A stretch of 64,000 bases of DNA, from the NCBI GenBank assembly GCA_903847205.1, contig CAINDA010000051.1:1-64000 (forward strand), written 5' to 3'. The translations under genes and the position numbers were made by a program. Of this stretch, positions 1 through 64,000 are shown in pieces. Source of the stretch: an uncultured Bacteroidota bacterium (GTDB taxonomy: Bacteria > Bacteroidota > Bacteroidia > 2-12-FULL-35-15). Positions within the stretch are counted from its first letter, which is position 1. Every line of letters begins with the position of its first letter. The notes under the pieces are model-generated. The model did no database searches. It was not told the origin of the DNA and saw only the letters and a program-made list of their open reading frames with translations.

Positions 1-150
1 ATGAACTTTAAACGCTTAATGAACCTTTGGAAGCTGGGACTTAAAAGTATTATTGAAAATTTATTCTTATTAATAATCAGATACTGGTGCACTTTCTTTA
101 TTCAAAAATTAAAACCGACTTTTTGAGTGCCGACTAAATAATTCCCTTGA

Positions 151-190
151 AAAAATAACCGGCTCCTTAATTTGAGAGCCGGTTATTTTT
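151..190. terminator. Bidirectional intrinsic terminator
   Basis: A perfect 15-bp inverted repeat (151-165 with 176-190) around a 10-nt loop, GC-rich in the middle and flanked by A and T runs so it can work in both directions. The stop codon of the minus-strand TIR-like gene lies inside the 3' arm, so it ends the long minus-strand gene block. Confidence 0.85.
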
Positions 191-1097
191 TTTCCAAAGC
201 TGCATCAAACTGAACTTTTATTTCTAAAGGAATTAACTCGGAAGGAAGGCTCATGGAAGATACTCTGGGAGCAGAAAATTTTTTAATTTCCTCGGTATTG
301 CAGTCTGCATCCGCAATAAAAAGTATCGGTGATTTAGCAGATGCTCCTCCGGCTTTTTTCCAAATCTGCTGCACAAAAGGAAGCGCCCATTCACCGGCGT
401 TTTTATAATAAATAACAGAAAGCCTGCTCACATTCATCTGTTGAGAGGCATATTCTTCGTAATCAAAATCTGAATCCTGCACTATAATCAGCTTAACTAA
501 TTTTAAAATGCCTGAAAGCATAAGATGAATTCTTGATGCTTCTTTCTCATCAAGCTGGTTACAAATTAAAAACACATCAGAGGGTTCTGTGTCATATTCT
601 TTTATCGACTGCTGATCCAAAATAATCCGGACGTCCTCAACAAACTGAATGGCCGATGGAACGCGGGATAAAATCATATTGTTGGACAAATGATGCTGCA
701 TGCGGTTAATAAAATCCAGCTGTCTTTTGTCTGCATCAGAATCGTCAAGCCTGCCCGGCATCCAAATAAAAGTTTTATATTTTTCATCCTCTTCAATTCT
801 TTTACGGGCTTTATTAAAATGATATTCGCTCATTGAAATACCATCCTTGTATTCGAAAAAAGTTTTGTCAATAAAGTGTACTGAGCAGGCTGAATTTTTA
901 ATTTCCTGATTAATAATTTCTGAGTCATCTATATCCGCCTCAAGACCGCTTTTGCCAGCTTGTGGCTTAACAAAGGCTGTTCCGTTCGAAAATGAAAATC
1001 CAGCACGCTGCAAAGTTAAAAGCAGGCGTTTTTCCGAATTGCTTTGCTGTGATCTGCCGATGCTTAAAAAAATTTTATTTATTTCTGCCAGCCCCAT
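183..1097 (-). CDS. Protein with two TIR/DUF4062-like domains (nSTAND-associated type)
   Basis: A 304-aa protein without signal peptide or membrane segment, so probably cytoplasmic. The first half begins with a beta strand (KIFLSIG) and a helix, then has the pattern of DUF4062/TIR-like domains: I..EI..SACSVHFI, a helix, then TFIWMPG and a QLDFINRMQ helix. The second half starts again with DVFLICNQLD, has a charged middle (DSDFDYEEY) and VIYYKNAGEWALPFVQQIWKK, which fits the second TIR-like domain seen in proteins accompanying nSTAND NTPases. It is the last gene of an all-minus block whose first gene is an nSTAND-WD40 protein, about 8 kb upstream. A role as effector or adaptor of that NTPase is inference. 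The family match is by eye; no NADase catalytic residue was established. Confidence 0.6.
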   Translation of the reverse strand: MGLAEINKIFLSIGRSQQSNSEKRLLLTLQRAGFSFSNGTAFVKPQAGKSGLEADIDDSEIINQEIKNSACSVHFIDKTFFEYKDGISMSEYHFNKARKRIEEDEKYKTFIWMPGRLDDSDADKRQLDFINRMQHHLSNNMILSRVPSAIQFVEDVRIILDQQSIKEYDTEPSDVFLICNQLDEKEASRIHLMLSGILKLVKLIIVQDSDFDYEEYASQQMNVSRLSVIYYKNAGEWALPFVQQIWKKAGGASAKSPILFIADADCNTEEIKKFSAPRVSSMSLPSELIPLEIKVQFDAALEKK

Positions 1098-1157
1098 TTT
1101 TTAAAAAATCTTTTTTCTTTTTATTTAATTCCTGCGCAGCTAAGATAATTAGTTTGC

Positions 1158-2063
1158 TTATTTAATCACATTAAATTTTCCGCCTGTAAGAATAGTGTTT
1201 TTTTTATCCCGGATAGAATAGAAATAAATGCCAGCTTCAAATAAACAAGTATTTATTTCTGCTGCATAATTTTTTATTTTGTAGTTACCAGCTAATCGGC
1301 CCCAAGCATCAATAATAAGTATATTATCAGATTCGTTAAAGCGAGCCAGTATAGTGATTTTATCAGTTGCTGGATTTGGAAAAGATTTAATGCCACCGGC
1401 ATAAATTTGGTCATATTCAATTCCTACAGATCCTGTAAAGGCGATATCATCAATAAAAAGCGTACTATTCTGTCTGGCTAAATTTACATCGAAACTTGAA
1501 GAAAATCCTATAATTGCTGTATCAGGCAAAGCTGACGAGAAGTATGAGAGATTAACCTGATACAAATTATATGAAAAATCGGGCGGAATTTCCATTTCTC
1601 CAAACGCTATTGTATCACTGCTTATACCATTCCATTTTGTAAGTGCAACACGAACCCCTGCTTTGTCGTTTCCTACTGGAATATATTTCGAATAAAATTC
1701 AAATTTTGAAGGACGTCCAGTATAAAGATAACCATACTCCAGCGATGGTGGAGAAATATTGATTTTACCTGTAAAAATATAACCGCTTGTATCTGGAAGT
1801 AAAGGGGATAATAAATTATTGTTGAGATAAACCGTTTTGATCTTTAATGCATAAATCCCAGAGTGTTTATCCAAACCCGTTGCTTTGAAAACTGAGATCG
1901 GATTTTGGGGGGTGGTTAATGAAAGGTAATTGAAAGTCTGCCAATCATCAGGCTCTTGGATACTGTTAACCGTACTCCAGTTTTCAAAACCATTGTTAGG
2001 TTGTGCGTTGATGTTTAAAAATAAGGAATATAGAGTCGAGAATAGTACAGCTGATTTTCTCAT
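1158..2063 (-). CDS. PCMD-like T9SS type A secreted protein, paralog 1
   Basis: About 301 aa. The start at 2063 is preferred over 2078 because it puts the charged end and hydrophobic core of a signal peptide (MRKSAVLF...NAQ) at the N-terminus. The mature part opens with GFENWS and continues with a roughly 180-aa beta-rich domain with GRP.K.EFYSKY.PVG, KWNG and STLFIDD, resembling the PCMD (putative carbohydrate metabolism) domain. The last about 75 residues (SFPNPATDKITI ... GGKFNVIK) are a type A T9SS sorting domain. It is the most downstream and most divergent of five tandem paralogs. Expected to be exported through T9SS to the cell surface or medium. The ligand is unknown; carbohydrate binding is only suggested by the fold. 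Confidence 0.8.
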   Translation of the reverse strand: MRKSAVLFSTLYSLFLNINAQPNNGFENWSTVNSIQEPDDWQTFNYLSLTTPQNPISVFKATGLDKHSGIYALKIKTVYLNNNLLSPLLPDTSGYIFTGKINISPPSLEYGYLYTGRPSKFEFYSKYIPVGNDKAGVRVALTKWNGISSDTIAFGEMEIPPDFSYNLYQVNLSYFSSALPDTAIIGFSSSFDVNLARQNSTLFIDDIAFTGSVGIEYDQIYAGGIKSFPNPATDKITILARFNESDNILIIDAWGRLAGNYKIKNYAAEINTCLFEAGIYFYSIRDKKNTILTGGKFNVIK

Positions 2064-2131
2064 GCATTTATTGAACAAATGTCAGAAAGAAACTTTTCAA
2101 ATAAAAAAACAATTTAATTAAACTCGCCTGT

Positions 2132-3037
2132 TTATTTAATTATATTAAATTTTCCCTTAAACAGAGGCCGCTCATTTTTATCACGGATGTTGTAGAAATA
2201 GGTTCCTTCACTGTACAAATTGGTATTAACTTTGGCATTGTAATCCTGTATTTTGAATGTTCCAGACAATTTACCTGAAGCCTCAATTATCTGAACATTG
2301 TCTGCTTCTGGAATTTGGGCAGAAATATTTATTTCACCTTTTGCAGGATTTGGAAATACTTTTACTTTGTCGGCATACAATTTATTTTCTTCGATGCCGA
2401 CCCATCCGGTGAAGGCTAGATCATCTAAAAAAAGTGTGCTTCCAACCCTTGCTCGGGATTTCTTATAGCTTGAAGAGAATGCAATCAAAGCCGTATCAGG
2501 TACTTCGGTAGAAGTGTAATCTATGTTAATCTGAAATGATGTATATGCAGAAGCTGGAGGGATTTTGAGGTCGCCGTATGCGATTGTATCTCGTTTTATT
2601 CCATTCCATTTAAAAAGATATATAGCTCCCCCGGCGGTATCGGTGGCTACTGGCTGATATTTTGCATAAAACTCCATTTTTGCAGGACGTCCGGAATAAG
2701 CATAACCGTACTTTAACGAAGGAGGAGAAATATTTATTTTGCCAGTAAAAACATCACCCATAGTGTCAGTTATTGACCCCGGAAAAGGGTTGTTATTGAT
2801 AAATATTGTTTTAAGTTCTAATGCATAATTTCCAGAATGTTTATCTACACCAGTGGCTTTAAGGGCGGAAATTGGATTAGCAGGGAAAGTAATAGACAGG
2901 AAATTCAGTGTCTGCCAGTTGTCAGGAGTTTCATAGGAATATTGTGTTGTCCAATTTTCAAAGCCAGGGTTAGGCTGGGCGTCACATCTGAAAATTACAA
3001 AACTAATAACGAGAAATATACTTGCTGATTTTTTCAT
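2132..3037 (-). CDS. PCMD-like T9SS type A secreted protein, paralog 2
   Basis: A 301-aa member of the five-gene tandem family. Signal peptide at 1-20 (ends CDAQ), then NPGFENWTTQYSYETPDNW, the PCMD-like domain with HSGNYALELKT, GRPAKMEFYAKYQPV, KWNG and STLFLDD, and a C-terminal type A sorting domain (VFPNPAKGEINI to the terminal IIK). By eye it is closest to paralog 3; long stretches differ only at scattered positions, so the two look like the latest duplication in the set. The gap to paralog 1 is about 70 bp, with no terminator seen between them, so co-transcription is likely. Confidence 0.82.
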   Translation of the reverse strand: MKKSASIFLVISFVIFRCDAQPNPGFENWTTQYSYETPDNWQTLNFLSITFPANPISALKATGVDKHSGNYALELKTIFINNNPFPGSITDTMGDVFTGKINISPPSLKYGYAYSGRPAKMEFYAKYQPVATDTAGGAIYLFKWNGIKRDTIAYGDLKIPPASAYTSFQINIDYTSTEVPDTALIAFSSSYKKSRARVGSTLFLDDLAFTGWVGIEENKLYADKVKVFPNPAKGEINISAQIPEADNVQIIEASGKLSGTFKIQDYNAKVNTNLYSEGTYFYNIRDKNERPLFKGKFNIIK

Positions 3038-3108
3038 TGTTGCTGAAAAATTTTTGTAAAAAATCGCTCGTTAAAAAACAATTTATACTAAGATCCGTCT
3101 TGCTCTAT

Positions 3109-4008
3109 TTATTTTGTGATACTGAATTTCCCTTTACTCAAGATCAACCCTTTTTTATCCCGAATGTTGTAAAAATATGTTCCATCGCTTAATAAATTAG
3201 TATCAATTTTTGCAGTAAAATTCTCTATTTTGTATGTGCCGGATAATCTACCTGCGGCATCAAGTATCTGTACATTATCCGCTTCTTTTATTTGGGCAAG
3301 AATAGTTACTCCATCTCTCACCGGATTTGGGAATACTTTTACATTTTCAATATCATGTTTTGGTTCATTGATTCCAACCCATCCTGTAAAAGCTAAATCA
3401 TCAACGAAAAGCGTACTGTTGACCCTGGATATAGATTTTTTGTAGCTTGAAGCAAATGCAATCAATGCAGAATCGGGAATTTCAGTAGAATTATAAATAA
3501 TGTTAATCTGAAACAAAGTATAAGCTGCAGTGGCAGGGATTTTAACGTCCCCGTAAGCAATTGTATCATGTTTTATTCCATCCCATTTTGTAAGCAACAC
3601 AACGCCCCCTGCTGTGTCGCTGCCGACTGGCTGATATTTTGCATAAAATTCCATCTTTTCCGGACGGCCTGTAAATTGATAACCGTATTTTAATGTAGGC
3701 GGTGAAATAGTTACTTTTCCGGTAAAAGCATAACCTATAGTATCTCTGAGAGTCCCAGGAAATGGATTATTATTCAGATATACCGTTTTAAGTTTTAACG
3801 CATAATTCCCAGAATGTTTGTCAACTCCTGTAGCTTTAAAAGCGGAAAGCGGATTACCCATTGTGGAAAGGAAATTCAAGGTCTGCCAGTTATCAGGTAT
3901 TTCATAGGTATATTGTGTAGTCCAATTTTCAAAACCTGGATTGATTTGGGATTTACAATTTAAAATTGCAAGAGTAAGTATTCCTAATATGAGTATAAAT
4001 CTTTTCAT
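3109..4008 (-). CDS. PCMD-like T9SS type A secreted protein, paralog 3
   Basis: 299 aa with signal peptide (MKRFILILGILTLAILNCKSQ), the PCMD-like domain (NPGFENWTTQYTYEIPDNW, GRPEKMEFYAKYQPVG, STLFVDDLAFTGW) and a type A sorting domain (VFPNPVRDGVTI ... GKFSITK). It differs from paralog 2 mainly at surface-type positions, for example VLLTKWDG against IYLFKWNG. A 194-bp gap separates it from paralog 4, long enough for a promoter of its own, although no clear -7 element was found there. Confidence 0.82.
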   Translation of the reverse strand: MKRFILILGILTLAILNCKSQINPGFENWTTQYTYEIPDNWQTLNFLSTMGNPLSAFKATGVDKHSGNYALKLKTVYLNNNPFPGTLRDTIGYAFTGKVTISPPTLKYGYQFTGRPEKMEFYAKYQPVGSDTAGGVVLLTKWDGIKHDTIAYGDVKIPATAAYTLFQINIIYNSTEIPDSALIAFASSYKKSISRVNSTLFVDDLAFTGWVGINEPKHDIENVKVFPNPVRDGVTILAQIKEADNVQILDAAGRLSGTYKIENFTAKIDTNLLSDGTYFYNIRDKKGLILSKGKFSITK

Positions 4009-4202
4009 GTTTTTGATTTCGCAATGTCTAAAGCTGAAATTTGCAACTGATTACTAAGATGAAGATTTAACAGTATGTTAAAGATACATCAAATTATACT
4101 TTATTGTTGATTGAAACAAACAAATTATCCAATTTGATGAAGCTGGATTCTTATAAAACTTAACAAATGCTGCTATTAACTTTTTAATTTCTTAAGTATT
4201 TT

Positions 4203-5108
4203 TTATTTGATAACATTAAATTTAGAAGCAGCAAGAATTTTATTTTTTTTGTCCCGTATTTCGCAGGTATAACAGCCTTCTGCAAATGCGCCTGTATTTA
4301 CGGCAGTATTGTAATTATAGATTTTGTATATGCCGGCCAGCTTACCAAAGGCATCAAAAACCTGCACATTATCCGCCGCTTCATTCAGAACTTCAATAGT
4401 TAGATTATCTTTTGCCGGGTTCGGAAAAATTTTTATTTTGACTGCCCCTTCATCCAAATGGTCAATGTCTGCAGTTCCTGTAAACGTCACATCATCTATA
4501 AACAGTGTACTGTTTTGCCTTGCACAGGTTGGCAACTTACTTGAGGCAAAGGCTATAACAGCTGAATCAGGCATTTCTGTTGATTTATAAATGAGGTCAA
4601 GTTGAAACAAGGTGTAGCCAGCTTCGGCTGGAATGTTTTTTCCGCCAAAAGCTACCGTATCATAACCAGCACCATTCCATTTTCTCAAACAGGCAATCAC
4701 TCCGGCAGTATCCCCTCCTACAGGTATGTATTTGAACCAAAATTCTAATTTGTCAGGACGGCTTGTATAAGGAAATCCATATCTGTAAGAAAAAGGGGAC
4801 ACTGCTATACTACCTGTAAAAACTGCACATCCTGTGTCGGCCAATCTGCCTGGAAAAATATTATTATTAATAAAAATAGTCTTCAATTTTAATGCATAGC
4901 TGCCAGAATGTTTATCTATACCTGTTGCTTTAAAAGCAGAAAGGGGGTTGGGCGGATTAGTGTTCGACATAAAATTAAGTGTCTGCCAGCCATCAGGATT
5001 TTGGTAATTAAATTCCTGAGTCCAGTTTTCAAAACCGCCATTGGGCTGGGCTTTACAATGTGAAATTGCGAAAATAAAAAAATAAGTAATGATAATTAAT
5101 CTTTTCAT
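4203..5108 (-). CDS. PCMD-like T9SS type A secreted protein, paralog 4
   Basis: Start placed at 5108 (MKRLIIITYFFIFAISHCKAQ), since the reading frame back to 5141 adds a charged stretch ahead of the signal peptide. About 301 aa. The PCMD-like domain begins GGFENWTQEFNYQNPDGW; it keeps SRPDKLEFWFKYIPVGGD, KWNG and STLFIDDV. The sorting domain runs from IFPNPAKDNLTI to the terminal NVIK. Unlike paralogs 2 and 3 it has extra cysteines in the mature domain (GCAVFTG, LPTCARQ) and in the tail (CYTCEIRD). Two of these could form a disulfide once exported; that is inference. Confidence 0.8.
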   Translation of the reverse strand: MKRLIIITYFFIFAISHCKAQPNGGFENWTQEFNYQNPDGWQTLNFMSNTNPPNPLSAFKATGIDKHSGSYALKLKTIFINNNIFPGRLADTGCAVFTGSIAVSPFSYRYGFPYTSRPDKLEFWFKYIPVGGDTAGVIACLRKWNGAGYDTVAFGGKNIPAEAGYTLFQLDLIYKSTEMPDSAVIAFASSKLPTCARQNSTLFIDDVTFTGTADIDHLDEGAVKIKIFPNPAKDNLTIEVLNEAADNVQVFDAFGKLAGIYKIYNYNTAVNTGAFAEGCYTCEIRDKKNKILAASKFNVIK

Positions 5109-5320
5109 TGTTTTGTTTTTGTCAGGCATACTACAGAGCAAGGCAGGAGGTTACATTGCTTGTGAAGATTTATTTCTTTTTATTTACTGAAAAGAAGTCA
5201 ATTAACTTTGCAAAAAAATGAAAAATTTTATGATCTGATTTTAAAACAAATATAAAATCTCGGGGCTTTAATTCGAAAATTCCGAATAGCCGGTCATAAG
5301 AATAAATGGTTTCAATTATT

Positions 5321-6223
5321 TTATTTAACGGTATTAAATTTACATTTTGTAAGAATTTTGTTTTTCTTATCACGTATTTCGCAGTAATAGATACCTTCTG
5401 CAAATAAACTGGTGTTTATATCCGTCTTATAATTATTAATTTTGTAGATTCCATACGGTCTTCCTAGTGCATCAATCACCTTCACATTATCAGCTTCTTC
5501 CAAAACTGTTTGAATAGTAACATTACCTTTGGCAGGATTTGGGAATACATTTACCTTGTCAGCATAAATATGCTTCTCCCCAATTCCAACATTTCCTGTA
5601 TATGCTAAATCATCAATAAACAGCATGCTTCCAACACGTACCGCATTTTTATTACTTGAAGCTAAGCCAATTTCGGCTGAATCGGGCAGCTCAGTTGAGC
5701 GGTAAATAAGGTTTATCTGGAATAAAGTATATTGCAATACCTGCGAAAATGTTAAAGATCCAGAAGCAACAGTATCAGAGGTTGTTCCATTCCATTTTTT
5801 TAAAACAACACCTACTGAAGCCCTGTCGATGCCAACTGGCAGATATTTAGCCCAGAATTCAAGCTTTTCAGGACGCCCGGTGTATGGATAACCATAGGTG
5901 ACAGCTACAGGGTTATAGTTAACTTTTCCTGTAAAAGCAACGCCGAATGAATCCGGAAAAATAGTGGAATCAGGATTGTTATTAAGAAAAACAGTCCGAA
6001 GTTTCAATGCGTAATTTCCTGAGTGTTTATCAATTCCTGTAGCTTTAAATGCTGATAAGGGATTGGGAGGCGAAAGGAGCGAAAAAGCATTCCCTGTCTG
6101 CCAATTATCTGGTTCCTCAATGCCAAATATAGTGCTCCAGTTTTCAAAACTGCCGTTGGGCTGGGCTTTGCAATGTGAAATTACGTGAGTCAGTAATATT
6201 GATATGAGTAAAAATTTTTTCAT
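5321..6223 (-). CDS. PCMD-like T9SS type A secreted protein, paralog 5
   Basis: 300 aa: signal peptide (MKKFLLISILLTHVISHCKAQ), PCMD-like domain (GSFENWSTIFGIEEPDNW, GRPEKLEFWAKYLPVG, KWNG, SMLFIDDLAYTG) and type A sorting domain (VFPNPAKGNVTIQT ... CKFNTVK). It is the first paralog in the direction of transcription. The 21-bp-period palindrome array lies 138-390 bp upstream of its start, so the array could control the whole paralog run. The 180-bp gap after it holds only low-complexity AT-rich DNA. Confidence 0.82.
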   Translation of the reverse strand: MKKFLLISILLTHVISHCKAQPNGSFENWSTIFGIEEPDNWQTGNAFSLLSPPNPLSAFKATGIDKHSGNYALKLRTVFLNNNPDSTIFPDSFGVAFTGKVNYNPVAVTYGYPYTGRPEKLEFWAKYLPVGIDRASVGVVLKKWNGTTSDTVASGSLTFSQVLQYTLFQINLIYRSTELPDSAEIGLASSNKNAVRVGSMLFIDDLAYTGNVGIGEKHIYADKVNVFPNPAKGNVTIQTVLEEADNVKVIDALGRPYGIYKINNYKTDINTSLFAEGIYYCEIRDKKNKILTKCKFNTVK

Positions 6224-6360
6224 GTTTTGTTTTTGTAAGGGTTAAAGCTGAAATTTTCACACTATTACTCAGAGTAATCTTTGTATACGACTTTTATTTT
6301 AATCCACGATTCTCATAATAGTGTCTTTTTTTTAAATTTTTTAGAGCAAATTATTAAAGT

Positions 6361-6603
6361 AAACGGTTGTTTGATGAACCAAAACAATTGTTTTTTTTAA
6401 GTAAACAACTGTTTTATTTCATCAAACATTTGTTTGGTTTGGGTAAACAATTGTTTTATCAAATCAAACAATTGTTTTATTTTAATAAACAATTGTTTTG
6501 GTTCATCAAACAATTGTTTTCTTTCATCAAACGGGAGAATATTTTAGTTAAACGGGGAATAAGTTTTAAAAAACGGGTCAATTACTTTTTCCAAACAATA
6601 AAT
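6361..6603. repeat. 21-bp-phased palindrome array 1 (AAACAATTGTTT)
   Basis: Units start at 6361, 6382, 6403, 6424, 6445, 6466, 6487, 6508, 6529, 6550 and 6571, exactly 21 bp apart, with a weaker unit near 6593. The first eight carry the 12-bp palindrome AAACAATTGTTT or a one- or two-base variant; the last ones keep only AAACGGG or similar. The 9-bp spacers vary. Twenty-one bp is two turns of B-DNA, so all palindromes face the same side of the helix. A reading frame across the array (6367-6615) is simply KQLF repeated every seven codons and is taken as a by-product. The array sits between the Kelch lipoprotein stop and the start of PCMD paralog 5. Confidence 0.9.
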
Positions 6604-6663
6604 ACTTACCCCTGACACAAAAATATAATTTAAGCTCAACTCTGTAACAGTTCAAAATTTTAT

Positions 6664-7926
6664 TTATTGACCATACACCCAGAAATCATTAAAAACAACG
6701 GAATTAATTTTGTTTCCGGCACCGATATATCCGTTTTTCCCAATCGCAAATCCGAAAGAAAATTCCCGTCCTTCGCCTTCAAAATCTGATTTTTGCAGCC
6801 AACTGTCGGAGGCCGGATTGTATTCAAAAAAATCTTTATAATAGTTAGTGCCGTCGGTACCGGTTCCAAAATACCCTTTATCTCCAATTGAAAAGCCGGC
6901 AGCTGCATAACGGATTGGCCCCGGAAAATTTGCTTTCTGAGTCCATTTTCCAAGAGGGTGATGGTTGATATCAAATCCCAGGCTGCTGTCAGCAGGGTTA
7001 TATTCCCAAAAATCCGTATGGTATAAACTTCCGTCGGAGCCCCTAAAAAGGTATCCTTTATTACCAATCGAAAAGCTGCTTCCTCCGTTGCTTTTTACTG
7101 ATAAATTCGCTTTTTTTACCCAATGATCAGTTGCAGGGTCATATTCTAATAAATCTCTGCGTGTTTGAAAAAGTCCGTCGCCTCCTGATCCAACATATCC
7201 TTTATTTCCGATTGAAAAGCCGAAAGCAAATGCTCTGGCCGTATCACCGCAGTCTGCTTTCTGAGTCCATTTGTCTAAGGTGGGATCGAATTCCCAGAAA
7301 TCTTTAAGAAATCCTGTTGTAACATATCCAGTTCCAATATATCCCTTATTTCCGATTGAAAAACCAACAGCATCAAATCTTTTCGTACCTCCGAAATCGG
7401 CCATTTGTGTCCAGGTATTTGAAGCCGGATCATATTGCCAAAAATCTCTGTACATAGAAGAGGTTCCATCATGCCCTGTTCCCATATATCCTTTGCTGCC
7501 TATTGAAAAACCAACACCTTCCGTTCTTCCTCCCCCTTTAAAATCTTTTTCGCGGCACCAATGGTTTGAAATCCCTCCCTGGCTTATATCCAGACAGGCT
7601 GCTTCACTCACTTCTTTTTTATTATTGCTTCTAACACAAATCTGACCAGACTTGTTTCCGAATTTTATCACAATGGAAGTTGTTCCCTGACCAGAAATGA
7701 TTGATGCATCATCAGGAACAGTCCATAAATAATAATCAGATCCCTCAACAGGCGCAATTGAATAGGTAATGCCTGAATCAGCAGGGCATAAGTTTTTTTG
7801 GCCTGTGATAGCTCCTGGAACCGGGGGAGGAAGGTCTTTTTTGCAGGAGGCGGTGAAGAGAATAAAAAAGATGAAAAATAGCTTCCTGCCAGTCCAAGAT
7901 AAATAACCAGTTTGTTTGTGTTTCAT
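6664..7926 (-). CDS. Kelch-repeat lipoprotein with PKD-like domain
   Basis: 420 aa. The N-terminus has a hydrophobic stretch ending in FTASCKK, a lipobox with the acylated Cys near residue 28, so it should be anchored in the outer or inner membrane facing the periplasm or surface. Next is a PKD-like domain (GSDYYLWTVPDDASIISGQG, residues about 35-115). About six Kelch repeats of around 48 residues follow, each with GFSIG.KGY.G.G and DFWEYDP....W.QK, closing a predicted beta-propeller (about 120-420). It starts 11 bp after the stop of the TPR/beta-barrel gene, a clear operon arrangement, and downstream of the nSTAND gene. It probably binds a protein or glycan ligand; the partner is unknown. 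Confidence 0.85.
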   Translation of the reverse strand: MKHKQTGYLSWTGRKLFFIFFILFTASCKKDLPPPVPGAITGQKNLCPADSGITYSIAPVEGSDYYLWTVPDDASIISGQGTTSIVIKFGNKSGQICVRSNNKKEVSEAACLDISQGGISNHWCREKDFKGGGRTEGVGFSIGSKGYMGTGHDGTSSMYRDFWQYDPASNTWTQMADFGGTKRFDAVGFSIGNKGYIGTGYVTTGFLKDFWEFDPTLDKWTQKADCGDTARAFAFGFSIGNKGYVGSGGDGLFQTRRDLLEYDPATDHWVKKANLSVKSNGGSSFSIGNKGYLFRGSDGSLYHTDFWEYNPADSSLGFDINHHPLGKWTQKANFPGPIRYAAAGFSIGDKGYFGTGTDGTNYYKDFFEYNPASDSWLQKSDFEGEGREFSFGFAIGKNGYIGAGNKINSVVFNDFWVYGQ

Positions 7927-7937
7927 GAAGTATGCCG

Positions 7938-8999
7938 CTATCTGATTTTTTTAATTGAATTTATCAAAGTATATGATATTGAAATGCCAATTTCAAATTT
8001 ATTCAGTTTAATGGCATTATCGATATAAAAATAATTATTTGTCAGGGCGGTATTTTCAAAACGGTTTGAAGTATTTGTCAAACTCATAAGGCCTCCGCAG
8101 TATCTCGCATCTATAAACAATCCAAGGTTTTTAAATTTATACCCAATGCCGGCACCGGCGATCCATTCATAATTATTTTCGTTTCTCATTTTCAGCATAT
8201 CCATATTTTCACTGCCTGCGGCAAAATTGGTTTTTGCCCCGGTATATGCATCCTCATTTATATATGCGATTGATGAGCCAGCTGCAGCCTTAGTCATTCG
8301 GAGGTACCCGATTCCTAAATCGACATAGGGCATAACGTTTTTACCTATCGGGAAATATTTTTTCAAATATAAAGGCACTTCAATAAAAGATAAATTTTCT
8401 CTATATGCCATTGACCAATCTGTTCCTCTTGAAAAATTTCTATTGTAATTCAGGCTGAAATCAATGAACTCAGAATTTAAAGAAAGCCCTTTATGGAATT
8501 CATATTCCGCCCAGATATTATATATAAGAATAGTTTTGGCAGTTGTATAAGGCGCGCTGTAATCAACATTGTTAAGAATAGAAAATGTTTTTGTGCTTTT
8601 TAATTTTGGCAGCAGGGCCGCATTGCGCACGCCTATTGAAAATTGGGGATGCACATCAAACTTTTTTACAAGGAGTTCAAAATCTTCGTTATTATTTCCG
8701 TCTTTCAATTCATAATGAGGATTGTTTTCCAGCATACTTTTTACATCGGCTTCTGCCTGTACTACGTTATCTTGTTCAAGATGAGATTTTGCGAGCAATT
8801 CGAGAATATCCTCGCTGATTTTTTTAGAAGTGCGGCATTCCTTAAAAGATTTTTCGAGAATACGGATACAGTTTTCATAATCACCGCTGTTATATAATTC
8901 TTCGGCCTGTTTTGTACTTTGGTCACAGCTGTTTTGTGCTGTTGAGGCAGCAATAAAGCAGGCAGTAAAAATAAAAAACAGAAGAAAAAATCTGACCAT
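7938..8999 (-). CDS. TPR plus outer-membrane beta-barrel protein
   Basis: 353 aa. A signal peptide (MVRFFLLFFIFTACFIAASTAQ) precedes a helical TPR-like region (QAEELYNSGDYENCIRILE, then LAKSHLEQDNVVQAEADVKSML; about residues 25-100). The rest has alternating amphipathic strands ending in an aromatic or basic residue (ILIYNIWAEYEF, YVDLGIGYLRM, EWIAGAGIGYKF, FIDARYCGG, FEIGISISYTL), as in PorT/OmpA-like outer-membrane barrels. The TPR would lie in the periplasm. It is between the nSTAND gene (78 bp upstream) and the Kelch lipoprotein (11 bp downstream), so the three are probably one operon. Confidence 0.75.
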   Translation of the reverse strand: MVRFFLLFFIFTACFIAASTAQNSCDQSTKQAEELYNSGDYENCIRILEKSFKECRTSKKISEDILELLAKSHLEQDNVVQAEADVKSMLENNPHYELKDGNNNEDFELLVKKFDVHPQFSIGVRNAALLPKLKSTKTFSILNNVDYSAPYTTAKTILIYNIWAEYEFHKGLSLNSEFIDFSLNYNRNFSRGTDWSMAYRENLSFIEVPLYLKKYFPIGKNVMPYVDLGIGYLRMTKAAAGSSIAYINEDAYTGAKTNFAAGSENMDMLKMRNENNYEWIAGAGIGYKFKNLGLFIDARYCGGLMSLTNTSNRFENTALTNNYFYIDNAIKLNKFEIGISISYTLINSIKKIR

Positions 9000-9077
9000 T
9001 GAATTGATTGTTTGTTGTTTTTTGCAGAAACAGAATTAATATATTTTTCTAAATTATCAGAAAAGATTTTTATTTCA

Positions 9078-12000
9078 TTAAAAACCCTTACACGTTTTTT
9101 CATACGGAATATCCTCACCGACAATTAACTTCCATTCCTGCTCCGACATATTATTTTTTAACAACGCACAGATTTTGCCGGCCAGTATTTCACTTGATAT
9201 TTCCCACACCCTGATGCTCTTATCTGTGCACCCAGCAATAATTTTTTCCTTAGAAACAAATATAATACTTTTTACTTTGCTGTTATGATCCTTCAATTCA
9301 ACTGCACTCCCAATAGAATTATAATTTTCGAAGTAAGAATGAAAATTATAAAATTTAATTATTTTATCTGAAGCGGCTGAAGCAGCAACTGTATAATCCT
9401 CATTGAAGGTAATGAATTCAACGGCGGCGGCTTGTGCTTTAAATTCCCAATGTTTAATTGAATTGATGTCGGAATAATTCATATCAAATGAAATTATGGT
9501 GCCGTCGGAAAAACCGGCAAGCAGCATGTTTTTTGATTTGTTTAATGCCAGACATAAAGGCTTTGCCGAACCGTGCTTAAATATGATTTTTTCTGAAGCG
9601 TTTTTAATATCCCATACTGCAATTTTCCCATCTTCCTGAGCCGAAATTAATTCATCTCCATTACCGGAATAAATAAGTGATTTAATTGCGGCTGACGCTT
9701 TTAATATTTTTTTCTGAACAGGATTTTTCTCCTGAATGTTCCAGATAATTATCAGGCTGTCTTTGCCAGCTGTTGCTAAATGAATCCCATCAGGGCTGAA
9801 TACGGCAGCCCTTACCAAACCTTTGTGTCCGTTAAGCTCAATAAAATTTTGTGTTTTAGCGGTTTCATTTTTGATCACATTTTTAATATCCCATAAACAA
9901 ACAATAAAATTATCATGGGCTGTTGCCAGATAATTTCCGGAGGTATTAAAAAATAATGTATTTATGGGGCTTGTATATTTAATTTCAGAAATGGATTTTA
10001 CATTTCCAGTATTATAATCCACATCATATATTTTACCATCCAAATCTGCCGCTATCGCTTTGTTCTGCATCACAGCAAGCGTTCTTACTTCCATCTGTGG
10101 GCCGTCCAAATCAGTATGCCTGCTGCTGTCTAAAACAGAATAGGCATTTCTTAAACCTTCATAAATAACGGGATCCTCAGCACTTCCCCCGTTATTTTTA
10201 TTAAACAAAAATGCCTGAACGGCAAGCAGACCCAGCAGGTTTTTGTTTTTTTTATAAAGAGATGATTTCAATGCAAGATTCTGAGCAATGGAAATCAGTT
10301 TAAGTTTCCTGGATTTTAGTTCTGCATTTTCGGCCTTGCTTTTTTCAAGCTCAGCTTTAGTTTTTTCCTGCTCTGCATTATTTTTTTCTTTTTTAGCGGT
10401 TTCTGTCTGCTGCTGGGCATTTTGCTTTTCCTTTTCTGCGGTTTCTTTTGCCGATACCGCATCCCGCTTTGATACCTCCGCCTGCTTCTCTGCTGTGAGG
10501 GCGGACTTCTCGCTTTTTTCTGCCTTTTCTTTAAGAATCAGCGCGATATTTTTTGCATTCAATGCATATTGTTCGGAGCTGTGCGCAAGGTTTTCGGATT
10601 TCAAAGCTTCATCTGTTTTTTGATTTGCAATTGCCTGTTGATCCAATGCTTTATTACGTTCCAAAATCGCCCACGAAGTAAAACCGATTAATATAATCAG
10701 AATAAGAGTTGTAATTGCCCTAACAGCTCTTCGTTTTAATTTGATTGACGATTCGCTGATCTGCAGACAGGCATTTGCCGATAAAATAAATTTTTTTCCA
10801 TCATCGACTTTTTGTTCCGGCGATAAATTGGAGGTGTCGTATTTTGCCAGTAAATAAGGGTTGGGGTTAATAGTTTCGACCCATTTTTTGAAATAGTTTA
10901 ATGAGCCGATTGTGAGCAGATAGTCTTTTGAACGGTTTTTTTCCTCCCATCGTTCAACCTGTTTTTTGAAATCGTTGAGTACTAAAATATTTTCATGATC
11001 CTGTTTTGTCCATTGTGTAAGCTCTGTCCAATTCCGGATTAATGATTCATGTGTTATATCAAGTATGTCACTATCGCGCAAAAAAAGGGTTTTCTCATCC
11101 TTAGAAATAAATGGTTTAAGAAGGGTGTTCTCCGGTTCTCTGAAAAGATTTACCAATCCTTCAATTAGATTAGTGTCAATCTTTTTTCCGATGATCTGCT
11201 TTATCTCCAATACTGACGACCGGTTTCTAACAGCGCGGCTGTCATTTATTTTAGTAAGGCATGTGAATATTTTTTGTAAAATTTCATTCGCCTCTTTTCT
11301 TGAAATGTCGCGCCCGATGTGTTTTGTACAATAGTCAACTGATGTTTCAAAAAGCTCACGCGCATGGGCATTTAAAACATTTGCAAGGGATGCGCCCTGA
11401 AGATTTTTTTGTTTAAACTCCGGCTGATTTTTAAGCCAGCTGAAAAATAATTTCTTTTGATCATCCGGTAGTATCTCTCCGTCAACACCGCCTACCTTTG
11501 CATAATGAATAAGATTCATTTCGGATGAACCGTCATCCATGTGTGATTTCCAGATGCGGTTAAGAGCATGCTGTAAAATAGGAAGCTGATCCTGCCCATC
11601 GCCAAGCTCATTTATCAGTCGTTCAATTAAACTGTTGTTTATTTTGTTTCCTGATAGTTTTGCCGGTTCTAAAATGGCACGGTGGATTTCCTGGCGTTTA
11701 AGCCGAGGAACAAAAAACTGGCTGGATACAATATGCTCCGGAAGTCCTTTAAAGGCAGCACAATCTCCGACATAATCCGATCGCATAGTGCATACAATAT
11801 AAATCGGAAGATTTTCTTTTTCAGCAATTTTGGTGGTTTCAATAATCAGGTTGATAAGTGTGATTGCCTGAAGTGAAGGTTTGCCTTTGTTGAAGTTTTC
11901 GGAGTTTGTAAAGAGCTCTTCAAATTGATCTATTAAAATTAGAAGATTCGCGCTTTTGTTTTTTAAATTTTGTTTTTCATCACTTCCGGCATTAATAAAA

Positions 12001-12410
12001 TCAGCAGAATCGTTATCAAGATAAAATTTTGATTCTTTATAAATTTTTACAAGGGAGGAAAAACCGTAACTGAGCTCTTCTTCCAATTCATTTTCATCTT
12101 CTAATTTTAAATGATTTTTTAAGGATAGGGCTAAGTTTGACAGTGGAGCCCTTTCAGGCTTAAAGTCCACTACCAGCCAGTTATTAAAACGGGCTTTAAA
12201 AAAACCTGCACGTGAACGAGGTATTAAACCGGCATAAATAAGAGAAGATTTCCCGTCACCGGAAGCGCCGGTAACCATTACAAATTTTTTCTCCTGCAGC
12301 TGGAAAATTATTTTTTCGATATGCTCTTCCCGTCCTTTAAAAAAGATTGACTCTTCTTCATTAAACGGGCGAAGACCGGGATAGGGACATATTTTTTCTT
12401 CCTGCATCAA
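9078..12410 (-). CDS. nSTAND1-type NTPase with transmembrane helix, coiled coil and WD40 repeats
   Basis: 1110 aa. The N-terminus has the CPYPGLRPF.EEE...FKGRE signature of nSTAND1 NTPases, Walker A GASGDGKSS at 48-56 and Walker B LLILIDQFEELF near 155-167. An arginine-rich winged-helix region follows (RNWTELTQW). One hydrophobic helix (AITTLILIILIGFTSWAIL, about 565-590) is followed by a long Lys/Glu/Ala-rich coiled coil (about 590-700) and WD40 repeats (about 770-1080; LATAGKDSLIIIWNI, IIAGCTDKSIRVWEI). The single helix would put NTPase and WD40 on opposite sides of the inner membrane if both are folded as predicted. Such proteins act as ligand-triggered switches in defence and signalling. 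Here the partners look like envelope proteins. The ligand is unknown. Confidence 0.88.
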   Translation of the reverse strand: MMQEEKICPYPGLRPFNEEESIFFKGREEHIEKIIFQLQEKKFVMVTGASGDGKSSLIYAGLIPRSRAGFFKARFNNWLVVDFKPERAPLSNLALSLKNHLKLEDENELEEELSYGFSSLVKIYKESKFYLDNDSADFINAGSDEKQNLKNKSANLLILIDQFEELFTNSENFNKGKPSLQAITLINLIIETTKIAEKENLPIYIVCTMRSDYVGDCAAFKGLPEHIVSSQFFVPRLKRQEIHRAILEPAKLSGNKINNSLIERLINELGDGQDQLPILQHALNRIWKSHMDDGSSEMNLIHYAKVGGVDGEILPDDQKKLFFSWLKNQPEFKQKNLQGASLANVLNAHARELFETSVDYCTKHIGRDISRKEANEILQKIFTCLTKINDSRAVRNRSSVLEIKQIIGKKIDTNLIEGLVNLFREPENTLLKPFISKDEKTLFLRDSDILDITHESLIRNWTELTQWTKQDHENILVLNDFKKQVERWEEKNRSKDYLLTIGSLNYFKKWVETINPNPYLLAKYDTSNLSPEQKVDDGKKFILSANACLQISESSIKLKRRAVRAITTLILIILIGFTSWAILERNKALDQQAIANQKTDEALKSENLAHSSEQYALNAKNIALILKEKAEKSEKSALTAEKQAEVSKRDAVSAKETAEKEKQNAQQQTETAKKEKNNAEQEKTKAELEKSKAENAELKSRKLKLISIAQNLALKSSLYKKNKNLLGLLAVQAFLFNKNNGGSAEDPVIYEGLRNAYSVLDSSRHTDLDGPQMEVRTLAVMQNKAIAADLDGKIYDVDYNTGNVKSISEIKYTSPINTLFFNTSGNYLATAHDNFIVCLWDIKNVIKNETAKTQNFIELNGHKGLVRAAVFSPDGIHLATAGKDSLIIIWNIQEKNPVQKKILKASAAIKSLIYSGNGDELISAQEDGKIAVWDIKNASEKIIFKHGSAKPLCLALNKSKNMLLAGFSDGTIISFDMNYSDINSIKHWEFKAQAAAVEFITFNEDYTVAASAASDKIIKFYNFHSYFENYNSIGSAVELKDHNSKVKSIIFVSKEKIIAGCTDKSIRVWEISSEILAGKICALLKNNMSEQEWKLIVGEDIPYEKTCKGF

Positions 12411-12583
12411 AAAATAAAATCAAAAAAAAATCGGTTAATTATTATAAATAACATTTAATTTATGCAGAAATTTTTTTTTCACTACAATAATAAGAAAATG
12501 AAATTTAATATGCAACGGCAGTTTGAAGGAGGGGAAATGACGCCTCGAGCAAAAAACTGTATTAAATAATTCCGCTAAAATAG

Positions 12584-12591
12584 TATATTTG
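12584..12591 (+). promoter_or_regulatory. Bacteroidota -7 element (TATATTTG)
   Basis: Exact match to TAnnTTTG, 27 bp before the ATG of the lipoprotein at 12619, in the divergent gap after the nSTAND start. Confidence 0.55.
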
Positions 12592-12618
12592 CAACAACCG
12601 AAATTAAATTAAAAAAAG

Positions 12619-13164
12619 ATGAAAAAAATATTTTTCTCCATTACAGCAGTTTCTCTGATATTGTTTGTGTCATCATGTAAACAAGGGAATAACGGAGCAG
12701 AAAAAAAAGATGCAGTAACTGCTGATTCAGCAAAAAATGATGTATGGGCTGAATTAGTTGAATCGAAAACCGTAATGGTTAAACCGGAAGGTTTTGAGGA
12801 AGATTATTGGAATTCAGTAAATAAAAATGTGAATCACCAGAAAATATTTAATACAATTGTAAGTGCCGTTATCAGCGGAAAAAAGAAGGCATATAATATT
12901 TATAATGATTCGTTATTAACAGTTGATGAAGTTAAAAACGTTTTAGATAAAGAAGGTCCTGTAAGTGCCGGCAAAACTGAAACAAAGAAAATGGAAGCGA
13001 ATGATATTTCAACCATCAGGATGAGGGAAAAATGGGTTTTTGATGCTGAAAAATTTAAATTAGAAAAGCAAGTTACCCGTATTGATCTGCTGTATAAAAA
13101 ATTAGATGAAAACGGCGACTATTTAGGTGATAAGGCCTTGTTTTACGTGAATTTGAATAATTGA
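12619..13164 (+). CDS. Lipoprotein of unknown function
   Basis: 181 aa with a lipoprotein signal (MKKIFFSITAVSLILFVSSCKQ; Cys at about residue 20). The mature part is hydrophilic and rich in Lys and Asp/Glu, with no domain I recognise. An early stretch (VWAELVESKTVMVKPEGFEEDYW) and a middle one (NTIVSAVISGKKKAYNIYNDSLLTVDEV) suggest a folded domain like those in other Bacteroidota lipoproteins that process an expected gliding- or stress-related input, but I make no functional claim. It is monocistronic, divergent from the nSTAND gene and convergent with the next T9SS gene, with a good -7 element upstream. Confidence 0.75.
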   Translation: MKKIFFSITAVSLILFVSSCKQGNNGAEKKDAVTADSAKNDVWAELVESKTVMVKPEGFEEDYWNSVNKNVNHQKIFNTIVSAVISGKKKAYNIYNDSLLTVDEVKNVLDKEGPVSAGKTETKKMEANDISTIRMREKWVFDAEKFKLEKQVTRIDLLYKKLDENGDYLGDKALFYVNLNN

Positions 13165-13210
13165 TTCAGCAGTTTAAATTTAAAGCCGTAAGCTTTTGAA
13201 AAGACTTCCG

Positions 13211-13876
13211 CTATTTGCTGATTATTAATTTACTTGTAAATCTCCTGCTTCCGTTTGTTACCGAAACAAAATAAATTCCTTCGCGAAGGCCTTCACAGTC
13301 TATCGAAAAAGAGCCTGCTTCGGTAAATGTTTTTACAACGCGTCCTGTACAGTCATATAAACTGATTAACACAACTGCATTATTCAATCCTTTTAATTCA
13401 AAATTTATTATCCTGTCAGCTGGATTCGGATAAATATTTATGACGCTTTCATACGCAGCTATTTCTTTCACTCCTGCTGTACATATCGATGGATAAGCCA
13501 TTGAGCACGAATTATGTACTATCCCGTCAGTAATAAATACAGTTCCGGCAAATCCCGAAGGAAGGGTTTTTAAGGAGGTTGGGATAATATGAATCATTGT
13601 ATCTTTTCCCGGCTGTGAAAAGGTATAAAAAGCGCCATTTTTGTTTGCAACAGTATCTCCGCCTGCATTTCTTACTTGAACGATAGGATAATTAATCTGT
13701 GTTGAACGCGGGCTTACATTAACAATGGTTATTTCTAAATTATGCCGCATCGTGTCATTAACAAGTATCGAATCAATTGAGATGTTTAAAACACAAAGAT
13801 CATTACAGTTCATCTGCGCTTTGCCTGCGGATGCAATCGATAAAATCAGAGAAAAAAGAAGAGTAAATTTTTTCAT
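13211..13876 (-). CDS. T9SS type A secreted protein, small
   Basis: 221 aa. Signal peptide (MKKFTLLFSLILSIASAGKAQ), then a roughly 115-aa beta-rich domain with an early Cys pair (MNCNDLCVL) and another pair (NSCSMAYPSIC), and a C-terminal type A sorting domain from IYPNPADRIINFEL to SKLIISK. The mature domain (NISIDSILVNDTMRHNLEITIVN) looks like a single Ig-like or C2-like sandwich, but I cannot name the family. Exported through T9SS. Convergent with the lipoprotein at 12619; only 46 bp separate the two stops. Confidence 0.78.
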   Translation of the reverse strand: MKKFTLLFSLILSIASAGKAQMNCNDLCVLNISIDSILVNDTMRHNLEITIVNVSPRSTQINYPIVQVRNAGGDTVANKNGAFYTFSQPGKDTMIHIIPTSLKTLPSGFAGTVFITDGIVHNSCSMAYPSICTAGVKEIAAYESVINIYPNPADRIINFELKGLNNAVVLISLYDCTGRVVKTFTEAGSFSIDCEGLREGIYFVSVTNGSRRFTSKLIISK

Positions 13877-14008
13877 TTATTTGATGATATTATTTTTGAA
13901 TAAAGGTAATGAAAGTTTAATACGTTAAAATTGAAAAACAAAAAACGCCGTAAGCCTTGCCGGCGATGCAAATGCGAATCTTAATAGTGTCAGCAAAAAT
14001 AAACAAAA

Positions 14009-14038
14009 AAACCTTGAAAGCCTGTCCCTTCAAGGTTT
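14009..14038. terminator. Terminator hairpin at the 3' end of the tRNA cluster
   Basis: A 10-bp perfect stem (14009-14018 with 14029-14038) with an A-rich flank on the left, so on the minus strand it is followed by a T run. It is 17 bp beyond the 3' end of tRNA-Arg and would end the three-tRNA transcript. Confidence 0.7.
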
Positions 14039-14054
14039 TATATAATCATTGGTG

Positions 14055-14128
14055 TGATCCCAATTGGATTCGAACCAATGACCGCAAGTTTAGAAAACTT
14101 GTGCTCTATCCAGCTGAGCTATGGAATC
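14055..14128 (-). tRNA. tRNA-Arg (TCT)
   Basis: A complete cloverleaf can be drawn on the minus strand: 7-bp acceptor stem (14122-14128 with 14056-14062, one G-T pair), D arm with GCTC..GAGC, anticodon stem CAAGT/ACTTG with loop TTTCTAA giving anticodon TCT, and T arm ATTGG-TTCGAAT-CCAAT. The CCA end is not encoded. Last of three tRNAs in one direction. Confidence 0.95.
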
Positions 14129-14212
14129 AAAAAAAGCTAATCAACCAATTTGAAAATTTGTTCTTTTTTTGAAGAAAAAATTACCGAATTACCTAATTAG
14201 CTAATTTATAAG

Positions 14213-14286
14213 TCGGGGCGGCAAGACTCGAACTTGCGACCTCCTGGTCCCAAACCAGGCGCGATAACCAACTACGCTACGCCCCG
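14213..14286 (-). tRNA. tRNA-Pro (TGG)
   Basis: Cloverleaf on the minus strand with acceptor arm CGGGGCG/CGCCCCG, anticodon stem CCTGG/CCAGG and loop TTTGGGA (anticodon TGG), and T arm with GTTCGAG. 74 nt, CCA not encoded. A -7-like element lies 40 bp upstream. Confidence 0.95.
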
Positions 14287-14325
14287 AATAATCTGCTTTT
14301 AAAAGGGAATCTTTCAAAGCGGTTG

Positions 14326-14333
14326 CAAATGTA
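14326..14333 (-). promoter_or_regulatory. -7 element upstream of tRNA-Pro
   Basis: On the minus strand this reads TACATTTG, a match to TAnnTTTG, 40 bp before the 5' end of tRNA-Pro. It may drive Pro and Arg tRNAs separately from tRNA-Ser. Confidence 0.4.
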
Positions 14334-14398
14334 CTACTATTTTTAACTTTGCAAACAAATTAAAGAAATACTTTTTATGCCGGCATTCTCAATTTCAG

Positions 14399-14487
14399 CG
14401 GAGAGAGAGGGATTCGAACCCTCGGTACCAGTTTCCCAGTACGACAGTTTAGCAAACTGTTCCTTTCGGCCACTCAGGCATCTCTCC
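14399..14487 (-). tRNA. tRNA-Ser (GCT)
   Basis: 89-nt class II tRNA with a long variable arm. Acceptor GGAGAGA pairs with TCTCTCC; the anticodon stem ACAGT/ACTGT holds loop TTGCTAA (anticodon GCT); T arm GAGGG-TTCGAAT-CCCTC; discriminator G. First of the three tRNAs. Confidence 0.95.
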
Positions 14488-14825
14488 TTTTTCCTTTTAC
14501 AGGACTGCGAAGGTAGAAAAAAAATTCTATTGCAAAGCAAAAAACTAAAAAAAGCTCAGGTCATCAGTGAGTATATTTGCAACTCAATAATGGTAATGAT
14601 TTGCGTGGAATGTTATATTTGTCGCTGTTAAAGCAGATTATTTAGAGGAATAATTTTTTGACGTCCTTTTATTTATAGATTAAGTTTATTTATTTATTGA
14701 TAAGGATTCAACACATGGACGGGAATTTTAGCCGCTTTTAAAAGAAAAAACTAAATAATTAAAAAGAAAAATAAGTTTTAAAATATAAATTAACAACCGG
14801 TTTCAAAATAAATTTTATTTACTCA
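14488..14825. other. Gene-free gap between tRNA-Ser and mpl
   Basis: No gene seen. Two plus-strand TATATTTG sequences, at 14572-14579 and 14614-14621, match the Bacteroidota -7 element and could start a transcript reading into mpl with a leader of about 200 nt. The rest is AT-rich without clear hairpins. Confidence 0.4.
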
Positions 14826-16193
14826 ATGAATATCCATCTTATAGCCATCGGCGGAAGCGCCATGCACAACCTTGCAATCGCGATGCACAAAAAAGGTTTT
14901 AACATCACCGGTTCGGATGATGAAATTTTTGAACCTTCAAAAAGCCGTTTAGCAAAACTTAATCTTCTTCCTGCTAAAGAAGGCTGGGATACAAACAATA
15001 TTCACAAAGGGATTGATGCTGTTATACTTGGAATGCATGCCCGTATTGATAATCCTGAACTTTTAAAAGCGCAGGAATTAGGTTTGAAAATATATTCATA
15101 TCCCGAATATATTTATGAGCAGACAAAAGATAAAGTAAGAATAGTGATTGGAGGCAGCCATGGTAAAACTACCATTACTGCTATAATACTTCATGTTTTG
15201 AATTATCATAAAATAGACTGTGATTATTTGGCCGGTGCGCAGCTGGCAGGATTCGACACAATGGTAAAACTCACTAAAGGAGCTAAAATAGCGGTGATTG
15301 AGGGTGATGAATATCTTTCATCTCCCATCGACCGCCGTCCGAAATTTCATTTGTATAAGCCCGATATAGCTGTTTTGAGCGGGATTGCGTGGGATCATAT
15401 AAATGTGTTTCCGACATTTGAAAATTATATAACTCAGTTTAAAATTTTCATCGATTTGATTGAACCGGCCGGAAGCCTTATATACTGTGAACTTGATGAG
15501 GAAGTAAAAAAAGTATGTGAAAAAGCCCGTGCAGATATTAATAAAATTCCTTACGGAATTCCAGAACATAGAATTGAAAACGGAATTACTATTTTAACTA
15601 ACTATGCGCTCTCAGGTGAAGAGTGCCCCCTGCAGATATTTGGCAGCCACAACTTAATGAATTTGAATGCTGCACGCTGGGCATGCAATCAAATTAATGT
15701 AAGCAATGAACAGTTTTATGAAGCCATTCATTCATTCAAAGGTGCTTCAAAACGTTTGGAAGTAGTGAAAAAAAATGCTGTAACTGCTATGTACAAAGAT
15801 TTTGCTCATTCGCCGTCAAAATTGAAGGCGACAACACAGGCCGTAAAAAAACAATTTCCAGATCGTAAACTTATCGCCTGTATGGAACTGCATACCTTCA
15901 GCAGTTTGAACGAAGATTTTTTAAAAGAGTATGAGGGTTCAATGGCATTAGCTGATGAAGCACTTGTTTATTTTAATCCACATACAATTGAACATAAAAA
16001 ATTAAAATCAATTACTGAAGAGCAGGTTAAGAAGGCATTCGGAGGCAGCAATGTGAAAATTTACACCAACTCAAAAATACTGTCTGGCGATTTATTAAAA
16101 ATGAATTTTGAAAATAAAAATTTATTAATGATGAGTTCCGGAAACTTTGATGGTATTGATTTTGCTGAATTTGGCAATAAGATTGTTCAGTAG
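14826..16193 (+). CDS. mpl: UDP-N-acetylmuramate:L-Ala-gamma-D-Glu-mDAP ligase (Mur ligase family)
   Basis: 455 aa, the usual length for Mpl. N-terminal Rossmann-like motif AIGGSAMHNLAIAMHKKG and GSD, then the P-loop GGSHGKTTITA (Mur ligase ATP site), central motif EGDEY, SGIAWDHINVFPTFENY, and the C-terminal domain with GASKRLEVV and DFAHSP. The enzyme reattaches tripeptide recovered from old peptidoglycan to UDP-MurNAc, feeding wall recycling in the cytoplasm. MurC is the nearest alternative, but the EGDEY and DFAHSPSKLKATTQA context fits Mpl. It stands alone, followed 65 bp later by an LRR gene. Confidence 0.85.
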   Translation: MNIHLIAIGGSAMHNLAIAMHKKGFNITGSDDEIFEPSKSRLAKLNLLPAKEGWDTNNIHKGIDAVILGMHARIDNPELLKAQELGLKIYSYPEYIYEQTKDKVRIVIGGSHGKTTITAIILHVLNYHKIDCDYLAGAQLAGFDTMVKLTKGAKIAVIEGDEYLSSPIDRRPKFHLYKPDIAVLSGIAWDHINVFPTFENYITQFKIFIDLIEPAGSLIYCELDEEVKKVCEKARADINKIPYGIPEHRIENGITILTNYALSGEECPLQIFGSHNLMNLNAARWACNQINVSNEQFYEAIHSFKGASKRLEVVKKNAVTAMYKDFAHSPSKLKATTQAVKKQFPDRKLIACMELHTFSSLNEDFLKEYEGSMALADEALVYFNPHTIEHKKLKSITEEQVKKAFGGSNVKIYTNSKILSGDLLKMNFENKNLLMMSSGNFDGIDFAEFGNKIVQ

Positions 16194-16258
16194 GGAAGTA
16201 TATTTTATTTACTAAATCAATTTATCTTTTGGTATGTAATTTTTAAAACTAATTAATT

Positions 16259-16957
16259 ATGAAAAAAATATTTTTTTCTTTATCCATTCTTTTTTTAGCA
16301 CTTGGCAGCAAGGGGCAAAAAAGCAAAATATATTATTCGCTTGCCGAAGCATTAAAAACGCCGCAGAAAGTTTATACTCTTAATTTAAATCACAGTCAAT
16401 TACTTACTCTCCCCGAAAGTATCAGCACCCTTACTAATCTTACAACCTTGTCGTTAAGCAACAATGAGATAATGACTCTTCCAGAGGGTATCACAAAGCT
16501 TACCCAGCTTACGAAACTAGAATTAGATCATAACAAATTGACTGCACTCCCCGAAAGTATTGGCAGCCTTGTTAATCTTGAATATCTGTCCTTATATTTT
16601 AACAAGTTAACTGCAATTCCTGTTAGTATTGCTAAACTTAACAATCTTCAATACCTGTCTTTTGGCAATAATCAATTAACCACCCTGCCCGAAAGTATCG
16701 GCAAGCTTAAAAACCTTACAACACTTGATTTAAAGAATAATCAATTTAAAACTCTCCCTGATAACATTGCGCAGCTTGCGCATCTTACAGAACTAAACCT
16801 GCATCACAACAAATTGACTGCAATTCCAAAAACTATTACAAGGCTGAGAAACCTTGTATCGCTTGATTTAGATGAAAACAGCGGCTTAACTTTAACACCT
16901 GAGCAGGAAAAATTTCAAAAAAAAATAATTGCAAAGCGAACCGAGATTTCAAAATGA
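16259..16957 (+). CDS. Secreted leucine-rich-repeat protein
   Basis: 232 aa. Signal peptide (MKKIFFSLSILFLALGSKGQ), then a short helix (YYSLAEALKTPQKVYTLNL) and about seven 23-residue LRRs of the LTTLPESIGKLKNLTTLDLKNN type (about residues 38-210). The C-terminal cap has LTLTPEQEKFQKKI. No sorting domain, so it is probably periplasmic. The repeats are of the bacterial LPxSI subclass that forms protein-binding solenoids. The partial gene at the right edge shares the same cap motif, so the two are paralogs. Confidence 0.8.
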   Translation: MKKIFFSLSILFLALGSKGQKSKIYYSLAEALKTPQKVYTLNLNHSQLLTLPESISTLTNLTTLSLSNNEIMTLPEGITKLTQLTKLELDHNKLTALPESIGSLVNLEYLSLYFNKLTAIPVSIAKLNNLQYLSFGNNQLTTLPESIGKLKNLTTLDLKNNQFKTLPDNIAQLAHLTELNLHHNKLTAIPKTITRLRNLVSLDLDENSGLTLTPEQEKFQKKIIAKRTEISK

Positions 16958-17065
16958 TGGATATAAAACAGCATAATTTGCAAAATCAGAGCGATAAGAG
17001 ATTCATCTCTTAAAGAGGTTTTGATTGTTTAATTGGTTTACCGGAAGGGTTTTGAAAATATGTAC

Positions 17066-17575
17066 TTAATTCGCACTGAATGAATGCGGATTTTTTTTTG
17101 AGAATATTGCGCCTGCAAGTAATGACGAAATAAGTCCGAAGAAAAGAACAGGCGGAACTAACTTAAACGAGCTGAAATTACTGCGTTCCCCATCTAAAAA
17201 CTTAGGAATATCAGATTCCTTAACATTATGGGCTATTGCAGCTTTTTTAGCTTCGCTTAAAAAATATTCAATCGTATCGGGAGTGATAAAAGTATAATAT
17301 ACATAGTTAAATATTGCAAGAACCACGGCCAGTGTGAGGCTGTAAACAATTCCCGCCTGCATTGCTTTTTTAAATTCTAAAAAACCTGCATTCTTTTTTC
17401 TTGTTAGGTAAACAGTCAAAAATACTCCAATTACGAGCACTGCAAGTGAAACAAAGTTTCTGTATAAATAAACTTCAACGGTATAAAAGCCAAGCTTTTT
17501 TGCAAAACCAAACCAGGCAGCGCAATTTATTATTCCCGCAATTATTCCGAATTTTATACTTAAATTGATTTTCAT
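17066..17575 (-). CDS. DUF4199 membrane protein
   Basis: About 169 aa, starting at the Met at 17575 (MKINLSIKFGIIAG); a start at 17593 is possible. Four hydrophobic helices are visible: FGIIAGIINCAAWFGFA, FVSLAVLVIGVFLTVYL, AGIVYSLTLAVVLAIFNYVYY and LVPPVLFFGLISSLLAGAIF. This is the four-helix layout of DUF4199 proteins, common in Bacteroidota and of unknown function. The order of rho followed closely by a DUF4199 gene (7-25 bp gap) suggests one transcript. Confidence 0.75.
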   Translation of the reverse strand: MKINLSIKFGIIAGIINCAAWFGFAKKLGFYTVEVYLYRNFVSLAVLVIGVFLTVYLTRKKNAGFLEFKKAMQAGIVYSLTLAVVLAIFNYVYYTFITPDTIEYFLSEAKKAAIAHNVKESDIPKFLDGERSNFSSFKLVPPVLFFGLISSLLAGAIFSKKNPHSFSAN

Positions 17576-17600
17576 AAAATTGTTAATTGTCAAATTAAAA

Positions 17601-19262
17601 CTACCCGTTCATTGAAATTAAAAATTCTTCATTTGTCTGAGTGTTTTTTATCCGGTCTCTCATAAATTCCATGGCCTCCACAGGATTCATATCCGACAGG
17701 TGTTTGCGAAGAATCCAAACACGCTGCTGCGTATCTTTATCAACCAATAAATCATCTCTGCGTGTGCTTGATGCAACAATGTCAATTGCAGGATAAAGGC
17801 GCTTGTTGGCAATTTTACGGTCGAGCTGAATTTCAGAGTTACCGGTACCTTTGAATTCTTCAAAGATAACTTCATCCATTTTCGAACCAGTCTCGGTAAG
17901 CGCTGTTGCAATGATAGTAAGTGATCCGCCTCCTTCAATTTTACGGGCGGCTCCGAAAAAGCGTTTAGGTTTGTGTAATGCATTGGCATCAACCCCCCCG
18001 CTCAATACCTTACCGGATGCAGGCTGTACAGTATTGTATGCACGTGCTAAACGTGTAATTGAATCTAAAAGAATACATACATCATGGCCGCATTCAACCA
18101 TGCGTTTTGCTTTCTCTAAAACAATGTTCGCAATTTTTACGTGACGGTCGGCAGGTTCGTCAAATGTAGATGCAATAACTTCTGCCTTTACGCTGCGTGC
18201 CATATCTGTAACCTCTTCCGGACGTTCATCAATTAATAAAATAATTAAATATGTTTCGGGATGGTTGAATGCAATGGCATTCGCAATATCTTTTAATAAA
18301 ACTGTTTTACCGGTTTTAGGCTGAGCTACAATTAATGCGCGCTGTCCTTTACCGATAGGCGTAATCAAATCAACAATACGTGATGATAAATTTTGCTGAG
18401 GATGGCCGGTTAAATTAAATTTTTCGTAAGGGAAAAGCGGCGTTAAATAATCAAAGGGAACACGGTCACGGACAAATGCCGGCTCGCGGCCATTTATTTT
18501 TTCTACTTTAATTAAAGGAAAATATTTTTCGCCTTCTTTAGGCGGGCGGATACTGCCTCTAACGGTATCGCCGGTTTTTAAACCAAATAATTTTATCTGC
18601 GACTGAGATACATAAATATCATCAGGAGATGTTAAATAATTATAATCCGAAGAACGCAAAAAGCCATAGCCGTCAGGCATGGTTTCTAATACACCTTCAC
18701 TTACAACAATCCCGTCAAAATTATAGAGATCCTGCTGGCGGTGATTATTAAACCGTCCTCTGTTTTGGTTATCTCTCCGTTCTATATTAGAGCTTTCATT
18801 TGCCTGCTCCGCTGTGTTTTCAGGAGTATTTTCGGCAGCATTTTCAGCAGTGTTTATGGATGAGTTTTCTGAATTTCCTTGAGTAAAAGTTTCAGAAGCA
18901 TGGATTTCAGAAGGATTTGGTATTATTTCAGGAGAACTGTTTTCGTGTATGTTTTCCGTTTTATGCGTGTCAATATGAAAATCGTCGTCATGAAAAAAGG
19001 CTGGAGCTGGAGTTTCTTTTGTTTTCGATTCCGTATCAATATTATCTAAACGAACTTTGCGTGGACGCAGGGTTTTATGCTCTTCATGATTATCAACTGT
19101 TTTTTTTTGTTCTGCAGGAGGAGGATTAATGGCTTGATGATCGAGGATTTTGTAGATAAGCTCTTGTTTTTTTAAAGCTTCGAACTTTGGGATGTTTAAG
19201 TTTTTAGCAATTTCTTTAAGCTCACCAACAAGTTTGTTGTTCAATTCAATAATGTCGTACAT
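17601..19262 (-). CDS. rho: Transcription termination factor Rho
   Basis: 553 aa, longer than the usual 420. Residues 1-45 are the Rho N domain ([21 protein letters not shown]). A low-complexity Asn/Glu/Thr-rich insertion (about 50-190) comes before the RNA-binding OB fold ([20 protein letters not shown]). The ATPase domain has Walker [11 protein letters not shown], Walker [14 protein letters not shown], the Q loop ([14 protein letters not shown]) and an R-finger region. The disordered insertion is typical of Bacteroidota Rho and may aid RNA binding or condensation. The hexamer ends untranslated transcripts. A 110-bp direct repeat lies upstream of the start. Confidence 0.97.
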
Positions 19263-19703
19263 AGTTTATTTGTTTGGTTAATACAATCAATTAGAATAAT
19301 TGATTTTGGGACAGGATAGTAAATATATTAGAAAGTTTTTGAGTTTGTTATTTTGATAGAAAGAGCTGTTGTGATTTGTTACAAGATGTATAACAGCAGA
19401 AACGCACTGCAATAATACAAATTATTTTTAAAATTTATTAGAAATCTTTTGAGTTATTATTTAGATAGAAAGTGCTGTTAGTGATATGTTATAAGGATAA
19501 CAGCGGAAACGTGTTACAATGATACAAATTATTTTTTAGATACAAATTATTTTTTCAAAAATAAGTATTCTCCCAAGGAAGAAGGGCGGTACAGCAGCTC
19601 CGGCCGTTGATTTTTTTTTTCGTGTTATTCAATAAAACAAGCGCAGGTGCCTTATTTGAGGTGCTCTTCTGGTATATAAAATAAATATAATGGATCCCAT
19701 CAT
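19263..19703. repeat. Gene-free rho upstream region with a 110-bp imperfect tandem repeat
   Basis: Two copies, starting at 19326 and 19436, share the order TATTAGAAA, TTTTGAGTT, TAGAAAG, GCTGTT, TAACAGC, GAAACG and GATACAAATTATTTTT-type blocks, with mismatches and small indels. A third partial copy of the last block follows at about 19540. GCTGTT and TAACAGC can pair in each copy. The region would be the 5' leader or promoter of rho on the minus strand. No coding potential was seen. Confidence 0.6.
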
Positions 19704-20351
19704 TTAATTTTTCGACGCTCTTACAGCATATTGCAGATACAGTGTATCAGAATGATTAAAAAAGAAAAGGATATTGATAAGTAATGCGAACAGTTTATAT
19801 TTTGTTGATTTTGTTTTATTGATACCTTTTATTTTTTCAATTGTATAACCGCTTTTATTGAATAAAGTAATAATACTTTTTTTTGTAAAGAAGCGGAAAT
19901 GAGTAGAATCAAGGATTCCGGACTCAGTATATTCCCAATTTTTATTTACTAATACATGATATAAATTTTTAATATACCGTACATTGGGAATTGAAGCAAT
20001 GATAACACCTTTATCTGAAAGCTTTGATTTCAGAAGCTTTAAGTCGTCCCATGGAAATAATAAATGTTCAAGAACATCGTTAAGAATAATTGCATCAAAA
20101 TAATTATCCGGCAGTTCGGATGCAGCATCACCTATTGTTTTATTTAATACTTTAAAAAGTTTTTTTGATGCAATTTCTGCTGCAGCGCTGTCGGGCTCTA
20201 TGCCCCATACTTCCGTGTCATCGCTTATTAATTGCTCGCAAAAATGGCCTTTGCCACAGCCGATTTCTAATATTTTTTTTGCTGTGGATGGAATGAATGG
20301 CAGCATTTCCTTCCTCGTGTTTGAGTAATAACTTACATCTTTTATTTCCAT
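19704..20351 (-). CDS. Class I SAM-dependent methyltransferase
   Basis: 215 aa. Motif I is ILEIGCGKGHF near residue 27, the acidic residue ending strand 2 is in VWGIEPD, and post-motif residues are DAIILNDVLEHL, then GVIIASIPNVRYIKN. The C-terminal section (STHFRFFTKKSIITLFNKSGY) is shared with methyltransferases from polysaccharide and glycan clusters. The substrate cannot be told from the sequence. It lies just downstream of rodA with a 52-bp gap, so it may belong to the shape cluster transcript. Confidence 0.8.
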   Translation of the reverse strand: MEIKDVSYYSNTRKEMLPFIPSTAKKILEIGCGKGHFCEQLISDDTEVWGIEPDSAAAEIASKKLFKVLNKTIGDAASELPDNYFDAIILNDVLEHLLFPWDDLKLLKSKLSDKGVIIASIPNVRYIKNLYHVLVNKNWEYTESGILDSTHFRFFTKKSIITLFNKSGYTIEKIKGINKTKSTKYKLFALLINILFFFNHSDTLYLQYAVRASKN

Positions 20352-20403
20352 TTTAATTTCTTTTAAAAATTGTAAAACTCAAACGTTCTATTGTAAGCTG
20401 CCC

Positions 20404-21675
20404 CTATCTCAAAATCTGAAGCCGGTGCGAATCTAATTTAATAAATATAAATAATAGTATAGTGAACGACCATAAGGAAGAACCGCCATAACTGAAAAAG
20501 GGAAGGGGGATACCGATTACCGGGGCCAATCCGATTGTCATGCCCACATTAATTGTTAAGTGGAAAAATAATACGGATGCTACTCCATACCCATAAATCC
20601 GGCTGAACGGAGAGCGTTGCCGCTCCGCCATAAAAATTATCCGCAAAATTAAAAGCAGCTCCAGAACAATAACAATTGTGCTTCCCACAAAACCCCATTC
20701 TTCGCCTACTGTGCAAAAAATAAAATCAGTATCCTGCTCGGGTACAAAATCATATTTTGTCTGAGTCCCCTCTAAATATCCTTTTCCGAGAAAACCGCCT
20801 GAGCCAATGGCAATCTTTGCCTGATTAACATTGTATCCTTCTTTTTTTAAATCGACGGTGCCTCTGCCGAGTAATACATCAATACGTATTCTTTGATGGT
20901 CTTCCAAATGCTTATAAACAGTACTTGTTCCCTTTACCATACCGCAGGCGATGAGCCCTACCGACGCGATGATAAATAAATTTTTCCGGTTACGTTTTAC
21001 AAAGAGAACAGCAATACTGCATAATACAGCAATGATGATGAATAGGTAAAGATTGTTAATAAGCAGTGCAAGGATGAATAACACAATTGCCAGAAAACCC
21101 AGCAGTAGATAATTTACTGATAAGCCTTCGCGGTAAAGCGTAAAAATAAATGCTGTAAAAACAATTGCTAATCCTGTTTCATCCTGTAATACTTTTATGA
21201 TAATCAGCGGTATGCCAATGAGCATAAGGGTTATAAAAGTGTTTTTGTAATCTGCAATTTTTATATTTTGATTACTTAAAAACTTTGCGAGAGCAAGATT
21301 GGTTGCAAATTTCATGAACTCGGCAGGCTGAACTCCAAAATCTCCGAACCTGAACCACGACCGGCTGCCTTTTACTTCTCTTCCTAAATAGGGAACCGCA
21401 ATGTTTGCCGCAAGAAAAATTCCGAAAATAACATAGGCAAAAGCTGTGTAAAAATTTTCGTCAATAATTAAAATAATAAACGCAAGCAGAAATGAAGTTG
21501 TAATCCAAATCATTTGCTTGCCGTATTTTTGAGTAGTATCGGTAATTACGTGGTGCTCTTCGTTATAAACAGCAGCGTAAATATTCATCCACCCGATGAT
21601 AACAAGAACAAGGTAAAGTAATACAGTTACCCAGTCGATATTATGAAAAATACTAGCGGCTTCTTTTTGTCTCAC
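20404..21675 (-). CDS. rodA: Peptidoglycan glycosyltransferase RodA
   Basis: 423 aa SEDS-family polymerase with about ten membrane helices. Diagnostic segments include DWVTVLLYLVLVIIGWMNIYA, GSRSWFRFGDFGVQPAEFMK, LLGRGTVDLKKEGYNVNQAKIAIGSGGFLGKG, DFIFCTVGEEWGF and SYGGSS. With its partner PBP2 it polymerises glycan strands in the elongasome. Its start overlaps the end of mrdA by 23 bp, so the two are translationally coupled. An extra-long loop with additional hydrophobic segments around residues 195-240 is common in this phylum. Confidence 0.96.
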   Translation of the reverse strand: MRQKEAASIFHNIDWVTVLLYLVLVIIGWMNIYAAVYNEEHHVITDTTQKYGKQMIWITTSFLLAFIILIIDENFYTAFAYVIFGIFLAANIAVPYLGREVKGSRSWFRFGDFGVQPAEFMKFATNLALAKFLSNQNIKIADYKNTFITLMLIGIPLIIIKVLQDETGLAIVFTAFIFTLYREGLSVNYLLLGFLAIVLFILALLINNLYLFIIIAVLCSIAVLFVKRNRKNLFIIASVGLIACGMVKGTSTVYKHLEDHQRIRIDVLLGRGTVDLKKEGYNVNQAKIAIGSGGFLGKGYLEGTQTKYDFVPEQDTDFIFCTVGEEWGFVGSTIVIVLELLLILRIIFMAERQRSPFSRIYGYGVASVLFFHLTINVGMTIGLAPVIGIPLPFFSYGGSSLWSFTILLFIFIKLDSHRLQILR

Positions 21676-23536
21676 TTTTTTTCTTTTTTATAGGAACCGT
21701 TTTAGCTTTATCTATTAAGTTGCCCTCAACCATTCTTTTTTCTAAATCAATTCGTTTTACTTTTCCTTTTAAATATTTTTCCATCATCAGCGAAGCAATC
21801 GGGCCGGCCCATGCAGCTCCGAAGCCTGCATTTTCAACCAGTACGGCTATAGCGATTTTTGGATTGTTTTTTGGAGCAAAAGCAACAAACACTGAATGGT
21901 CTTTCCCATGCGGGTTTTCAGCTGTTCCGGTTTTAGCACAGAAATCAATTCCATCAATTTTTAAAGCAGCGGCCGTTCCGCTCTGCACTGCATCGCTCAT
22001 CCCTTGAATTACATTATTATAAATATTAGTATCTGTAACCATTGTATAATGTTTTTCTTTAAAACGCCTCAGCAGCGAATCGTTCTGATCATTTCCAATA
22101 GCCTTTATAATATGGGGGATATAGTACCAGCCTTTATTAGCAATAATAGAAACTATATTAGCATTTTGCAAAGGTGTTACAAGTAATTCTGCCTGACCAA
22201 TTCCAAGAGAAATAACAGTTGAGGCCTTCCATGATCCCTTTCCGAATACCTTGTCGTAGTATTTTATACTCGGCACATTGCCGCCCAATTCGTTTGCTAA
22301 ATCCGATCCTGTTTTTTTTCCGATAGAAAAACTTGTTGCATAGTCGCGCCATGCAGTAAATGCTTCGTATGTATCATCGTATTTTTTATTATCAATAATA
22401 CTTTTAAATACAAATGAAAAATAGGAGTTGCATGAATGGCCAATCGCATCGCTTAAGGCGAGTGGCGACGAATGCGGATGGCATTTCGGATGGCCACCAA
22501 GCGGAGGATAACCTCTTGCACATGGATAACGTGTATTGATGCTTAAAACGCCTTCCTGCTGTGCGATCAATGCATCTACTAATTTAAAAGTAGAGCCGGG
22601 AGGATAGGATGCCATAGTTGCGCGGTTGAATAGCGGCACCCTTACGGAATCGAGATAAAGTCTGGAGAAATTTTTTGTGCGCTCACGGCCAACTAATAAA
22701 TTAGGATCATAAGAAGGACTGGTAATCAATGCAAGTATCTCGCCGGTCTGTGGTTCAATTGCGACAACGCTGCCGATTTTATTCTGCATCAGGAGCTCTC
22801 CGTAGGCCTGCAGATCCGCATCCAGAGAAGATGTTAAGGGTTTCCCCGGAACAGGGAGCGTGTCGTATATTCCGTTTCTGTAACTGCCTTTATCGCGGTT
22901 GTTTACGTCAACCATCATAATACGCATTCCTTTTTTTCCCCTCAGTACTTTTTCATAAGTCTTCTCAACCCCGCTGATACCAATATAATCGCCCTCATTA
23001 TAATAAGGATCTTTTTCTGTTCTTGCTTTATCTGCTTCACCGATATAGCCAAGCATGTGGGCTGCAATTTTTTGCGGGTACTTTCTAAGAGTCCGTGACT
23101 GCACAAAGAATCCGGGGAAACGATACAGCCGCTCCTGCAAAAAAGCGTAGTCTTTAGGTGACAACTGCTTCTCGAAAATAGATTCTTTGCGCGGTGAATT
23201 GGGAGGCTGCATCGCCTTTTTCATTTTTTTTGAAAACACCTCTTTAGTTATTCCAAGCATACCGCAGAACTCGGCAGTATCAATGCCTTTGATGTTTTTA
23301 GGCAGTACCATTAAATCATAAGCGGCTTCGTTAAATACTAGCAGTTTCTGGTTTCTGTCATAAATATAACCGCGCACAGGAAACTCCACTCTGTAGCGGA
23401 ATGCCTGATTCTGGGCATCTAATTTATAGCTTTCGTCAATTACCTGGATGTAAAAAAGACGGGCGATATAAATCAGCCCTACCAGAATAAAAACACCCAT
23501 TACTATAAATTTCCTGTCGGAAAGAGGATTGTTCAT
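21653..23536 (-). CDS. mrdA: Penicillin-binding protein 2
   Basis: 627 aa class B transpeptidase. One N-terminal membrane helix (FIVMGVFILVGLIYIARLFYIQ), a pedestal domain (YIGEADKARTEKDPYYNEGDYIGISGVEKTYE, broken here for reading), and a transpeptidase domain with the active-site motif STFK (PPGSTFKL), the SCN motif (GHSCNSY) and KTG (CAKTGTAENPHGKDHSVF). It crosslinks elongation-type peptidoglycan, working with RodA. The frame overlaps mreD by 4 bp upstream and rodA by 23 bp downstream. The C-terminal tail is Lys-rich. Confidence 0.96.
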   Translation of the reverse strand: MNNPLSDRKFIVMGVFILVGLIYIARLFYIQVIDESYKLDAQNQAFRYRVEFPVRGYIYDRNQKLLVFNEAAYDLMVLPKNIKGIDTAEFCGMLGITKEVFSKKMKKAMQPPNSPRKESIFEKQLSPKDYAFLQERLYRFPGFFVQSRTLRKYPQKIAAHMLGYIGEADKARTEKDPYYNEGDYIGISGVEKTYEKVLRGKKGMRIMMVDVNNRDKGSYRNGIYDTLPVPGKPLTSSLDADLQAYGELLMQNKIGSVVAIEPQTGEILALITSPSYDPNLLVGRERTKNFSRLYLDSVRVPLFNRATMASYPPGSTFKLVDALIAQQEGVLSINTRYPCARGYPPLGGHPKCHPHSSPLALSDAIGHSCNSYFSFVFKSIIDNKKYDDTYEAFTAWRDYATSFSIGKKTGSDLANELGGNVPSIKYYDKVFGKGSWKASTVISLGIGQAELLVTPLQNANIVSIIANKGWYYIPHIIKAIGNDQNDSLLRRFKEKHYTMVTDTNIYNNVIQGMSDAVQSGTAAALKIDGIDFCAKTGTAENPHGKDHSVFVAFAPKNNPKIAIAVLVENAGFGAAWAGPIASLMMEKYLKGKVKRIDLEKRMVEGNLIDKAKTVPIKKKKSETKRSR

Positions 23537-24051
23537 TCTTGCTCTTTTTTACGATGAAAAAGATACTGGCTGATAACTACCAGAAGGATAGTGAATACAG
23601 AGCTTAAAATAACTCTGAAGAAGGTAGAAAAAAACTCTGAGAACCTGAATACTTCAGTATAAAACAAAACAATATGATGCAGCACAATTAAAATTGCAGA
23701 ATAAGAAAGAAACCAGGGAACTCCCAAATACTGTATTGTAGGCTGTGTTCCAAATTCGTAGCCATCGCGCGGAGAAAATAATTTTAACACCCCCGGTCTG
23801 ATGTATGCTATGAATACACAAGCTGCTGCATGCATTCCGGCAGTATCATAAAACATATCAATTGTAATACCTATAATAAAGCCGCTCAATAATAATAACC
23901 ATTTGGGTGTTTCAAACGGCAGTACTATAATAAATAAAACATAAATAAACGGATTGATAAACCGGCCAAGTTCAATATTTTTAATAAGGAGAACCTGTAC
24001 ACCAACCAGTATAACAAAACGGATAATATTTCTAATAATTTCGTTCAGCAC
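23533..24051 (-). CDS. mreD: Rod shape-determining protein MreD
   Basis: 172 aa with five or six membrane helices (FVILVGVQVLLIKNI, PFIYVLFIIVLPFE, LLLLSGFIIGITIDMFYDTAGMHAAACVFIAYIRP, FFRVILSSVFTILLVVISQYLF). The GITIDMFYDTAGMH motif is characteristic of MreD. It bridges MreC and the elongasome in the inner membrane. It starts 5 bp after mreC ends and overlaps mrdA by 4 bp. Confidence 0.93.
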   Translation of the reverse strand: MLNEIIRNIIRFVILVGVQVLLIKNIELGRFINPFIYVLFIIVLPFETPKWLLLLSGFIIGITIDMFYDTAGMHAAACVFIAYIRPGVLKLFSPRDGYEFGTQPTIQYLGVPWFLSYSAILIVLHHIVLFYTEVFRFSEFFSTFFRVILSSVFTILLVVISQYLFHRKKEQE

Positions 24052-24056
24052 TTTTT

Positions 24057-24896
24057 TTAATTTTCTTTACCGCCGGTTTCTGATCTCTTTTCCAAACCTT
24101 CCTGCTCATCTTTGAGCAGATTATTTACAATGTAAACGTGTGATAATTTTTTAAAATCGGTTGCCAGTTTTACTTTCACAGTAAAAAGTTTTTCTCCTGA
24201 TTTCAGCTCAAAACTTTCAACACTCCCAATCATAATATTTTCCGGAAATGTGGAAGATGCACTGGTAACAATAGTATCGCCTTTTGTAAGTTTTACGTTA
24301 GTAGGTATGTCACCAAGGGTAGCAAAGCCAAAATCTGCGCCATCCCAGGAGAGCGGGCCTATAGATCCGTCTTTTTTTAATTTAGAGCTGATAATAGTTT
24401 TACTATGAAGCAGCGACATAACAGTGCAGAAATTATCAGACACATCCTTTACGCGGCCAACTACGCCGGTACTTGTAATCACAGTCATATCCTGTTTTAT
24501 TCCCTGCTTCGAACCTTTATTTAAAGTTAAATAATTATTTCTTCGGTTAGTTGAGCTGTTTACAACCTTTGCACTTGTATAGGTATATTTCTGGCGGTAT
24601 GAAGTATCGTTGACAGTGTATTCATCATTGGCAAGCATTGAAAATGATTCCTTTGAACGGGAACGTAATTCAGCAATTTCTTTTGCCAGTTTTTCGTTTT
24701 GATTTTTTAAGAAAAAATATTCCCCAACATCTGCAGATGTTTTTAAAATACTTGCCGATACCTGGTTAGAAGAGTTTATAAATCCAGCTCTTTGGAAAAA
24801 ATTATTCTGCACGATCAAATAAATGCATAATATTTCCATTAAAAGAAACAGAAAAAAAAAGTAATGTTTCCAAATAAATGTAACGAGGCTGCGCAT
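24057..24896 (-). CDS. mreC: Rod shape-determining protein MreC
   Basis: 279 aa: one N-terminal membrane helix (YFFFLFLLMEILCIYLIVQN), a periplasmic coiled coil (NQNEKLAKEIAELRSR) and the two-barrel MreC domain (AKVVNSSTNRRNNYLTLNKGSKQGIKQ in pieces, GVVGRVKDVSDNFCTVMSLL, FPENIMIGSVESFEL). It links cytoplasmic MreB to the wall synthases. Its gene is separated from mreB by the inserted four-helix-bundle gene, which is not the usual spacing. Confidence 0.95.
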   Translation of the reverse strand: MRSLVTFIWKHYFFFLFLLMEILCIYLIVQNNFFQRAGFINSSNQVSASILKTSADVGEYFFLKNQNEKLAKEIAELRSRSKESFSMLANDEYTVNDTSYRQKYTYTSAKVVNSSTNRRNNYLTLNKGSKQGIKQDMTVITSTGVVGRVKDVSDNFCTVMSLLHSKTIISSKLKKDGSIGPLSWDGADFGFATLGDIPTNVKLTKGDTIVTSASSTFPENIMIGSVESFELKSGEKLFTVKVKLATDFKKLSHVYIVNNLLKDEQEGLEKRSETGGKEN

Positions 24897-24965
24897 TTAA
24901 TTAAATAGAGAATTAAGGAATTGGAGATTTAGAGAGTTATAGAGTTTTTGATTTTAAAGAATTGA

Positions 24966-25331
24966 CTAATTGTTTGATTTTTCTCTCATTGTTTTTCTTG
25001 ATTTGGCCGTAATGGAAAGTATTTCATTGGCTTCTTTCAAACTTTTATTTATCTCATCGCCAATAAACAGACCCGATTCAGTCAGCAGCTCGAGCCAAAA
25101 AACAACTTCGTCCGCCTCTTCAACTACAATGCAAAGCTTAGATAAAAATTCCGCATCAGATCTTGCTCTGCATACCGCCCTGTAATTTGCAGCAACAGAA
25201 AAGGCTGCACGTAAAAGCTGTTTTTTGATAATAAAGGCTTCTTCAATTTTTGGAAAAGATTTTGACAAGTTTATAATTGATATTGCGAAAAGTTTTGTTC
25301 TTTTCTTAAACTCATCGGAAAATTCAGACAT
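24966..25331 (-). CDS. Four-helix bundle protein (23S rRNA intervening-sequence family)
   Basis: 121 aa, nearly all helical. It has the family marks: FKKRTKLFAISIINLSKSFP, QLLRAAFSVAANYRAVCRARSDAEF (the invariant AAN.. R.A.S..F block), LCIVVEEADEVVFWLELL and NEILSITAKSRKT. The family was first noted in 23S rRNA intervening sequences and is also found as stand-alone genes; the fold resembles Avd of diversity-generating retroelements. Its function is unknown. Here it sits between mreB and mreC, with AT-rich near-repeats such as GAGAATT and GAATTGG on both sides, which fits a late insertion of a small cassette. Confidence 0.85.
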   Translation of the reverse strand: MSEFSDEFKKRTKLFAISIINLSKSFPKIEEAFIIKKQLLRAAFSVAANYRAVCRARSDAEFLSKLCIVVEEADEVVFWLELLTESGLFIGDEINKSLKEANEILSITAKSRKTMREKSNN

Positions 25332-25445
25332 ACTTTTAATTTAGTGAATTAGAGAATTGGTAACTCGTTTAATGATTGCACATTGTTTTTACTAAAATAT
25401 TTCCCCTTCTTACTTCCTTCTCCAATTCACCAATTCTCAATCTCA

Positions 25446-26468
25446 CTATTTCATAAGGAAAGGGAATTTTTCTACGTTTTTAAGAGCTATACCTGTACCG
25501 CGGATAACAGCGCGCAAAGGATCTTCGGCAATGTGAACAGGTAGTTTTGTTTTTAAAGATATACGTTTATCTAATCCGCGAAGCATGGAACCGCCGCCAG
25601 CTAAATAAATGCCGGTGCGGAAAATATCAGCTGAAAGCTCGGGGGGAGTCATCTCCAGGGCATTCATGATGGCTTCTTCAATTTTTGCTATTGATTTATC
25701 AAGTGCGTGAGCAATTTCGACACAAGAAACATAAATTTCTTTGGGAATACCTGTCATCAAATCTCGTCCATGAACAGCATAATCAGGCGGAGGGTTATCA
25801 ATTTCTGTCATTGCTGCGCCTACTTCGATTTTGATACGCTCTGCAGAACGCTCGCCGATTAATATGTTATGCTGGCGGCGCATATACTCTTCGATGTTGG
25901 AAGTAAATTCATCACCGGCAATTCGGATTGATTTATCGCAGACAATACCTCCTAAAGCAATAACTGCAATTTCGCTTGTACCGCCGCCGATATCAATAAT
26001 CATATTACCGACAGGTTCTTCAACGTCAATACCGATACCGATTGCTGCAGCCATTGGCTCATGAATCAAATAAACTTCTTTGCCTCCTGCGTGTTCAGCG
26101 CTGTCGCGGACCGCACGTTTTTCAACCTCGGTAATTCCCGAAGGAATACAGATTACCATTTTTAAAGACGGCGTGAACAAACGTTTTTCGGGGTTTATCA
26201 TTTTAATCATGCCGCGAATCATCAATTCTGCAGCGTAGAAATCCGCAATTACACCGTCTCTCAGCGGGCGGATTGTTTTTATATTTTCGTGCGTTTTGCC
26301 ATGCATCAGCATTGCACGCTTGCCTACAGCTATCAATCTGCCGGTAATGCGGTCAACGGCAACTATGGAAGGTTCATCAACCACCACTTTATCGTTATGA
26401 ATAATAAGCGTATTGGCCGTTCCAAGGTCAATTGCAATTTCTTGTGTTAAAAAACTAAATAAACCCAT
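25446..26468 (-). CDS. mreB: Actin-like rod shape-determining protein MreB
   Basis: 340 aa. Actin-fold nucleotide motifs are intact: phosphate 1 IAIDLGTANTLI, connect 1 and phosphate 2 NMIIDIGGGTSEIAVI, adenosine motif GIYLAGGGSMLRG. HEPMAAAIGIGI is the usual MreB motif. It forms membrane-bound filaments that guide RodA-PBP2. The upstream 135 bp contains repeated AATTTGATAATT-type low-complexity sequence but no clear -7 element. Confidence 0.97.
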   Translation of the reverse strand: MGLFSFLTQEIAIDLGTANTLIIHNDKVVVDEPSIVAVDRITGRLIAVGKRAMLMHGKTHENIKTIRPLRDGVIADFYAAELMIRGMIKMINPEKRLFTPSLKMVICIPSGITEVEKRAVRDSAEHAGGKEVYLIHEPMAAAIGIGIDVEEPVGNMIIDIGGGTSEIAVIALGGIVCDKSIRIAGDEFTSNIEEYMRRQHNILIGERSAERIKIEVGAAMTEIDNPPPDYAVHGRDLMTGIPKEIYVSCVEIAHALDKSIAKIEEAIMNALEMTPPELSADIFRTGIYLAGGGSMLRGLDKRISLKTKLPVHIAEDPLRAVIRGTGIALKNVEKFPFLMK

Positions 26469-26603
26469 AGTTTAATTTGATAATTATTTAATTTGATAAT
26501 TTGATAATTGTTTTAACCCGCTTACTCAAAAAATTCAAATTGTTAATATTTATTTTTCTTTTCAATTTCCAAATTGACACATTTTTAAATTGTCAAATTT
26601 GTT

Positions 26604-28127
26604 TTAGTGTTTAAAATGTCTTGTACCGGTCACTACCATTGCCATTCCGCTTTTATCGCAATACTCAATGGACTCTTTATCTTTAATAGAACCGCCTGGC
26701 TGTATAACTGCCGTGATGCCTGCTTTATAAGCAATTTCAACACAGTCGGGAAAAGGAAAAAATGCATCCGAAGCCATTACAGCGCCTTTTAGACTGAATC
26801 CAAAAGTTTCTGCTTTTAAAACAGCTTGTTTTAGTGCGTCGACACGAGATGTCTGACCGACACCGCTTGCCAGTAACTGATTGTTTTTTGCAAATACTAT
26901 GGTGTTTGATTTTGTATGCTTTACTATTTTATTTGCGAACTCCATATCGCGCATTTCATCTGCTGTAGGCGCAGTTTTGGTAATGAGCTGCATGTCATTT
27001 TTTGTTTCTGTTTTCAAATCTTTATCCTGAACAATTACGCCGTTCAGCAAAGTCCGGAATGATTTAGGAGCCTCCTTTACTGCTTTCTGCTGTAGAATAA
27101 TCCTTTTAGATTTTTGTTTGAGAAGGTCTAAGGCTTTTGCATCGTACCCTGGAGCTATGATTACTTCATAAAATAATTTATTTATTTCTTCGGCAGTAAT
27201 CAAATCTATTTCTGTATTCGTAATCAATACACCGCCGAATGCACTTGTAGGATCGCCTGCCAATGCATCTTTCCAGGCATCAATTAATTTAGGACGGGAT
27301 GCCAGTCCGCAGGCATTGTTATGTTTTAAAACAGCAAAAGTTGTATCTTTAAATTCTGCAATTAAATTAACTGCGGCATCAACATCAAGCAGATTATTAT
27401 ACGATAATTCCTTACCGGAAAACTGAGTAAATATTTCATCCAAATTGCCATAAAAAACGCCTGTTTGATGAGGGTTTTCCCCATAACGAAGGGCCTTTGC
27501 GGTTTGGATGCTCAGCTTAAAGGAGGAAACATTTTCGCCATTAAAGAAATTAAAAATTGCAGTATCATAATGGGATGAAACGTTGAATGCTGCTCCTGCC
27601 AAAGCTTTTCGCTGGGCAAGTGTTGAGAATCCTTTGCCTTCAGATAAAATTATTTTTAGGCTGTCATATTCATTTTTTGATGGAACAATAACTACGTCAT
27701 GAAAATTTTTCGCTGCAGCACGGATCAATGAAATACCGCCGATATCAATCTTTTCGATAACTGCATTTTCAGAAGCATTTGAAGCAAGGGTTTCTTCAAA
27801 AGGATATAAATCAACAATCACTAAATCAATTTCTGGGATTTCATATTCTTCTAACTGGTCTAAATCGCTTTGAAGTGCGCGTCTGCTTAATATTCCTCCA
27901 AAAATTTTTGGATGAAGTGTTTTTACACGGCCGCCTAAAATAGAGGGATAAGAAGTAAGTGATTCAACCGGAGTTACAGCAACACCAAGCTTTTCAATAA
28001 ACTCCTGAGTGCCTCCTGTACTGTAAATTTTTACTCCTAACGCACGCAGCTGATGAATTATAAGTTCCAAATTATCTTTGTAATACACTGAAATAAGTGC
28101 ATTCTTAATCTTTTTTAATCCGCTCAT
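26604..28127 (-). CDS. purH: Bifunctional AICAR transformylase / IMP cyclohydrolase
   Basis: 507 aa, full length. The N-terminal MGS-like cyclohydrolase domain has KNALISVYYKDNLE, GVKIYSTGGTQEFIE and GGRVKTLHPKIFGGILSRR. The AICARFT domain has LRYGENPHQTGVFYG, NNLLDVDAAVNLI, KHNNACG and the C-terminal VMASDAFFPFPDCVE, QPGGSIKDKE and TGTRHFKH. It performs the last two steps of IMP synthesis in the cytoplasm. A -7 element is 23 bp upstream of the start. Confidence 0.97.
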   Translation of the reverse strand: MSGLKKIKNALISVYYKDNLELIIHQLRALGVKIYSTGGTQEFIEKLGVAVTPVESLTSYPSILGGRVKTLHPKIFGGILSRRALQSDLDQLEEYEIPEIDLVIVDLYPFEETLASNASENAVIEKIDIGGISLIRAAAKNFHDVVIVPSKNEYDSLKIILSEGKGFSTLAQRKALAGAAFNVSSHYDTAIFNFFNGENVSSFKLSIQTAKALRYGENPHQTGVFYGNLDEIFTQFSGKELSYNNLLDVDAAVNLIAEFKDTTFAVLKHNNACGLASRPKLIDAWKDALAGDPTSAFGGVLITNTEIDLITAEEINKLFYEVIIAPGYDAKALDLLKQKSKRIILQQKAVKEAPKSFRTLLNGVIVQDKDLKTETKNDMQLITKTAPTADEMRDMEFANKIVKHTKSNTIVFAKNNQLLASGVGQTSRVDALKQAVLKAETFGFSLKGAVMASDAFFPFPDCVEIAYKAGITAVIQPGGSIKDKESIEYCDKSGMAMVVTGTRHFKH

Positions 28128-28149
28128 AATCCGATTTAAATCTCTTATG

Positions 28150-28157
28150 CAAAGTTA
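28150..28157 (-). promoter_or_regulatory. -7 element upstream of purH
   Basis: Minus strand reads TAACTTTG, matching TAnnTTTG, with the purH ATG about 23 bp downstream. Confidence 0.55.
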
Positions 28158-28280
28158 AGAAATATTTTATCCTTTAGAAGGCAAAAATAATTTGTTGTTA
28201 AATGTTTTTCACAAACTGTTTCCGGCAAAAAGCAGGAAAGAAGCTGAAATGAATTAGAAGAGAAAAAGGCAGCGCAGAGA

Positions 28281-28871
28281 TTAGTCGGCAGCGACATGTA
28301 ATTTTTTATAGACTGCATCGCGCTTAAGTTCGCGGATATCACCGGGCTGCATACTTTCCAGCCTCATATCTTCAATGGCGGTGCGGATAAGTCTTAAGCA
28401 GGGGAAACCTGCGCCAGCTGTCATTTTACGTACCTGATGATATTTTCCTTCGGTTAAAGTAAGTTCAATCCAGGAGGTCGCCAGGTTTTCACTTATCGGA
28501 TGAGCCCGCGCCGGCAGGTTTTCCGGCTTTTTAACCTGCTTTACTTTGCAAGGCTTGGTATTATACTGCCCCGAATCTAAAGCGATAGTAATGCCTGCTT
28601 CAATTTGCTTCATTGCTTCGGATGTAATGATGCCTTGCAGCTGCACAAGGTAAATGCGTTTGTGCTCAAACTCTGGTTTCAGGAGTTTGTAATTTAAACT
28701 TTTATCATTTGTCAAAATCAAAAGCCCTTCGCTGTTTTCGTCCAGCCTTCCCACTGGATACACATCTTTTGGAAAAACAAAATTCAATTCGCCCAAACAC
28801 TTTTTCTTGTGATGAGAGGAAGTGAACTGGGAAATCATTTTATAGGGCTTGTAGATTATGTAATAATTCAT
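28281..28871 (-). CDS. rRNA pseudouridine synthase, RsuA/RluE type
   Basis: 196 aa without an S4 domain. The catalytic loop is VGRLDENSEGLLILTND, with the conserved Asp after RL; other family marks are YIIYKPYKMISQF, HKRIYLVQLQG, LTEGKYHQVRKM and LRLIRTAIEDM. Short RsuA-family enzymes of this form include RluE, which modifies 23S rRNA U2457 in E. coli; the target here is not provable from sequence. It is encoded 153 bp after purH starts, as a separate transcript in the same direction. Confidence 0.85.
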   Translation of the reverse strand: MNYYIIYKPYKMISQFTSSHHKKKCLGELNFVFPKDVYPVGRLDENSEGLLILTNDKSLNYKLLKPEFEHKRIYLVQLQGIITSEAMKQIEAGITIALDSGQYNTKPCKVKQVKKPENLPARAHPISENLATSWIELTLTEGKYHQVRKMTAGAGFPCLRLIRTAIEDMRLESMQPGDIRELKRDAVYKKLHVAAD

Positions 28872-28955
28872 TTTGAAAATTTAATTTTTGATTTTAATCA
28901 CGAACAGCAATTTCGCAAACGGGCATATGTTTTCGATGTTTGCTATTGAATTCCC

Positions 28956-29696
28956 TCAGCCCTGCTGTTTTTCATTAATTAATTCACATTCAAACAAAGA
29001 AGTAAAATGCTTTTTTAATTTTTGTTTTACTTCTTCTTCATCAACTTTTCTTCCCAGCTCTTTATCTAATGAAGTAACGGATTTGTCAATGATACCGCAT
29101 GGTATAATATTTCCGAAATAATTTAAGTCTGTGTTTATATTAAACGCAAAACCGTGCATCGTAACCCATCGGCTGGCTCTCACACCCATAGCGCAAATTT
29201 TCCTTGCCTTCAAAGGATCAGCTGCATCAAGCCAGACACCGGTTTCTCCTTTGCTTCTGCCTGCTTCTATGCCGTATTCTGCCAATGTGCGGATTACTAG
29301 TTCTTCTAAAAAACGAAGGTATTTATGTATGTCGGTAAAAAAATTATCGAGATCTAAAATCGGGTAACCTACAATCTGACCGGGGCCGTGGTAAGTGATA
29401 TCTCCGCCGCGGTTAATTTTATAGTACGCAGCATTTTTTTTCTCTAATTCCTGTTCGTTAATTAGCAGATGTTCCTTATTACCGCTATTGCCAAGTGTAT
29501 AAACGTGAGGATGCCCGCAAAAAATTAAATAGCTGGGAGTAGGAAGGACGGCAGAGGGAGTGTTGGATTTTGAAGCAGGAGAAAGACTGCGGTTATTTGT
29601 TTTTATTTGTACAACTTCACTAAATAATTTTTCCTGATAATCCCAAGCCTGTTTAAAGTCAATTAACCCTAAATCAATAAATATAACTTTTTGCAT
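28956..29696 (-). CDS. lipB: Octanoyltransferase LipB
   Basis: 246 aa. The LipB signatures are all present: GHPHVYTLGNSG, RGGDITYHGPGQIVGYPI, the KICAMGVRASRWVTMHGFA segment with the catalytic Lys, and NIIPCGI with the catalytic Cys. It moves octanoyl from acyl carrier protein to lipoyl domains, the first step of lipoate synthesis. An insertion of about 20 polar residues (NNRSLSPASKSNTPSAVLP) before the first conserved strand is unusual but lies in a surface loop region. Confidence 0.95.
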   Translation of the reverse strand: MQKVIFIDLGLIDFKQAWDYQEKLFSEVVQIKTNNRSLSPASKSNTPSAVLPTPSYLIFCGHPHVYTLGNSGNKEHLLINEQELEKKNAAYYKINRGGDITYHGPGQIVGYPILDLDNFFTDIHKYLRFLEELVIRTLAEYGIEAGRSKGETGVWLDAADPLKARKICAMGVRASRWVTMHGFAFNINTDLNYFGNIIPCGIIDKSVTSLDKELGRKVDEEEVKQKLKKHFTSLFECELINEKQQG

Positions 29697-29736
29697 TTGA
29701 AGGAAAACTCTCTTTTTAATTAAAGAGAATTCAGTT

Positions 29737-30720
29737 TTAGAGCTTAGACAGTGAAGATTTCAAGTGATTAATAACATTCACTTCCATCAGGTCAGCACCG
29801 CGGAGTTCGCCTAGTATAACGGAAATCCAGTCGCCAAGGTGAATAAAATAAATAGCTTTTTCAATTGCCGAATTACCCTTAGAGAAAATCTCTGTGATGC
29901 CGGAAGCGTATTTTTTTATCACTTCCTTATTAATTTCAACACGGGCAAGGTTACGTGAATATTCATCTCTGTCGATAAAAATTAAAACAGAAAGAGCGTC
30001 ATTTTTTTCAGTCCAGCCGACTAATTCGTTGTGGTTCATTTCAGGAATTACCTGGTGCCAGCAAAGAATTTTGGAGTTTTCGTTCAACTGCTGGCGGAAA
30101 CGGATTGCAATGCCTTCGTAATAAGTTGTTGCGTATATCACTGGTATTTTACCGACTAGTTTTTCTGCTATAATGGTAGCTTCAGCAATAATGTTACTCT
30201 CTTCCTCATCAATTAATTTTATAGCAGCGTCAATCTGCGATTTATAATGTGAGTTGATGATTTCAAAAAATCCAATGATAAAAAATAATTGAACTAAAGA
30301 ATAGCCAAGGCAGGCTCTTGGGGGCATTCCTCCCGGCACAATAATATAATCAAATCCTTTTGTCTTAGAAATTTCTAATACCCTGCCGCCTGATGTGATA
30401 CTTACAATTTTTGCATTTTTTGCGGCTGCCGACTGCATGCAGTTAACAGTTTCTTCTGTATTTCCTGAGTACGAAGAAATAATTACCAAAGTGTTTTCAT
30501 TTACGTAAGCAGGAATAAAATATCCCTTCGTGACATTAATCGGCACATTTGCAGTGCCCGCGGCAAGCTCGCTTAGAATGCTTCCGCCGATACCAGAACC
30601 GCCGAGCCCGCAGATTAAGACATTTGAAATTTTATTTTTTGAAGCTGTTAATTTCGCATCAATGCCGATTTTAACTGCGTCAGTTAATTGTTTTGAAAAG
30701 TTTGCTACTAATGTTTTCAT
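29737..30720 (-). CDS. Bifunctional phosphoglucose/phosphomannose isomerase (SIS domain)
   Basis: 327 aa with two SIS-type halves. Typical residues are NVLICGLGGSGIGGSIL, ISSYSGNTEETVNCM, VPGGMPPRACLGYSLVQLF, and MNHNELVGW (the His of the active site). This matches the archaeal-type PGI/PMI family, which interconverts glucose-6-P or mannose-6-P with fructose-6-P. It lies 40 bp upstream of lipB on the same strand and divergent from lysS. Confidence 0.9.
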   Translation of the reverse strand: MKTLVANFSKQLTDAVKIGIDAKLTASKNKISNVLICGLGGSGIGGSILSELAAGTANVPINVTKGYFIPAYVNENTLVIISSYSGNTEETVNCMQSAAAKNAKIVSITSGGRVLEISKTKGFDYIIVPGGMPPRACLGYSLVQLFFIIGFFEIINSHYKSQIDAAIKLIDEEESNIIAEATIIAEKLVGKIPVIYATTYYEGIAIRFRQQLNENSKILCWHQVIPEMNHNELVGWTEKNDALSVLIFIDRDEYSRNLARVEINKEVIKKYASGITEIFSKGNSAIEKAIYFIHLGDWISVILGELRGADLMEVNVINHLKSSLSKL

Positions 30721-30913
30721 TATTGTTTTATAATAATAATTTGAAGGTAAAAGTAGTGATTTTGCCTTAATATGATAAAGTCTTAAGTTGTTTTAATTGA
30801 CAAATAGCCGAAGAGAGGTATAAAACTACTGATAATATTGTAGTTGCCGGGGTTTTGAAAAACAAATATATTCTCTTAAGATGCAATTACTATTCAGAAA
30901 TCCGTAATTGCCT

Positions 30914-30921
30914 TATATTTG
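30914..30921 (+). promoter_or_regulatory. -7 element of lysS (TATATTTG)
   Basis: Exact TAnnTTTG match, 24 bp before the ATG at 30945. It decides the lysS start: an upstream in-frame ATG at 30855 would lie before the promoter. Confidence 0.65.
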
Positions 30922-30944
30922 CAAAAAATAATATAAAAAACAAT

Positions 30945-32672
30945 ATGAGTTCGGAATTAAATGAACAGGAAATTTTCAGACGCAGAAAGCTGGAAGATAT
31001 TACCAAAATGGGTATTGACGCATATCCGGCAGAACTGTTTGAAATAAACGCGGCTGCAAAAAATATATTAGAAAATTTTACTATTGAAAAATCGGAAGAG
31101 TATAAAAATATAAGTATTGCAGGCCGTATCATGACCATAAGGGATATGGGCAAAGCCTGCTTTATAAGCCTGCAGGATTCAACAGGGCGAATTCAGTTGT
31201 ATATACGCCGTGATGATATCTGCCCGGGAGAAGATAAAAGTCTGTTCGATTTATTATTTAAAAAACATACCGATATAGGCGATATTATAGGGGTTACAGG
31301 TTTTGTTTTTATAACAAAAATGGGAGAGATATCCATTCACGTTACCTCCTTTAAAATGTTATGCAAAGCGCTGCGCCCTTTGCCGGTTGTGAAAATTGAT
31401 GAGCAGGGAGTGGCACATCACGAAGTAACGGACCCGGAATTCCGCTATCGTCAGCGTTATGTCGATTTGATAATTAATCCGCATGTAAAGGAAACATTTA
31501 TTAAACGCACTAAAATGGTAAATACCATCCGTGATTTTTTAAATGGATACGGCGCCATTGAAGTGGATACTCCGGTATTACAGGCAATTCCGGGAGGTGC
31601 AACTGCAAGGCCTTTTCTGACCCATCATAACACATTGGATGTGCCGATGTACCTGCGGATTGCTAATGAATTATATTTAAAACGCCTTATTGTAGGAGGG
31701 TTTGACTGGGTATATGAATTCAGCCGCAATTTCAGGAATGAAGGAATGGACAGAACGCATAATCCCGAATTCACTGTTCTGGAATGGTATACTGCATACA
31801 AAGATTATAATTGGATGATGAACATCACCGAACAGCTGCTTGAAAAAATCGCATTAGCGCTGCACGGCACAACCCAGGTAAAAATGGGAGAGTCAATAAT
31901 TAATTTTGAAGCACCTTTCAAACGAATCACTATATATGACGCCATAAATGAAGCATTTAAAAGGGATGAAAAACCTTACGCTATCCATAGTGAAATGACT
32001 GAAGACGAACTTCGTCAGGTATGTTTGAAATTATACAATGAGGTTGATCCAAATATCGGCAAAGGAAAACTTGTTGATTTATTATTCGGAAATGAAGCCG
32101 AACCGCATTTTATACAGCCGACTTTTATTACAGATTACCCGATAGAAATGAGTCCGCTTACAAAGAAACACAGAAGCAAACCCGGATTGGTAGAACGTTT
32201 TGAGCTGATGGTGAATGGTAAAGAATTGGCAAATGCATATTCAGAATTAAATGACCCAATTGATCAGCGTGAACGTTTTGAAGAGCAGATAAAATTAATG
32301 GAACGCGGGGATGATGAAGCCATGTTTATTGATCAGGATTTTTTACGTGCATTGGAATACGGCATGCCGCCAACAGCAGGCATAGGCATCGGCATTGACC
32401 GATTAGCAATGATTATGACGAATTCCCATTCCATACAGGATGTGCTGCTTTTTCCTCAGATGCGCCCGGAAGTAATTAAAAAGGCGGTTGTGGAATTAAA
32501 GGATGAGGAAATTAAAATTTTGGATGAAGTAAAAAAACAAAATTCAGCCACGATTGCTACAATCAGCACTGGGTTGGGGATTTCAAAAAATCAATTACAA
32601 AAACTCCTTAATTCATTAGAAGAAAGAAATTTAATTAAAAGAGAAGGCCCGGTTTACCAGGTAAATAATTAA
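30945..32672 (+). CDS. lysS: Lysyl-tRNA synthetase, class II
   Basis: 575 aa from ATG 30945 (MSSELNEQEIFRRRKLEDI), chosen for the promoter and for the family's usual N-terminus. The OB anticodon domain has ISIAGRIMTIRDMGKACFISLQD in pieces. Class II motifs: motif 1 MVNTIRDFLNGYGAIEVDTPVL, motif 2 FRNEGMDRTHNPEFTVLE, motif 3 GIGIDRLAMIM. Beyond the normal end is a roughly 65-residue tail (EEIKILDEVKKQNSATIATI ... NQLQKLLNSLEERNLIKREG) that reads like a winged helix-turn-helix. I believe such tails occur in other Bacteroidota LysRS. A short inverted repeat follows at 32689-32710. Confidence 0.96.
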   Translation: MSSELNEQEIFRRRKLEDITKMGIDAYPAELFEINAAAKNILENFTIEKSEEYKNISIAGRIMTIRDMGKACFISLQDSTGRIQLYIRRDDICPGEDKSLFDLLFKKHTDIGDIIGVTGFVFITKMGEISIHVTSFKMLCKALRPLPVVKIDEQGVAHHEVTDPEFRYRQRYVDLIINPHVKETFIKRTKMVNTIRDFLNGYGAIEVDTPVLQAIPGGATARPFLTHHNTLDVPMYLRIANELYLKRLIVGGFDWVYEFSRNFRNEGMDRTHNPEFTVLEWYTAYKDYNWMMNITEQLLEKIALALHGTTQVKMGESIINFEAPFKRITIYDAINEAFKRDEKPYAIHSEMTEDELRQVCLKLYNEVDPNIGKGKLVDLLFGNEAEPHFIQPTFITDYPIEMSPLTKKHRSKPGLVERFELMVNGKELANAYSELNDPIDQRERFEEQIKLMERGDDEAMFIDQDFLRALEYGMPPTAGIGIGIDRLAMIMTNSHSIQDVLLFPQMRPEVIKKAVVELKDEEIKILDEVKKQNSATIATISTGLGISKNQLQKLLNSLEERNLIKREGPVYQVNN

Positions 32673-32733
32673 TTTGTAATTCAAATCGGAGAGGTTTTTC
32701 AAAACCTCTCAGGTTTATTTTTTGCTGATAAAC

Positions 32734-33723
32734 ATGAAACAAATAGCAGTAATAGGAGGAGGAAGCTGGGCAACAGCAATTGTAAAAATGCTTTGCTGCA
32801 ATGTGCCCCAATTACATTGGTGGGTGCGTAATGCGGAGGCTATTGAATTCATTAAAACAAACAAACACAACCCTAATTATTTAACATCTGTTGAACTTGA
32901 TACAAATAAATTAGTGTTAAATACTGATTTAAAAGAAGTAATAAAAATTGCTGATGTGCTTATAATGGCAGTGCCGTCGGCCTTTTTGAAAGATGCGCTT
33001 TCTGGTTTAACTCCTGAGAATTTTAAAATTAAACAAGTGTTCTCAGCTATTAAAGGAATTGTTCCGGAACATAATTTAATTGTCGGAGAGTTTTTTAATA
33101 AAGAATACAAGGTGCCCGTAGAAAATATTGGTGTGATCACAGGCCCCTGCCATGCTGAAGAGGTGGCAATGGAAAAATTATCGTATTTAACTATTGCTTC
33201 TCAAAATACGGTAAATGCCGAATTTATGGCTTCTCAGCTAAAATGCAGATACATTAAAACCTGTGTTTCCGATGATATTTACGGAACAGAATATTCTGCT
33301 GTATTAAAAAATGTATTTGCCATTGCCAGTGGTATTTGCCACGGTTTGGGCTATGGCGATAACTTTCAGGCAGTATTGATTTCAAATTCTATTCAAGAAA
33401 TAAAAAGATTTGTTGATGTTGTTCATCCGATTGACCGTGATATTAAAAGCTCAGCATATTTAGGCGATCTTCTAGTGACAGCTTATTCCCAGTTCAGCCG
33501 TAACCGCACTTTTGGAGGAATGATCGGCAAAGGATATTCTGTTAAATCAGCGCAGTTGGAAATGAATATGATTGCCGAAGGTTATTATGGAACTAAATGC
33601 GTGTATGAAATCAACAGGCAGTATAATGTGAATATGCCTATTACTAATGCTGTTTACAATATTTTGTATGAAAAAATTTCTCCGGCAATTGAAATAAAAC
33701 TGCTTGCCGATCAGCTGGCTTAA
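32734..33723 (+). CDS. gpsA: NAD(P)-dependent glycerol-3-phosphate dehydrogenase
   Basis: 329 aa from ATG 32734; the frame opens at a TTG four codons earlier, but the ATG directly precedes the nucleotide-binding strand KQIAVIGGGSWATAIVK. Other marks are AVPSAFL, AIKGIVPE, GPCHAEEVA, the catalytic Lys in YSAVLKNVFAIASGI, and GDLLVTAYSQFSRNRTFG. It makes sn-glycerol-3-phosphate for phospholipid synthesis. It follows lysS after 61 bp and ends in a clear terminator. Confidence 0.95.
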   Translation: MKQIAVIGGGSWATAIVKMLCCNVPQLHWWVRNAEAIEFIKTNKHNPNYLTSVELDTNKLVLNTDLKEVIKIADVLIMAVPSAFLKDALSGLTPENFKIKQVFSAIKGIVPEHNLIVGEFFNKEYKVPVENIGVITGPCHAEEVAMEKLSYLTIASQNTVNAEFMASQLKCRYIKTCVSDDIYGTEYSAVLKNVFAIASGICHGLGYGDNFQAVLISNSIQEIKRFVDVVHPIDRDIKSSAYLGDLLVTAYSQFSRNRTFGGMIGKGYSVKSAQLEMNMIAEGYYGTKCVYEINRQYNVNMPITNAVYNILYEKISPAIEIKLLADQLA

Positions 33724-33799
33724 AATATATTAAAAAAAAATTTTGTGTAAAAAATAGTTTGTAAAGTTACCCCAGCCCCAATAGAGCAAAGGAATAAAG

Positions 33800-33831
33800 G
33801 ATATTGAAATTAGTTTCAGTATCTTTTTTTT
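33800..33831 (+). terminator. Intrinsic terminator of gpsA
   Basis: 10-bp stem (33800-33809 with 33814-33823, one G-T pair), 4-nt loop, followed by eight T. Confidence 0.8.
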
Positions 33832-33837
33832 ACAAAA

Positions 33838-33871
33838 AAAATCTCCGATTGTTTTACCAATCGGAGATTTT
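33838..33871. terminator. Bidirectional terminator before the GEVED gene
   Basis: Perfect 14-bp stem (33838-33851 with 33858-33871) around a 6-nt loop. A-run on the left and T-run on the right. It would end the large minus-strand T9SS gene and back up the gpsA terminator. Confidence 0.85.
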
Positions 33872-33888
33872 AAAAATATTTTTTAAAC

Positions 33889-36800
33889 CTATTGAATAAT
33901 CAATTTTTGAACTTTGATTCCACGGCCGGTATCCAGCTTAATGTAATAAAGACCCTTCGCCAGATTTTCTAAATTAATTTGTTTCTGGTAAGAAGAAGAA
34001 ACATTTTTATCTAACGCTCTGAACACCTCTTTTCCTTGAATATCGCAGACACTGATTGCAAGCTCGGTAAAGGCTGCATTGTCTGCTGTAATATTGAACT
34101 GGCCCGTTGTGGGGTTCGGGAATATTGAAATGCCGCCTATTGTATTTTCATATATTCCCACATTACTTACTATTGTTACAAAATAATCTTCTGTTTCACC
34201 GCTTGCGAAACTTGTGCATGCATTAACTGCACCATTAGCGGATCCAGATGACCGGCTTCTTAATCTCATACCTGTTCTTCCTGCTAACGCAGTTGTTGGA
34301 ATTGTGATCGAAACAGTATTTGGAGCATTAGCAACGGAGGAAGTACATACCTGTTTCCATTCGGTAGAGTCAAAAATACCGTTTTGATTATAGTCAATCC
34401 AAACTGAAACAATATTATTGGCGGTTGTAGTAACTTTAAAGGTATAAGCTGTACCTGCGGTTAATGATGCTGTGGTAGTGCCAGCAGCAGGATAAATAGT
34501 GTAGGCTTGTCCATTTAACGAAGTACAGCCAGTCCCGTAATTAGCAAGCGTGGTAGATACTATCCTAACACTGTCGATGTTATTTGAAGCGCTGCAAGGT
34601 GAACTATGCACCGGTGTGCAATAGCAGTTTGAAACTGGATTCATATAAACAATAACCACATTAGAAGTAGCAGTCTGGCCGCTTGATGTACAGGTTACAA
34701 TACAATGGTAATAGGTAGTTGCTGTCAGTGTTGCAGAATAAGACGGCATAGTCGCCCCCGCAATGTCGGTATATGTTGCACCGGTTGGGGAAGACTGCCA
34801 CTTAAAAGTAATACCTGATGCACCGGCAGTATAACCTGAAAGCACAAGATTAAAATTAGTTGAAGCACATACGGAGTCGCTTAAAACAGTGGCATTGCCG
34901 GCCGTTGGTGTTCCAGTACATGCCGGAGGCACAGCTGCAATATTTACAATGTAATCTTCCGTTTCTCCATAACCGTATGTACCGCACTCAGTAATAGATG
35001 TAAGGGTGCTTGTTTCTTTATTTACAACTCTCATTCTTGTATTGCCAAGTGCTGCTGTTAAAGGAATTGTTATGTTTCCGGTTTCAATGTGGGCACCGGT
35101 TGTAGAAGCGGTAGAAGTATAAACATTTTCTCCAGCATCAGAAAAAGAGCCGTTTTGATTGTAGTCGATAAATATTTTTACTGCATTTGCATAATTTCCG
35201 CCGCAGGTTCCAATTTGAACAGAAAAAGGAACAATTGCTGTTCTGGCAAGACTCGGCGCAGCCACAGCAGTGTAATTCGAATATTCATTCAAAATAGAGC
35301 CGGCACCGCCTGTTGTAGTGCAGGTTGAAGTGTTATTTAATGTTCCCATAGTAACATTTAATATATCTTCATCGGATGCGCTTGTTGCGTTTGAAGTACA
35401 ATAGCAGTTAGCAATTGCATTCATTGTAACATTTACAACATTTGATGTTGCAGGAGAACTGCTGCAAGTGACGATGCACTGATAATAAGTAGCAGCTGTC
35501 TGTGATGCAGCATATGTAGGGGATGTTGCTCCTGCGATGTTTGTAAATGTTCCTGCAGTACCTGATGGTGACGACTGCCACTGGAAAGTAATTCCTGAAA
35601 CACCATTGGTGTAGCCGGTTAATACCAGATTAAAATTCACTCCGCTGCATGCTGATGTAACAGATGCAGATGCAGTTCCCGGTGTCGGCGTTCCTGAACA
35701 AGCTGCCGCAGTGCCGATTGTTATCACATAATCTTCTGCTTCACCAGATCCCATTGTTGTACAAGCGTTTGGAGCCCCATTTGTATTGCCGGTATTACGA
35801 GATCTTATTCTCATGCCGGTTGGGCCTGATAAAGCAGTATTAGGAATTAAGAGGTTTATAGTTGATGTACTTCCTGTGAGCGCATTAACTGCTACCTGGT
35901 TCCATTCTGTGGAGTCAAATACACCATTCTGATTGTAATCAATCCAAACAGATATAATTGCTGCAGTTGAACTGTCAATAGTCACAGAGAAAGGATATAT
36001 AAGCCCTTTAAAAACTGTTGTTGTTGCAGTTAAAGCTGGTACCGATGTATAATAATTAGGAGCGTTTTCGCAGCCAGCTGAAGAATGATTCAAAGTATTC
36101 AATGTTACATTTTTAATACAAGAAGTCGATCCGTTAACAGGAGCGCAATAACATAGTGACGGGGCGTTTAAAGTTACCGTTAAAGCATTGGATGTTGCAG
36201 GTGAACCGCTGCATGTAACAACACACTGATAATAGGTAGTTGCTGTAAGCGTTGCAGCATAAGTTGCAGCAGTTGCTCCAACGATGTTAGTGTATGATCC
36301 GGCAACACCTGTTGCTGATTTCTGCCACTGGAAAGTAATACCTGAAACACCATTAGTGTATCCTGTTAAAACAAGGTTAAAGCTTGTTCCGCTGCAAACA
36401 CTTGCCGGGCCGGATGCTGTACCAGGGGTTGGGGTTCCTGTACATGCTGCAGATGCGGCTATAGTAACTAAATAATCTTCTGTTTCCCCATCGGTAATAG
36501 CTAAGCAGGCATCTGCTTTGGTCAATGCCGAATTGTATTGAACTCTAACACGCATCCTTGTAGCACCAATTAATGCAGTTCCAGGAATTGTAATATTTGA
36601 ATTAATTACAACTCCATTACCGCTGCCAATTGCTGTAAATTCGGTAGTATCAAAAACTCCATTTTGGTTATAATCAATCCATACAGAAACAAACTCTGTT
36701 CCGCCGCTGCCGACAGTTACTGCAATAGGATAAGTTAAAGAAGTATTGAGAGTAGCAGTAGGGGTGGTATATGACGCATAACCATTGGTACTGCATGTTG

Positions 36801-38082
36801 TTGTGTTATTAATTGTGGCGATAGTTACATTAGTAATTACGTCATTTAGGGTGCAATCTGATGAAGCAGGTGTACAATAGCAGTTTGAAGGGGTGTTCAA
36901 TGTTACATGAACAACATTTGATGTAGCTGGCGAACTGCTGCATGTTACAACACACTGGTAATAGGCTGCTGCTGTCTGAGTTGCAGCATAAGTTGAAGTT
37001 GTTGCTCCTGCAATGTTTGTGAATGAGCCGGCAACACCTGTTGCAGATGACTGCCATTGGAAAGTAATGCCTGAAACATTGCTGGTATAACCTGTTAAAA
37101 CAAGATTAAAGCTTACTCCGCTGCATGCACTAACCGGACCAGATGCTGTTCCAGCTGTAGGTGTTCCAGTGCAGGCAGCTGCTGGTGTCCAGGTGTAAGT
37201 GAGTCCTGAGGCGGGTATATTTGCAACAGCAAGGTAACAAGTGTCAGTGTTGTGAGTACCTGCGGCAGATGCAGCCCAGGTTGTGGGGGTTTTTCTGTTA
37301 TTAAAATCAGAAGTGGAAATGCCTCTCAGTCCTACTTCGTATGTACTTGCAGTTGCATTGGTTTGAAACAATCCATAAACAATTGAAACTACATTTGTTG
37401 TTTCCTGAAGTCGGATTTGGAAATTAAATAAATCATTACGGCCTTGAGTAGCAAGGGAACCATATTTGCGAGCACGGGTCCATTGAATCACGCATGTTCT
37501 GTTGGGAGAAGTACCAAGCAATTTATATTGAATATTTCCTAAAACGGTAAAGGTTGTTGCTGTTCCTGTTGTTGTTGCATTTGTAGAAACGGTCAGAGTT
37601 GTTGCGCCTACTGCTGTTATCGTAGTTCCTGCGGCAAATCCTGTAGAAGTAACAAACACATCACCAGGATAAAAACCGGCTGTACTTGAAACGTTTGTAA
37701 TAATATTACTTCCTGTTGTTCTATCGCCCACTGAGGTATAACCTAACTGAAGATCGTGGGACAATGCCGAAATAATATTATCCGTGGCTCCGGTACTTAT
37801 GGGGTTATATGCGTTTGCTGTGCCTGCAGTTGAACCGAGGTTTATCCAGCCATTATTATTCAGTCCGAACTGGGTATAATTTACACCATTATATTTAAAG
37901 GTAAATCCTATAGGCAATGCGGCAACAATTGTATCGTCAGTGATTCCGTTCGCAACATTTGTGCCTGAAGTTATCGGAGTGTATGTTCCTGAAGAACTTG
38001 CGAAAGAATAAATGCTTACCTGAGCATTCATAAAACTGCAGAGGCAGGCGGCTGTAAATAATGTAAGTACTGTTTTTTTCAT
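33889..38082 (-). CDS. Large GEVED-repeat T9SS type A secreted protein
   Basis: About 1397 aa from the Met at 38082, where a signal peptide starts (MKKTVLTLFTAACLCSFMNAQ); a 34-codon upstream extension has no such signal and crosses the promoter. The first 300 residues are a beta-rich domain (FTFKYNGVNYTQFGLNNNGWINLG). Then four units of about 200 aa follow, each an Ig-like domain (CSGVSFNLVLTGYTSNVSGI type) ending in CYCTP, and a GEVED domain (VWIDYNQNGVFD, RMRVR, GETEDYLVTI). The Asp-rich DYNQNGVFD loop is probably a calcium site. It ends in a type A sorting domain (IFPNPTTGQFNI ... QKLIIQ). Probably a surface adhesin; repeats are near-identical in places. Confidence 0.88.
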   Translation of the reverse strand: MKKTVLTLFTAACLCSFMNAQVSIYSFASSSGTYTPITSGTNVANGITDDTIVAALPIGFTFKYNGVNYTQFGLNNNGWINLGSTAGTANAYNPISTGATDNIISALSHDLQLGYTSVGDRTTGSNIITNVSSTAGFYPGDVFVTSTGFAAGTTITAVGATTLTVSTNATTTGTATTFTVLGNIQYKLLGTSPNRTCVIQWTRARKYGSLATQGRNDLFNFQIRLQETTNVVSIVYGLFQTNATASTYEVGLRGISTSDFNNRKTPTTWAASAAGTHNTDTCYLAVANIPASGLTYTWTPAAACTGTPTAGTASGPVSACSGVSFNLVLTGYTSNVSGITFQWQSSATGVAGSFTNIAGATTSTYAATQTAAAYYQCVVTCSSSPATSNVVHVTLNTPSNCYCTPASSDCTLNDVITNVTIATINNTTTCSTNGYASYTTPTATLNTSLTYPIAVTVGSGGTEFVSVWIDYNQNGVFDTTEFTAIGSGNGVVINSNITIPGTALIGATRMRVRVQYNSALTKADACLAITDGETEDYLVTIAASAACTGTPTPGTASGPASVCSGTSFNLVLTGYTNGVSGITFQWQKSATGVAGSYTNIVGATAATYAATLTATTYYQCVVTCSGSPATSNALTVTLNAPSLCYCAPVNGSTSCIKNVTLNTLNHSSAGCENAPNYYTSVPALTATTTVFKGLIYPFSVTIDSSTAAIISVWIDYNQNGVFDSTEWNQVAVNALTGSTSTINLLIPNTALSGPTGMRIRSRNTGNTNGAPNACTTMGSGEAEDYVITIGTAAACSGTPTPGTASASVTSACSGVNFNLVLTGYTNGVSGITFQWQSSPSGTAGTFTNIAGATSPTYAASQTAATYYQCIVTCSSSPATSNVVNVTMNAIANCYCTSNATSASDEDILNVTMGTLNNTSTCTTTGGAGSILNEYSNYTAVAAPSLARTAIVPFSVQIGTCGGNYANAVKIFIDYNQNGSFSDAGENVYTSTASTTGAHIETGNITIPLTAALGNTRMRVVNKETSTLTSITECGTYGYGETEDYIVNIAAVPPACTGTPTAGNATVLSDSVCASTNFNLVLSGYTAGASGITFKWQSSPTGATYTDIAGATMPSYSATLTATTYYHCIVTCTSSGQTATSNVVIVYMNPVSNCYCTPVHSSPCSASNNIDSVRIVSTTLANYGTGCTSLNGQAYTIYPAAGTTTASLTAGTAYTFKVTTTANNIVSVWIDYNQNGIFDSTEWKQVCTSSVANAPNTVSITIPTTALAGRTGMRLRSRSSGSANGAVNACTSFASGETEDYFVTIVSNVGIYENTIGGISIFPNPTTGQFNITADNAAFTELAISVCDIQGKEVFRALDKNVSSSYQKQINLENLAKGLYYIKLDTGRGIKVQKLIIQ

Positions 38083-38534
38083 TTTATATATTTTTAAGGT
38101 TGATTTTCTAACGAGGCCCAAAAATACAACAATTTTTTCACTGAAAAACAGCTGGTTAACTATTCTGCTCATTGTGAGAGCCAAAGACCTTAAAGTAGAG
38201 GGCCGGGGACAGGATATTTTAATAAAAAATCAAAAAAGGCCTTCTGAACAGACAGTTAAGTGAATATGTCTTGAATTAATCTATTCGTAAATTCAACAGG
38301 CGGAAAATAAATTTATAGGCTTGAGTAATAATTCGAAGTCTATAAATATGGTTTTTGCGATTAAATTTAATTAATTCTTAAAGGGATAAAAAGGGAATTA
38401 ATGTAACCGAATTGTGAAACCCGATTTCTGGGATTTATTCACTATATAAGTTATAATTCGATTGTAGATTAAGGTTTTTTATAATAGAATCTTAGCCGCG
38501 GATTGCGATTTTTCTGTTTAAATTTCTACCTGAT
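38083..38534. other. Gene-free stretch upstream of the GEVED gene
   Basis: AT-rich and without coding potential. It holds the promoter of the GEVED gene at 38119-38126. No convincing terminator or RNA hairpin was found between it and the stop of the TerB-like gene. Confidence 0.4.
38119..38126 (-). promoter_or_regulatory. -7 element of the GEVED gene
   Basis: Minus strand reads TATTTTTG, matching TAnnTTTG, 37 bp before the chosen start at 38082. It supports that start over 38184. Confidence 0.55.
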
Positions 38535-38963
38535 TTATCCCTTTTCTTCGGTATGATGTAGATCATAAAATACGGGATCGCCGTTTATTGGAGCAATGTC
38601 CTTCTTAAACCTTTCAAGAAGGTTCATTTCCTCTGATGTTACCGGGGGATAAGCTTTTGCAATCTTTTCCATCACTTTTATGAAAGTTTCTTTCAGCTGC
38701 GGACTTAAATAATGTTTGTTGAGTTTGATTTCTTTTATTGCCCAGTCATAAGCAGTTTCTGTATCGACGTATTTATCTTTTTCAAGTATCTGAAAAATAA
38801 TTTCGGACACATCAAAATCATAATCATTACAGCGCAGTTCAGCGACAGTAATGTCATGAAATGTTTTGCGTTCTTCCTTCTGGATAACGCCGTCTGCGCG
38901 AGCTATAGCATAAGCAAGTTCGCCTAATGCTATATGAAGATTTTGGAGAGGTGACATTGACAT
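38535..38963 (-). CDS. TerB-like helical protein
   Basis: 142 aa, all helical. LAYAIARADGVIQKEERKTFHDI is the first helix pair of TerB-like domains, with the Asp-Gly-x-Ile and Glu-Glu metal-type positions, repeated loosely at DVSEIIFQILEKDKYVD. TerB proteins were named for tellurite resistance and also appear in phage defence and stress clusters. Divergent from the histidine kinase with a 150-170-bp shared control region that holds two CRP-like sites, so both genes may be under the same regulator. Confidence 0.65.
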   Translation of the reverse strand: MSMSPLQNLHIALGELAYAIARADGVIQKEERKTFHDITVAELRCNDYDFDVSEIIFQILEKDKYVDTETAYDWAIKEIKLNKHYLSPQLKETFIKVMEKIAKAYPPVTSEEMNLLERFKKDIAPINGDPVFYDLHHTEEKG

Positions 38964-39020
38964 GATAAGTGGTTTTTACAAGATCGGTTTCAAAAGTAGT
39001 TCATAAATTTTTTATAAGCT

Positions 39021-39058
39021 GTGACGCTGGTCAAAGCAAGATATGATTTTTGTCATAT
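39021..39058. promoter_or_regulatory. Paired CRP/FNR-type operator sites upstream of the kinase
   Basis: Two sites of TGA-N6-TCA form: TGTGA-N6-TCAAA at 39021-39036 and TATGA-N6-TCATA at 39043-39058. Their centres are 22 bp apart, about two helix turns. The second centre is about 66 bp before the expected transcription start. The downstream operon encodes a REC-CRP regulator, so autoregulation is likely. The same pair spacing is found upstream of the universal stress gene. Confidence 0.55.
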
Positions 39059-39081
39059 TTTATTAAAATCAAACTTTTCAC

Positions 39082-39098
39082 TTTTGACTTCGTCAAAA
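39082..39098. promoter_or_regulatory. Perfect inverted repeat overlapping the kinase promoter
   Basis: TTTTGAC-TTC-GTCAAAA, 7-bp arms with a 3-bp centre, ending 4 bp before the -7 element. It could be a repressor site or hold the -33 region. The half-site TTGAC resembles CRP/FNR half-sites but the spacing is one base short of the N6 form. Confidence 0.45.
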
Positions 39099-39102
39099 TC
39101 AG

Positions 39103-39110
39103 TAAATTTG
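39103..39110 (+). promoter_or_regulatory. -7 element of the kinase operon (TAAATTTG)
   Basis: Exact TAnnTTTG match. Transcription would begin near 39117, after the ATG at 39113, which favours the ATG at 39137 as start. Confidence 0.5.
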
Positions 39111-39136
39111 CCATGAATAGAAATGGAAAAATAAAA

Positions 39137-40315
39137 ATGGAAGGCAAGGAAGGTATTGATGCCCTTTTTCTTTATGCAACTGAAGGTATACTCGCAGTGA
39201 ATGATAAAGGAGAAATTACACGTGTTAACCCAAGTGCTGAAAGGCTCTTTGGTTATGAGAAAGATGAGCTTATCGGAAAGAAAATTGAAGTGCTGATACC
39301 AAAACGGTTTTCAAATCATATAGATCAACGGGAAAAATTCAGCCATAATCCGCATGCCCGCTCAATGGGAGCAGGCATGGAGCTTTACGGCTGTAAGAAA
39401 AACGGAACCGAATTTCCGGTTGAAATTAGTTTAAGCCCCTATTCTGCTTCTCATGGAAAATTTGTTATCGCTTTCATTATAGATATTACTATTCGTAAAC
39501 TCGCCGAAGAAAAATTAAAAAACTATTCTGCGGAGCTGGCGAGACAGGTAAAAAACCGGACACTTATATTAGAGGAGGCTATTGTAGAGCTGGAAAACAC
39601 AAAGAAAGATTTGAAAAAGGCTCTTGATAAGGAGAAAGATCTTAATGAATTAAAATCCCGTTTTGTTTCAATGGCCTCTCATGAATTCAGAACCCCGCTC
39701 ACGACCATGCTTTCGTCTCTTTCACTTGTTACCAAGTATGGGGAATTAAACGACAAAGAAAATCAATTAAAACATGTTGGTAAAATAAAAACCTCTATCA
39801 ATAATCTAACGGATATTTTGAATGACTTCCTTTCAGTAAGTAAGCTGGAAGAAGGTAAAATTGAGAATATGCCAGAGGAAATGAACCTGAAAACTTTTAT
39901 TTCGGATATCATATCGGAGGTGAATGCCCTGGCTGTTAACGGCCAAAAAATTACAATGAAATATTCGGGAAATGAAGTTGTTTCTCTGGATAAAAAACTT
40001 CTGAAAAACGTTCTGTTTAATCTTATTTCAAATGCAATTAAATTTTCTCATGAAGGCGGTGTAATTGAAGTTGCAGCGCAGGTGTTAAATTCTTCCGTAA
40101 AAATTTTAGTGAAAGATAATGGAATAGGGATTTCTGAAGAGGATCAGAAGCATTTGTTTGAGCGTTTTTTCAGAGGAGGCAACGCCACACACATTCAAGG
40201 TACAGGTTTGGGATTAAACATTGTTGAAAAGTATGCCGAGCAGATGAATGGCTCGGTTGACTTTGAAAGTGAGGAAAATAAAGGAACAACATTTACAATC
40301 ATTATTCCACAATAA
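39137..40315 (+). CDS. PAS-domain sensor histidine kinase
   Basis: About 392 aa from ATG 39137; a start at 39113 is possible. No membrane helix, so a cytoplasmic sensor. A PAS domain (about 5-120; AVNDKGEITRVNPSAERLFGY, FPVEISLSPY) leads into a coiled coil, then HisKA with the phosphoacceptor in SHEFRTPL (His about 182), and HATPase with N box NLISNAIKFS, G1 DNGIGIS and G2 GTGLGLNIV. The PAS could bind heme, flavin or a small ligand; no diagnostic residue was identified. Two bp separate its stop from the receiver-CRP gene, so the pair is a two-component system. Confidence 0.92.
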   Translation: MEGKEGIDALFLYATEGILAVNDKGEITRVNPSAERLFGYEKDELIGKKIEVLIPKRFSNHIDQREKFSHNPHARSMGAGMELYGCKKNGTEFPVEISLSPYSASHGKFVIAFIIDITIRKLAEEKLKNYSAELARQVKNRTLILEEAIVELENTKKDLKKALDKEKDLNELKSRFVSMASHEFRTPLTTMLSSLSLVTKYGELNDKENQLKHVGKIKTSINNLTDILNDFLSVSKLEEGKIENMPEEMNLKTFISDIISEVNALAVNGQKITMKYSGNEVVSLDKKLLKNVLFNLISNAIKFSHEGGVIEVAAQVLNSSVKILVKDNGIGISEEDQKHLFERFFRGGNATHIQGTGLGLNIVEKYAEQMNGSVDFESEENKGTTFTIIIPQ

Positions 40316-40317
40316 AT

Positions 40318-41376
40318 ATGAAAAAAATTCTTTTAATAGAGGACAATAAAGACGTTCGCGAAAACACAGCAGAAATTCTTAAACTCGCACAATACAGCGT
40401 TATTACTGCCCAAAACGGAAAAGAAGGGGTGGAACTCGCACAAAAAGAAAAACCTGATCTGATCATCTGTGATATAATGATGCCTGTGCTTGACGGGCAC
40501 GGTGCGCTGCATCTGCTTTCGAAAAATGATGAAACATCAAGTATTCCTTTCATTTTTTTAACTGCAAAAGCTGAGCGCTCAGACTTTAGAAAAGGAATGG
40601 AAATGGGGGCTGACGATTATTTGACAAAACCTTTTGACGATGTTGAATTACTGAATGCTATTGAAAGCCGTCTGAAGAAAAATGAGATACTAAAAAATCA
40701 ATTTTCAAAAAATATAGAAGGTATAGATGAGTTTATTAACCAGGTAAAAGGTATTGATTCTCTGAAAAAACTTTCGGAAAAACGCGATGTCAGAATTTAT
40801 AAAAAGAAGGAAGATATATATAAAGAAGACAGCTATCCGAAAGGAATTTATTTTATCAGCAAAGGAAAGGTGAAAATATGCCAATCGAATGAATCGGGTA
40901 AAGAGCTCATTATAGAACTTCACAAGGAAGGAGACTTTTTCGGCTACCTTTCTTTACTTCAGGATGAAAAGCACAGCGGTTCTGCAACCGCGCTTGAAGA
41001 TTCTGAAATTTATATGATACCTAAAGATGATTTTTTTGCTTTGATCTATAAAAATGCAGAAGTGTCAAAGAAATTTATTGAAATGCTTTCGAATAACTTA
41101 CGTGAAAATGAAAAACAGCTTGTTAAGCTTGCTTATAATTCAGTAAGAAAAAGAGTTGCTGAGGCGCTTGTTAAGCTTTCAGACAAGTATAAAAAAGATG
41201 CAGAACAAAAATTCAGCATGAATGTTTCACGAGAAGATCTCGCCAACCTTGTTGGAACCGCTACCGAAACTGTTATCCGCACCCTGAGCGATTTTAAAGA
41301 AGATAAATTAATAGAAATTGCAGGCGGTAAAATTACCATCCTTAATTATGATAAGCTGGCAAAGCTTAAAAATTAA
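40318..41376 (+). CDS. Response regulator: receiver fused to CRP/FNR-type DNA-binding protein
   Basis: 352 aa. Receiver domain 1-125: acidic pair ED at 8-9, phosphoacceptor Asp52 (ICDIMMP), Thr in FLTAKA and Lys in TKPFDD. A linker is followed by a cyclic-nucleotide-binding-type barrel (about 150-265; GIYFISKGKVKI, GDFFGYLSLL) and a winged HTH_Crp domain (about 280-345; SREDLANLVGTATETVIRTLSDF). The recognition helix has E-T-V-x-R, as in CRP and FNR, whose half-sites contain TGA. No FNR cysteine cluster is seen. Receiver-CRP fusions are uncommon compared with stand-alone forms. It is co-transcribed with the kinase and precedes a universal stress gene. Confidence 0.9.
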   Translation: MKKILLIEDNKDVRENTAEILKLAQYSVITAQNGKEGVELAQKEKPDLIICDIMMPVLDGHGALHLLSKNDETSSIPFIFLTAKAERSDFRKGMEMGADDYLTKPFDDVELLNAIESRLKKNEILKNQFSKNIEGIDEFINQVKGIDSLKKLSEKRDVRIYKKKEDIYKEDSYPKGIYFISKGKVKICQSNESGKELIIELHKEGDFFGYLSLLQDEKHSGSATALEDSEIYMIPKDDFFALIYKNAEVSKKFIEMLSNNLRENEKQLVKLAYNSVRKRVAEALVKLSDKYKKDAEQKFSMNVSREDLANLVGTATETVIRTLSDFKEDKLIEIAGGKITILNYDKLAKLKN

Positions 41377-41413
41377 TTTAATATAAATTCTGCTGGTCAG
41401 CAGCATAATTAGC

Positions 41414-41447
41414 TGATAATAATCATATCCATTTCTGATCCCGCTCA
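41414..41447. promoter_or_regulatory. Second paired CRP/FNR-type operator
   Basis: TGA-TAATAA-TCA at 41414-41425 and TGA-TCCCGC-TCA at 41436-41447. Centres are 22 bp apart, exactly as in the pair upstream of the kinase. The pair lies 24 bp before a TACTTTTG -7 element. Probable target of the REC-CRP protein encoded just upstream. Confidence 0.5.
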
Positions 41448-41470
41448 TTCAGCTTGATGAATAAGGTAAT

Positions 41471-41478
41471 TACTTTTG
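41471..41478 (+). promoter_or_regulatory. -7 element (TACTTTTG) ahead of the universal stress gene
   Basis: Exact TAnnTTTG match, 24 bp downstream of the paired operator sites. Confidence 0.45.
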
Positions 41479-41681
41479 CTTCAATTTAAACTATTGAAAA
41501 AAAGTAATTGAAAAATTTATTCATCACAACAAACCTTCAACACCCTTTGATTTCAAAGTTTATTCAGAATAAGCGAGCCGGTATTCCGGTGATTTTTTTT
41601 TGCCCATTAATACCCGGTTAAGGGATAGAAGGGCTGTGCATATTAATTAAATAACTATAAGGTTAATCTAAAAATAGAGTG

Positions 41682-42509
41682 ATGAAGACAATTCTTGTAC
41701 CTACTGATTTTTCAAAAAATTCAAGTAATGCTATAAATTATGCTGCTGAAATTGCAAAGTTGAGTAAGGCGGAATTAGTTCTTATGCATATTTATTATAT
41801 CCCGGTTGTTACCGCTGATGCTCCTGTTGTGATGCCTGCCTGGAGTGATATAGAAAAAGATTGTTTAGCTGCGTTGAAAAAAACTGCACGAAGCATTCAT
41901 GCTAAATACGGCAAAAGTTTAGCGATTAAATGTGTCTGCAGGATGGGGTTTGCAGTGGACGAAACAATTAAGCAATATACTGAAGAAAAGAAAATTGACA
42001 TGGTTATAATGGGAATGCATGGAGCAGGATACCTGACCGAAAAGCTGATTGGCAGTAATACTTCAGCATTAATAAAAAAATCGGATTGCCCGGTAATGGT
42101 GATAAATGAGCATGTGAAATTTAAAAAAATAAAGAAAATTATTTTAGCGTGCGATTACGAAAAAATACCCGGCAAACCAGTGTTTAATATATTGAAAAAG
42201 TTTGTGACGCTTTTTAAATCAGAGGTATTTGTGCTTCATGTAATTAATGAAAATAAAAAAATTGCTGCATCAAAAGAAACGATCATTAATAAAGAAATTA
42301 TTAAGAGTTTGAAAGGTGCTGATGTCTCTTTTTGTTTTATTGAAAATGATAATACGATAAGCGGCATTAATGAATTTGCGGCAGAAAAAAAAGCGGACAT
42401 GATTGTGATTATTCCGCGAGTGCATAACTTTCTTGATCGTGTTTTCAAAGAAAGCAATACTAAACGAATGGTTTTTCATTCTTCGATTCCATTACTTGCC
42501 TTGCACTAA
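41682..42509 (+). CDS. Tandem-domain universal stress protein
   Basis: 275 aa from ATG 41682 (a GTG codon just upstream is less likely). Two Usp domains: the first (about 1-145) begins KTILVPTDFSKNSSNAINYA and has the ATP-loop MGMHGAGYLTEKLIGSNTSALIKKSDCPVMVI; the second (about 148-275) begins KKIILACDYEKIPG and ends in a degenerate ATP loop (IPRVHNFLDRVFKESNTKRMVF). Cytoplasmic, likely a dimer. Location after the REC-CRP operon, with the same type of operator, suggests it is a regulon member responding to redox or starvation signals. Confidence 0.9.
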   Translation: MKTILVPTDFSKNSSNAINYAAEIAKLSKAELVLMHIYYIPVVTADAPVVMPAWSDIEKDCLAALKKTARSIHAKYGKSLAIKCVCRMGFAVDETIKQYTEEKKIDMVIMGMHGAGYLTEKLIGSNTSALIKKSDCPVMVINEHVKFKKIKKIILACDYEKIPGKPVFNILKKFVTLFKSEVFVLHVINENKKIAASKETIINKEIIKSLKGADVSFCFIENDNTISGINEFAAEKKADMIVIIPRVHNFLDRVFKESNTKRMVFHSSIPLLALH

Positions 42510-42548
42510 AAAACATAACGGATAAAAAGCAGTAACATAATATTTAAA

Positions 42549-42920
42549 ATGAAAATAATCATTAACGATCACAGAAAAATTTTCGCGATACAAGAAGAAT
42601 TCAATACTTTTTTTCCTTACCTGAAACTTGAATTTTTATCAAAACCGCATAAACCTAAGGGAGCATCGGCAAAGAAGCTTGTAAAATCAAACAACAGTAC
42701 ATTGGGTGAATGCAGGACTATTCATAGAAAAGGAGAAATAATAATATCTCCCGAAATGACAACGATAGACCTTGAAGAAAACTTCTACAATGATTATGGG
42801 TTAGGAGTGCTGATATTCAGAAAATCGGGTAAAGTTTGGCTGGAAACAACTGTTACAAATGGCTGGACACTGAAAGAGCAAAACGTGCAGGGAGAAGATT
42901 TATGTAAAGTATCTAAATGA
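42549..42920 (+). CDS. Conserved small protein of unknown function
   Basis: 123 aa, no signal peptide. It has an alpha/beta pattern: KIIINDHRKIFAIQEEFNTFFPYLKLEFLS, a polar loop, GEIIISPEMTTIDLEENFYNDYGLGVLIFRKSGKVWLETT and WTLKEQN. The GLGVLIFRKSG.VWLETT stretch looks like a conserved Bacteroidota family that tends to sit beside universal stress genes; I know no assigned function. It begins 39 bp after the Usp stop and is probably co-transcribed. Confidence 0.7.
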   Translation: MKIIINDHRKIFAIQEEFNTFFPYLKLEFLSKPHKPKGASAKKLVKSNNSTLGECRTIHRKGEIIISPEMTTIDLEENFYNDYGLGVLIFRKSGKVWLETTVTNGWTLKEQNVQGEDLCKVSK

Positions 42921-43431
42921 AAAATGTGAAATTGATTAATTTCATCCTTATGATTAAATAATCTCTTGCCAACCTAAATAAATACAAGATTGTTTTTTAT
43001 TCTTTCCTTAGCCTTCGGCTTTTCGTCACCGCAGCCGAGAATCAATGAAATATTTACATGTTCGGATTTTGGGAAATTCAGCTTCGGATAAACCCCGTCC
43101 CTTCCGCAGTTCGGGATTATGTTTTATTAATTGGGCATCTGCATGGCAAAAAATTATAAGTTGTAATCCAAATGTGTGAATGATGTAATATATTTCAAAA
43201 GTTATGTAATTCAAATTCTTTAGAAAGCACACACCTTTGCGGTCGTTGCAAGATTCATTCTTTGTGTAAAATAAAATTGTGAATCAGTCCCAAAAAACTA
43301 AGGAACATGTTTTTATTTATGCGATTAATCAGTTTTTTTTATGAGCCGTATCATTCCGCATCCAATTTAAGGTGTGTTACTTTGAACCGCCTAAGAAAGA
43401 GAAATTATACTTCGGAATGCAAAGGAGAATA
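42921..43431. other. Gene-free stretch before the efflux genes
   Basis: No gene supported. A 68-codon minus-strand frame exists but has no start context or family resemblance. The middle part (about 43010-43120) is higher in GC than its surroundings and may be the remnant of a repeat. AAAGGAGAA at 43421-43429 just before the tolC-family ATG looks like a Shine-Dalgarno sequence, which is rare in this phylum. Confidence 0.35.
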
Positions 43432-44865
43432 ATGGAAAATCAATTAAAAAATTTTATTGCTGCGTTTATTTTATACCTGATTTCGCCAGGTGTTTACGCA
43501 CAGGTTAAAGTCTGGACATTAAAAGAATGCTTAAATCAGGCTATAGAAAAAAATGTGCTGCTGAACCAGGATAAACTTGGAAACGAGATCAGCAAAATTA
43601 ACTTTGAACAGTCGAAAGCAAATCAATATCCGAATTTGAATCTGAACGACGGGCATAACCTTAACTTCGGTTATTCATTAGATCCATATACATATCAATA
43701 TACAAACCGGAATTTCTCTACAAATAATCTTTCCTTAAATAGTTCTGTTACTCTTTTTAATGGTTACCTGCTTGTTAATACAGTGAAGCAGAATAAACTC
43801 ATTTATGATGCAGGCACGCTGGATGTTGAAAAAGCTAAAAATGATATTGTACTAAATGTACTTGCAGGCTATATGCAGCTGCTTATGGATTATGAAGCAA
43901 TAAACGCAGCTCAAGCGCAGGTTGAGGCAACGAGTACACAAGTTGAACAGACTAAAAAGTTTGTCGATTTTGGAAAGTCAGCTGAATTAAATTTGCTGCA
44001 GATACAATCACAGCTTGCATCCGACAAGCTTACAAAAGTGAATGCAGAAAGCCAGCTTCAGTTAGATAAAATCACACTACTTCAATTAATGAATACGCCT
44101 GTTTCGAATGATTTCGATATTGAGCGCCAGGAGTTAAAGGATTTGTTTCCTGAAATACCAATTTCAACAGAAGAGATAGATAAAATTTCGGAAGGTTTTC
44201 TGCCTCAGATAAAAAGTACGCAGCTAAAAACCAATGCTGCTGAATTCAGTTTAAAAATGGCGAAGAGCGCATGGTTTCCAAAGCTCACAATGACCGGAGC
44301 TGTGAGAACGGGATACTCGAGTTTGAAAAACAATATCACTGAATATACCACCTATCAGCAGTCAACAATAGGATACCTGAATAACAATCCGGCTGATCCG
44401 GTAATAGGCATGGTGCCGTTTACAATTATTAATAATCAGAAGGATGCTGTATCTGATCAATTAAAAAATAATTTCAATCAGGTAATAGGCTTTAGTTTAA
44501 CTGTACCCATATTCAATAATTTTCAGGCAAAAAACAATGTTGCTATTGCAAAAATAAACCTGGAGAATGCCAGACTGAATGAACAGCAGACAAAAAATGA
44601 TTTAAGAAAAAGTATTGAAACGGCTTATGCTAACCAGGTATCAGCAGGCAAAAAATGGACTGCTATTGAGGAACAGATGACATTAGAAAAACGAACTTAC
44701 TCCGATATGGAAAAAAAATTCACTTTCGGGGCGCTTGATGCAACTACTTTTCTGATTGAAAAAAACAACTATAACCGGGTTACCATGGCCTTGATACAGG
44801 CAAAATACGATTATGTATTAAAAACAAAAATGGTAAACTTTTACTTAGGCAAACCTTTATTATAA
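43432..44865 (+). CDS. TolC-family outer-membrane efflux protein
   Basis: 477 aa from ATG 43432, which begins the signal peptide (MENQLKNFIAAFILYLISPGVYAQ); the frame extends 20 codons further up without one. Two OEP repeats with long helical coils: WTLKECLNQAIEKNVLLNQDK, FEQSKANQYPNLNL, and later KMAKSAWFPKLTM, KINLENARLNEQQTKNDLRKSIETAY in pieces. Expected to be a trimeric barrel and periplasmic tunnel, working with the MacA- and MacB-like proteins encoded next. An inserted loop near residues 285-340 is Asn/Tyr rich. Confidence 0.9.
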   Translation: MENQLKNFIAAFILYLISPGVYAQVKVWTLKECLNQAIEKNVLLNQDKLGNEISKINFEQSKANQYPNLNLNDGHNLNFGYSLDPYTYQYTNRNFSTNNLSLNSSVTLFNGYLLVNTVKQNKLIYDAGTLDVEKAKNDIVLNVLAGYMQLLMDYEAINAAQAQVEATSTQVEQTKKFVDFGKSAELNLLQIQSQLASDKLTKVNAESQLQLDKITLLQLMNTPVSNDFDIERQELKDLFPEIPISTEEIDKISEGFLPQIKSTQLKTNAAEFSLKMAKSAWFPKLTMTGAVRTGYSSLKNNITEYTTYQQSTIGYLNNNPADPVIGMVPFTIINNQKDAVSDQLKNNFNQVIGFSLTVPIFNNFQAKNNVAIAKINLENARLNEQQTKNDLRKSIETAYANQVSAGKKWTAIEEQMTLEKRTYSDMEKKFTFGALDATTFLIEKNNYNRVTMALIQAKYDYVLKTKMVNFYLGKPLL

Positions 44866-44928
44866 GAATCTATTTAAATTTTAATTAATTAAAATACACT
44901 ATGACCATTCCCAAGCTATCGCACATAT

Positions 44929-44978
44929 TTCGACAAGCTCAATATGACATCGCACGCAGTCAGTCTGAGCCTGTCGAA
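44929..44978. repeat. REP-like palindrome between tolC and macA genes
   Basis: 20-nt arms at 44929-44948 and 44959-44978 with a 10-nt loop. The arms are TTCGACAAGCTCAATATGAC and GTCAGTCTGAGCCTGTCGAA, pairing with three mismatches. This looks like the TTCGACAGGCTCAG-type intergenic palindrome seen in Bacteroidota genomes. It may lower readthrough or stabilise the 3' end of the tolC message. Confidence 0.65.
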
Positions 44979-45036
44979 GACATTACGTTTGCTTTAACAA
45001 AACATTTAATTAAAATCTAAACAGTCTCTAAATAAA

Positions 45037-46272
45037 ATGAAGAATAAAATCATATTAATCATAATCAGTTTAGCAGTAATAGGCGGAGGGGGATACTATT
45101 ATTATACAACAAAAAACAAAGCTGCTGTATATTACTGGAGAGTTATACCTGTTGAAAAAGGCGATGTTAATGTTTTGGTTACCGCTACAGGAGCTATGGC
45201 TGCAGATACATCGGTAGATGTAGGGGTTCAGGTTTCGGGAATCATTGCAAAAATAAAAGTAGATTTTAATGATATTGTAAAAAAAGGAAAAGTAATTGCG
45301 GTGCTGGATACTACTCTTTATTATGCAGCTAAAATAGATGCCGATGCAGGTTTGCAAAGAGCTCAGGCTGCACTTGATCAAGCCAAACGGGAATTTGACA
45401 GGGCGAAAAATTTATTTGACAATAAGGTGGCCGCTCAGGCTGATTATGATCAGGCTTTTACAGCCTATCAAAATGCACAGGGAAATTTAGTATCCGCCAA
45501 GGCGCAGGTAAACAGAGCTAATATTAATCTAAGGTACTGTACTATTACGGCTCCGATAAGCGGTGTGATAATAGCCAGAAATGTGCAGGTAGGCAATATG
45601 GTGATTGCAAGTTTTAACAGTCCTGTACTTTTTACAATTGCGTACGATTTAAAAAAGATGCAGGTGCAGGCAGATGTCGGCGAAGCAGATATCGGCCAGG
45701 TGAAAATGGGACAGATGGCCAAGTTTACTGTTGATGCTTATCCCAACGATGTATTTACCGGAACAGTAACACAGGTGAGGCGGCAGCCTATAATGGTGCA
45801 GAATGTAGTTAACTACGTTGTTATTATTGAAGTTCCCAATCCTGATTTAAAGCTGATGCCGGGGCTTACAGCCAATTCAAATATTTTTATCGAGGAACGT
45901 AAAAATGTTTTAAAAATACCAAGCAATGCTTTTTCATTTACGCCGCCTGTTGAATACATTCAGGAATCTAAGGTGCTTCCCGACTCTGTAAAAAAAATAT
46001 GGATGAAGAAGCTGCGTGAAAACAATGAATTAAAAAAACAGCAGATTGTAGAAGCGGATAAAACAATTGGCTTTTTGTGGGTAAAAAAAGGTCCGGATGT
46101 TTTTCCGGTGCAGGTAACAAAGGGGCTTAATGACGGATCGTTTACAGAAATAAGCGGCGGAATACTTGAAGGGGCTGAAGTAGCAGCCGGGGTTAACCAT
46201 GCGCCAACGGCTGCTGATGTGCAGTCATCTAAAAGTCCTTTCATGCCGTCGTTTCCAACAAAGAAAAAATGA
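45037..46272 (+). CDS. Efflux periplasmic adaptor, MacA-like
   Basis: 411 aa. N-terminal membrane anchor (IILIIISLAVIGGGGYYYY), a barrel-lipoyl domain split by a helical hairpin (VDVGVQVSGIIAKIKVDFNDIVKKG, broken here; LQRAQAALDQAKREFDRAKNLF), APISGVIIARNVQVGNMV and the beta-barrel domain (YDLKKMQVQADVGEADIGQV). The membrane-proximal domain has a Lys-rich insertion (DSVKKIWMKKLRENNELKKQ). It bridges the MacB transporter and the TolC-type channel. Its stop is 1 bp before the ATPase gene. Confidence 0.92.
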   Translation: MKNKIILIIISLAVIGGGGYYYYTTKNKAAVYYWRVIPVEKGDVNVLVTATGAMAADTSVDVGVQVSGIIAKIKVDFNDIVKKGKVIAVLDTTLYYAAKIDADAGLQRAQAALDQAKREFDRAKNLFDNKVAAQADYDQAFTAYQNAQGNLVSAKAQVNRANINLRYCTITAPISGVIIARNVQVGNMVIASFNSPVLFTIAYDLKKMQVQADVGEADIGQVKMGQMAKFTVDAYPNDVFTGTVTQVRRQPIMVQNVVNYVVIIEVPNPDLKLMPGLTANSNIFIEERKNVLKIPSNAFSFTPPVEYIQESKVLPDSVKKIWMKKLRENNELKKQQIVEADKTIGFLWVKKGPDVFPVQVTKGLNDGSFTEISGGILEGAEVAAGVNHAPTAADVQSSKSPFMPSFPTKKK

Positions 46273-46273
46273 T

Positions 46274-47038
46274 ATGGCTGCTGCTGAAAATTTAATTACT
46301 GTTAAAGATTTAACCAAAACCTATCGCACCGGTGATATAGAAGTGCATGCACTCAGCGCTGTTTCACTGACTATTAACAAAGGCGATTTTGCTGCAATTA
46401 TGGGTGCCAGCGGTTCAGGCAAATCAACTTTTATGAATATACTCGGCTGCCTCGACAGCCCCACCAGCGGCGAGTATTTAATGGAAGGCAGAGATATACT
46501 GGGCCGTACTAAAAATGAATTAGCTGAATTGAGAAACAGTAAACTCGGTTTTATTTTTCAGTCGTTTAATATTCTGCCCAGAACATCAGCTATAGAAAAT
46601 GTTGAACTGCCTTTGCTGTATAATAATAAATCATCCGCTAAGGATCGGAAAGAAAGAGCATTTAATGCACTTAAATCGGTAGGACTTGCAGACAGAATAA
46701 ATTCTATGCCCAACCAATTATCAGGCGGTCAGCAGCAGCGGGTTGCTATTGCCCGTGCACTGGTAAATGATCCGGTGATAATAATGGCCGATGAGCCTAC
46801 AGGCAACCTTGATTCGAGAACCAGTTATGAGATTATGGACATATTTCAAAAGCTGAACGATAAAGGAATTACTGTTTTGATGGTTACACATGAACCGGAT
46901 ATAGCACAGTTTGCAAAGAGGAATATTGTTTTTAAAGACGGTAAAATCATTGCCGATAATCCTGTTAAAGAGAGATTAAATGCAGCGGAAGAATTGAAAA
47001 AAATAGCAGCACGTTCTGAAGATAAAGCAACAACATGA
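46274..47038 (+). CDS. ABC transporter ATP-binding protein, MacB/LolD type
   Basis: 254 aa from ATG 46274 (MAAAENLITVKDLTKTYRTG); the frame runs into macA, which is overlap noise. Walker A GASGSGKST, Q loop FIFQSFNILP, signature LSGGQQQR, Walker B VIIMADEPTGNLD and the switch His in MVTHEPD. The EVHALSAVSLTINKGDF start marks the MacB/LolD family. It powers the FtsX-like permease encoded by the overlapping next gene (4-bp overlap, ATGA). Confidence 0.95.
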   Translation: MAAAENLITVKDLTKTYRTGDIEVHALSAVSLTINKGDFAAIMGASGSGKSTFMNILGCLDSPTSGEYLMEGRDILGRTKNELAELRNSKLGFIFQSFNILPRTSAIENVELPLLYNNKSSAKDRKERAFNALKSVGLADRINSMPNQLSGGQQQRVAIARALVNDPVIIMADEPTGNLDSRTSYEIMDIFQKLNDKGITVLMVTHEPDIAQFAKRNIVFKDGKIIADNPVKERLNAAEELKKIAARSEDKATT

Positions 47039-48261
47039 GAATCCTTAATTTATTAAAAGTAGCTTACCGTTCGCTTAACCGCAATAAACTCAGAAGTTTT
47101 TTAACTATGCTGGGTATTATTATCGGTGTGGCTTCAGTTATTGCAATGCTGGCTATAGGGGAGGGTTCTAACCGAAATATAAAAGCATCGGTTGCCAGTT
47201 TGGGAACCAATTCAATTATGATTTTTCCGGGAACTACCTCTCAGGGAGGCGTACACGGCGGTGCATCATCTAACCAGACTATTAAATTAGAAGATGTGGA
47301 AGCAATAGCCTCGCGCTGCGATTTGGTGAATCATGTATCGCCGGTAGATCAAAAAAGAGTACAGGTAATTTATGGTTCTCAAAACTGGGGCACAACGGTT
47401 TTGGGAGTAAAAAATGATTATATGATTATACGCTCGCTTACAATAGCAAAGGGGACAGGCTTTACAGCTTCGGATGAGCGCTCGGCTGCAAAGGTATGTT
47501 TGGTAGGCGTTACTATTATTGCGAATTTGTTCGGCGACGAAAACATTGATCCTACTGGGCAGATTATCCGTATCAACAGCATACCTGTTAGGATTGCAGG
47601 TGTACTGACAAAAATGGGGCAGAACACTTTCGGGCAGGATCAGGATGATATTATTATAGCTCCTTTTTCAATGGTTCAAAAAAGAATGGCCCCTTCATTA
47701 ATATATGTAAACAGCATACTTGCTTCGGGAGTTTCTGAAGCTCAGATTAATGATGCAGTTGATGAAATTACAAGCGTGCTTCGCGAAAAACACAAGATTG
47801 CTCCATCTGATGATAATGATTTTACTGTGCGTACACAATCGGATATCGGCGCTATTTTCGGCACTATTTCTAAAGTAATGACTATTCTGCTGGCAAGCAT
47901 AGCAAGCATTTCGCTGTTAGTAGGCGGCATAGGCATTATGAATATTATGCTGGTATCGGTTACTGAGCGCACACGTGAAATAGGCATACGTATGGCCATA
48001 GGAGCCAAAGGCAGGGATGTGCTTATTCAGTTTATGATTGAATCAATTGTAATAAGTTTTGTGGGAGGGCTTATTGGTATTGCACTGGGAATTGCGGTTT
48101 CGGAAGCAGTAGCGAAATTCGGCAACTGGCCGGTTGTTGTTACATTAAGTTCTATTTTGATGTCGTTTGTATTTTCGGCGGCGGTAGGCGTATTCTTCGG
48201 ATGGTATCCGGCACGTAAAGCTGCAGCGCTTAATCCGATTGATGCTTTGAGGTATGAGTGA
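47035..48261 (+). CDS. ABC transporter permease, MacB/FtsX type
   Basis: 408 aa. N-terminal helix (LRSFLTMLGIIIGVASVIAMLAIGEG), a large periplasmic MacB_PCD domain (about 45-265; SLGTNSIMIFPG, VSPVDQKRVQV, GENIDPTGQIIRINSIPV in part), then three C-terminal helices of the FtsX domain (ILLASIASISLLVGGIGIMNIMLVSVTERTREIGIRMAIGA, read in pieces; ALNPIDALRYE at the end). Type VII ABC mechanism: it pushes substrates through MacA and TolC from the periplasm. The substrate (macrolide, peptide or lipid) is unknown. Confidence 0.94.
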   Translation: MRILNLLKVAYRSLNRNKLRSFLTMLGIIIGVASVIAMLAIGEGSNRNIKASVASLGTNSIMIFPGTTSQGGVHGGASSNQTIKLEDVEAIASRCDLVNHVSPVDQKRVQVIYGSQNWGTTVLGVKNDYMIIRSLTIAKGTGFTASDERSAAKVCLVGVTIIANLFGDENIDPTGQIIRINSIPVRIAGVLTKMGQNTFGQDQDDIIIAPFSMVQKRMAPSLIYVNSILASGVSEAQINDAVDEITSVLREKHKIAPSDDNDFTVRTQSDIGAIFGTISKVMTILLASIASISLLVGGIGIMNIMLVSVTERTREIGIRMAIGAKGRDVLIQFMIESIVISFVGGLIGIALGIAVSEAVAKFGNWPVVVTLSSILMSFVFSAAVGVFFGWYPARKAAALNPIDALRYE

Positions 48262-48276
48262 TATATTGTGTAGGAT

Positions 48277-48454
48277 GGGAACGCTGATCCCCGCAGGTTT
48301 TTAAGATTAAAAATGATTTTTTATAACATAAGCTGTGTATATGATTGGCCTTTTGAGGATATGATTAAACCTCGGCGCATAACGTAAAATCATAAAAATT
48401 CATAAAGCATTTAATCATTTTTTTTCATAAGGATCATAATAAATCTGCGTTCCC
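48277..48454. repeat. Fold-back element with inverted ends downstream of macB
   Basis: The ends GGGAACGCTGATC (48277-48289) and AATCTGCGTTCCC (48442-48454) are inverted copies with two mismatches. The interior is AT-rich with partly complementary ATCATTTTT and AAATGATTT stretches, so the 178 bp can fold back on itself. It resembles common intergenic repeats in this phylum or a small MITE. No coding frame. Confidence 0.5.
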
Positions 48455-48533
48455 ATAATACCCAGTATTAATTTAAATATATAAAGTCTAATAATCAGAT
48501 TAAATCTTATGCCAAATTTTAAATTCAATTTTT

Positions 48534-49073
48534 ATGCAGCTTACAAAATATAAAAACACAATTATTTACTCCTTAATTCTATTAATTTTTATGACTTCAG
48601 CAGCTATAAAATCGCAGCCCCTGCAAACAGTGCCTTATGTTGACTTAAAAAAATATGCAGGCCTGTGGCACGAAATTGCATTGTTTCCTCAGACATTCGA
48701 AAAAGGCTGTAATGCAACAACAGCTGAATATACAGCCACCGAAAAAGGATATGTAATAGTTGAGAACAGGTGTAACAAAGGCAGTGTTACAGGCAAACAG
48801 TCGTATATAAAAGGCAAAGCATTTGTGGAAGAAAATTCAGGCAATGCAAAATTGAAGGTGCAGTTTTTCTGGCCTTTCAAAGCTAAATACTGGATAATTG
48901 ATTTGGCTTCCGATTACAGTTATGCTGTGGTAAGCCATCCAAGCAAAAAATATTTATGGATATTATCCCGTACTCCAAAAATGAATGATGCCGTTTATCA
49001 GGGCATTATTGCCCGGCTTAAAGAAAAAGGTTTTGATTTAACAAAACTGCAGCTGATTAATCAGCTTCCCTGA
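48534..49073 (+). CDS. Bacterial lipocalin (Blc-like)
   Basis: 179 aa. An N-terminal signal-like segment (TIIYSLILLIFMTSAAIKSQ) is followed by the lipocalin fold: GLWHEIALFPQTFEKGC (GxW motif), a Cys pair (C62-C79 area: GCNATTAEY and NRCNKG), the KYWIIDLASDYSYAVVSHPSKKYLWILSRTP block typical of Blc, and a C-terminal helix. There is no lipobox Cys, so it is periplasmic rather than lipidated. Blc proteins bind lysophospholipids or fatty acids under stress. Confidence 0.88.
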   Translation: MQLTKYKNTIIYSLILLIFMTSAAIKSQPLQTVPYVDLKKYAGLWHEIALFPQTFEKGCNATTAEYTATEKGYVIVENRCNKGSVTGKQSYIKGKAFVEENSGNAKLKVQFFWPFKAKYWIIDLASDYSYAVVSHPSKKYLWILSRTPKMNDAVYQGIIARLKEKGFDLTKLQLINQLP

Positions 49074-49382
49074 TTTTATTGTTTCTGTTTGTGCAATTAT
49101 TGCAAAACCTTTAGTTTTTGCAAAATTGCAATGCCGGCATCATTGCTATATAGCTTTTGGCGAATCCTTTGTAAAGCTCAGCATAACCTTTCCGCCGAAC
49201 ATGATTTTAAACATGTTTAATTATAAACTCATAATATACCTTTCGCCCCGGTTAGTACATTGCTTTTTTCATCGGTTAAACCCTTTAATTCAATTTTAGA
49301 GCAGCAGGCTGAGCCGATAAAGAAAACAGCCCGGTAATAAATTTTATTTGTAGATGTAATTTATCTTATTACTTTTGTTCCG
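49074..49382. other. Gap after the lipocalin gene
   Basis: No gene seen. A long hairpin, TGCAATTATTGCAAAA at 49092-49107 with TTTTGCAAAATTGCA at 49116-49130 (one bulge), may end the lipocalin transcript. A TACTTTTG -7 match at 49372-49379 would start a transcript at about 49386 reading through the second palindrome array. Confidence 0.45.
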
Positions 49383-49964
49383 ATGAAAAATATCGGTACA
49401 ATAACACAAAGTGTCGGCAAAAGCTTTAATAGTAACGGTTATAGGATAAATAAATCCGCATTTTTTACAGCAGTTTCTGTTTCCGAAACTGCTTTTTTCA
49501 GCAAAAACATCTTTTTTTTATCAACTATTGATGCCCTTAATTTCCGAAAGGCAAAATCAATAAATACCGCCTTACATATTTCCGGAAGGTTTAAAAGCAG
49601 CTTTTTTAAGAGTAATCTTAGTTTATCGGCAAAAACAATTGTTTCTGCTTCAGGAATAGTTATTCCTGACACAAAAACAATTATTCCCGTGACGGAAACA
49701 ATTGTTTCTGTTACAAAAACAATTATCCCCGAGGTAAAAACAATTATTCCCCTGTCGGAAACAATTATTCCTGACACAGAAACAGTTATTCCTGTAACAA
49801 AAACAATTGTTTCTGAGGTAAAAACAATTATTCCTGAAGCAGAAACAATTGTTTCTGACACAGAAACAGCTATTCCCATCACAAAAACAAGTATGCCTGC
49901 TTTAAAAACCATTCAGCCATTGCTAAAAAATTGTATTACTGAAAAAAAATTAACAATCAATTAA
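49383..49964 (+). CDS. Open frame across palindrome array 2 (doubtful gene)
   Basis: A 193-codon frame. The first 80 codons encode Ser/Phe/Lys-rich sequence without recognisable signal or domain; the remainder is fourteen seven-residue repeats of the KTIIPEV or ETIVSDT kind, created by the 21-bp DNA repeat. The opposite strand is also open through the array. A -7 match at 49372-49379 predicts transcription from about 49386, after the ATG. I think translation is unlikely, but a secreted heptad-repeat protein cannot be ruled out. Confidence 0.25.
   Translation: MKNIGTITQSVGKSFNSNGYRINKSAFFTAVSVSETAFFSKNIFFLSTIDALNFRKAKSINTALHISGRFKSSFFKSNLSLSAKTIVSASGIVIPDTKTIIPVTETIVSVTKTIIPEVKTIIPLSETIIPDTETVIPVTKTIVSEVKTIIPEAETIVSDTETAIPITKTSMPALKTIQPLLKNCITEKKLTIN
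49632..49925. repeat. 21-bp-phased palindrome array 2 (AAACAATTGTTT family)
   Basis: Fourteen 21-bp units. Palindrome cores start at 49633, then every 21 bp (49675, 49696, 49717, 49738, 49759, 49780, 49801, 49822, 49843, 49864 and so on; the unit at 49654 is degenerate). The consensus is AAACAATTRTTYC; exact AAACAATTGTTT occurs at 49633, 49696, 49801 and 49843. Spacers often read CTGACACA, so GTTTCTG and CAGAAAC of neighbouring units can also pair. The core and period equal those of the array at 6.4 kb. The array lies just before the gene at 49991. Confidence 0.9.
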
Positions 49965-49990
49965 ATATAAACCAAAAAAAAATAAACAAA

Positions 49991-50617
49991 ATGGTAAAAA
50001 TTAAAAATGATTTATTTCACAAAACAATCGGTGAAAAATTAGCAGAGGTTACAACAATAGGCCCTTTAATAGCCGCCGATGCTAATGCAGATGTGGCTGC
50101 AACAGGCGCAGCACTTATTGCTGAAAACGGGGTATTGAACCAAAAAAATATTGATAATACCATGGCGCAGATGGCGGCTCTGGCATCTACCAAAGCTTTA
50201 ATGGATGAAGAAAATACCTGGAACGAGAATTATAAAGCTGCTTCGGCTAAAATGATGGAAAAGTACCCTAATAATCCTGAAAAATGGAAAGCTTCCGGTT
50301 TTAAAACAGGCGCGGCTAAAACGCCGACTGTTGCTCCCGGAAAAGTTTTAAATGTTTCAGTTACCACAACAATTTCAAGTACGGTAAATGATGTGCATTG
50401 GGATACTTTAACAGGTGCTAAAATTTATAAAAAACAAGTTTGCACCGGCGACCCGACCATAGAAGCCAATTGGCATGCTGATACTCCTGATGATGTTGCT
50501 TTTCAAAGCCATTCAACAGTTACAGTTGTGCCTAATGTAACAAACTGGGTGCGTATTGCAGGTTCAAATGGAATTGGGCAGGGTGAATGGAGCAATCCTG
50601 CGAAAGCCAGCGCTTAA
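49991..50617 (+). CDS. Fibronectin type III-like domain protein of unknown function
   Basis: 208 aa with no signal peptide. The N-terminal half is helical and Ala-rich (about 10-110; GPLIAADANADVAATGAALIAENG, MAQMAALASTKALMDEENTW). The C-terminal half (about 118-205) is a small beta sandwich ending NWVRIAGSNGIGQGEWSNPAKAS, as in Fn3 domains. The start is 66 bp after the end of array 2, and a strong terminator follows the gene. The family appears in several Bacteroidota as lone hypothetical proteins. Function not known. Confidence 0.75.
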   Translation: MVKIKNDLFHKTIGEKLAEVTTIGPLIAADANADVAATGAALIAENGVLNQKNIDNTMAQMAALASTKALMDEENTWNENYKAASAKMMEKYPNNPEKWKASGFKTGAAKTPTVAPGKVLNVSVTTTISSTVNDVHWDTLTGAKIYKKQVCTGDPTIEANWHADTPDDVAFQSHSTVTVVPNVTNWVRIAGSNGIGQGEWSNPAKASA

Positions 50618-50626
50618 TGATTAATG

Positions 50627-50665
50627 AAAATCCCGGCAGGCTTGTTTGAGTTTGCTGGGGTTTTT
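50627..50665 (+). terminator. Intrinsic terminator of the Fn3-like gene
   Basis: 12-bp stem AAAATCCCGGCA with TGCTGGGGTTTT (two G-T pairs), 14-nt loop, T run at the end. Ten bp after the stop. Confidence 0.7.
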
Positions 50666-50707
50666 GAAGAATGAAGGAATTAAAAACCTTATTTTTAAAA
50701 TATATAA

Positions 50708-51367
50708 ATGAAAAATATTTTTTTTATATCAGTAATTATTTTATTGTTTTTCAGCACTTGCAAGAAAAAGGAAGTTGCCGGTAATGATCCATCTGTTACA
50801 CCCCATGCTCATTATGATAGTTTAGCGCTGAGTATATTGCCATTTAAATTTAAGGTTGGGAGCTATTGGGTATATAAAAATGACTCAACTGCAATACTCG
50901 ACAGCATAATTATTGACAGCATTTCAACAGGATTTATAATTACTACCCCATCAGTTCATGGTACAACTGATCCAATACTATCACAATTTTATAAAATGTA
51001 CATACATGATTTTGGTTCTTCAAAATATTATAATGAATGCTTAATTGAAAATCATTTGGTTAGAAATTTCGGGGGAGATTTTTCTCATTTTTTAGGCCAA
51101 TTAATTTATATTTCAAATGACTCAATAGGGACTTCAGCAGAGGGAATGGCAATTACTGCTAAATTCCCTAATATGATTGTTAATTCAAATAATTTCTATT
51201 ATGTAGATGAAGTAAAAATTACCGCTGCTAACCAATATCAACCAGAATTTTCAAATGATACATATCTATATTATTCAGATTCTATTGGTTTAATTAGAAA
51301 AGAAACGTTTTTGAGTTCAAGTAATATTGAATCTTGGAGTATAAAAAGATGGCATGTGATAAAGTAA
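50708..51367 (+). CDS. Lipoprotein of unknown function
   Basis: 219 aa with lipobox FFSTCKKK (Cys near 18). The mature part has SILPFKFKVGSYWVYKNDSTAILDSIIIDS in pieces and later YYNECLIENHLVRNFGG, YLYYSDSIGLIRKETFL. The pattern of GSYWVYKND and DSIGLIRKE is found in many Bacteroidota lipoproteins of unassigned role. It has lower GC than the preceding gene. Probably transcribed alone. Confidence 0.75.
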   Translation: MKNIFFISVIILLFFSTCKKKEVAGNDPSVTPHAHYDSLALSILPFKFKVGSYWVYKNDSTAILDSIIIDSISTGFIITTPSVHGTTDPILSQFYKMYIHDFGSSKYYNECLIENHLVRNFGGDFSHFLGQLIYISNDSIGTSAEGMAITAKFPNMIVNSNNFYYVDEVKITAANQYQPEFSNDTYLYYSDSIGLIRKETFLSSSNIESWSIKRWHVIK

Positions 51368-51489
51368 AGCAATTTCTCCCCGCTTGTCGGTATTTGCAAC
51401 CCCGATCAAATAGTTTAAGGATTTGCAATCCGATTAAATTTACAATGCAGCGTTCAAACACAAAACTTAAATCAAATAATAAATAAACT

Positions 51490-52143
51490 ATGAAAAAATT
51501 AAATACACTAAAACCAATTATTGTAACAACATTACTTTTGGCTGCAGGATTAACAAGCTGTAAAAAGAGTACACCAACGCCCGTACCTACTGCAAATACA
51601 AATAATCCGGTGGTAGTGCCGACATCTAATCTTTATTTCGAGGCAACAATAAACGGTACTGCGGTATCATTTCAGGATGGTGTATCCATGTACGGTGCCG
51701 GCGGCGGAGATGAGAGCGGAACAGAACCAGCAGGCTGGCAGGAAGTACAAAATTGTTTGGTGATGAAAGCCCTTACCACAACTAATTTTGGAGGTTTTTA
51801 TATTATGAAAACCTTTGCTAACCAGCCCGCGCCAGCAGAGATAGACAGTATGTTTTCAGTGAAGGTTTACCCTTATGGAAAGCAGTCGTCAAGCACTTCA
51901 GTAAACGGCATTGATGGAGCAAGAGTATATTATGTTGATAACAGCGGTGTAGAATGGGCAACTGATTTTGGAAGCGGCATACAAACAGGCAGCGCATTCA
52001 GCATCACAGAGAATATAGCCAATACAAATACGTACTCTCGCCGCATAAGTAAAGCAGTGTTTAACTGCAAGCTTTATAATGCAGCAGGCCAGTCAATGAC
52101 CTTAACCAATGGAATCTGCCGGCTTCGTACAGTTTATTATTAG
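51490..52143 (+). CDS. Lipoprotein of unknown function
   Basis: 217 aa. Lipoprotein signal (TTLLLAAGLTSCKKS, Cys near 24), a Pro/Thr/Asn-rich linker, and a beta-rich domain (LYFEATINGTAVSFQDGVSMYGAGGGDE in pieces; ITENIANTNTYSRRISKAVFNCKLYN). The opening FEATINGTAVSF is shared with DUF-type Bacteroidota lipoproteins that have a beta-sandwich fold. Two repeats ATTTGCAA-CCCGAT lie upstream at about 51390-51440. No function assigned. Confidence 0.75.
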   Translation: MKKLNTLKPIIVTTLLLAAGLTSCKKSTPTPVPTANTNNPVVVPTSNLYFEATINGTAVSFQDGVSMYGAGGGDESGTEPAGWQEVQNCLVMKALTTTNFGGFYIMKTFANQPAPAEIDSMFSVKVYPYGKQSSSTSVNGIDGARVYYVDNSGVEWATDFGSGIQTGSAFSITENIANTNTYSRRISKAVFNCKLYNAAGQSMTLTNGICRLRTVYY

Positions 52144-52169
52144 AAACCGATAGATTAAATAAAAATAAA

Positions 52170-52436
52170 ATGGAACCAATAGATCTCAGCAATAAATTAA
52201 TTTTTGAGATTGACGAAAAAACTTTGAAGGAAGCAGCGCATCGCTGTAATAAAGATTTCGAATGTTTAAAAATTGAAAATCATTCATGTTTTGCTGAAGT
52301 TAACCGCACCATAAATTATAAAGTTTATTTTGTAAACTGCAAAAATTCAATCTGTAATTACAATTTAAATTTTGGCGGTTCAAATATCTGCAACTGCCCT
52401 GTGAGGCAGGAGGTATATAATAAGTATAAGAAATAA
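52170..52436 (+). CDS. Small cysteine-rich protein
   Basis: 88 aa, no signal peptide, seven cysteines (for example RCNKDFECLK, SCFAEV, VNCKNSICNY, ICNCPV). The C-terminal CNCP could bind metal. It starts 27 bp after the lipoprotein gene and has a normal ATG. I do not recognise the family. The even spread of codons and length suggest a real gene, but it could be an ORFan. Confidence 0.5.
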   Translation: MEPIDLSNKLIFEIDEKTLKEAAHRCNKDFECLKIENHSCFAEVNRTINYKVYFVNCKNSICNYNLNFGGSNICNCPVRQEVYNKYKK

Positions 52437-52600
52437 GCAGCAGCCTGTATTGAAACAGGCCGATAAAATTTAATTAAAAAGCGGAGCATAAAGCCCAGTT
52501 TTTTTTTATCCTGTATTTCTATGAATAATAGAACAGGCTTATTTCGATTTTGGCGATAAAATAAATAAACAAACAATAGCAATTGAAGCCATAAAAAAAA

Positions 52601-52608
52601 TACTTTTG
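52601..52608 (+). promoter_or_regulatory. -7 element (TACTTTTG)
   Basis: TAnnTTTG match, 52 bp before the ATG at 52660. Confidence 0.45.
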
Positions 52609-52659
52609 TTTTATAAATCAATATGAATTTTTCCCCGAAACAAAAAACAAAATATACTT

Positions 52660-53232
52660 ATGAATATTAAAAAAAAGATAACAGCTGCAGCCATTTGTTT
52701 GAGTCTGCTATTTGCAGCATCGCACAGCATTAATGCGCAGGCAAAGGCATCGGAAATAGATTATAAAAAAGAATTTTTAATTGCATCGTCTATTTCAGCT
52801 GTGCAGACCAAATATGGGGAGAATTTAAAAAAAGCAACACAAGCCGGCGAAGAAGGCAGCATAACAGAAATTTATCAGCTTTTTAAAGCAGGTAAATTAA
52901 TTGTAGAAATTACACCTGATGCCGAAAATGAAAAAAATATAGGAGAGATAACAATATTTGATCCTTCATATAAAAACGTTAAAGGAGCAGGCATAGGCAC
53001 TTCAATAAGTGAATTTGCAAAAATTTATCCCGATATGGAAATCGGCTATACCTATGTATCAGATAGATTTATTGTGCAAAGCAGCAAAGAAAAATTTGTA
53101 CAGTTTGAGCTAAACCCCAAAGATTATATCGGTAATAAAGAAACGCTTACTACCTCTGATTGGATAGTTCTGGCTGAAAAAAACTTTATTAAAACTGCAA
53201 AAATTAAATCGGTAAGAATTTATGGGAAATAA
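52660..53232 (+). CDS. Exported protein of unknown function
   Basis: 190 aa with a signal peptide (MNIKKKITAAAICLSLLFAASHSINAQ). The mature part alternates helices and strands: YKKEFLIASSISAVQTKYG, GKLIVEITPD, IGEITIFDPSYKNVKGAGIGTSISEFAKIYPDMEIG in pieces, YVSDRFIVQSS. The GAGIGTSISEFAKIYPD section is similar to periplasmic proteins that have a flow from a variable loop to a conserved G.G.S...F.K.YP motif. No named function. Followed by a strong terminator. Confidence 0.7.
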   Translation: MNIKKKITAAAICLSLLFAASHSINAQAKASEIDYKKEFLIASSISAVQTKYGENLKKATQAGEEGSITEIYQLFKAGKLIVEITPDAENEKNIGEITIFDPSYKNVKGAGIGTSISEFAKIYPDMEIGYTYVSDRFIVQSSKEKFVQFELNPKDYIGNKETLTTSDWIVLAEKNFIKTAKIKSVRIYGK

Positions 53233-53272
53233 AATATTCTGCTTTCAAGCAATTTAACTATCAAATAAATAT

Positions 53273-53303
53273 AAAACAGGCGCTGAAAAGCGCCTGTTTT
53301 TTT
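53273..53303 (+). terminator. Intrinsic terminator
   Basis: Perfect 11-bp stem (53273-53283 with 53290-53300), 6-nt loop, seven T in all. Ends the transcript of the gene at 52660. Confidence 0.9.
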
Positions 53304-53540
53304 ATCATTAATTTATGCCTGATTTTAAATAGTAACATTCTTCTTCTGCATTTTCGGGTTTAAATACCTCCATAATCCCGCCTTCCAGCCTTTAAAGCAG
53401 TTTTTATTCTCCCATATATACCCCTGATTATCACCTGTTATAAAATAAAAAAATAATATTTTTCATTCCTACCCAACCTTTTACTAAATACCCCCGTGTT
53501 TGTAAGTAGAGAGAAACATTAACCTAAAAACTCAAAAGCC

Positions 53541-53663
53541 ATGAACACTAAAAAAGAAATCAGCCGAATAATCACTTACAAAGTAAGTATCGGCACCGTA
53601 TCTACTTTATTATCATTAGCAATAATAGCTGTAGTTTATTTCAGCGTACTGCATGTATTGTAA
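53541..53663 (+). CDS. Small single-pass membrane protein, copy 1 of 4
   Basis: 40 aa. A basic N-terminus (MNTKKEISRI) and a hydrophobic helix of about 22 residues (TLLSLAIIAVVYFSVLHVL). The two upstream direct repeats (ACCCAACCTTTTACT and GAGAGAAACATTAACCT) are shared with copy 2. The start ATG follows CAAAAGCC. Missed by usual length cut-offs. The near-identical copies with codon-level conservation show that it is a real gene. Predicted topology: N-terminus inside, single inner-membrane span. Confidence 0.75.
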   Translation: MNTKKEISRIITYKVSIGTVSTLLSLAIIAVVYFSVLHVL

Positions 53664-53769
53664 ATCGGTTTTTTTAAAAAAACAATATTTTTCGTTTCAA
53701 CCCAACCTTTTACTTAATACCATCGTGTTTGTTAATAGAGAGAAACATTAACCTGAAAACCTTAAAGCC

Positions 53770-53892
53770 ATGAACACTAAAAAAGAAATCAGCCAGACAA
53801 TCACTTACAAAGTAAGTATCGGCACCGTATCAACTTTATTATCATTAGCAATAATAGCTGTTGTTTATTTCAGCGTACTGCATGTATTGTAA
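53770..53892 (+). CDS. Small single-pass membrane protein, copy 2 of 4
   Basis: 40 aa, differing from copy 1 only at residues 9-10 (SQT for SRI). The DNA unit, including about 75 bp of upstream sequence, repeats copy 1 at a 229-bp distance. The amino-acid sequence is identical to copy 3, while several codons differ at silent positions (for example GTT for GTA), which means selection on the protein. Confidence 0.75.
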   Translation: MNTKKEISQTITYKVSIGTVSTLLSLAIIAVVYFSVLHVL

Positions 53893-53943
53893 ATTGGTTT
53901 AATTGTAAAACAAATTTTTATAAAACCTAAAAACTCAAAAGCC

Positions 53944-54066
53944 ATGAACACTAAAAAAGAAATCAGCCAGACAATCACTTACAAAGTAAGTATCGGCACC
54001 GTATCCACTTTATTATCATTAGCAATAATAGCTGTAGTTTATTTCAGCGTATTGCATGTATTGTAA
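53944..54066 (+). CDS. Small single-pass membrane protein, copy 3 of 4
   Basis: 40 aa, protein identical to copy 2. The start is 174 bp after the previous start and only the short AACCTAAAAACTCAAAAGCC leader is kept, so copies 2 and 3 are probably in one message. Confidence 0.75.
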   Translation: MNTKKEISQTITYKVSIGTVSTLLSLAIIAVVYFSVLHVL

Positions 54067-54108
54067 ATCGGTTTAATTGTAAAACATAATCTTTAAAACC
54101 TTACAACC

Positions 54109-54234
54109 ATGAACGCAAAAAAAGTAAGCCGTCAAACAAATACTTATCATAAAGAAGGTATCGGCGCCAGAGCAGGTTTATTATCCCTTACAATTATTGT
54201 AATTGTTTTTTACAGTGTATTGAATGTAATTTAA
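54109..54234 (+). CDS. Small single-pass membrane protein, copy 4 of 4 (diverged)
   Basis: 41 aa: MNAKKVSRQT, a polar section with IGARAG, then LLSLTIIVIVFYSVLNVI. The leader, the length, the IG..... LLSL start of the helix and the VLxV end match copies 1-3, but the polar half is different. An older duplication. It begins 43 bp after copy 3. Confidence 0.7.
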   Translation: MNAKKVSRQTNTYHKEGIGARAGLLSLTIIVIVFYSVLNVI

Positions 54235-54318
54235 TTGAAATTCCGAATTTTTATTTGACATGAAATTTATCAAATAAGGCGCTCGTTTTATTCATGTTAA
54301 AATTTACCAATAAATAGT

Positions 54319-54522
54319 TTAGATAATTGCATCACGCTTTATTGTCTGCATGTCGGCCTGCAAAACTAAAACAGGATATCCTGCAATCTCAGTAAGCTCC
54401 CTTGCAGCAGTTCCCTGAAACGCATCTCCTATTAATACTCTGTTTTAAAAAGTTATTGAAAGCATGTCCGCCCCGGATTGAATCATATATTCGTCAATAC
54501 TTTCAATCTTAACAAGAGCATG
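54319..54522 (-). pseudogene. Universal stress protein remnant with an in-frame stop
   Basis: On the minus strand the frame reads HALVKIESIDEYMIQSGADMLSITF, stop TAA (54445-54447), then NRVLIGDAFQGTAAREL and TEIAGYPVLVLQADM before a second stop at 54319. This is the C-terminal part of a Usp domain: SGAD before the fourth strand and the ATP-loop-like GDAFQGTAAREL...PVLVL. No N-terminal half is present. The stop is in frame, so a single base change would restore this part. Confidence 0.6.
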
Positions 54523-54801
54523 GAAAATGTGAAAGAAAGTTCAGCTGATTTTAATGAAAATATTGAGGCCTTAAAATACTCATGGCATTTTAAAAAGTAT
54601 TTCAAAAAACAAAAGAAAAACAAGGAAAAAAAACAAATCAATTTGATTAAATGTGTGAATTTTGCAATAGACTTAATTAATCATGTAACATTTTATTCTG
54701 CAAATCAGTACACCTTTGCATTCTATTATAATGGTTGTATTTACGATTTGCTTTGTGCAGATTATAAATCAGCAGGTTTTAATGGAAAGGGTAATTTCTG
54801 A
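54520..54801 (+). pseudogene. Possible MCE/MlaD C-terminal fragment
   Basis: From ATG 54520 the frame reads MENVKESSADFNENIEALKYS WHFKKYFKKQKKNKEKKQ. The LKYSW.FKKYFKKQKK ending resembles the tail of Bacteroidota MlaD-type MCE proteins, whose last residues are often a Lys-rich FKGYFKK segment. What follows to 54801 has no resemblance and a codon mix like random DNA. It overlaps the Usp remnant head to tail, so two decayed genes probably meet here. Confidence 0.3.
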
Positions 54802-54837
54802 TTTGTTTTATAAGCAGTATTATAAAATCTGAAGCTT

Positions 54838-55431
54838 ATGAAGTTGGCGTATTTATTTGTTTTCACCGGGGCTTTAGTGTTCGATATTGTGCCTTTCCCT
54901 TTTCCTCCCGCTTTTACAATTATGATATTGTTTCAAATAATGTTCGATTTAAATATTTGGCTGGTTATAATAGCCGGGGTTTTTGGTTCCATTTTGGGAA
55001 GGTATATTCTTACTCTGTATATCCCTGTTCTGGCCGGCAGGCTTTTTAAACCGTCGAAAAATGAAGATGTTCAGTTCCTTGGGAAAAAAATGAAAGAAAA
55101 CGGATGGAGAAGTCAGGCGGTAATATTAGCGTACTCTTTACTGCCGTTGCCGACTACACCATTATTTATTGCCGGAGGCATGGCCAGAATAAAAGCAATA
55201 AATATAATTCCGGCATTTTTCATTGGTAAATTCATAAGTGATGCATTTGCTGTTCATTTGGGAAAATATGCATCAGAAAATTTAGAAAGCATGATAAAAG
55301 GGGCTGTATCGTGGCAGTCAATTTCAAGTTTATTTATAGGAATGCTTTTTCTCTGTGTGTTGCTATTTATTGACTGGCGTTCACTGATTCAAAAGAAAAA
55401 ACTTTTATTGAATTTTAAAATTTGGAAGTGA
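54838..55431 (+). CDS. VTT/DedA-like membrane protein
   Basis: 197 aa with five hydrophobic helices (AYLFVFTGALVFDIVPFPFPPAFTIMILFQIMF in pieces, LVIIAGVFGSILGRYILTLYIP, ILAYSLLPLPTTPLFIAGGMARI, SISSLFIGMLFLCVLLFIDW). GSILGRY and LPLPTTPLFIAGGMARI are like the re-entrant loops of the SNARE-associated/VTT family, with the conserved Pro-rich turn. The family includes lipid scramblases and undecaprenyl phosphate flippases. Which applies here is not known. Confidence 0.65.
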   Translation: MKLAYLFVFTGALVFDIVPFPFPPAFTIMILFQIMFDLNIWLVIIAGVFGSILGRYILTLYIPVLAGRLFKPSKNEDVQFLGKKMKENGWRSQAVILAYSLLPLPTTPLFIAGGMARIKAINIIPAFFIGKFISDAFAVHLGKYASENLESMIKGAVSWQSISSLFIGMLFLCVLLFIDWRSLIQKKKLLLNFKIWK

Positions 55432-55693
55432 ACTTGGAGACTTCTGAAAATTAAAACACCTGCTTTATCATTATTTCTGACTAAAAAAGTGTTGTTGTTA
55501 AGTGTGTAATCTTTATGCGTGATATTGATTATTCCACGGATGGATAAATAATAACCCCTTTGTTTCATTAATCGATTGAATTAAATAGAAAGTAAAAAAC
55601 ATAATATTATTATACTTCTGGAATGTTTTTTTATAAAAAATCTTAGGGACCAATGTTAATGAGTAATTAAAATATAATCTAATAAAATAAAAA

Positions 55694-56314
55694 ATGGAAA
55701 CAACATTAAACGAAAAATCAGAAAAGATTAAAAAAAGTATTAATGGTACTGCTGAGAAATCAAAAGAAACAATAAGAGAAATTATTGTTTCAAATACCAA
55801 ATACATAGGTGAGGCATTAGAATCCAATAAAAATATTGTCGATTCTATTAAAGAAAAGCTAAACAAGCAGGAAATCGAAGATTCTGTTACCGACAATTTA
55901 AAAAGCACATTCGGTAAATCAGTTGAACTTGCAGAAGATGCCCTTGACAGTATTATCAATTCATACACTAGGCAGATGGAAATGAATATTGATTTTAATA
56001 CAAAACTGGTTGATTTGATTAAAGAATCCAGAAGTGAACAGCCTGAAAACTTATTAAAATTAATTCATGAAAACTTTGAAGCGTCGCATGACTTAACGCT
56101 TAAAAATACCAAGGAGATTCTTGAATTCTATAATAAACACACGAATCTTGCTGTAAATTTTAATGAAAAATTTGGAAACACTATTAACTCTCAAATAGAC
56201 TCGCTCTATAATCTTCAGAATAAAAGCTTGAATAAATTCACTAGTTGGGCATCAGAATGGTGGAAGCAGAAGGATGAAAAGGAAAGTAGTGTAGTAAAAT
56301 CAGCATCCTTTTAA
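55694..56314 (+). CDS. Helical phasin-like protein
   Basis: 206 aa, entirely helical and charged, no signal peptide. KSKETIREIIVSNTKYIGEALESNK and NFNEKFGNTINSQIDSLYNLQNK (in pieces) with the ending KFTSWASEWWK resemble phasins or apolipoprotein-like amphipathic helices that coat polyhydroxyalkanoate granules. No PHA synthase is in the window. The gene has a 260-bp upstream gap and is followed by a further helical protein. Confidence 0.45.
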   Translation: METTLNEKSEKIKKSINGTAEKSKETIREIIVSNTKYIGEALESNKNIVDSIKEKLNKQEIEDSVTDNLKSTFGKSVELAEDALDSIINSYTRQMEMNIDFNTKLVDLIKESRSEQPENLLKLIHENFEASHDLTLKNTKEILEFYNKHTNLAVNFNEKFGNTINSQIDSLYNLQNKSLNKFTSWASEWWKQKDEKESSVVKSASF

Positions 56315-56412
56315 TATTTATACCTTAATATTATAATAAACAAGTCAGCTGTTTTAAAGGAGTTTTATAAAATTAAAAAACCAGTCAGCCTGACAATAGA
56401 AACAACAAAATT

Positions 56413-56796
56413 ATGGAAACGAAAAAAACAATTTACGAATTACATGATGATCATAAAATTTGGTTAAATAAATTGGCATTTTATAAAGATGAAATTTCAA
56501 TTATGCAAAATCGAATTGCTGAAATTGCTGAAAAGAACAGTTCCAAGGAAGTGCGCTCATTTGTTGAGCATTTTCAGAATCAGCTGATAGTTCAAAAAGA
56601 GCAGATTGATATCTTGAATCATGATATTAAATCGCACGAATCTTTTCTTGAATCAGCGGTGAAAAAAAATCGCTCGGGAGTAGATAAGGAAAAGTTTGAA
56701 AACCACCCTGTGCACAAAAAAAATGTTGAGAAATTTGAAAAAATATTCAATGATCTTCGAAAAGAGTTAATTGATTTTCTTTCAAAATGGATGTAA
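56413..56796 (+). CDS. Coiled-coil protein of unknown function
   Basis: 127 aa, no signal. Helix pattern with heptads: TIYELHDDHKIWLNKLAFYKDEI, then MQNRIAEIAEKNSSKEVRSFVEHFQNQLIVQKEQIDIL in pieces. Conserved-looking HDDHK and HHPVHKK-type segments (ENHPVHKKN) suggest metal or nucleic acid contact, without proof. It lies 44 bp before the broken HPF gene; the order helical protein then HPF is one I associate with Bacteroidota stress clusters. Confidence 0.55.
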   Translation: METKKTIYELHDDHKIWLNKLAFYKDEISIMQNRIAEIAEKNSSKEVRSFVEHFQNQLIVQKEQIDILNHDIKSHESFLESAVKKNRSGVDKEKFENHPVHKKNVEKFEKIFNDLRKELIDFLSKWM

Positions 56797-56840
56797 TAAT
56801 AAAATGATTTTCAGAAAATTAATTTTTAAAAACTAAATCA

Positions 56841-57182
56841 ATAAAGTTTACTATTCAATCGCTGCATTTTACAGCGGATCAGGAATTAAACAATTTTGTG
56901 ACCAATTAAGTAACTAATCTTTTGCATTTTTATGACAGGATTGAATCTGCTGATGTTATTTTCAAAGTTGAAAAATCTGATAATACAGATAATAAGATTT
57001 GTGAGATACGGCTTGCCGTTCCAGGCAATGATCTCTTCTCTAAAAAGCAAGGCAGAACATTTGAAGAAGATGTTGTTGAAACAATTGCTGCATTGGAGCC
57101 GCAGCTTAAAAGAATCAAAAAGGACAGAGCTGTGCCGGAATACCAGCCAGAGATAAATCCTGATTTAATTGATACATTTTAA
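56841..57182 (+). pseudogene. Ribosome hibernation promoting factor (HPF/RaiA) with start loss and nonsense codon
   Basis: The full HPF frame begins at 56841 with ATA where ATG is expected (then KFTIQSLHFTADQELNNFVTN), meets TAA at 56907-56909, and continues VTNLLHFYDRIESADVIFKVEK, EIRLAVPGNDLFSKKQG and TFEEDVVETIAALEPQLKRIKK to 57182. The first strand and helix are cut from the rest. A TTG at 56922 would give an 86-aa product that lacks the first beta strand and helix of the fold. HPF pairs with idle ribosomes in starvation. I count it as a pseudogene; a sequencing error cannot be excluded. Confidence 0.75.
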
Positions 57183-57488
57183 ATACTGTTTGATTTAAAT
57201 AAATTTTTACACTTAAAGGTTAATTATATAACCCTCAATCTTAAAGCCCGCCTGAATGTTTTGCGGAATCAGCAAATACATTTGGCAGGTTTTTTTATTG
57301 AATAAATTTTGAGTAGGCGGATTGAATTTTCAATTTATTATTGAAATCATTCCTTCCTCATTTTATTTATCCGGCAGCATTCCTAAATTTGCGTTTTCAT
57401 GAAATAACTTATCAGGAAACTTGTTGCGCTGAGGGGATATCCTTCGTCAAAGCTGTATAAATAAGGCTTTTCAATAAACAATATCTCT
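57183..57488. other. Gap before the P-type ATPase
   Basis: No gene seen. Contains AT-rich sequence with the runs GGCAGGTTTTTTTATTG (a possible weak terminator after HPF, pairing loosely with GCCCGCCTG at 57246-57254) and no TAnnTTTG element near the ATPase start. Confidence 0.35.
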
Positions 57489-59996
57489 ATGTCGATTAAC
57501 AATTTTAATATAAAAGGTTTAACTCATGAGCAAGTGCTTGCCTCCAGAGAAAAGTACGGTCCGAATAGACTAGAGTATAAAAAAGAAAATGGATTCATTG
57601 ATGCTGTAAAGTGTCTGGCAAAAGAGCCGATGGTTATTTTACTGCTGGCAGCTTCATCAATTTATTTTATCAGCGGGAAAGCAGGAGATGGAATTTTTCT
57701 GGCCTCAGCAATCGTGCTCGTAGCAGCCATCTCTCTTTATCAGGATTCAAGAAGCCGTAATGCATTAGAAAAATTAAAAAACTTTACAAAGCCAAATAGT
57801 AAAGTTATCCGAAACGGAAAAGTGGAGGAAATAAAAAGCGAAGATCTCGTTATCGGCGACAGCCTCATGGTTGAAGAAGGCACCTCTATTTCAGCTGATG
57901 GTATTATTATACATTCTAATGATTTTTCTGTAAATGAATCAATACTTACTGGAGAATCTTTTTCCGTTTACAAAGACAGCGCAAAAGAGGATAATCTGAT
58001 TTACCAGGGCACAACAGCTGTAAGCGGTTTAGCCATTGCTGCCATAACAGCTGTAGGTATTGCAACGAAGCTTGGAAAAATCGGCAAAAGCCTTGAAAGC
58101 ATAAAAGAAGAAAAAACACCTTTAGAATTACAGATAAACAATTTTGTAAAAATGATGGTGATTGCCGGAGCTGTTGTTTTTATTATTGTATGGGCAATAA
58201 ACTATTGCCATTCGTACAATGCCCTGGACAGTCTGTTAAAAGCCCTTACTCTTGCAATGAGCATACTGCCTGAAGAAATCCCTGTTGCCTTCACTACTTT
58301 TATGGCACTTGGCGCCTGGCGCCTGATGAAAATCGGTGTTGTGGTGAAGCAGATGAAAACTGTAGAAACATTGGGAAGCGCATCGGTAATTTGTACTGAT
58401 AAAACAGGAACTATCACAGAAAATAAAATGACCCTGGCAAAATTATTTGTTCTTAAATCTCAGATAATTTCCGACCCGGGAAACACATTGAATGATAACG
58501 AAAGTGAACTTGTGAGACTTGCCATGTGGGCAAGCGAGCCTATTCCATTTGATCCGATGGAAACAGCATTGCACAATGCTTACGCAAAATTTTCCGCGGT
58601 TGATGAAAGACCTCATTTTAAAATGGTTCATGAATACCCCTTGGGAGGGCAGCCCCCTATGATGACTCATTTATTCGAGAATAATTCCGGCACAAGAATC
58701 ATTGCAGCCAAAGGAGCACCCGAAGCCCTGATGAATGTATCCAGCTTGAGTGATGCTGAAAAACAAAAAATTGAGGATGCCGTTGAAATATTAGCATCCG
58801 ACGGCTATCGCCTGTTAGGTGTGGGGGAAGCGGAGTTTGTCGGAAATAACTTTCCAAAAAATCAGCAGGAATTTAAATTTGTATTCAAAGGCATTGTTGC
58901 ATTTTATGATCCTCCCAAAAAAAATATTCAAGCGGTATTGGAAGATTTTTATACTGCAGGAATTAATGTGAAAATTGTTACCGGAGATAATGCTTTAACA
59001 ACTGCGGCTATTGCCAGGCAGATTGGATTCAGAGGGTATGAAAAGAGTATAACCGGTGATGAGCTGATGAAATTAACGGATTCTGAATTGCAGGAAAAGG
59101 TGATGGATATTCAGTTATTTACCCGAATGTTCCCCGAGGCAAAATTAAAAATCATTGAAGCGTTAAAAGCAAAAAAAGAAATCACAGCAATGACCGGCGA
59201 CGGAGTAAATGACGGCCCTGCGCTTAAATCCGCTCACATTGGTATTGCCATGGGAAAAAAAGGAACTGAGATTGCGAAGCAGGCAGCCTCCTTAATTTTG
59301 CTTGAAGATGATTTGTCGAAAATGGTTGAGGCTGTAGCAATGGGAAGGCGGATCTATACCAACCTTAAAAAGGCAATTCAATATATTATCTCAATTCATA
59401 TTCCAATTATACTTACAGTATTTATTCCATTGGCTCTTGGATGGGTTTATCCCAATATTTTTTCTCCTATTCATATCATATTTTTAGAATTAATAATGGG
59501 ACCTACCTGCTCAATTATTTATGAAAACGAACCGATGGAAAAAAATACAATGCTCCAAAAACCTCGTCCTTTTACAACTTCATTTTTTAATCTGAAAGAA
59601 TTAACAACAAGTATTATACAAGGCCTGTTGATTACAGCAGGTACAATATTTACTTATCAATATGCTGTATTTAATGGGTTCAGCGAGGCACTTACGCGTA
59701 CCATGGTGTTCACAGTGCTTATATCGGCAAATATATTTCTGACATTGGTAAACCGCTCATTTTATTATTCGATTATTACAACACTGAAGTACAAAAATAA
59801 TTTGGTTCTGCTTATTTTATCCTTAACAATCGGCATTACTGGATTACTGCTGTATCTAAAACCCTTAACACAATTCTTTTTATTTGAATCCTTAAATATA
59901 TCTCAATTATTTATCTGCATAGGAATTGGCTTTGTATCCGTAATCTGGTATGAAATTATAAAATGGATGAAAAGAATAAAAAAATCAGACTATTAA
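57489..59996 (+). CDS. Cation-transporting P-type ATPase (P2-like)
   Basis: 835 aa. N-terminal cation-ATPase domain (GLTHEQVLASREKYGPNRL), actuator motif LTGES, the membrane motif PEEIPVAF in helix 4, phosphorylation site ICTDKTGTITENK, nucleotide-binding domain, hinge TGDGVNDGPALKSAHIGIAMG, and four to six C-terminal helices. PEEIP is replaced by PEGLP in classic Ca-ATPases, so ion specificity is uncertain; calcium or manganese is more likely than proton. Complete, with no damage, unlike its decayed neighbours. A 300-bp gap separates it from the HPF pseudogene. Confidence 0.92.
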   Translation: MSINNFNIKGLTHEQVLASREKYGPNRLEYKKENGFIDAVKCLAKEPMVILLLAASSIYFISGKAGDGIFLASAIVLVAAISLYQDSRSRNALEKLKNFTKPNSKVIRNGKVEEIKSEDLVIGDSLMVEEGTSISADGIIIHSNDFSVNESILTGESFSVYKDSAKEDNLIYQGTTAVSGLAIAAITAVGIATKLGKIGKSLESIKEEKTPLELQINNFVKMMVIAGAVVFIIVWAINYCHSYNALDSLLKALTLAMSILPEEIPVAFTTFMALGAWRLMKIGVVVKQMKTVETLGSASVICTDKTGTITENKMTLAKLFVLKSQIISDPGNTLNDNESELVRLAMWASEPIPFDPMETALHNAYAKFSAVDERPHFKMVHEYPLGGQPPMMTHLFENNSGTRIIAAKGAPEALMNVSSLSDAEKQKIEDAVEILASDGYRLLGVGEAEFVGNNFPKNQQEFKFVFKGIVAFYDPPKKNIQAVLEDFYTAGINVKIVTGDNALTTAAIARQIGFRGYEKSITGDELMKLTDSELQEKVMDIQLFTRMFPEAKLKIIEALKAKKEITAMTGDGVNDGPALKSAHIGIAMGKKGTEIAKQAASLILLEDDLSKMVEAVAMGRRIYTNLKKAIQYIISIHIPIILTVFIPLALGWVYPNIFSPIHIIFLELIMGPTCSIIYENEPMEKNTMLQKPRPFTTSFFNLKELTTSIIQGLLITAGTIFTYQYAVFNGFSEALTRTMVFTVLISANIFLTLVNRSFYYSIITTLKYKNNLVLLILSLTIGITGLLLYLKPLTQFFLFESLNISQLFICIGIGFVSVIWYEIIKWMKRIKKSDY

Positions 59997-60386
59997 ATTT
60001 CCATCAATAAAGCATCTGCCTATCCACACTTTTCCAAAGGAGTGTGCAAAATTATTTTTAAGTAAAATAATAGTTGTTTCTTGAACAGGCTTCATCTGTT
60101 ACATTTGCGGATGATGTTTGTTCTTTTTAGGCAGTTTTAAATTGCAAATTGATGCACTAGGCTTATATTCTATTAACTGGCTCACCAGATTAGCTAAACA
60201 GGTGTAAAATTTTGTTTTCATTAGTTTGTAATTATATTTATCTGAATTTAGCTGCACAAAGGTGCAGCATGGCAGGTTAGGCAGAAATGACATTCGTCAA
60301 AAAAGAAAGTGATTTTCGCAATTTGGAAAGGATTCAATGAATTGTTTTTAGACACATTTTTGAGCTAACTTTGTAAAAAAAATGCC
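59997..60386. other. Gap after the P-type ATPase
   Basis: No supported gene. A 64-codon minus-strand frame (60099-60293) has no family resemblance. The plus-strand TAACTTTG at 60366-60373 is the likely promoter of the DUF983 gene. Confidence 0.4.
60366..60373 (+). promoter_or_regulatory. -7 element (TAACTTTG) of the DUF983 gene
   Basis: TAnnTTTG match only 14 bp before the ATG at 60387, so the message would have a leader of less than 10 nt. Confidence 0.5.
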
Positions 60387-60785
60387 ATGGACTATCTGAA
60401 AACTAAGCTGTACAGCGTTTTAAACAATAAATGCCCGCGCTGCCATAAAGGAAGTTTTTTTCAAACGGATAAATCATATAATCTTAAAAGTTTTTCGGTG
60501 ATGAATGATTGTTGTGAATTATGCAGCGAGGACTTCAGAAAAGAACCCGGTTATTATTTTGGGGCGGCGTATGTGAGTTATGCTCTTACGGTAGCTTTGG
60601 GCATTGGGTTGTATGCATTGCAGGCAGTTTTTTTAGATCTTGATACTATCCCGTTTTTAATAATGTTCAGCCTCTTGCTTCTTATACTTTTACCTCTATT
60701 GTATAGATATGCAAGGCTTATCTGGATTAATTTGTTTGTAAATTATCAAGAGTTTCCGCCGGAAGAAATGAATGCTGATTTATAA
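60387..60785 (+). CDS. DUF983 membrane protein with zinc-ribbon
   Basis: 132 aa. A four-cysteine ribbon (NKCPRCHKGSFF near residue 14 and CCELCSEDF near 42) comes before two hydrophobic helices (AAYVSYALTVALGIGLYALQAVF and IPFLIMFSLLLLILLPLLYRYARLIWI). PGYYFGAAYVSY is the DUF983 signature. Function unknown. Nearly leaderless promoter upstream. Confidence 0.88.
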   Translation: MDYLKTKLYSVLNNKCPRCHKGSFFQTDKSYNLKSFSVMNDCCELCSEDFRKEPGYYFGAAYVSYALTVALGIGLYALQAVFLDLDTIPFLIMFSLLLLILLPLLYRYARLIWINLFVNYQEFPPEEMNADL

Positions 60786-60901
60786 ATTCTGCAGAGTAAA
60801 AAAAGAGAAATAATTATTCATGCTCAAATACATCATTTCTTGCTGAAGCCAATGAAATTGAATTTTCTGAATGCTTAGGTCGTGCCTGTTAGTGAAATTG
60901 C

Positions 60902-63250
60902 TTATCGCAGAATTTCCACAAAACCGGTTTTAGCTTCCTTTAATGCGGCCCCCTGAAGTATAAAATAATAAACGCCGTCTGAATAACCTGCGCCGGTCCA
61001 GTTATTCTGATAATCCGACGATTCATAAATTTTTGTTCCCCAGCGGTTAAATATATTTAAGCTTGTTGCCGGATAATACTGCAGATTTTTGAAAACCAAT
61101 AAATCATTTCTTCCATCGCCGTTAGGCGTAAAAACATTAGGTATCAGAAGTTCAGATTTTATAGTATAAGGATGTCTTATTGTGTCCCAGCATCCGTTAC
61201 TGCTTTGTACAGCAAGGGTTACAATATAGATGCCGTCTAAGGCATAACTGTGTGGCGGCGGATTTTGTACAAATGAATTGCTGCTAAGGCTGTCGCCGAA
61301 ATTCCAATACCAGCTCGTAATGGTACCTGTTGCAATAGTTGATAAATCGCTGAAACTCACAGGAACCGGCGGGCTTGAAAGATTAAGAGGCGATTCAGTG
61401 AAAGCGGCAACAGGTGCAGTAAATTGCGAAACAGCCACCGTATCCGAAGCGGGGCAGCCGTTGCCGTAATTAATAGTTACGTAATAAGTGCCGGAGGCAG
61501 TAACAGTTGTTGAGGATGAAACTGCTGCATTTGACCACAAATAATTTGCAGCCATCAATGGTATTGGGTTAGCTGTTAAAACTGTGCTTCCATTCGGACA
61601 GAATTGCAGCGCACCTGAAATTGTTACTGTCGGATTAAAATTCACAACTGATACGGAAGGAGAGGTACCAATGCATCCATTGGAATCAGTAACAGTTACA
61701 GAAACAGTTCCAGAAAGAATTGAAATAGAATCATTGGTGCTTGAATTTGACCAATGATAGCTGGTATATAAGCTCGCAGAATCAATTTTTAAAACGGATG
61801 GAGTAGTTCTGCAGGTGAAAAGTGTACCGGTAATAACAGGCGTTGGCAGCGGTTTTTCAATTACGTTTACAAAATTGGTTTTATAACAGCCATGCTGGGT
61901 TGATGTAACCCAATACGGCCCTGGGGTGTTCACAGAAATTGATGTGTTTACCGAACCCGTACTCCAAAAATAGGAATCGTATGTTGTTGGAGAAACAGAT
62001 AAAGTTGTAGTGCTGCCGGCACAAAACTTTAGAGCCCCTGTTATATGAGGGTTAAAGTTTGAAAGACCTGTTGTATCTACAAAAATATTTGCATTTACAA
62101 TTGTTGTTGCAGCAGGTGTTCCATTATCAACAGCAGTAAAAGTAATTACGTGATTTCCTGCACCTGCAATCCCGCCGATTATTTCAACCTGTGCTGTTGC
62201 GCTGTTGCCGTTTGTAATATTTAAAACAGAAGCGTTAGGCGTTCCGTTAAGACTTATGGTAACAGTTGTAGTCTGGCCTATTTCAGGTGATAGAAATAAA
62301 GCATTAAGGATTACGGTATCGCCGATGCTGCATAACCTTATAGTATCACAGTTATTCAGTCCGCTTGCAATAGGAGCAATATTAGTACTGCTGCATGAAT
62401 TAAAATAAAAGGATTTATTATCCAGCCAATCCACACCGTCATTAGCACCATAGCCGCCGTCATAGGCCAGGCCAGCCTGGTCGAAACGGCCCATTTGAAC
62501 ATAATTAGTTCCGTCTCCCTTGTTTATGCCCACTGTTGCGGGTGTTCCGCCAAAGCCGTTTACGCCCGAAGAAGCCGACCCTGTGGTCCATTGCATATCA
62601 CCATAACAAAAAGCAATGTTATTTCCCGAAGGCAGTATTGGGTCTGTACCATCAGTAATAATAAGCTGAAAAGTATTTATTTTATCGGTCTGGGAGCTGA
62701 AATAACCAACGCCCACCCAATTCACATACATAGCAGTCGGCGTGATTTTATATTGAACGGTTCCAGTTCCCCGGGTATCAACATCCGCCCAAAAAGGCGC
62801 CACCATTACATAAGTAGGATCAGGAAAAGGAGAGGAAGAAAAAGAAGAATAAGGTGAGTTAAAAGAAACGTTGCCGTTATTATTTATATATAATGAAGTA
62901 AAATTGGTTCCGTATAAACAAAAGTTGAAAGGAATGTTAAGTGAACTTGTGCTCCCGTCATCATTGGGAGCCATTGCTAAAGTATAAGTATTATCAGGTG
63001 CTATATAACAGCTGCAGCCTGAAGAGGACAATGTATGCACCCCTCCGCCTCCTCCGAGCCGTTTAAAATCATCCAGAGTGGGAGAAAATGATTTTGAATT
63101 GAAAATCTGCAGGCCCGGAGGTATTTTATTTTCCTGCTTCATCTGCTCATACTCCTTACTGTCAATAACTGTGCTGTTAGTCGATTGAGAAAAACTGTAC
63201 TGACAAGAAATTGCCAATAGAACAAGGAAAGAAATAAAGTTTTGTTTCAT
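60902..63250 (-). CDS. T9SS type B (gliding-associated C-terminal) secreted protein with NIDO-like and PKD domains
   Basis: 782 aa. Signal peptide (MKQNFISFLVLLAISCQYSFSQS). A nidogen-like domain (about 85-270; FNFCLYGTNFTSLYINNNGNVSF, PFWADVDTRGTGTVQYK) is followed by several Ig-like units (FCAGSTTTLSVSPTTYDSYFWSTGS), a PKD domain (SWYWNFGDSLSSNSFVQNPP, with the WNFGD mark), and a C-terminal CHU_C/type B sorting domain (IPNVFTPNGDGRNDLLVF to GFVEILR). Surface-attached or released by T9SS. Likely an adhesin or matrix protein. Faces away from DUF983, with convergent stops. Confidence 0.9.
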   Translation of the reverse strand: MKQNFISFLVLLAISCQYSFSQSTNSTVIDSKEYEQMKQENKIPPGLQIFNSKSFSPTLDDFKRLGGGGGVHTLSSSGCSCYIAPDNTYTLAMAPNDDGSTSSLNIPFNFCLYGTNFTSLYINNNGNVSFNSPYSSFSSSPFPDPTYVMVAPFWADVDTRGTGTVQYKITPTAMYVNWVGVGYFSSQTDKINTFQLIITDGTDPILPSGNNIAFCYGDMQWTTGSASSGVNGFGGTPATVGINKGDGTNYVQMGRFDQAGLAYDGGYGANDGVDWLDNKSFYFNSCSSTNIAPIASGLNNCDTIRLCSIGDTVILNALFLSPEIGQTTTVTISLNGTPNASVLNITNGNSATAQVEIIGGIAGAGNHVITFTAVDNGTPAATTIVNANIFVDTTGLSNFNPHITGALKFCAGSTTTLSVSPTTYDSYFWSTGSVNTSISVNTPGPYWVTSTQHGCYKTNFVNVIEKPLPTPVITGTLFTCRTTPSVLKIDSASLYTSYHWSNSSTNDSISILSGTVSVTVTDSNGCIGTSPSVSVVNFNPTVTISGALQFCPNGSTVLTANPIPLMAANYLWSNAAVSSSTTVTASGTYYVTINYGNGCPASDTVAVSQFTAPVAAFTESPLNLSSPPVPVSFSDLSTIATGTITSWYWNFGDSLSSNSFVQNPPPHSYALDGIYIVTLAVQSSNGCWDTIRHPYTIKSELLIPNVFTPNGDGRNDLLVFKNLQYYPATSLNIFNRWGTKIYESSDYQNNWTGAGYSDGVYYFILQGAALKEAKTGFVEILR

Positions 63251-63597
63251 TTTTATATCGTTAATCAGTTATCAATTTAATTGAACCAGACGCTGTTTTC
63301 ATCAATTTATAAAAGGCCTCCTGTATAATTTCAACAATGCTATTCAGCAATTCTATTGGAATTCTGAATTTAAATGATGTCAGGCAATCCCTAAAAGTTG
63401 CATTGCAGACAAAAATAATATTTTTTTACAAGTTTTATCTGCCCGGAGCATCCATTTTGAAACCATTCAGTTTTAATCAAAAAAATAAAACAAAAAATGG
63501 CTGGCTTTGATTACCGTTTTGGATTAATTTTCAAGTCATCATTTTTGTCAATATGAATGAATCTGGAAAATTTCTTCTGTCTTTTTGAGGAATAAAA
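63251..63597. other. Gap between the type B protein and the edge LRR gene
   Basis: No gene and no strong structure seen. AT-rich with a few A/T runs. It would hold the promoter of the minus-strand gene at 60902 and the 3' end of the LRR gene. Confidence 0.3.
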
Positions 63598-64000
63598 TTA
63601 TTTTGTTATTAATTCTAACTCACGTACTTTTTTTGAAAACGCCTCCTGGGCTGGCGTTAAAACCAGGTTATCGTTATCGGTTTTATGCAGTACTTTAAGA
63701 TTACCAAGCTTATCAATGCTCGCAGGAAGTTTTGTAAGCTTATTGCCTTGAATATAAAGAGTAGAAAGGTTTGCGAGCTTTCCAATACTTTCAGGGAGGG
63801 AGGCCAGCTGGTTTGAATTTAAATACAGTGTTGAGAGGTTTGTAAGCTGGCCGATACTCTCAGGTATTATTGTGAGCATATTGTTAAATAAATTAAGGAA
63901 TGTAAGGCTGGTAATTTTAGTAACACTCTCGGGAATTGAGGTAAATTGGTTAGAATTTAATTCAAGCGTTTTAAGTTTTTTTAGTTTTGAAATACTCTCG
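63598..64000 (-). CDS. LRR protein, 5' end beyond the window
   Basis: The frame stays open to the right edge (40 more codons before the Met at 63879 read ESISKLKKLKTLELNSNQ, FTSIPESV and so on), so 63879 is not the start. At least 133 residues with five or six LRRs of the LPESIGKLANLSTL type, and the cap LVLTPAQEAFSKKV. Same LRR class and cap as the protein at 16259, so they are paralogs. The signal peptide would be outside the window. Confidence 0.85.
   Translation of the reverse strand, partial: ESISKLKKLKTLELNSNQFTSIPESVTKITSLTFLNLFNNMLTIIPESIGQLTNLSTLYLNSNQLASLPESIGKLANLSTLYIQGNKLTKLPASIDKLGNLKVLHKTDNDNLVLTPAQEAFSKKVRELELITK

Follow-up and report, generated by a model that had tools for sequence, protein, structure and literature searches.

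The DNA analyzed here, a stretch of 64,000 nucleotides from an uncultured Bacteroidota bacterium (genome G000; the whole stretch is called the window), contains a short tandem array between two genes and raises the question of what keeps its units at a step of exactly 21 bp. Array 1 (6361–6591, plus strand) is composed of eleven exact 21-bp units, each AAAC followed by 17 bp. The AAAC recurs at 6361, 6382, and onward to 6571 in exact register, as a sequence-only reading of this DNA had reported, and the AAAC that follows, at 6593, is off the register by one base. Runs of three AAAC-N17 units give 25 matches in the window against a mean of 0.06 in dinucleotide shuffles (none of 100 reached 25), and AAACAATTGTTT occurs nine times where 0.05 are expected. 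The same reading placed a palindrome in all eleven units, which was borne out for eight of them (6361–6519), each with a 12-bp core and a 9-bp variable spacer. Five of the 11 carry exact AAACAATTGTTT (6382, 6445, 6466, 6487, and 6508) and three carry it altered at one or two places (6361, 6403, and 6424), with GGTT, AACT, and ATTT as core centre variants. The palindrome is absent from the three AAACGGG units (6529–6591, plus strand), which remain in register. These had been taken for decay; AAACGGG is also present in related arrays elsewhere in G000 (L142 on C37 and L054 on C13) and is therefore probably a variant unit. At the distal end (6593–6620, plus strand), AAACAAT stands one base out of register and is followed by TTACCCCTGACACAAA, which by eye resembles the units of a second array described below plus a flank common to two other arrays. 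An 82-aa TTG-start open reading frame (ORF) called through array 1 (6367–6615, plus strand) is probably spurious.

Array 1 sits within a 440-bp gap between two minus-strand genes. The gene downstream (5321–6223) codes for a secreted protein that carries a Por_Secre_tail (T9SS) and a PCMD domain, and the gene upstream (6664–7926) for a PKD-like and kelch protein, whose stop is 44 bp away if the array is extended to 6620. Its described position upstream of five T9SS paralogs holds in that it is 5' of five minus-strand paralogs, 138 bp from the first; Por_Secre_tail was found in the two paralogs scanned, of the five. A special tie to secreted-protein genes was not supported: among ten neighbors of other arrays, Pfam matched five (MMPL, AbiJ-type, TPR, YebC, and fn3). 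In three relatives (G002, G013, and G020), no array was found at the same gene pair, and the spacer between the two matches is 68–98 bp; the window's gene pair was visible in three of the six kelch loci read. Elsewhere in the window are an nSTAND1 NTPase with C-terminal WD40 repeats (9078–12410) and tandem repeats of 229 and 174 bp (53446–54108).

The array is not unique, either in the window or in the genome. Array 2 (49618–49930, plus strand), absent from the sequence-only reading, shares its core with array 1 and has a 21-bp step, four exact AAACAATTGTTT cores sharing a single 21-bp register, and units of AAACAATTATTCC type. A putative ORF of 193 aa with TIIP/TIVS heptads runs through it (49383–49964, plus strand) and might encode a real protein. 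A search of the whole genome for four AAAC in 21-bp steps gave 100 + 47 matches at many loci with differing units (backward control, 5 + 21). Tandem Repeats Finder (TRF) arrays of at least 70 bp in 688 kb of G000, window included, have a period of 21 or 42 in 16 of 43 cases. The same periods account for 8/14 and 7/10 TRF arrays in the array-rich sisters G027 and G015 and for 0/15 in 442 kb of three array-poor genomes (G002, 0/10; G010, 0/2; G019, 0/3). From the array density in the sampled stretches of G000, a nominally unbiased set that includes the window, stretches of C35, C44, and C45 met earlier in the pattern search, and one (L052) placed on a known array, we infer that this genome has intergenic 21-bp arrays numbering of the order of one hundred, most with their own unit.

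The step is sharp. Segments with a lag-21 signal numbered 23, 12, and 13 in G000, G027, and G015, compared with 1, 2, and 0 at lag 20 and 3, 0, and 0 at lag 22, while other lags in G000 gave 14 (lag 18), 13 (lag 27), and 15 (lag 36); the first 80 kb of array-poor stretches contained two lag-21 segments. Long ORFs enclose 1 of 24 arrays in G000 and 5 of 34 in a clade of seven other array-rich species. Arrays occupy 18 gaps between called genes in G000 and 20 in the clade, those outside these gaps not being placed between two called genes. By raw counts, 14 of the 38 gaps with an array and 65 of 385 without one are divergent, with genes called by longest-ORF heuristics and short ORFs lying mostly in an array set aside. 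Most G000 arrays are private in sequence. Ten of 276 pairs of arrays have units identical at 15 or more of 21 positions (none in shuffles), eight of them between different loci. Some arrays share flanks (29 bp of L044 and L053; the tail of L147 and L150), but only a few flank pairs match among 26 G000 arrays, and a shared leader and tail was rejected as a general feature. The suggestion that array 1 is an initiator or partition site was set aside because arrays of many sequences occupy many loci; for an iteron-type replication initiator site, its neighbors are also secreted and kelch proteins. A CRISPR array was rejected on comparison of repeat structure, the units here having just a 12-bp core and 9-bp spacer rather than long identical repeats.

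Array-richness is unevenly distributed in the genus. Eight of 36 genomes have 60–196 AAAC-pattern matches, both strands together, and the others 0–7; this division rests, with three poor genomes sampled by TRF, on one pattern that in addition picks up 7-bp repeats (in G036) and has a backward control that is high in the array-rich clade as well. A Rho tree covered the 30 genomes whose loci were retrieved, the six left out being array-poor. In it, seven rich genomes form one clade and G000 stands alone amid poor genomes. Since G000 nests among array-poor genomes on well-supported branches, array-richness has, on this tree, changed at least twice. Absence from close relatives, which the sequence-only reading had named as a refuting observation, applies to this locus in three relatives but not to the array class, which other species of the genus have. 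Between the sisters G015 and G027, whose shared blocks are about 80% identical in DNA and whose stretches are comparable in part, one locus has 21-bp periodicity in both genomes with similar flanks and diverged units, and no lag-21 signal was detected at three G015 places beside blocks syntenic with G027. Outside the genus, the core, step, and varied spacers of array 1 recur in a Chitinophagaceae genome (G060, sampled in 15 of 16 contigs listed). Its Rho shares 70% identity across 421 aa, compared with 78%–89% for full-length Rho matches within the genus. In a sample of 395 genomes from the phylum, only G000 and, once, G314 have the double palindrome with a 21-bp spacing, and no exact double AAACAATTGTTT at array spacing was found in viral contigs. 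As a separate observation, matches to the kelch protein number at least 50–65 in six of eight array-rich genomes and 0–28 in array-poor genomes, a trend broken by G000 (16) and G012 (22).

Array 1 fits a known kind of repeat. The parts of Subirana and Messeguer (2021, PMC8161180) considered here describe bacterial tandem repeats of constant size (20–21 or 52 nt) and variable sequence that are generally non-coding and without known function; the authors note that the size equals two helix turns and propose a polymerising DNA protein or small RNAs. The arrays here share a constant 20–21-nt unit in at least four tandem copies (eleven of 21 bp in array 1), many unrelated sequences with one unit size per genome (the 16 of 43 TRF arrays, with units mostly differing), a mostly non-coding location without codon phase (putative small ORFs run through some arrays), and a patchy presence, with eight of 36 genomes rich and no such TRF array in three poor ones. 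The published repeats are from Bacillus, whereas these are from Bacteroidota and sharply 21 bp. Those parts of the paper also report a short motif common to the arrays of some species, while none is common to most arrays here, where ACAA, AACA, and ATGA are in mild excess. In BrickBuilt, the minisatellite-MITE of Porphyromonas gingivalis, as described in the portion of PMC4596501 drawn on here, a 23-nt unit of one sequence is accompanied by a leader, a tail, and terminal inverted repeats. It is likewise an intergenic tandem array at several loci of a Bacteroidota genome with variable copy number, but the arrays here have 21-bp units, many sequences, and no general terminal repeats.

Patterns of variation within arrays were used to locate the constraint. 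In units 1–8 of array 1, mean pairwise identity is 0.92 in palindrome columns and 0.44 in the 9-bp spacers (0 of 5,000 permutations as high), and across all 11 units it is 0.72 and 0.43 (p 0.004), with the four AAAC columns fixed by the unit definition. The palindrome and spacers therefore differ in rate, and the earlier proposal that a kept palindrome among varying spacers points to a DNA- or RNA-level function is supported, as constraint on the DNA itself, both by this split and by the scarcity of indels in the 21-bp step. The core is also conserved and the spacers not in two G060 arrays; the split is weaker in the C13 array of G000 (0.96 versus 0.81, p 0.06). Conserved columns lie in clusters in 43 divergent arrays (autocorrelation z 7.7 at lag 1 and 3.7 at lag 2), which is a core-and-spacer arrangement. 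Against their own consensus, 69 arrays (four of 73 were too short for this count) have 42 indel bases and 2,653 mismatches, a ratio of 0.016, and array 1 has 0 and 41. Ordinary non-coding DNA has 80 gap openings to 414 mismatches (0.19; G010/G019) and 39 to 165 (0.24; G027/G015) in small baselines of 791 and 2,743 aligned bases. Indels per mismatch are thus about 12–15 times rarer in array units, the array figure being indel bases against an array's own consensus and the baseline gap openings between genomes. A single indel should disturb the lag-21 signal over roughly one unit, and the detection bias against indel-bearing arrays should therefore be small, although arrays of mixed 20- and 21-bp units, such as L046, may be missed. 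In G027, one degenerate array stays in a constant 21-bp register through nine units that have 65 mismatches in 189 bp, as laid out ungapped on a fixed grid.

Symmetry is enriched but not universal, and no single sequence anchors the class. Dyad symmetry was 1.82 in 73 arrays, compared with 1.07 and 1.17 under false pairing rules, and 1.68 versus about 1.0 in 24 G000 arrays, yet only 7 of 31 units tested are significantly palindromic. The 73-array tests excluded arrays shorter than 105 bp and those in which a shorter inner period was strong, the G005, G014, and G060 stretches were picked through pattern matches, and some of seven extra G014 stretches were picked for their palindromic look. No motif common to most arrays was found. 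Of 27 arrays picked without the AAAC pattern, four conserve AAAC (2.2 in shuffles), and six each conserve the commonest motifs, ATGA, AACA, and ACAA (2.0–2.3); in a wider set, AAAC is conserved in 7 and ACAA in 8 of 31 arrays (2.7). AAAC was accordingly rejected as a genome-wide anchor, its prominence being largely an effect of the search pattern and at chance in arrays picked otherwise. Curved DNA was also rejected, with no curvature signal (3/48).

We tentatively favor, with somewhat less than even confidence, the explanation that array 1 is a helix-phased platform of multiple protein sites. A site of about 12 bp recurs on one helix face exactly two turns apart, and a dimeric or filament-forming DNA-binding protein would occupy neighboring sites cooperatively and could thereby shape the nucleoid or nearby transcription. 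Array 1 would be one of many intergenic arrays in G000 with a common step and differing sequence. Two-turn spacing, in which the core is conserved on one face while the spacer varies freely, is the pattern expected of cooperative protein sites, and the recurrence in G060 of core, step, and varied spacers suits a real binding site. Also in its favor are the clustered conserved columns, the scarcity of indels, the sharp period, the enriched dyad symmetry, the periodicity common to G015 and G027 at one locus, and the raw count of divergent gaps. Adverse to a platform are the differences in core between arrays, the small share of significantly palindromic units, the missing curvature signal, the rarity of the double palindrome in the phylum, and the lack of arrays in most species of the genus; no candidate binder was found.

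The main rival, which we regard as quite possible though less probable than the platform, is an array-generating mutational or mobile process in which an enzyme or repair path copies intergenic DNA in 21-bp (two-turn) quanta that persist where harmless, so that the period is the generator's and has no function. It explains patchiness and sequence freedom well. The distribution, which is almost all-or-nothing and changed at least twice, the empty sites in three relatives and the three G015 places without periodicity, the array families at several loci with some shared flanks, and the many sequences that can serve as a unit all agree with it. The lack of indels in units that diverge by 20%–35% from consensus, the register held by the degenerate G027 array, and the core–spacer split, which is not expected from copying alone, speak against a pure by-product. 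Neither of two enzyme types searched for accompanies the arrays specifically. Reverse transcriptases were rejected as a required partner, being found in only four of eight array-rich genomes, and Y1 transposases (PF01797), the RAYT type known with REP elements, are present in 8/8 rich and 21/28 poor genomes and are therefore not specific.

Three further explanations fare worse. A BrickBuilt-like MITE, with the array as the inner minisatellite of a non-autonomous transposon bearing a leader, tail, and terminal inverted repeats, would account for the TTAACC inverted ends that flank one G015 array (55442–55678 of joined C9 stretches), for the few flanks shared between arrays, and for inverted repeats between an array's own flanks at a score of at least 10 in 8 of 68 cases (3.3 expected from crossed flanks). 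That same count leaves most arrays without inverted ends, the excess shrinks to 11 versus 8.1 at a score of at least 9, array 1 is outside the ten best, and unit sequences differ between arrays, making a MITE improbable. We think it similarly doubtful that the arrays act as RNA, as transcribed 21-nt hairpins serving as a sponge or regulator. Some arrays have inverted repeats within units, and in two from G060 (L163 and L167) within-unit pairing exceeds between-unit pairing by +1.0 and +0.5. Inspection by eye had hinted at compensatory changes in the hairpins of several arrays, but two tests gave this no overall support, and 73 arrays showed no covariation overall (within-unit minus between-unit value, −0.058; positive in 31 and negative in 35). 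Rfam matches reach 27–29 bits, far below gathering scores of 60–100; array 1 has no terminator-like site, and promoters of the sigma-70-like type, the one type covered, show no excess over shuffles there. The remaining explanation, heptad-repeat peptides encoded by the arrays (21 bp = 7 codons), is very improbable. In its favor, 21 is divisible by three, 7 of the first 13 arrays, including both window arrays, are crossed by ORFs of 82–250 aa, and 6 of 58 arrays from G000 and the seven-species clade are inside long ORFs. A stop-free seven-codon unit would often be expected in six frames, however, and an open frame is lacking in 12 of 73 arrays, while codon-phase variation is at chance (4/64 at p < 0.05).

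If a protein platform is the right explanation, the nature of its protein is constrained by the differences between arrays. No motif is common to most arrays, so one sequence-specific protein can hardly serve all of them, and the differing cores would call for many proteins or for a single one that recognizes shape and phase. The 12-bp palindrome itself may be able to act as an operator. In one other genus, ten genomes each have a single AAACANNTGTTT-N5-AAACANNTGTTT, and in six loci read (1501–1529 in each of L221, L222, L223, L225, L228, and L229) it immediately precedes a TetR-type gene, with a TolC-like efflux gene coming next, which suggests a candidate operator; TetR_N was confirmed in the four TetR-type proteins scanned. 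The same 12-bp palindrome is in tandem there as in array 1, but as two sites 17 bp apart, once per genome, rather than eleven units with a 21-bp step. A TetR regulator was rejected as the AAACANNTGTTT binder in G000, with no match at E 1e-8.

Nor did proteins of the HU/IHF type yield a partner. HU copy numbers overlap (2–5 in rich and 1–5 in poor genomes). Bit scores for a third HU paralog split rich from poor genomes, but an alignment of 20 genomes showed the signal to be carried by the seven-species clade, and the paralog was rejected. Over 90 columns, the clade's six full-length copies (L182–L184 and L186–L188) have 17–31 differences from the array-poor consensus and the copies of twelve array-poor genomes (L190–L201) 2–14, with deep array-poor lineages at 2–4. 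The G000 copy (L185) has 12, within the 8–14 of its array-poor neighbors. We consider it unlikely, though conceivable, that at least two lineages independently acquired a builder or maintainer of two-turn, free-sequence intergenic arrays forming a sequence-independent helix-phased chromosome scaffold, accompanied in the older rich clade by rapid change of an otherwise conserved HU/IHF-type protein.

Repeats of fixed size and free sequence are a known puzzle without an assigned function. What is new here for the constant-size class is evidence on constraint and gain; beyond the parts of PMC8161180 considered here, unit length was set against a non-coding indel baseline, and changes were placed on a tree. 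The 12–15-fold rarity of indels per mismatch argues for constraint on unit length itself, and the helix-phase idea is therefore directly testable. The genus offers a natural experiment, with array-rich and array-poor species, at least two changes between these states, and one locus with and without an array.
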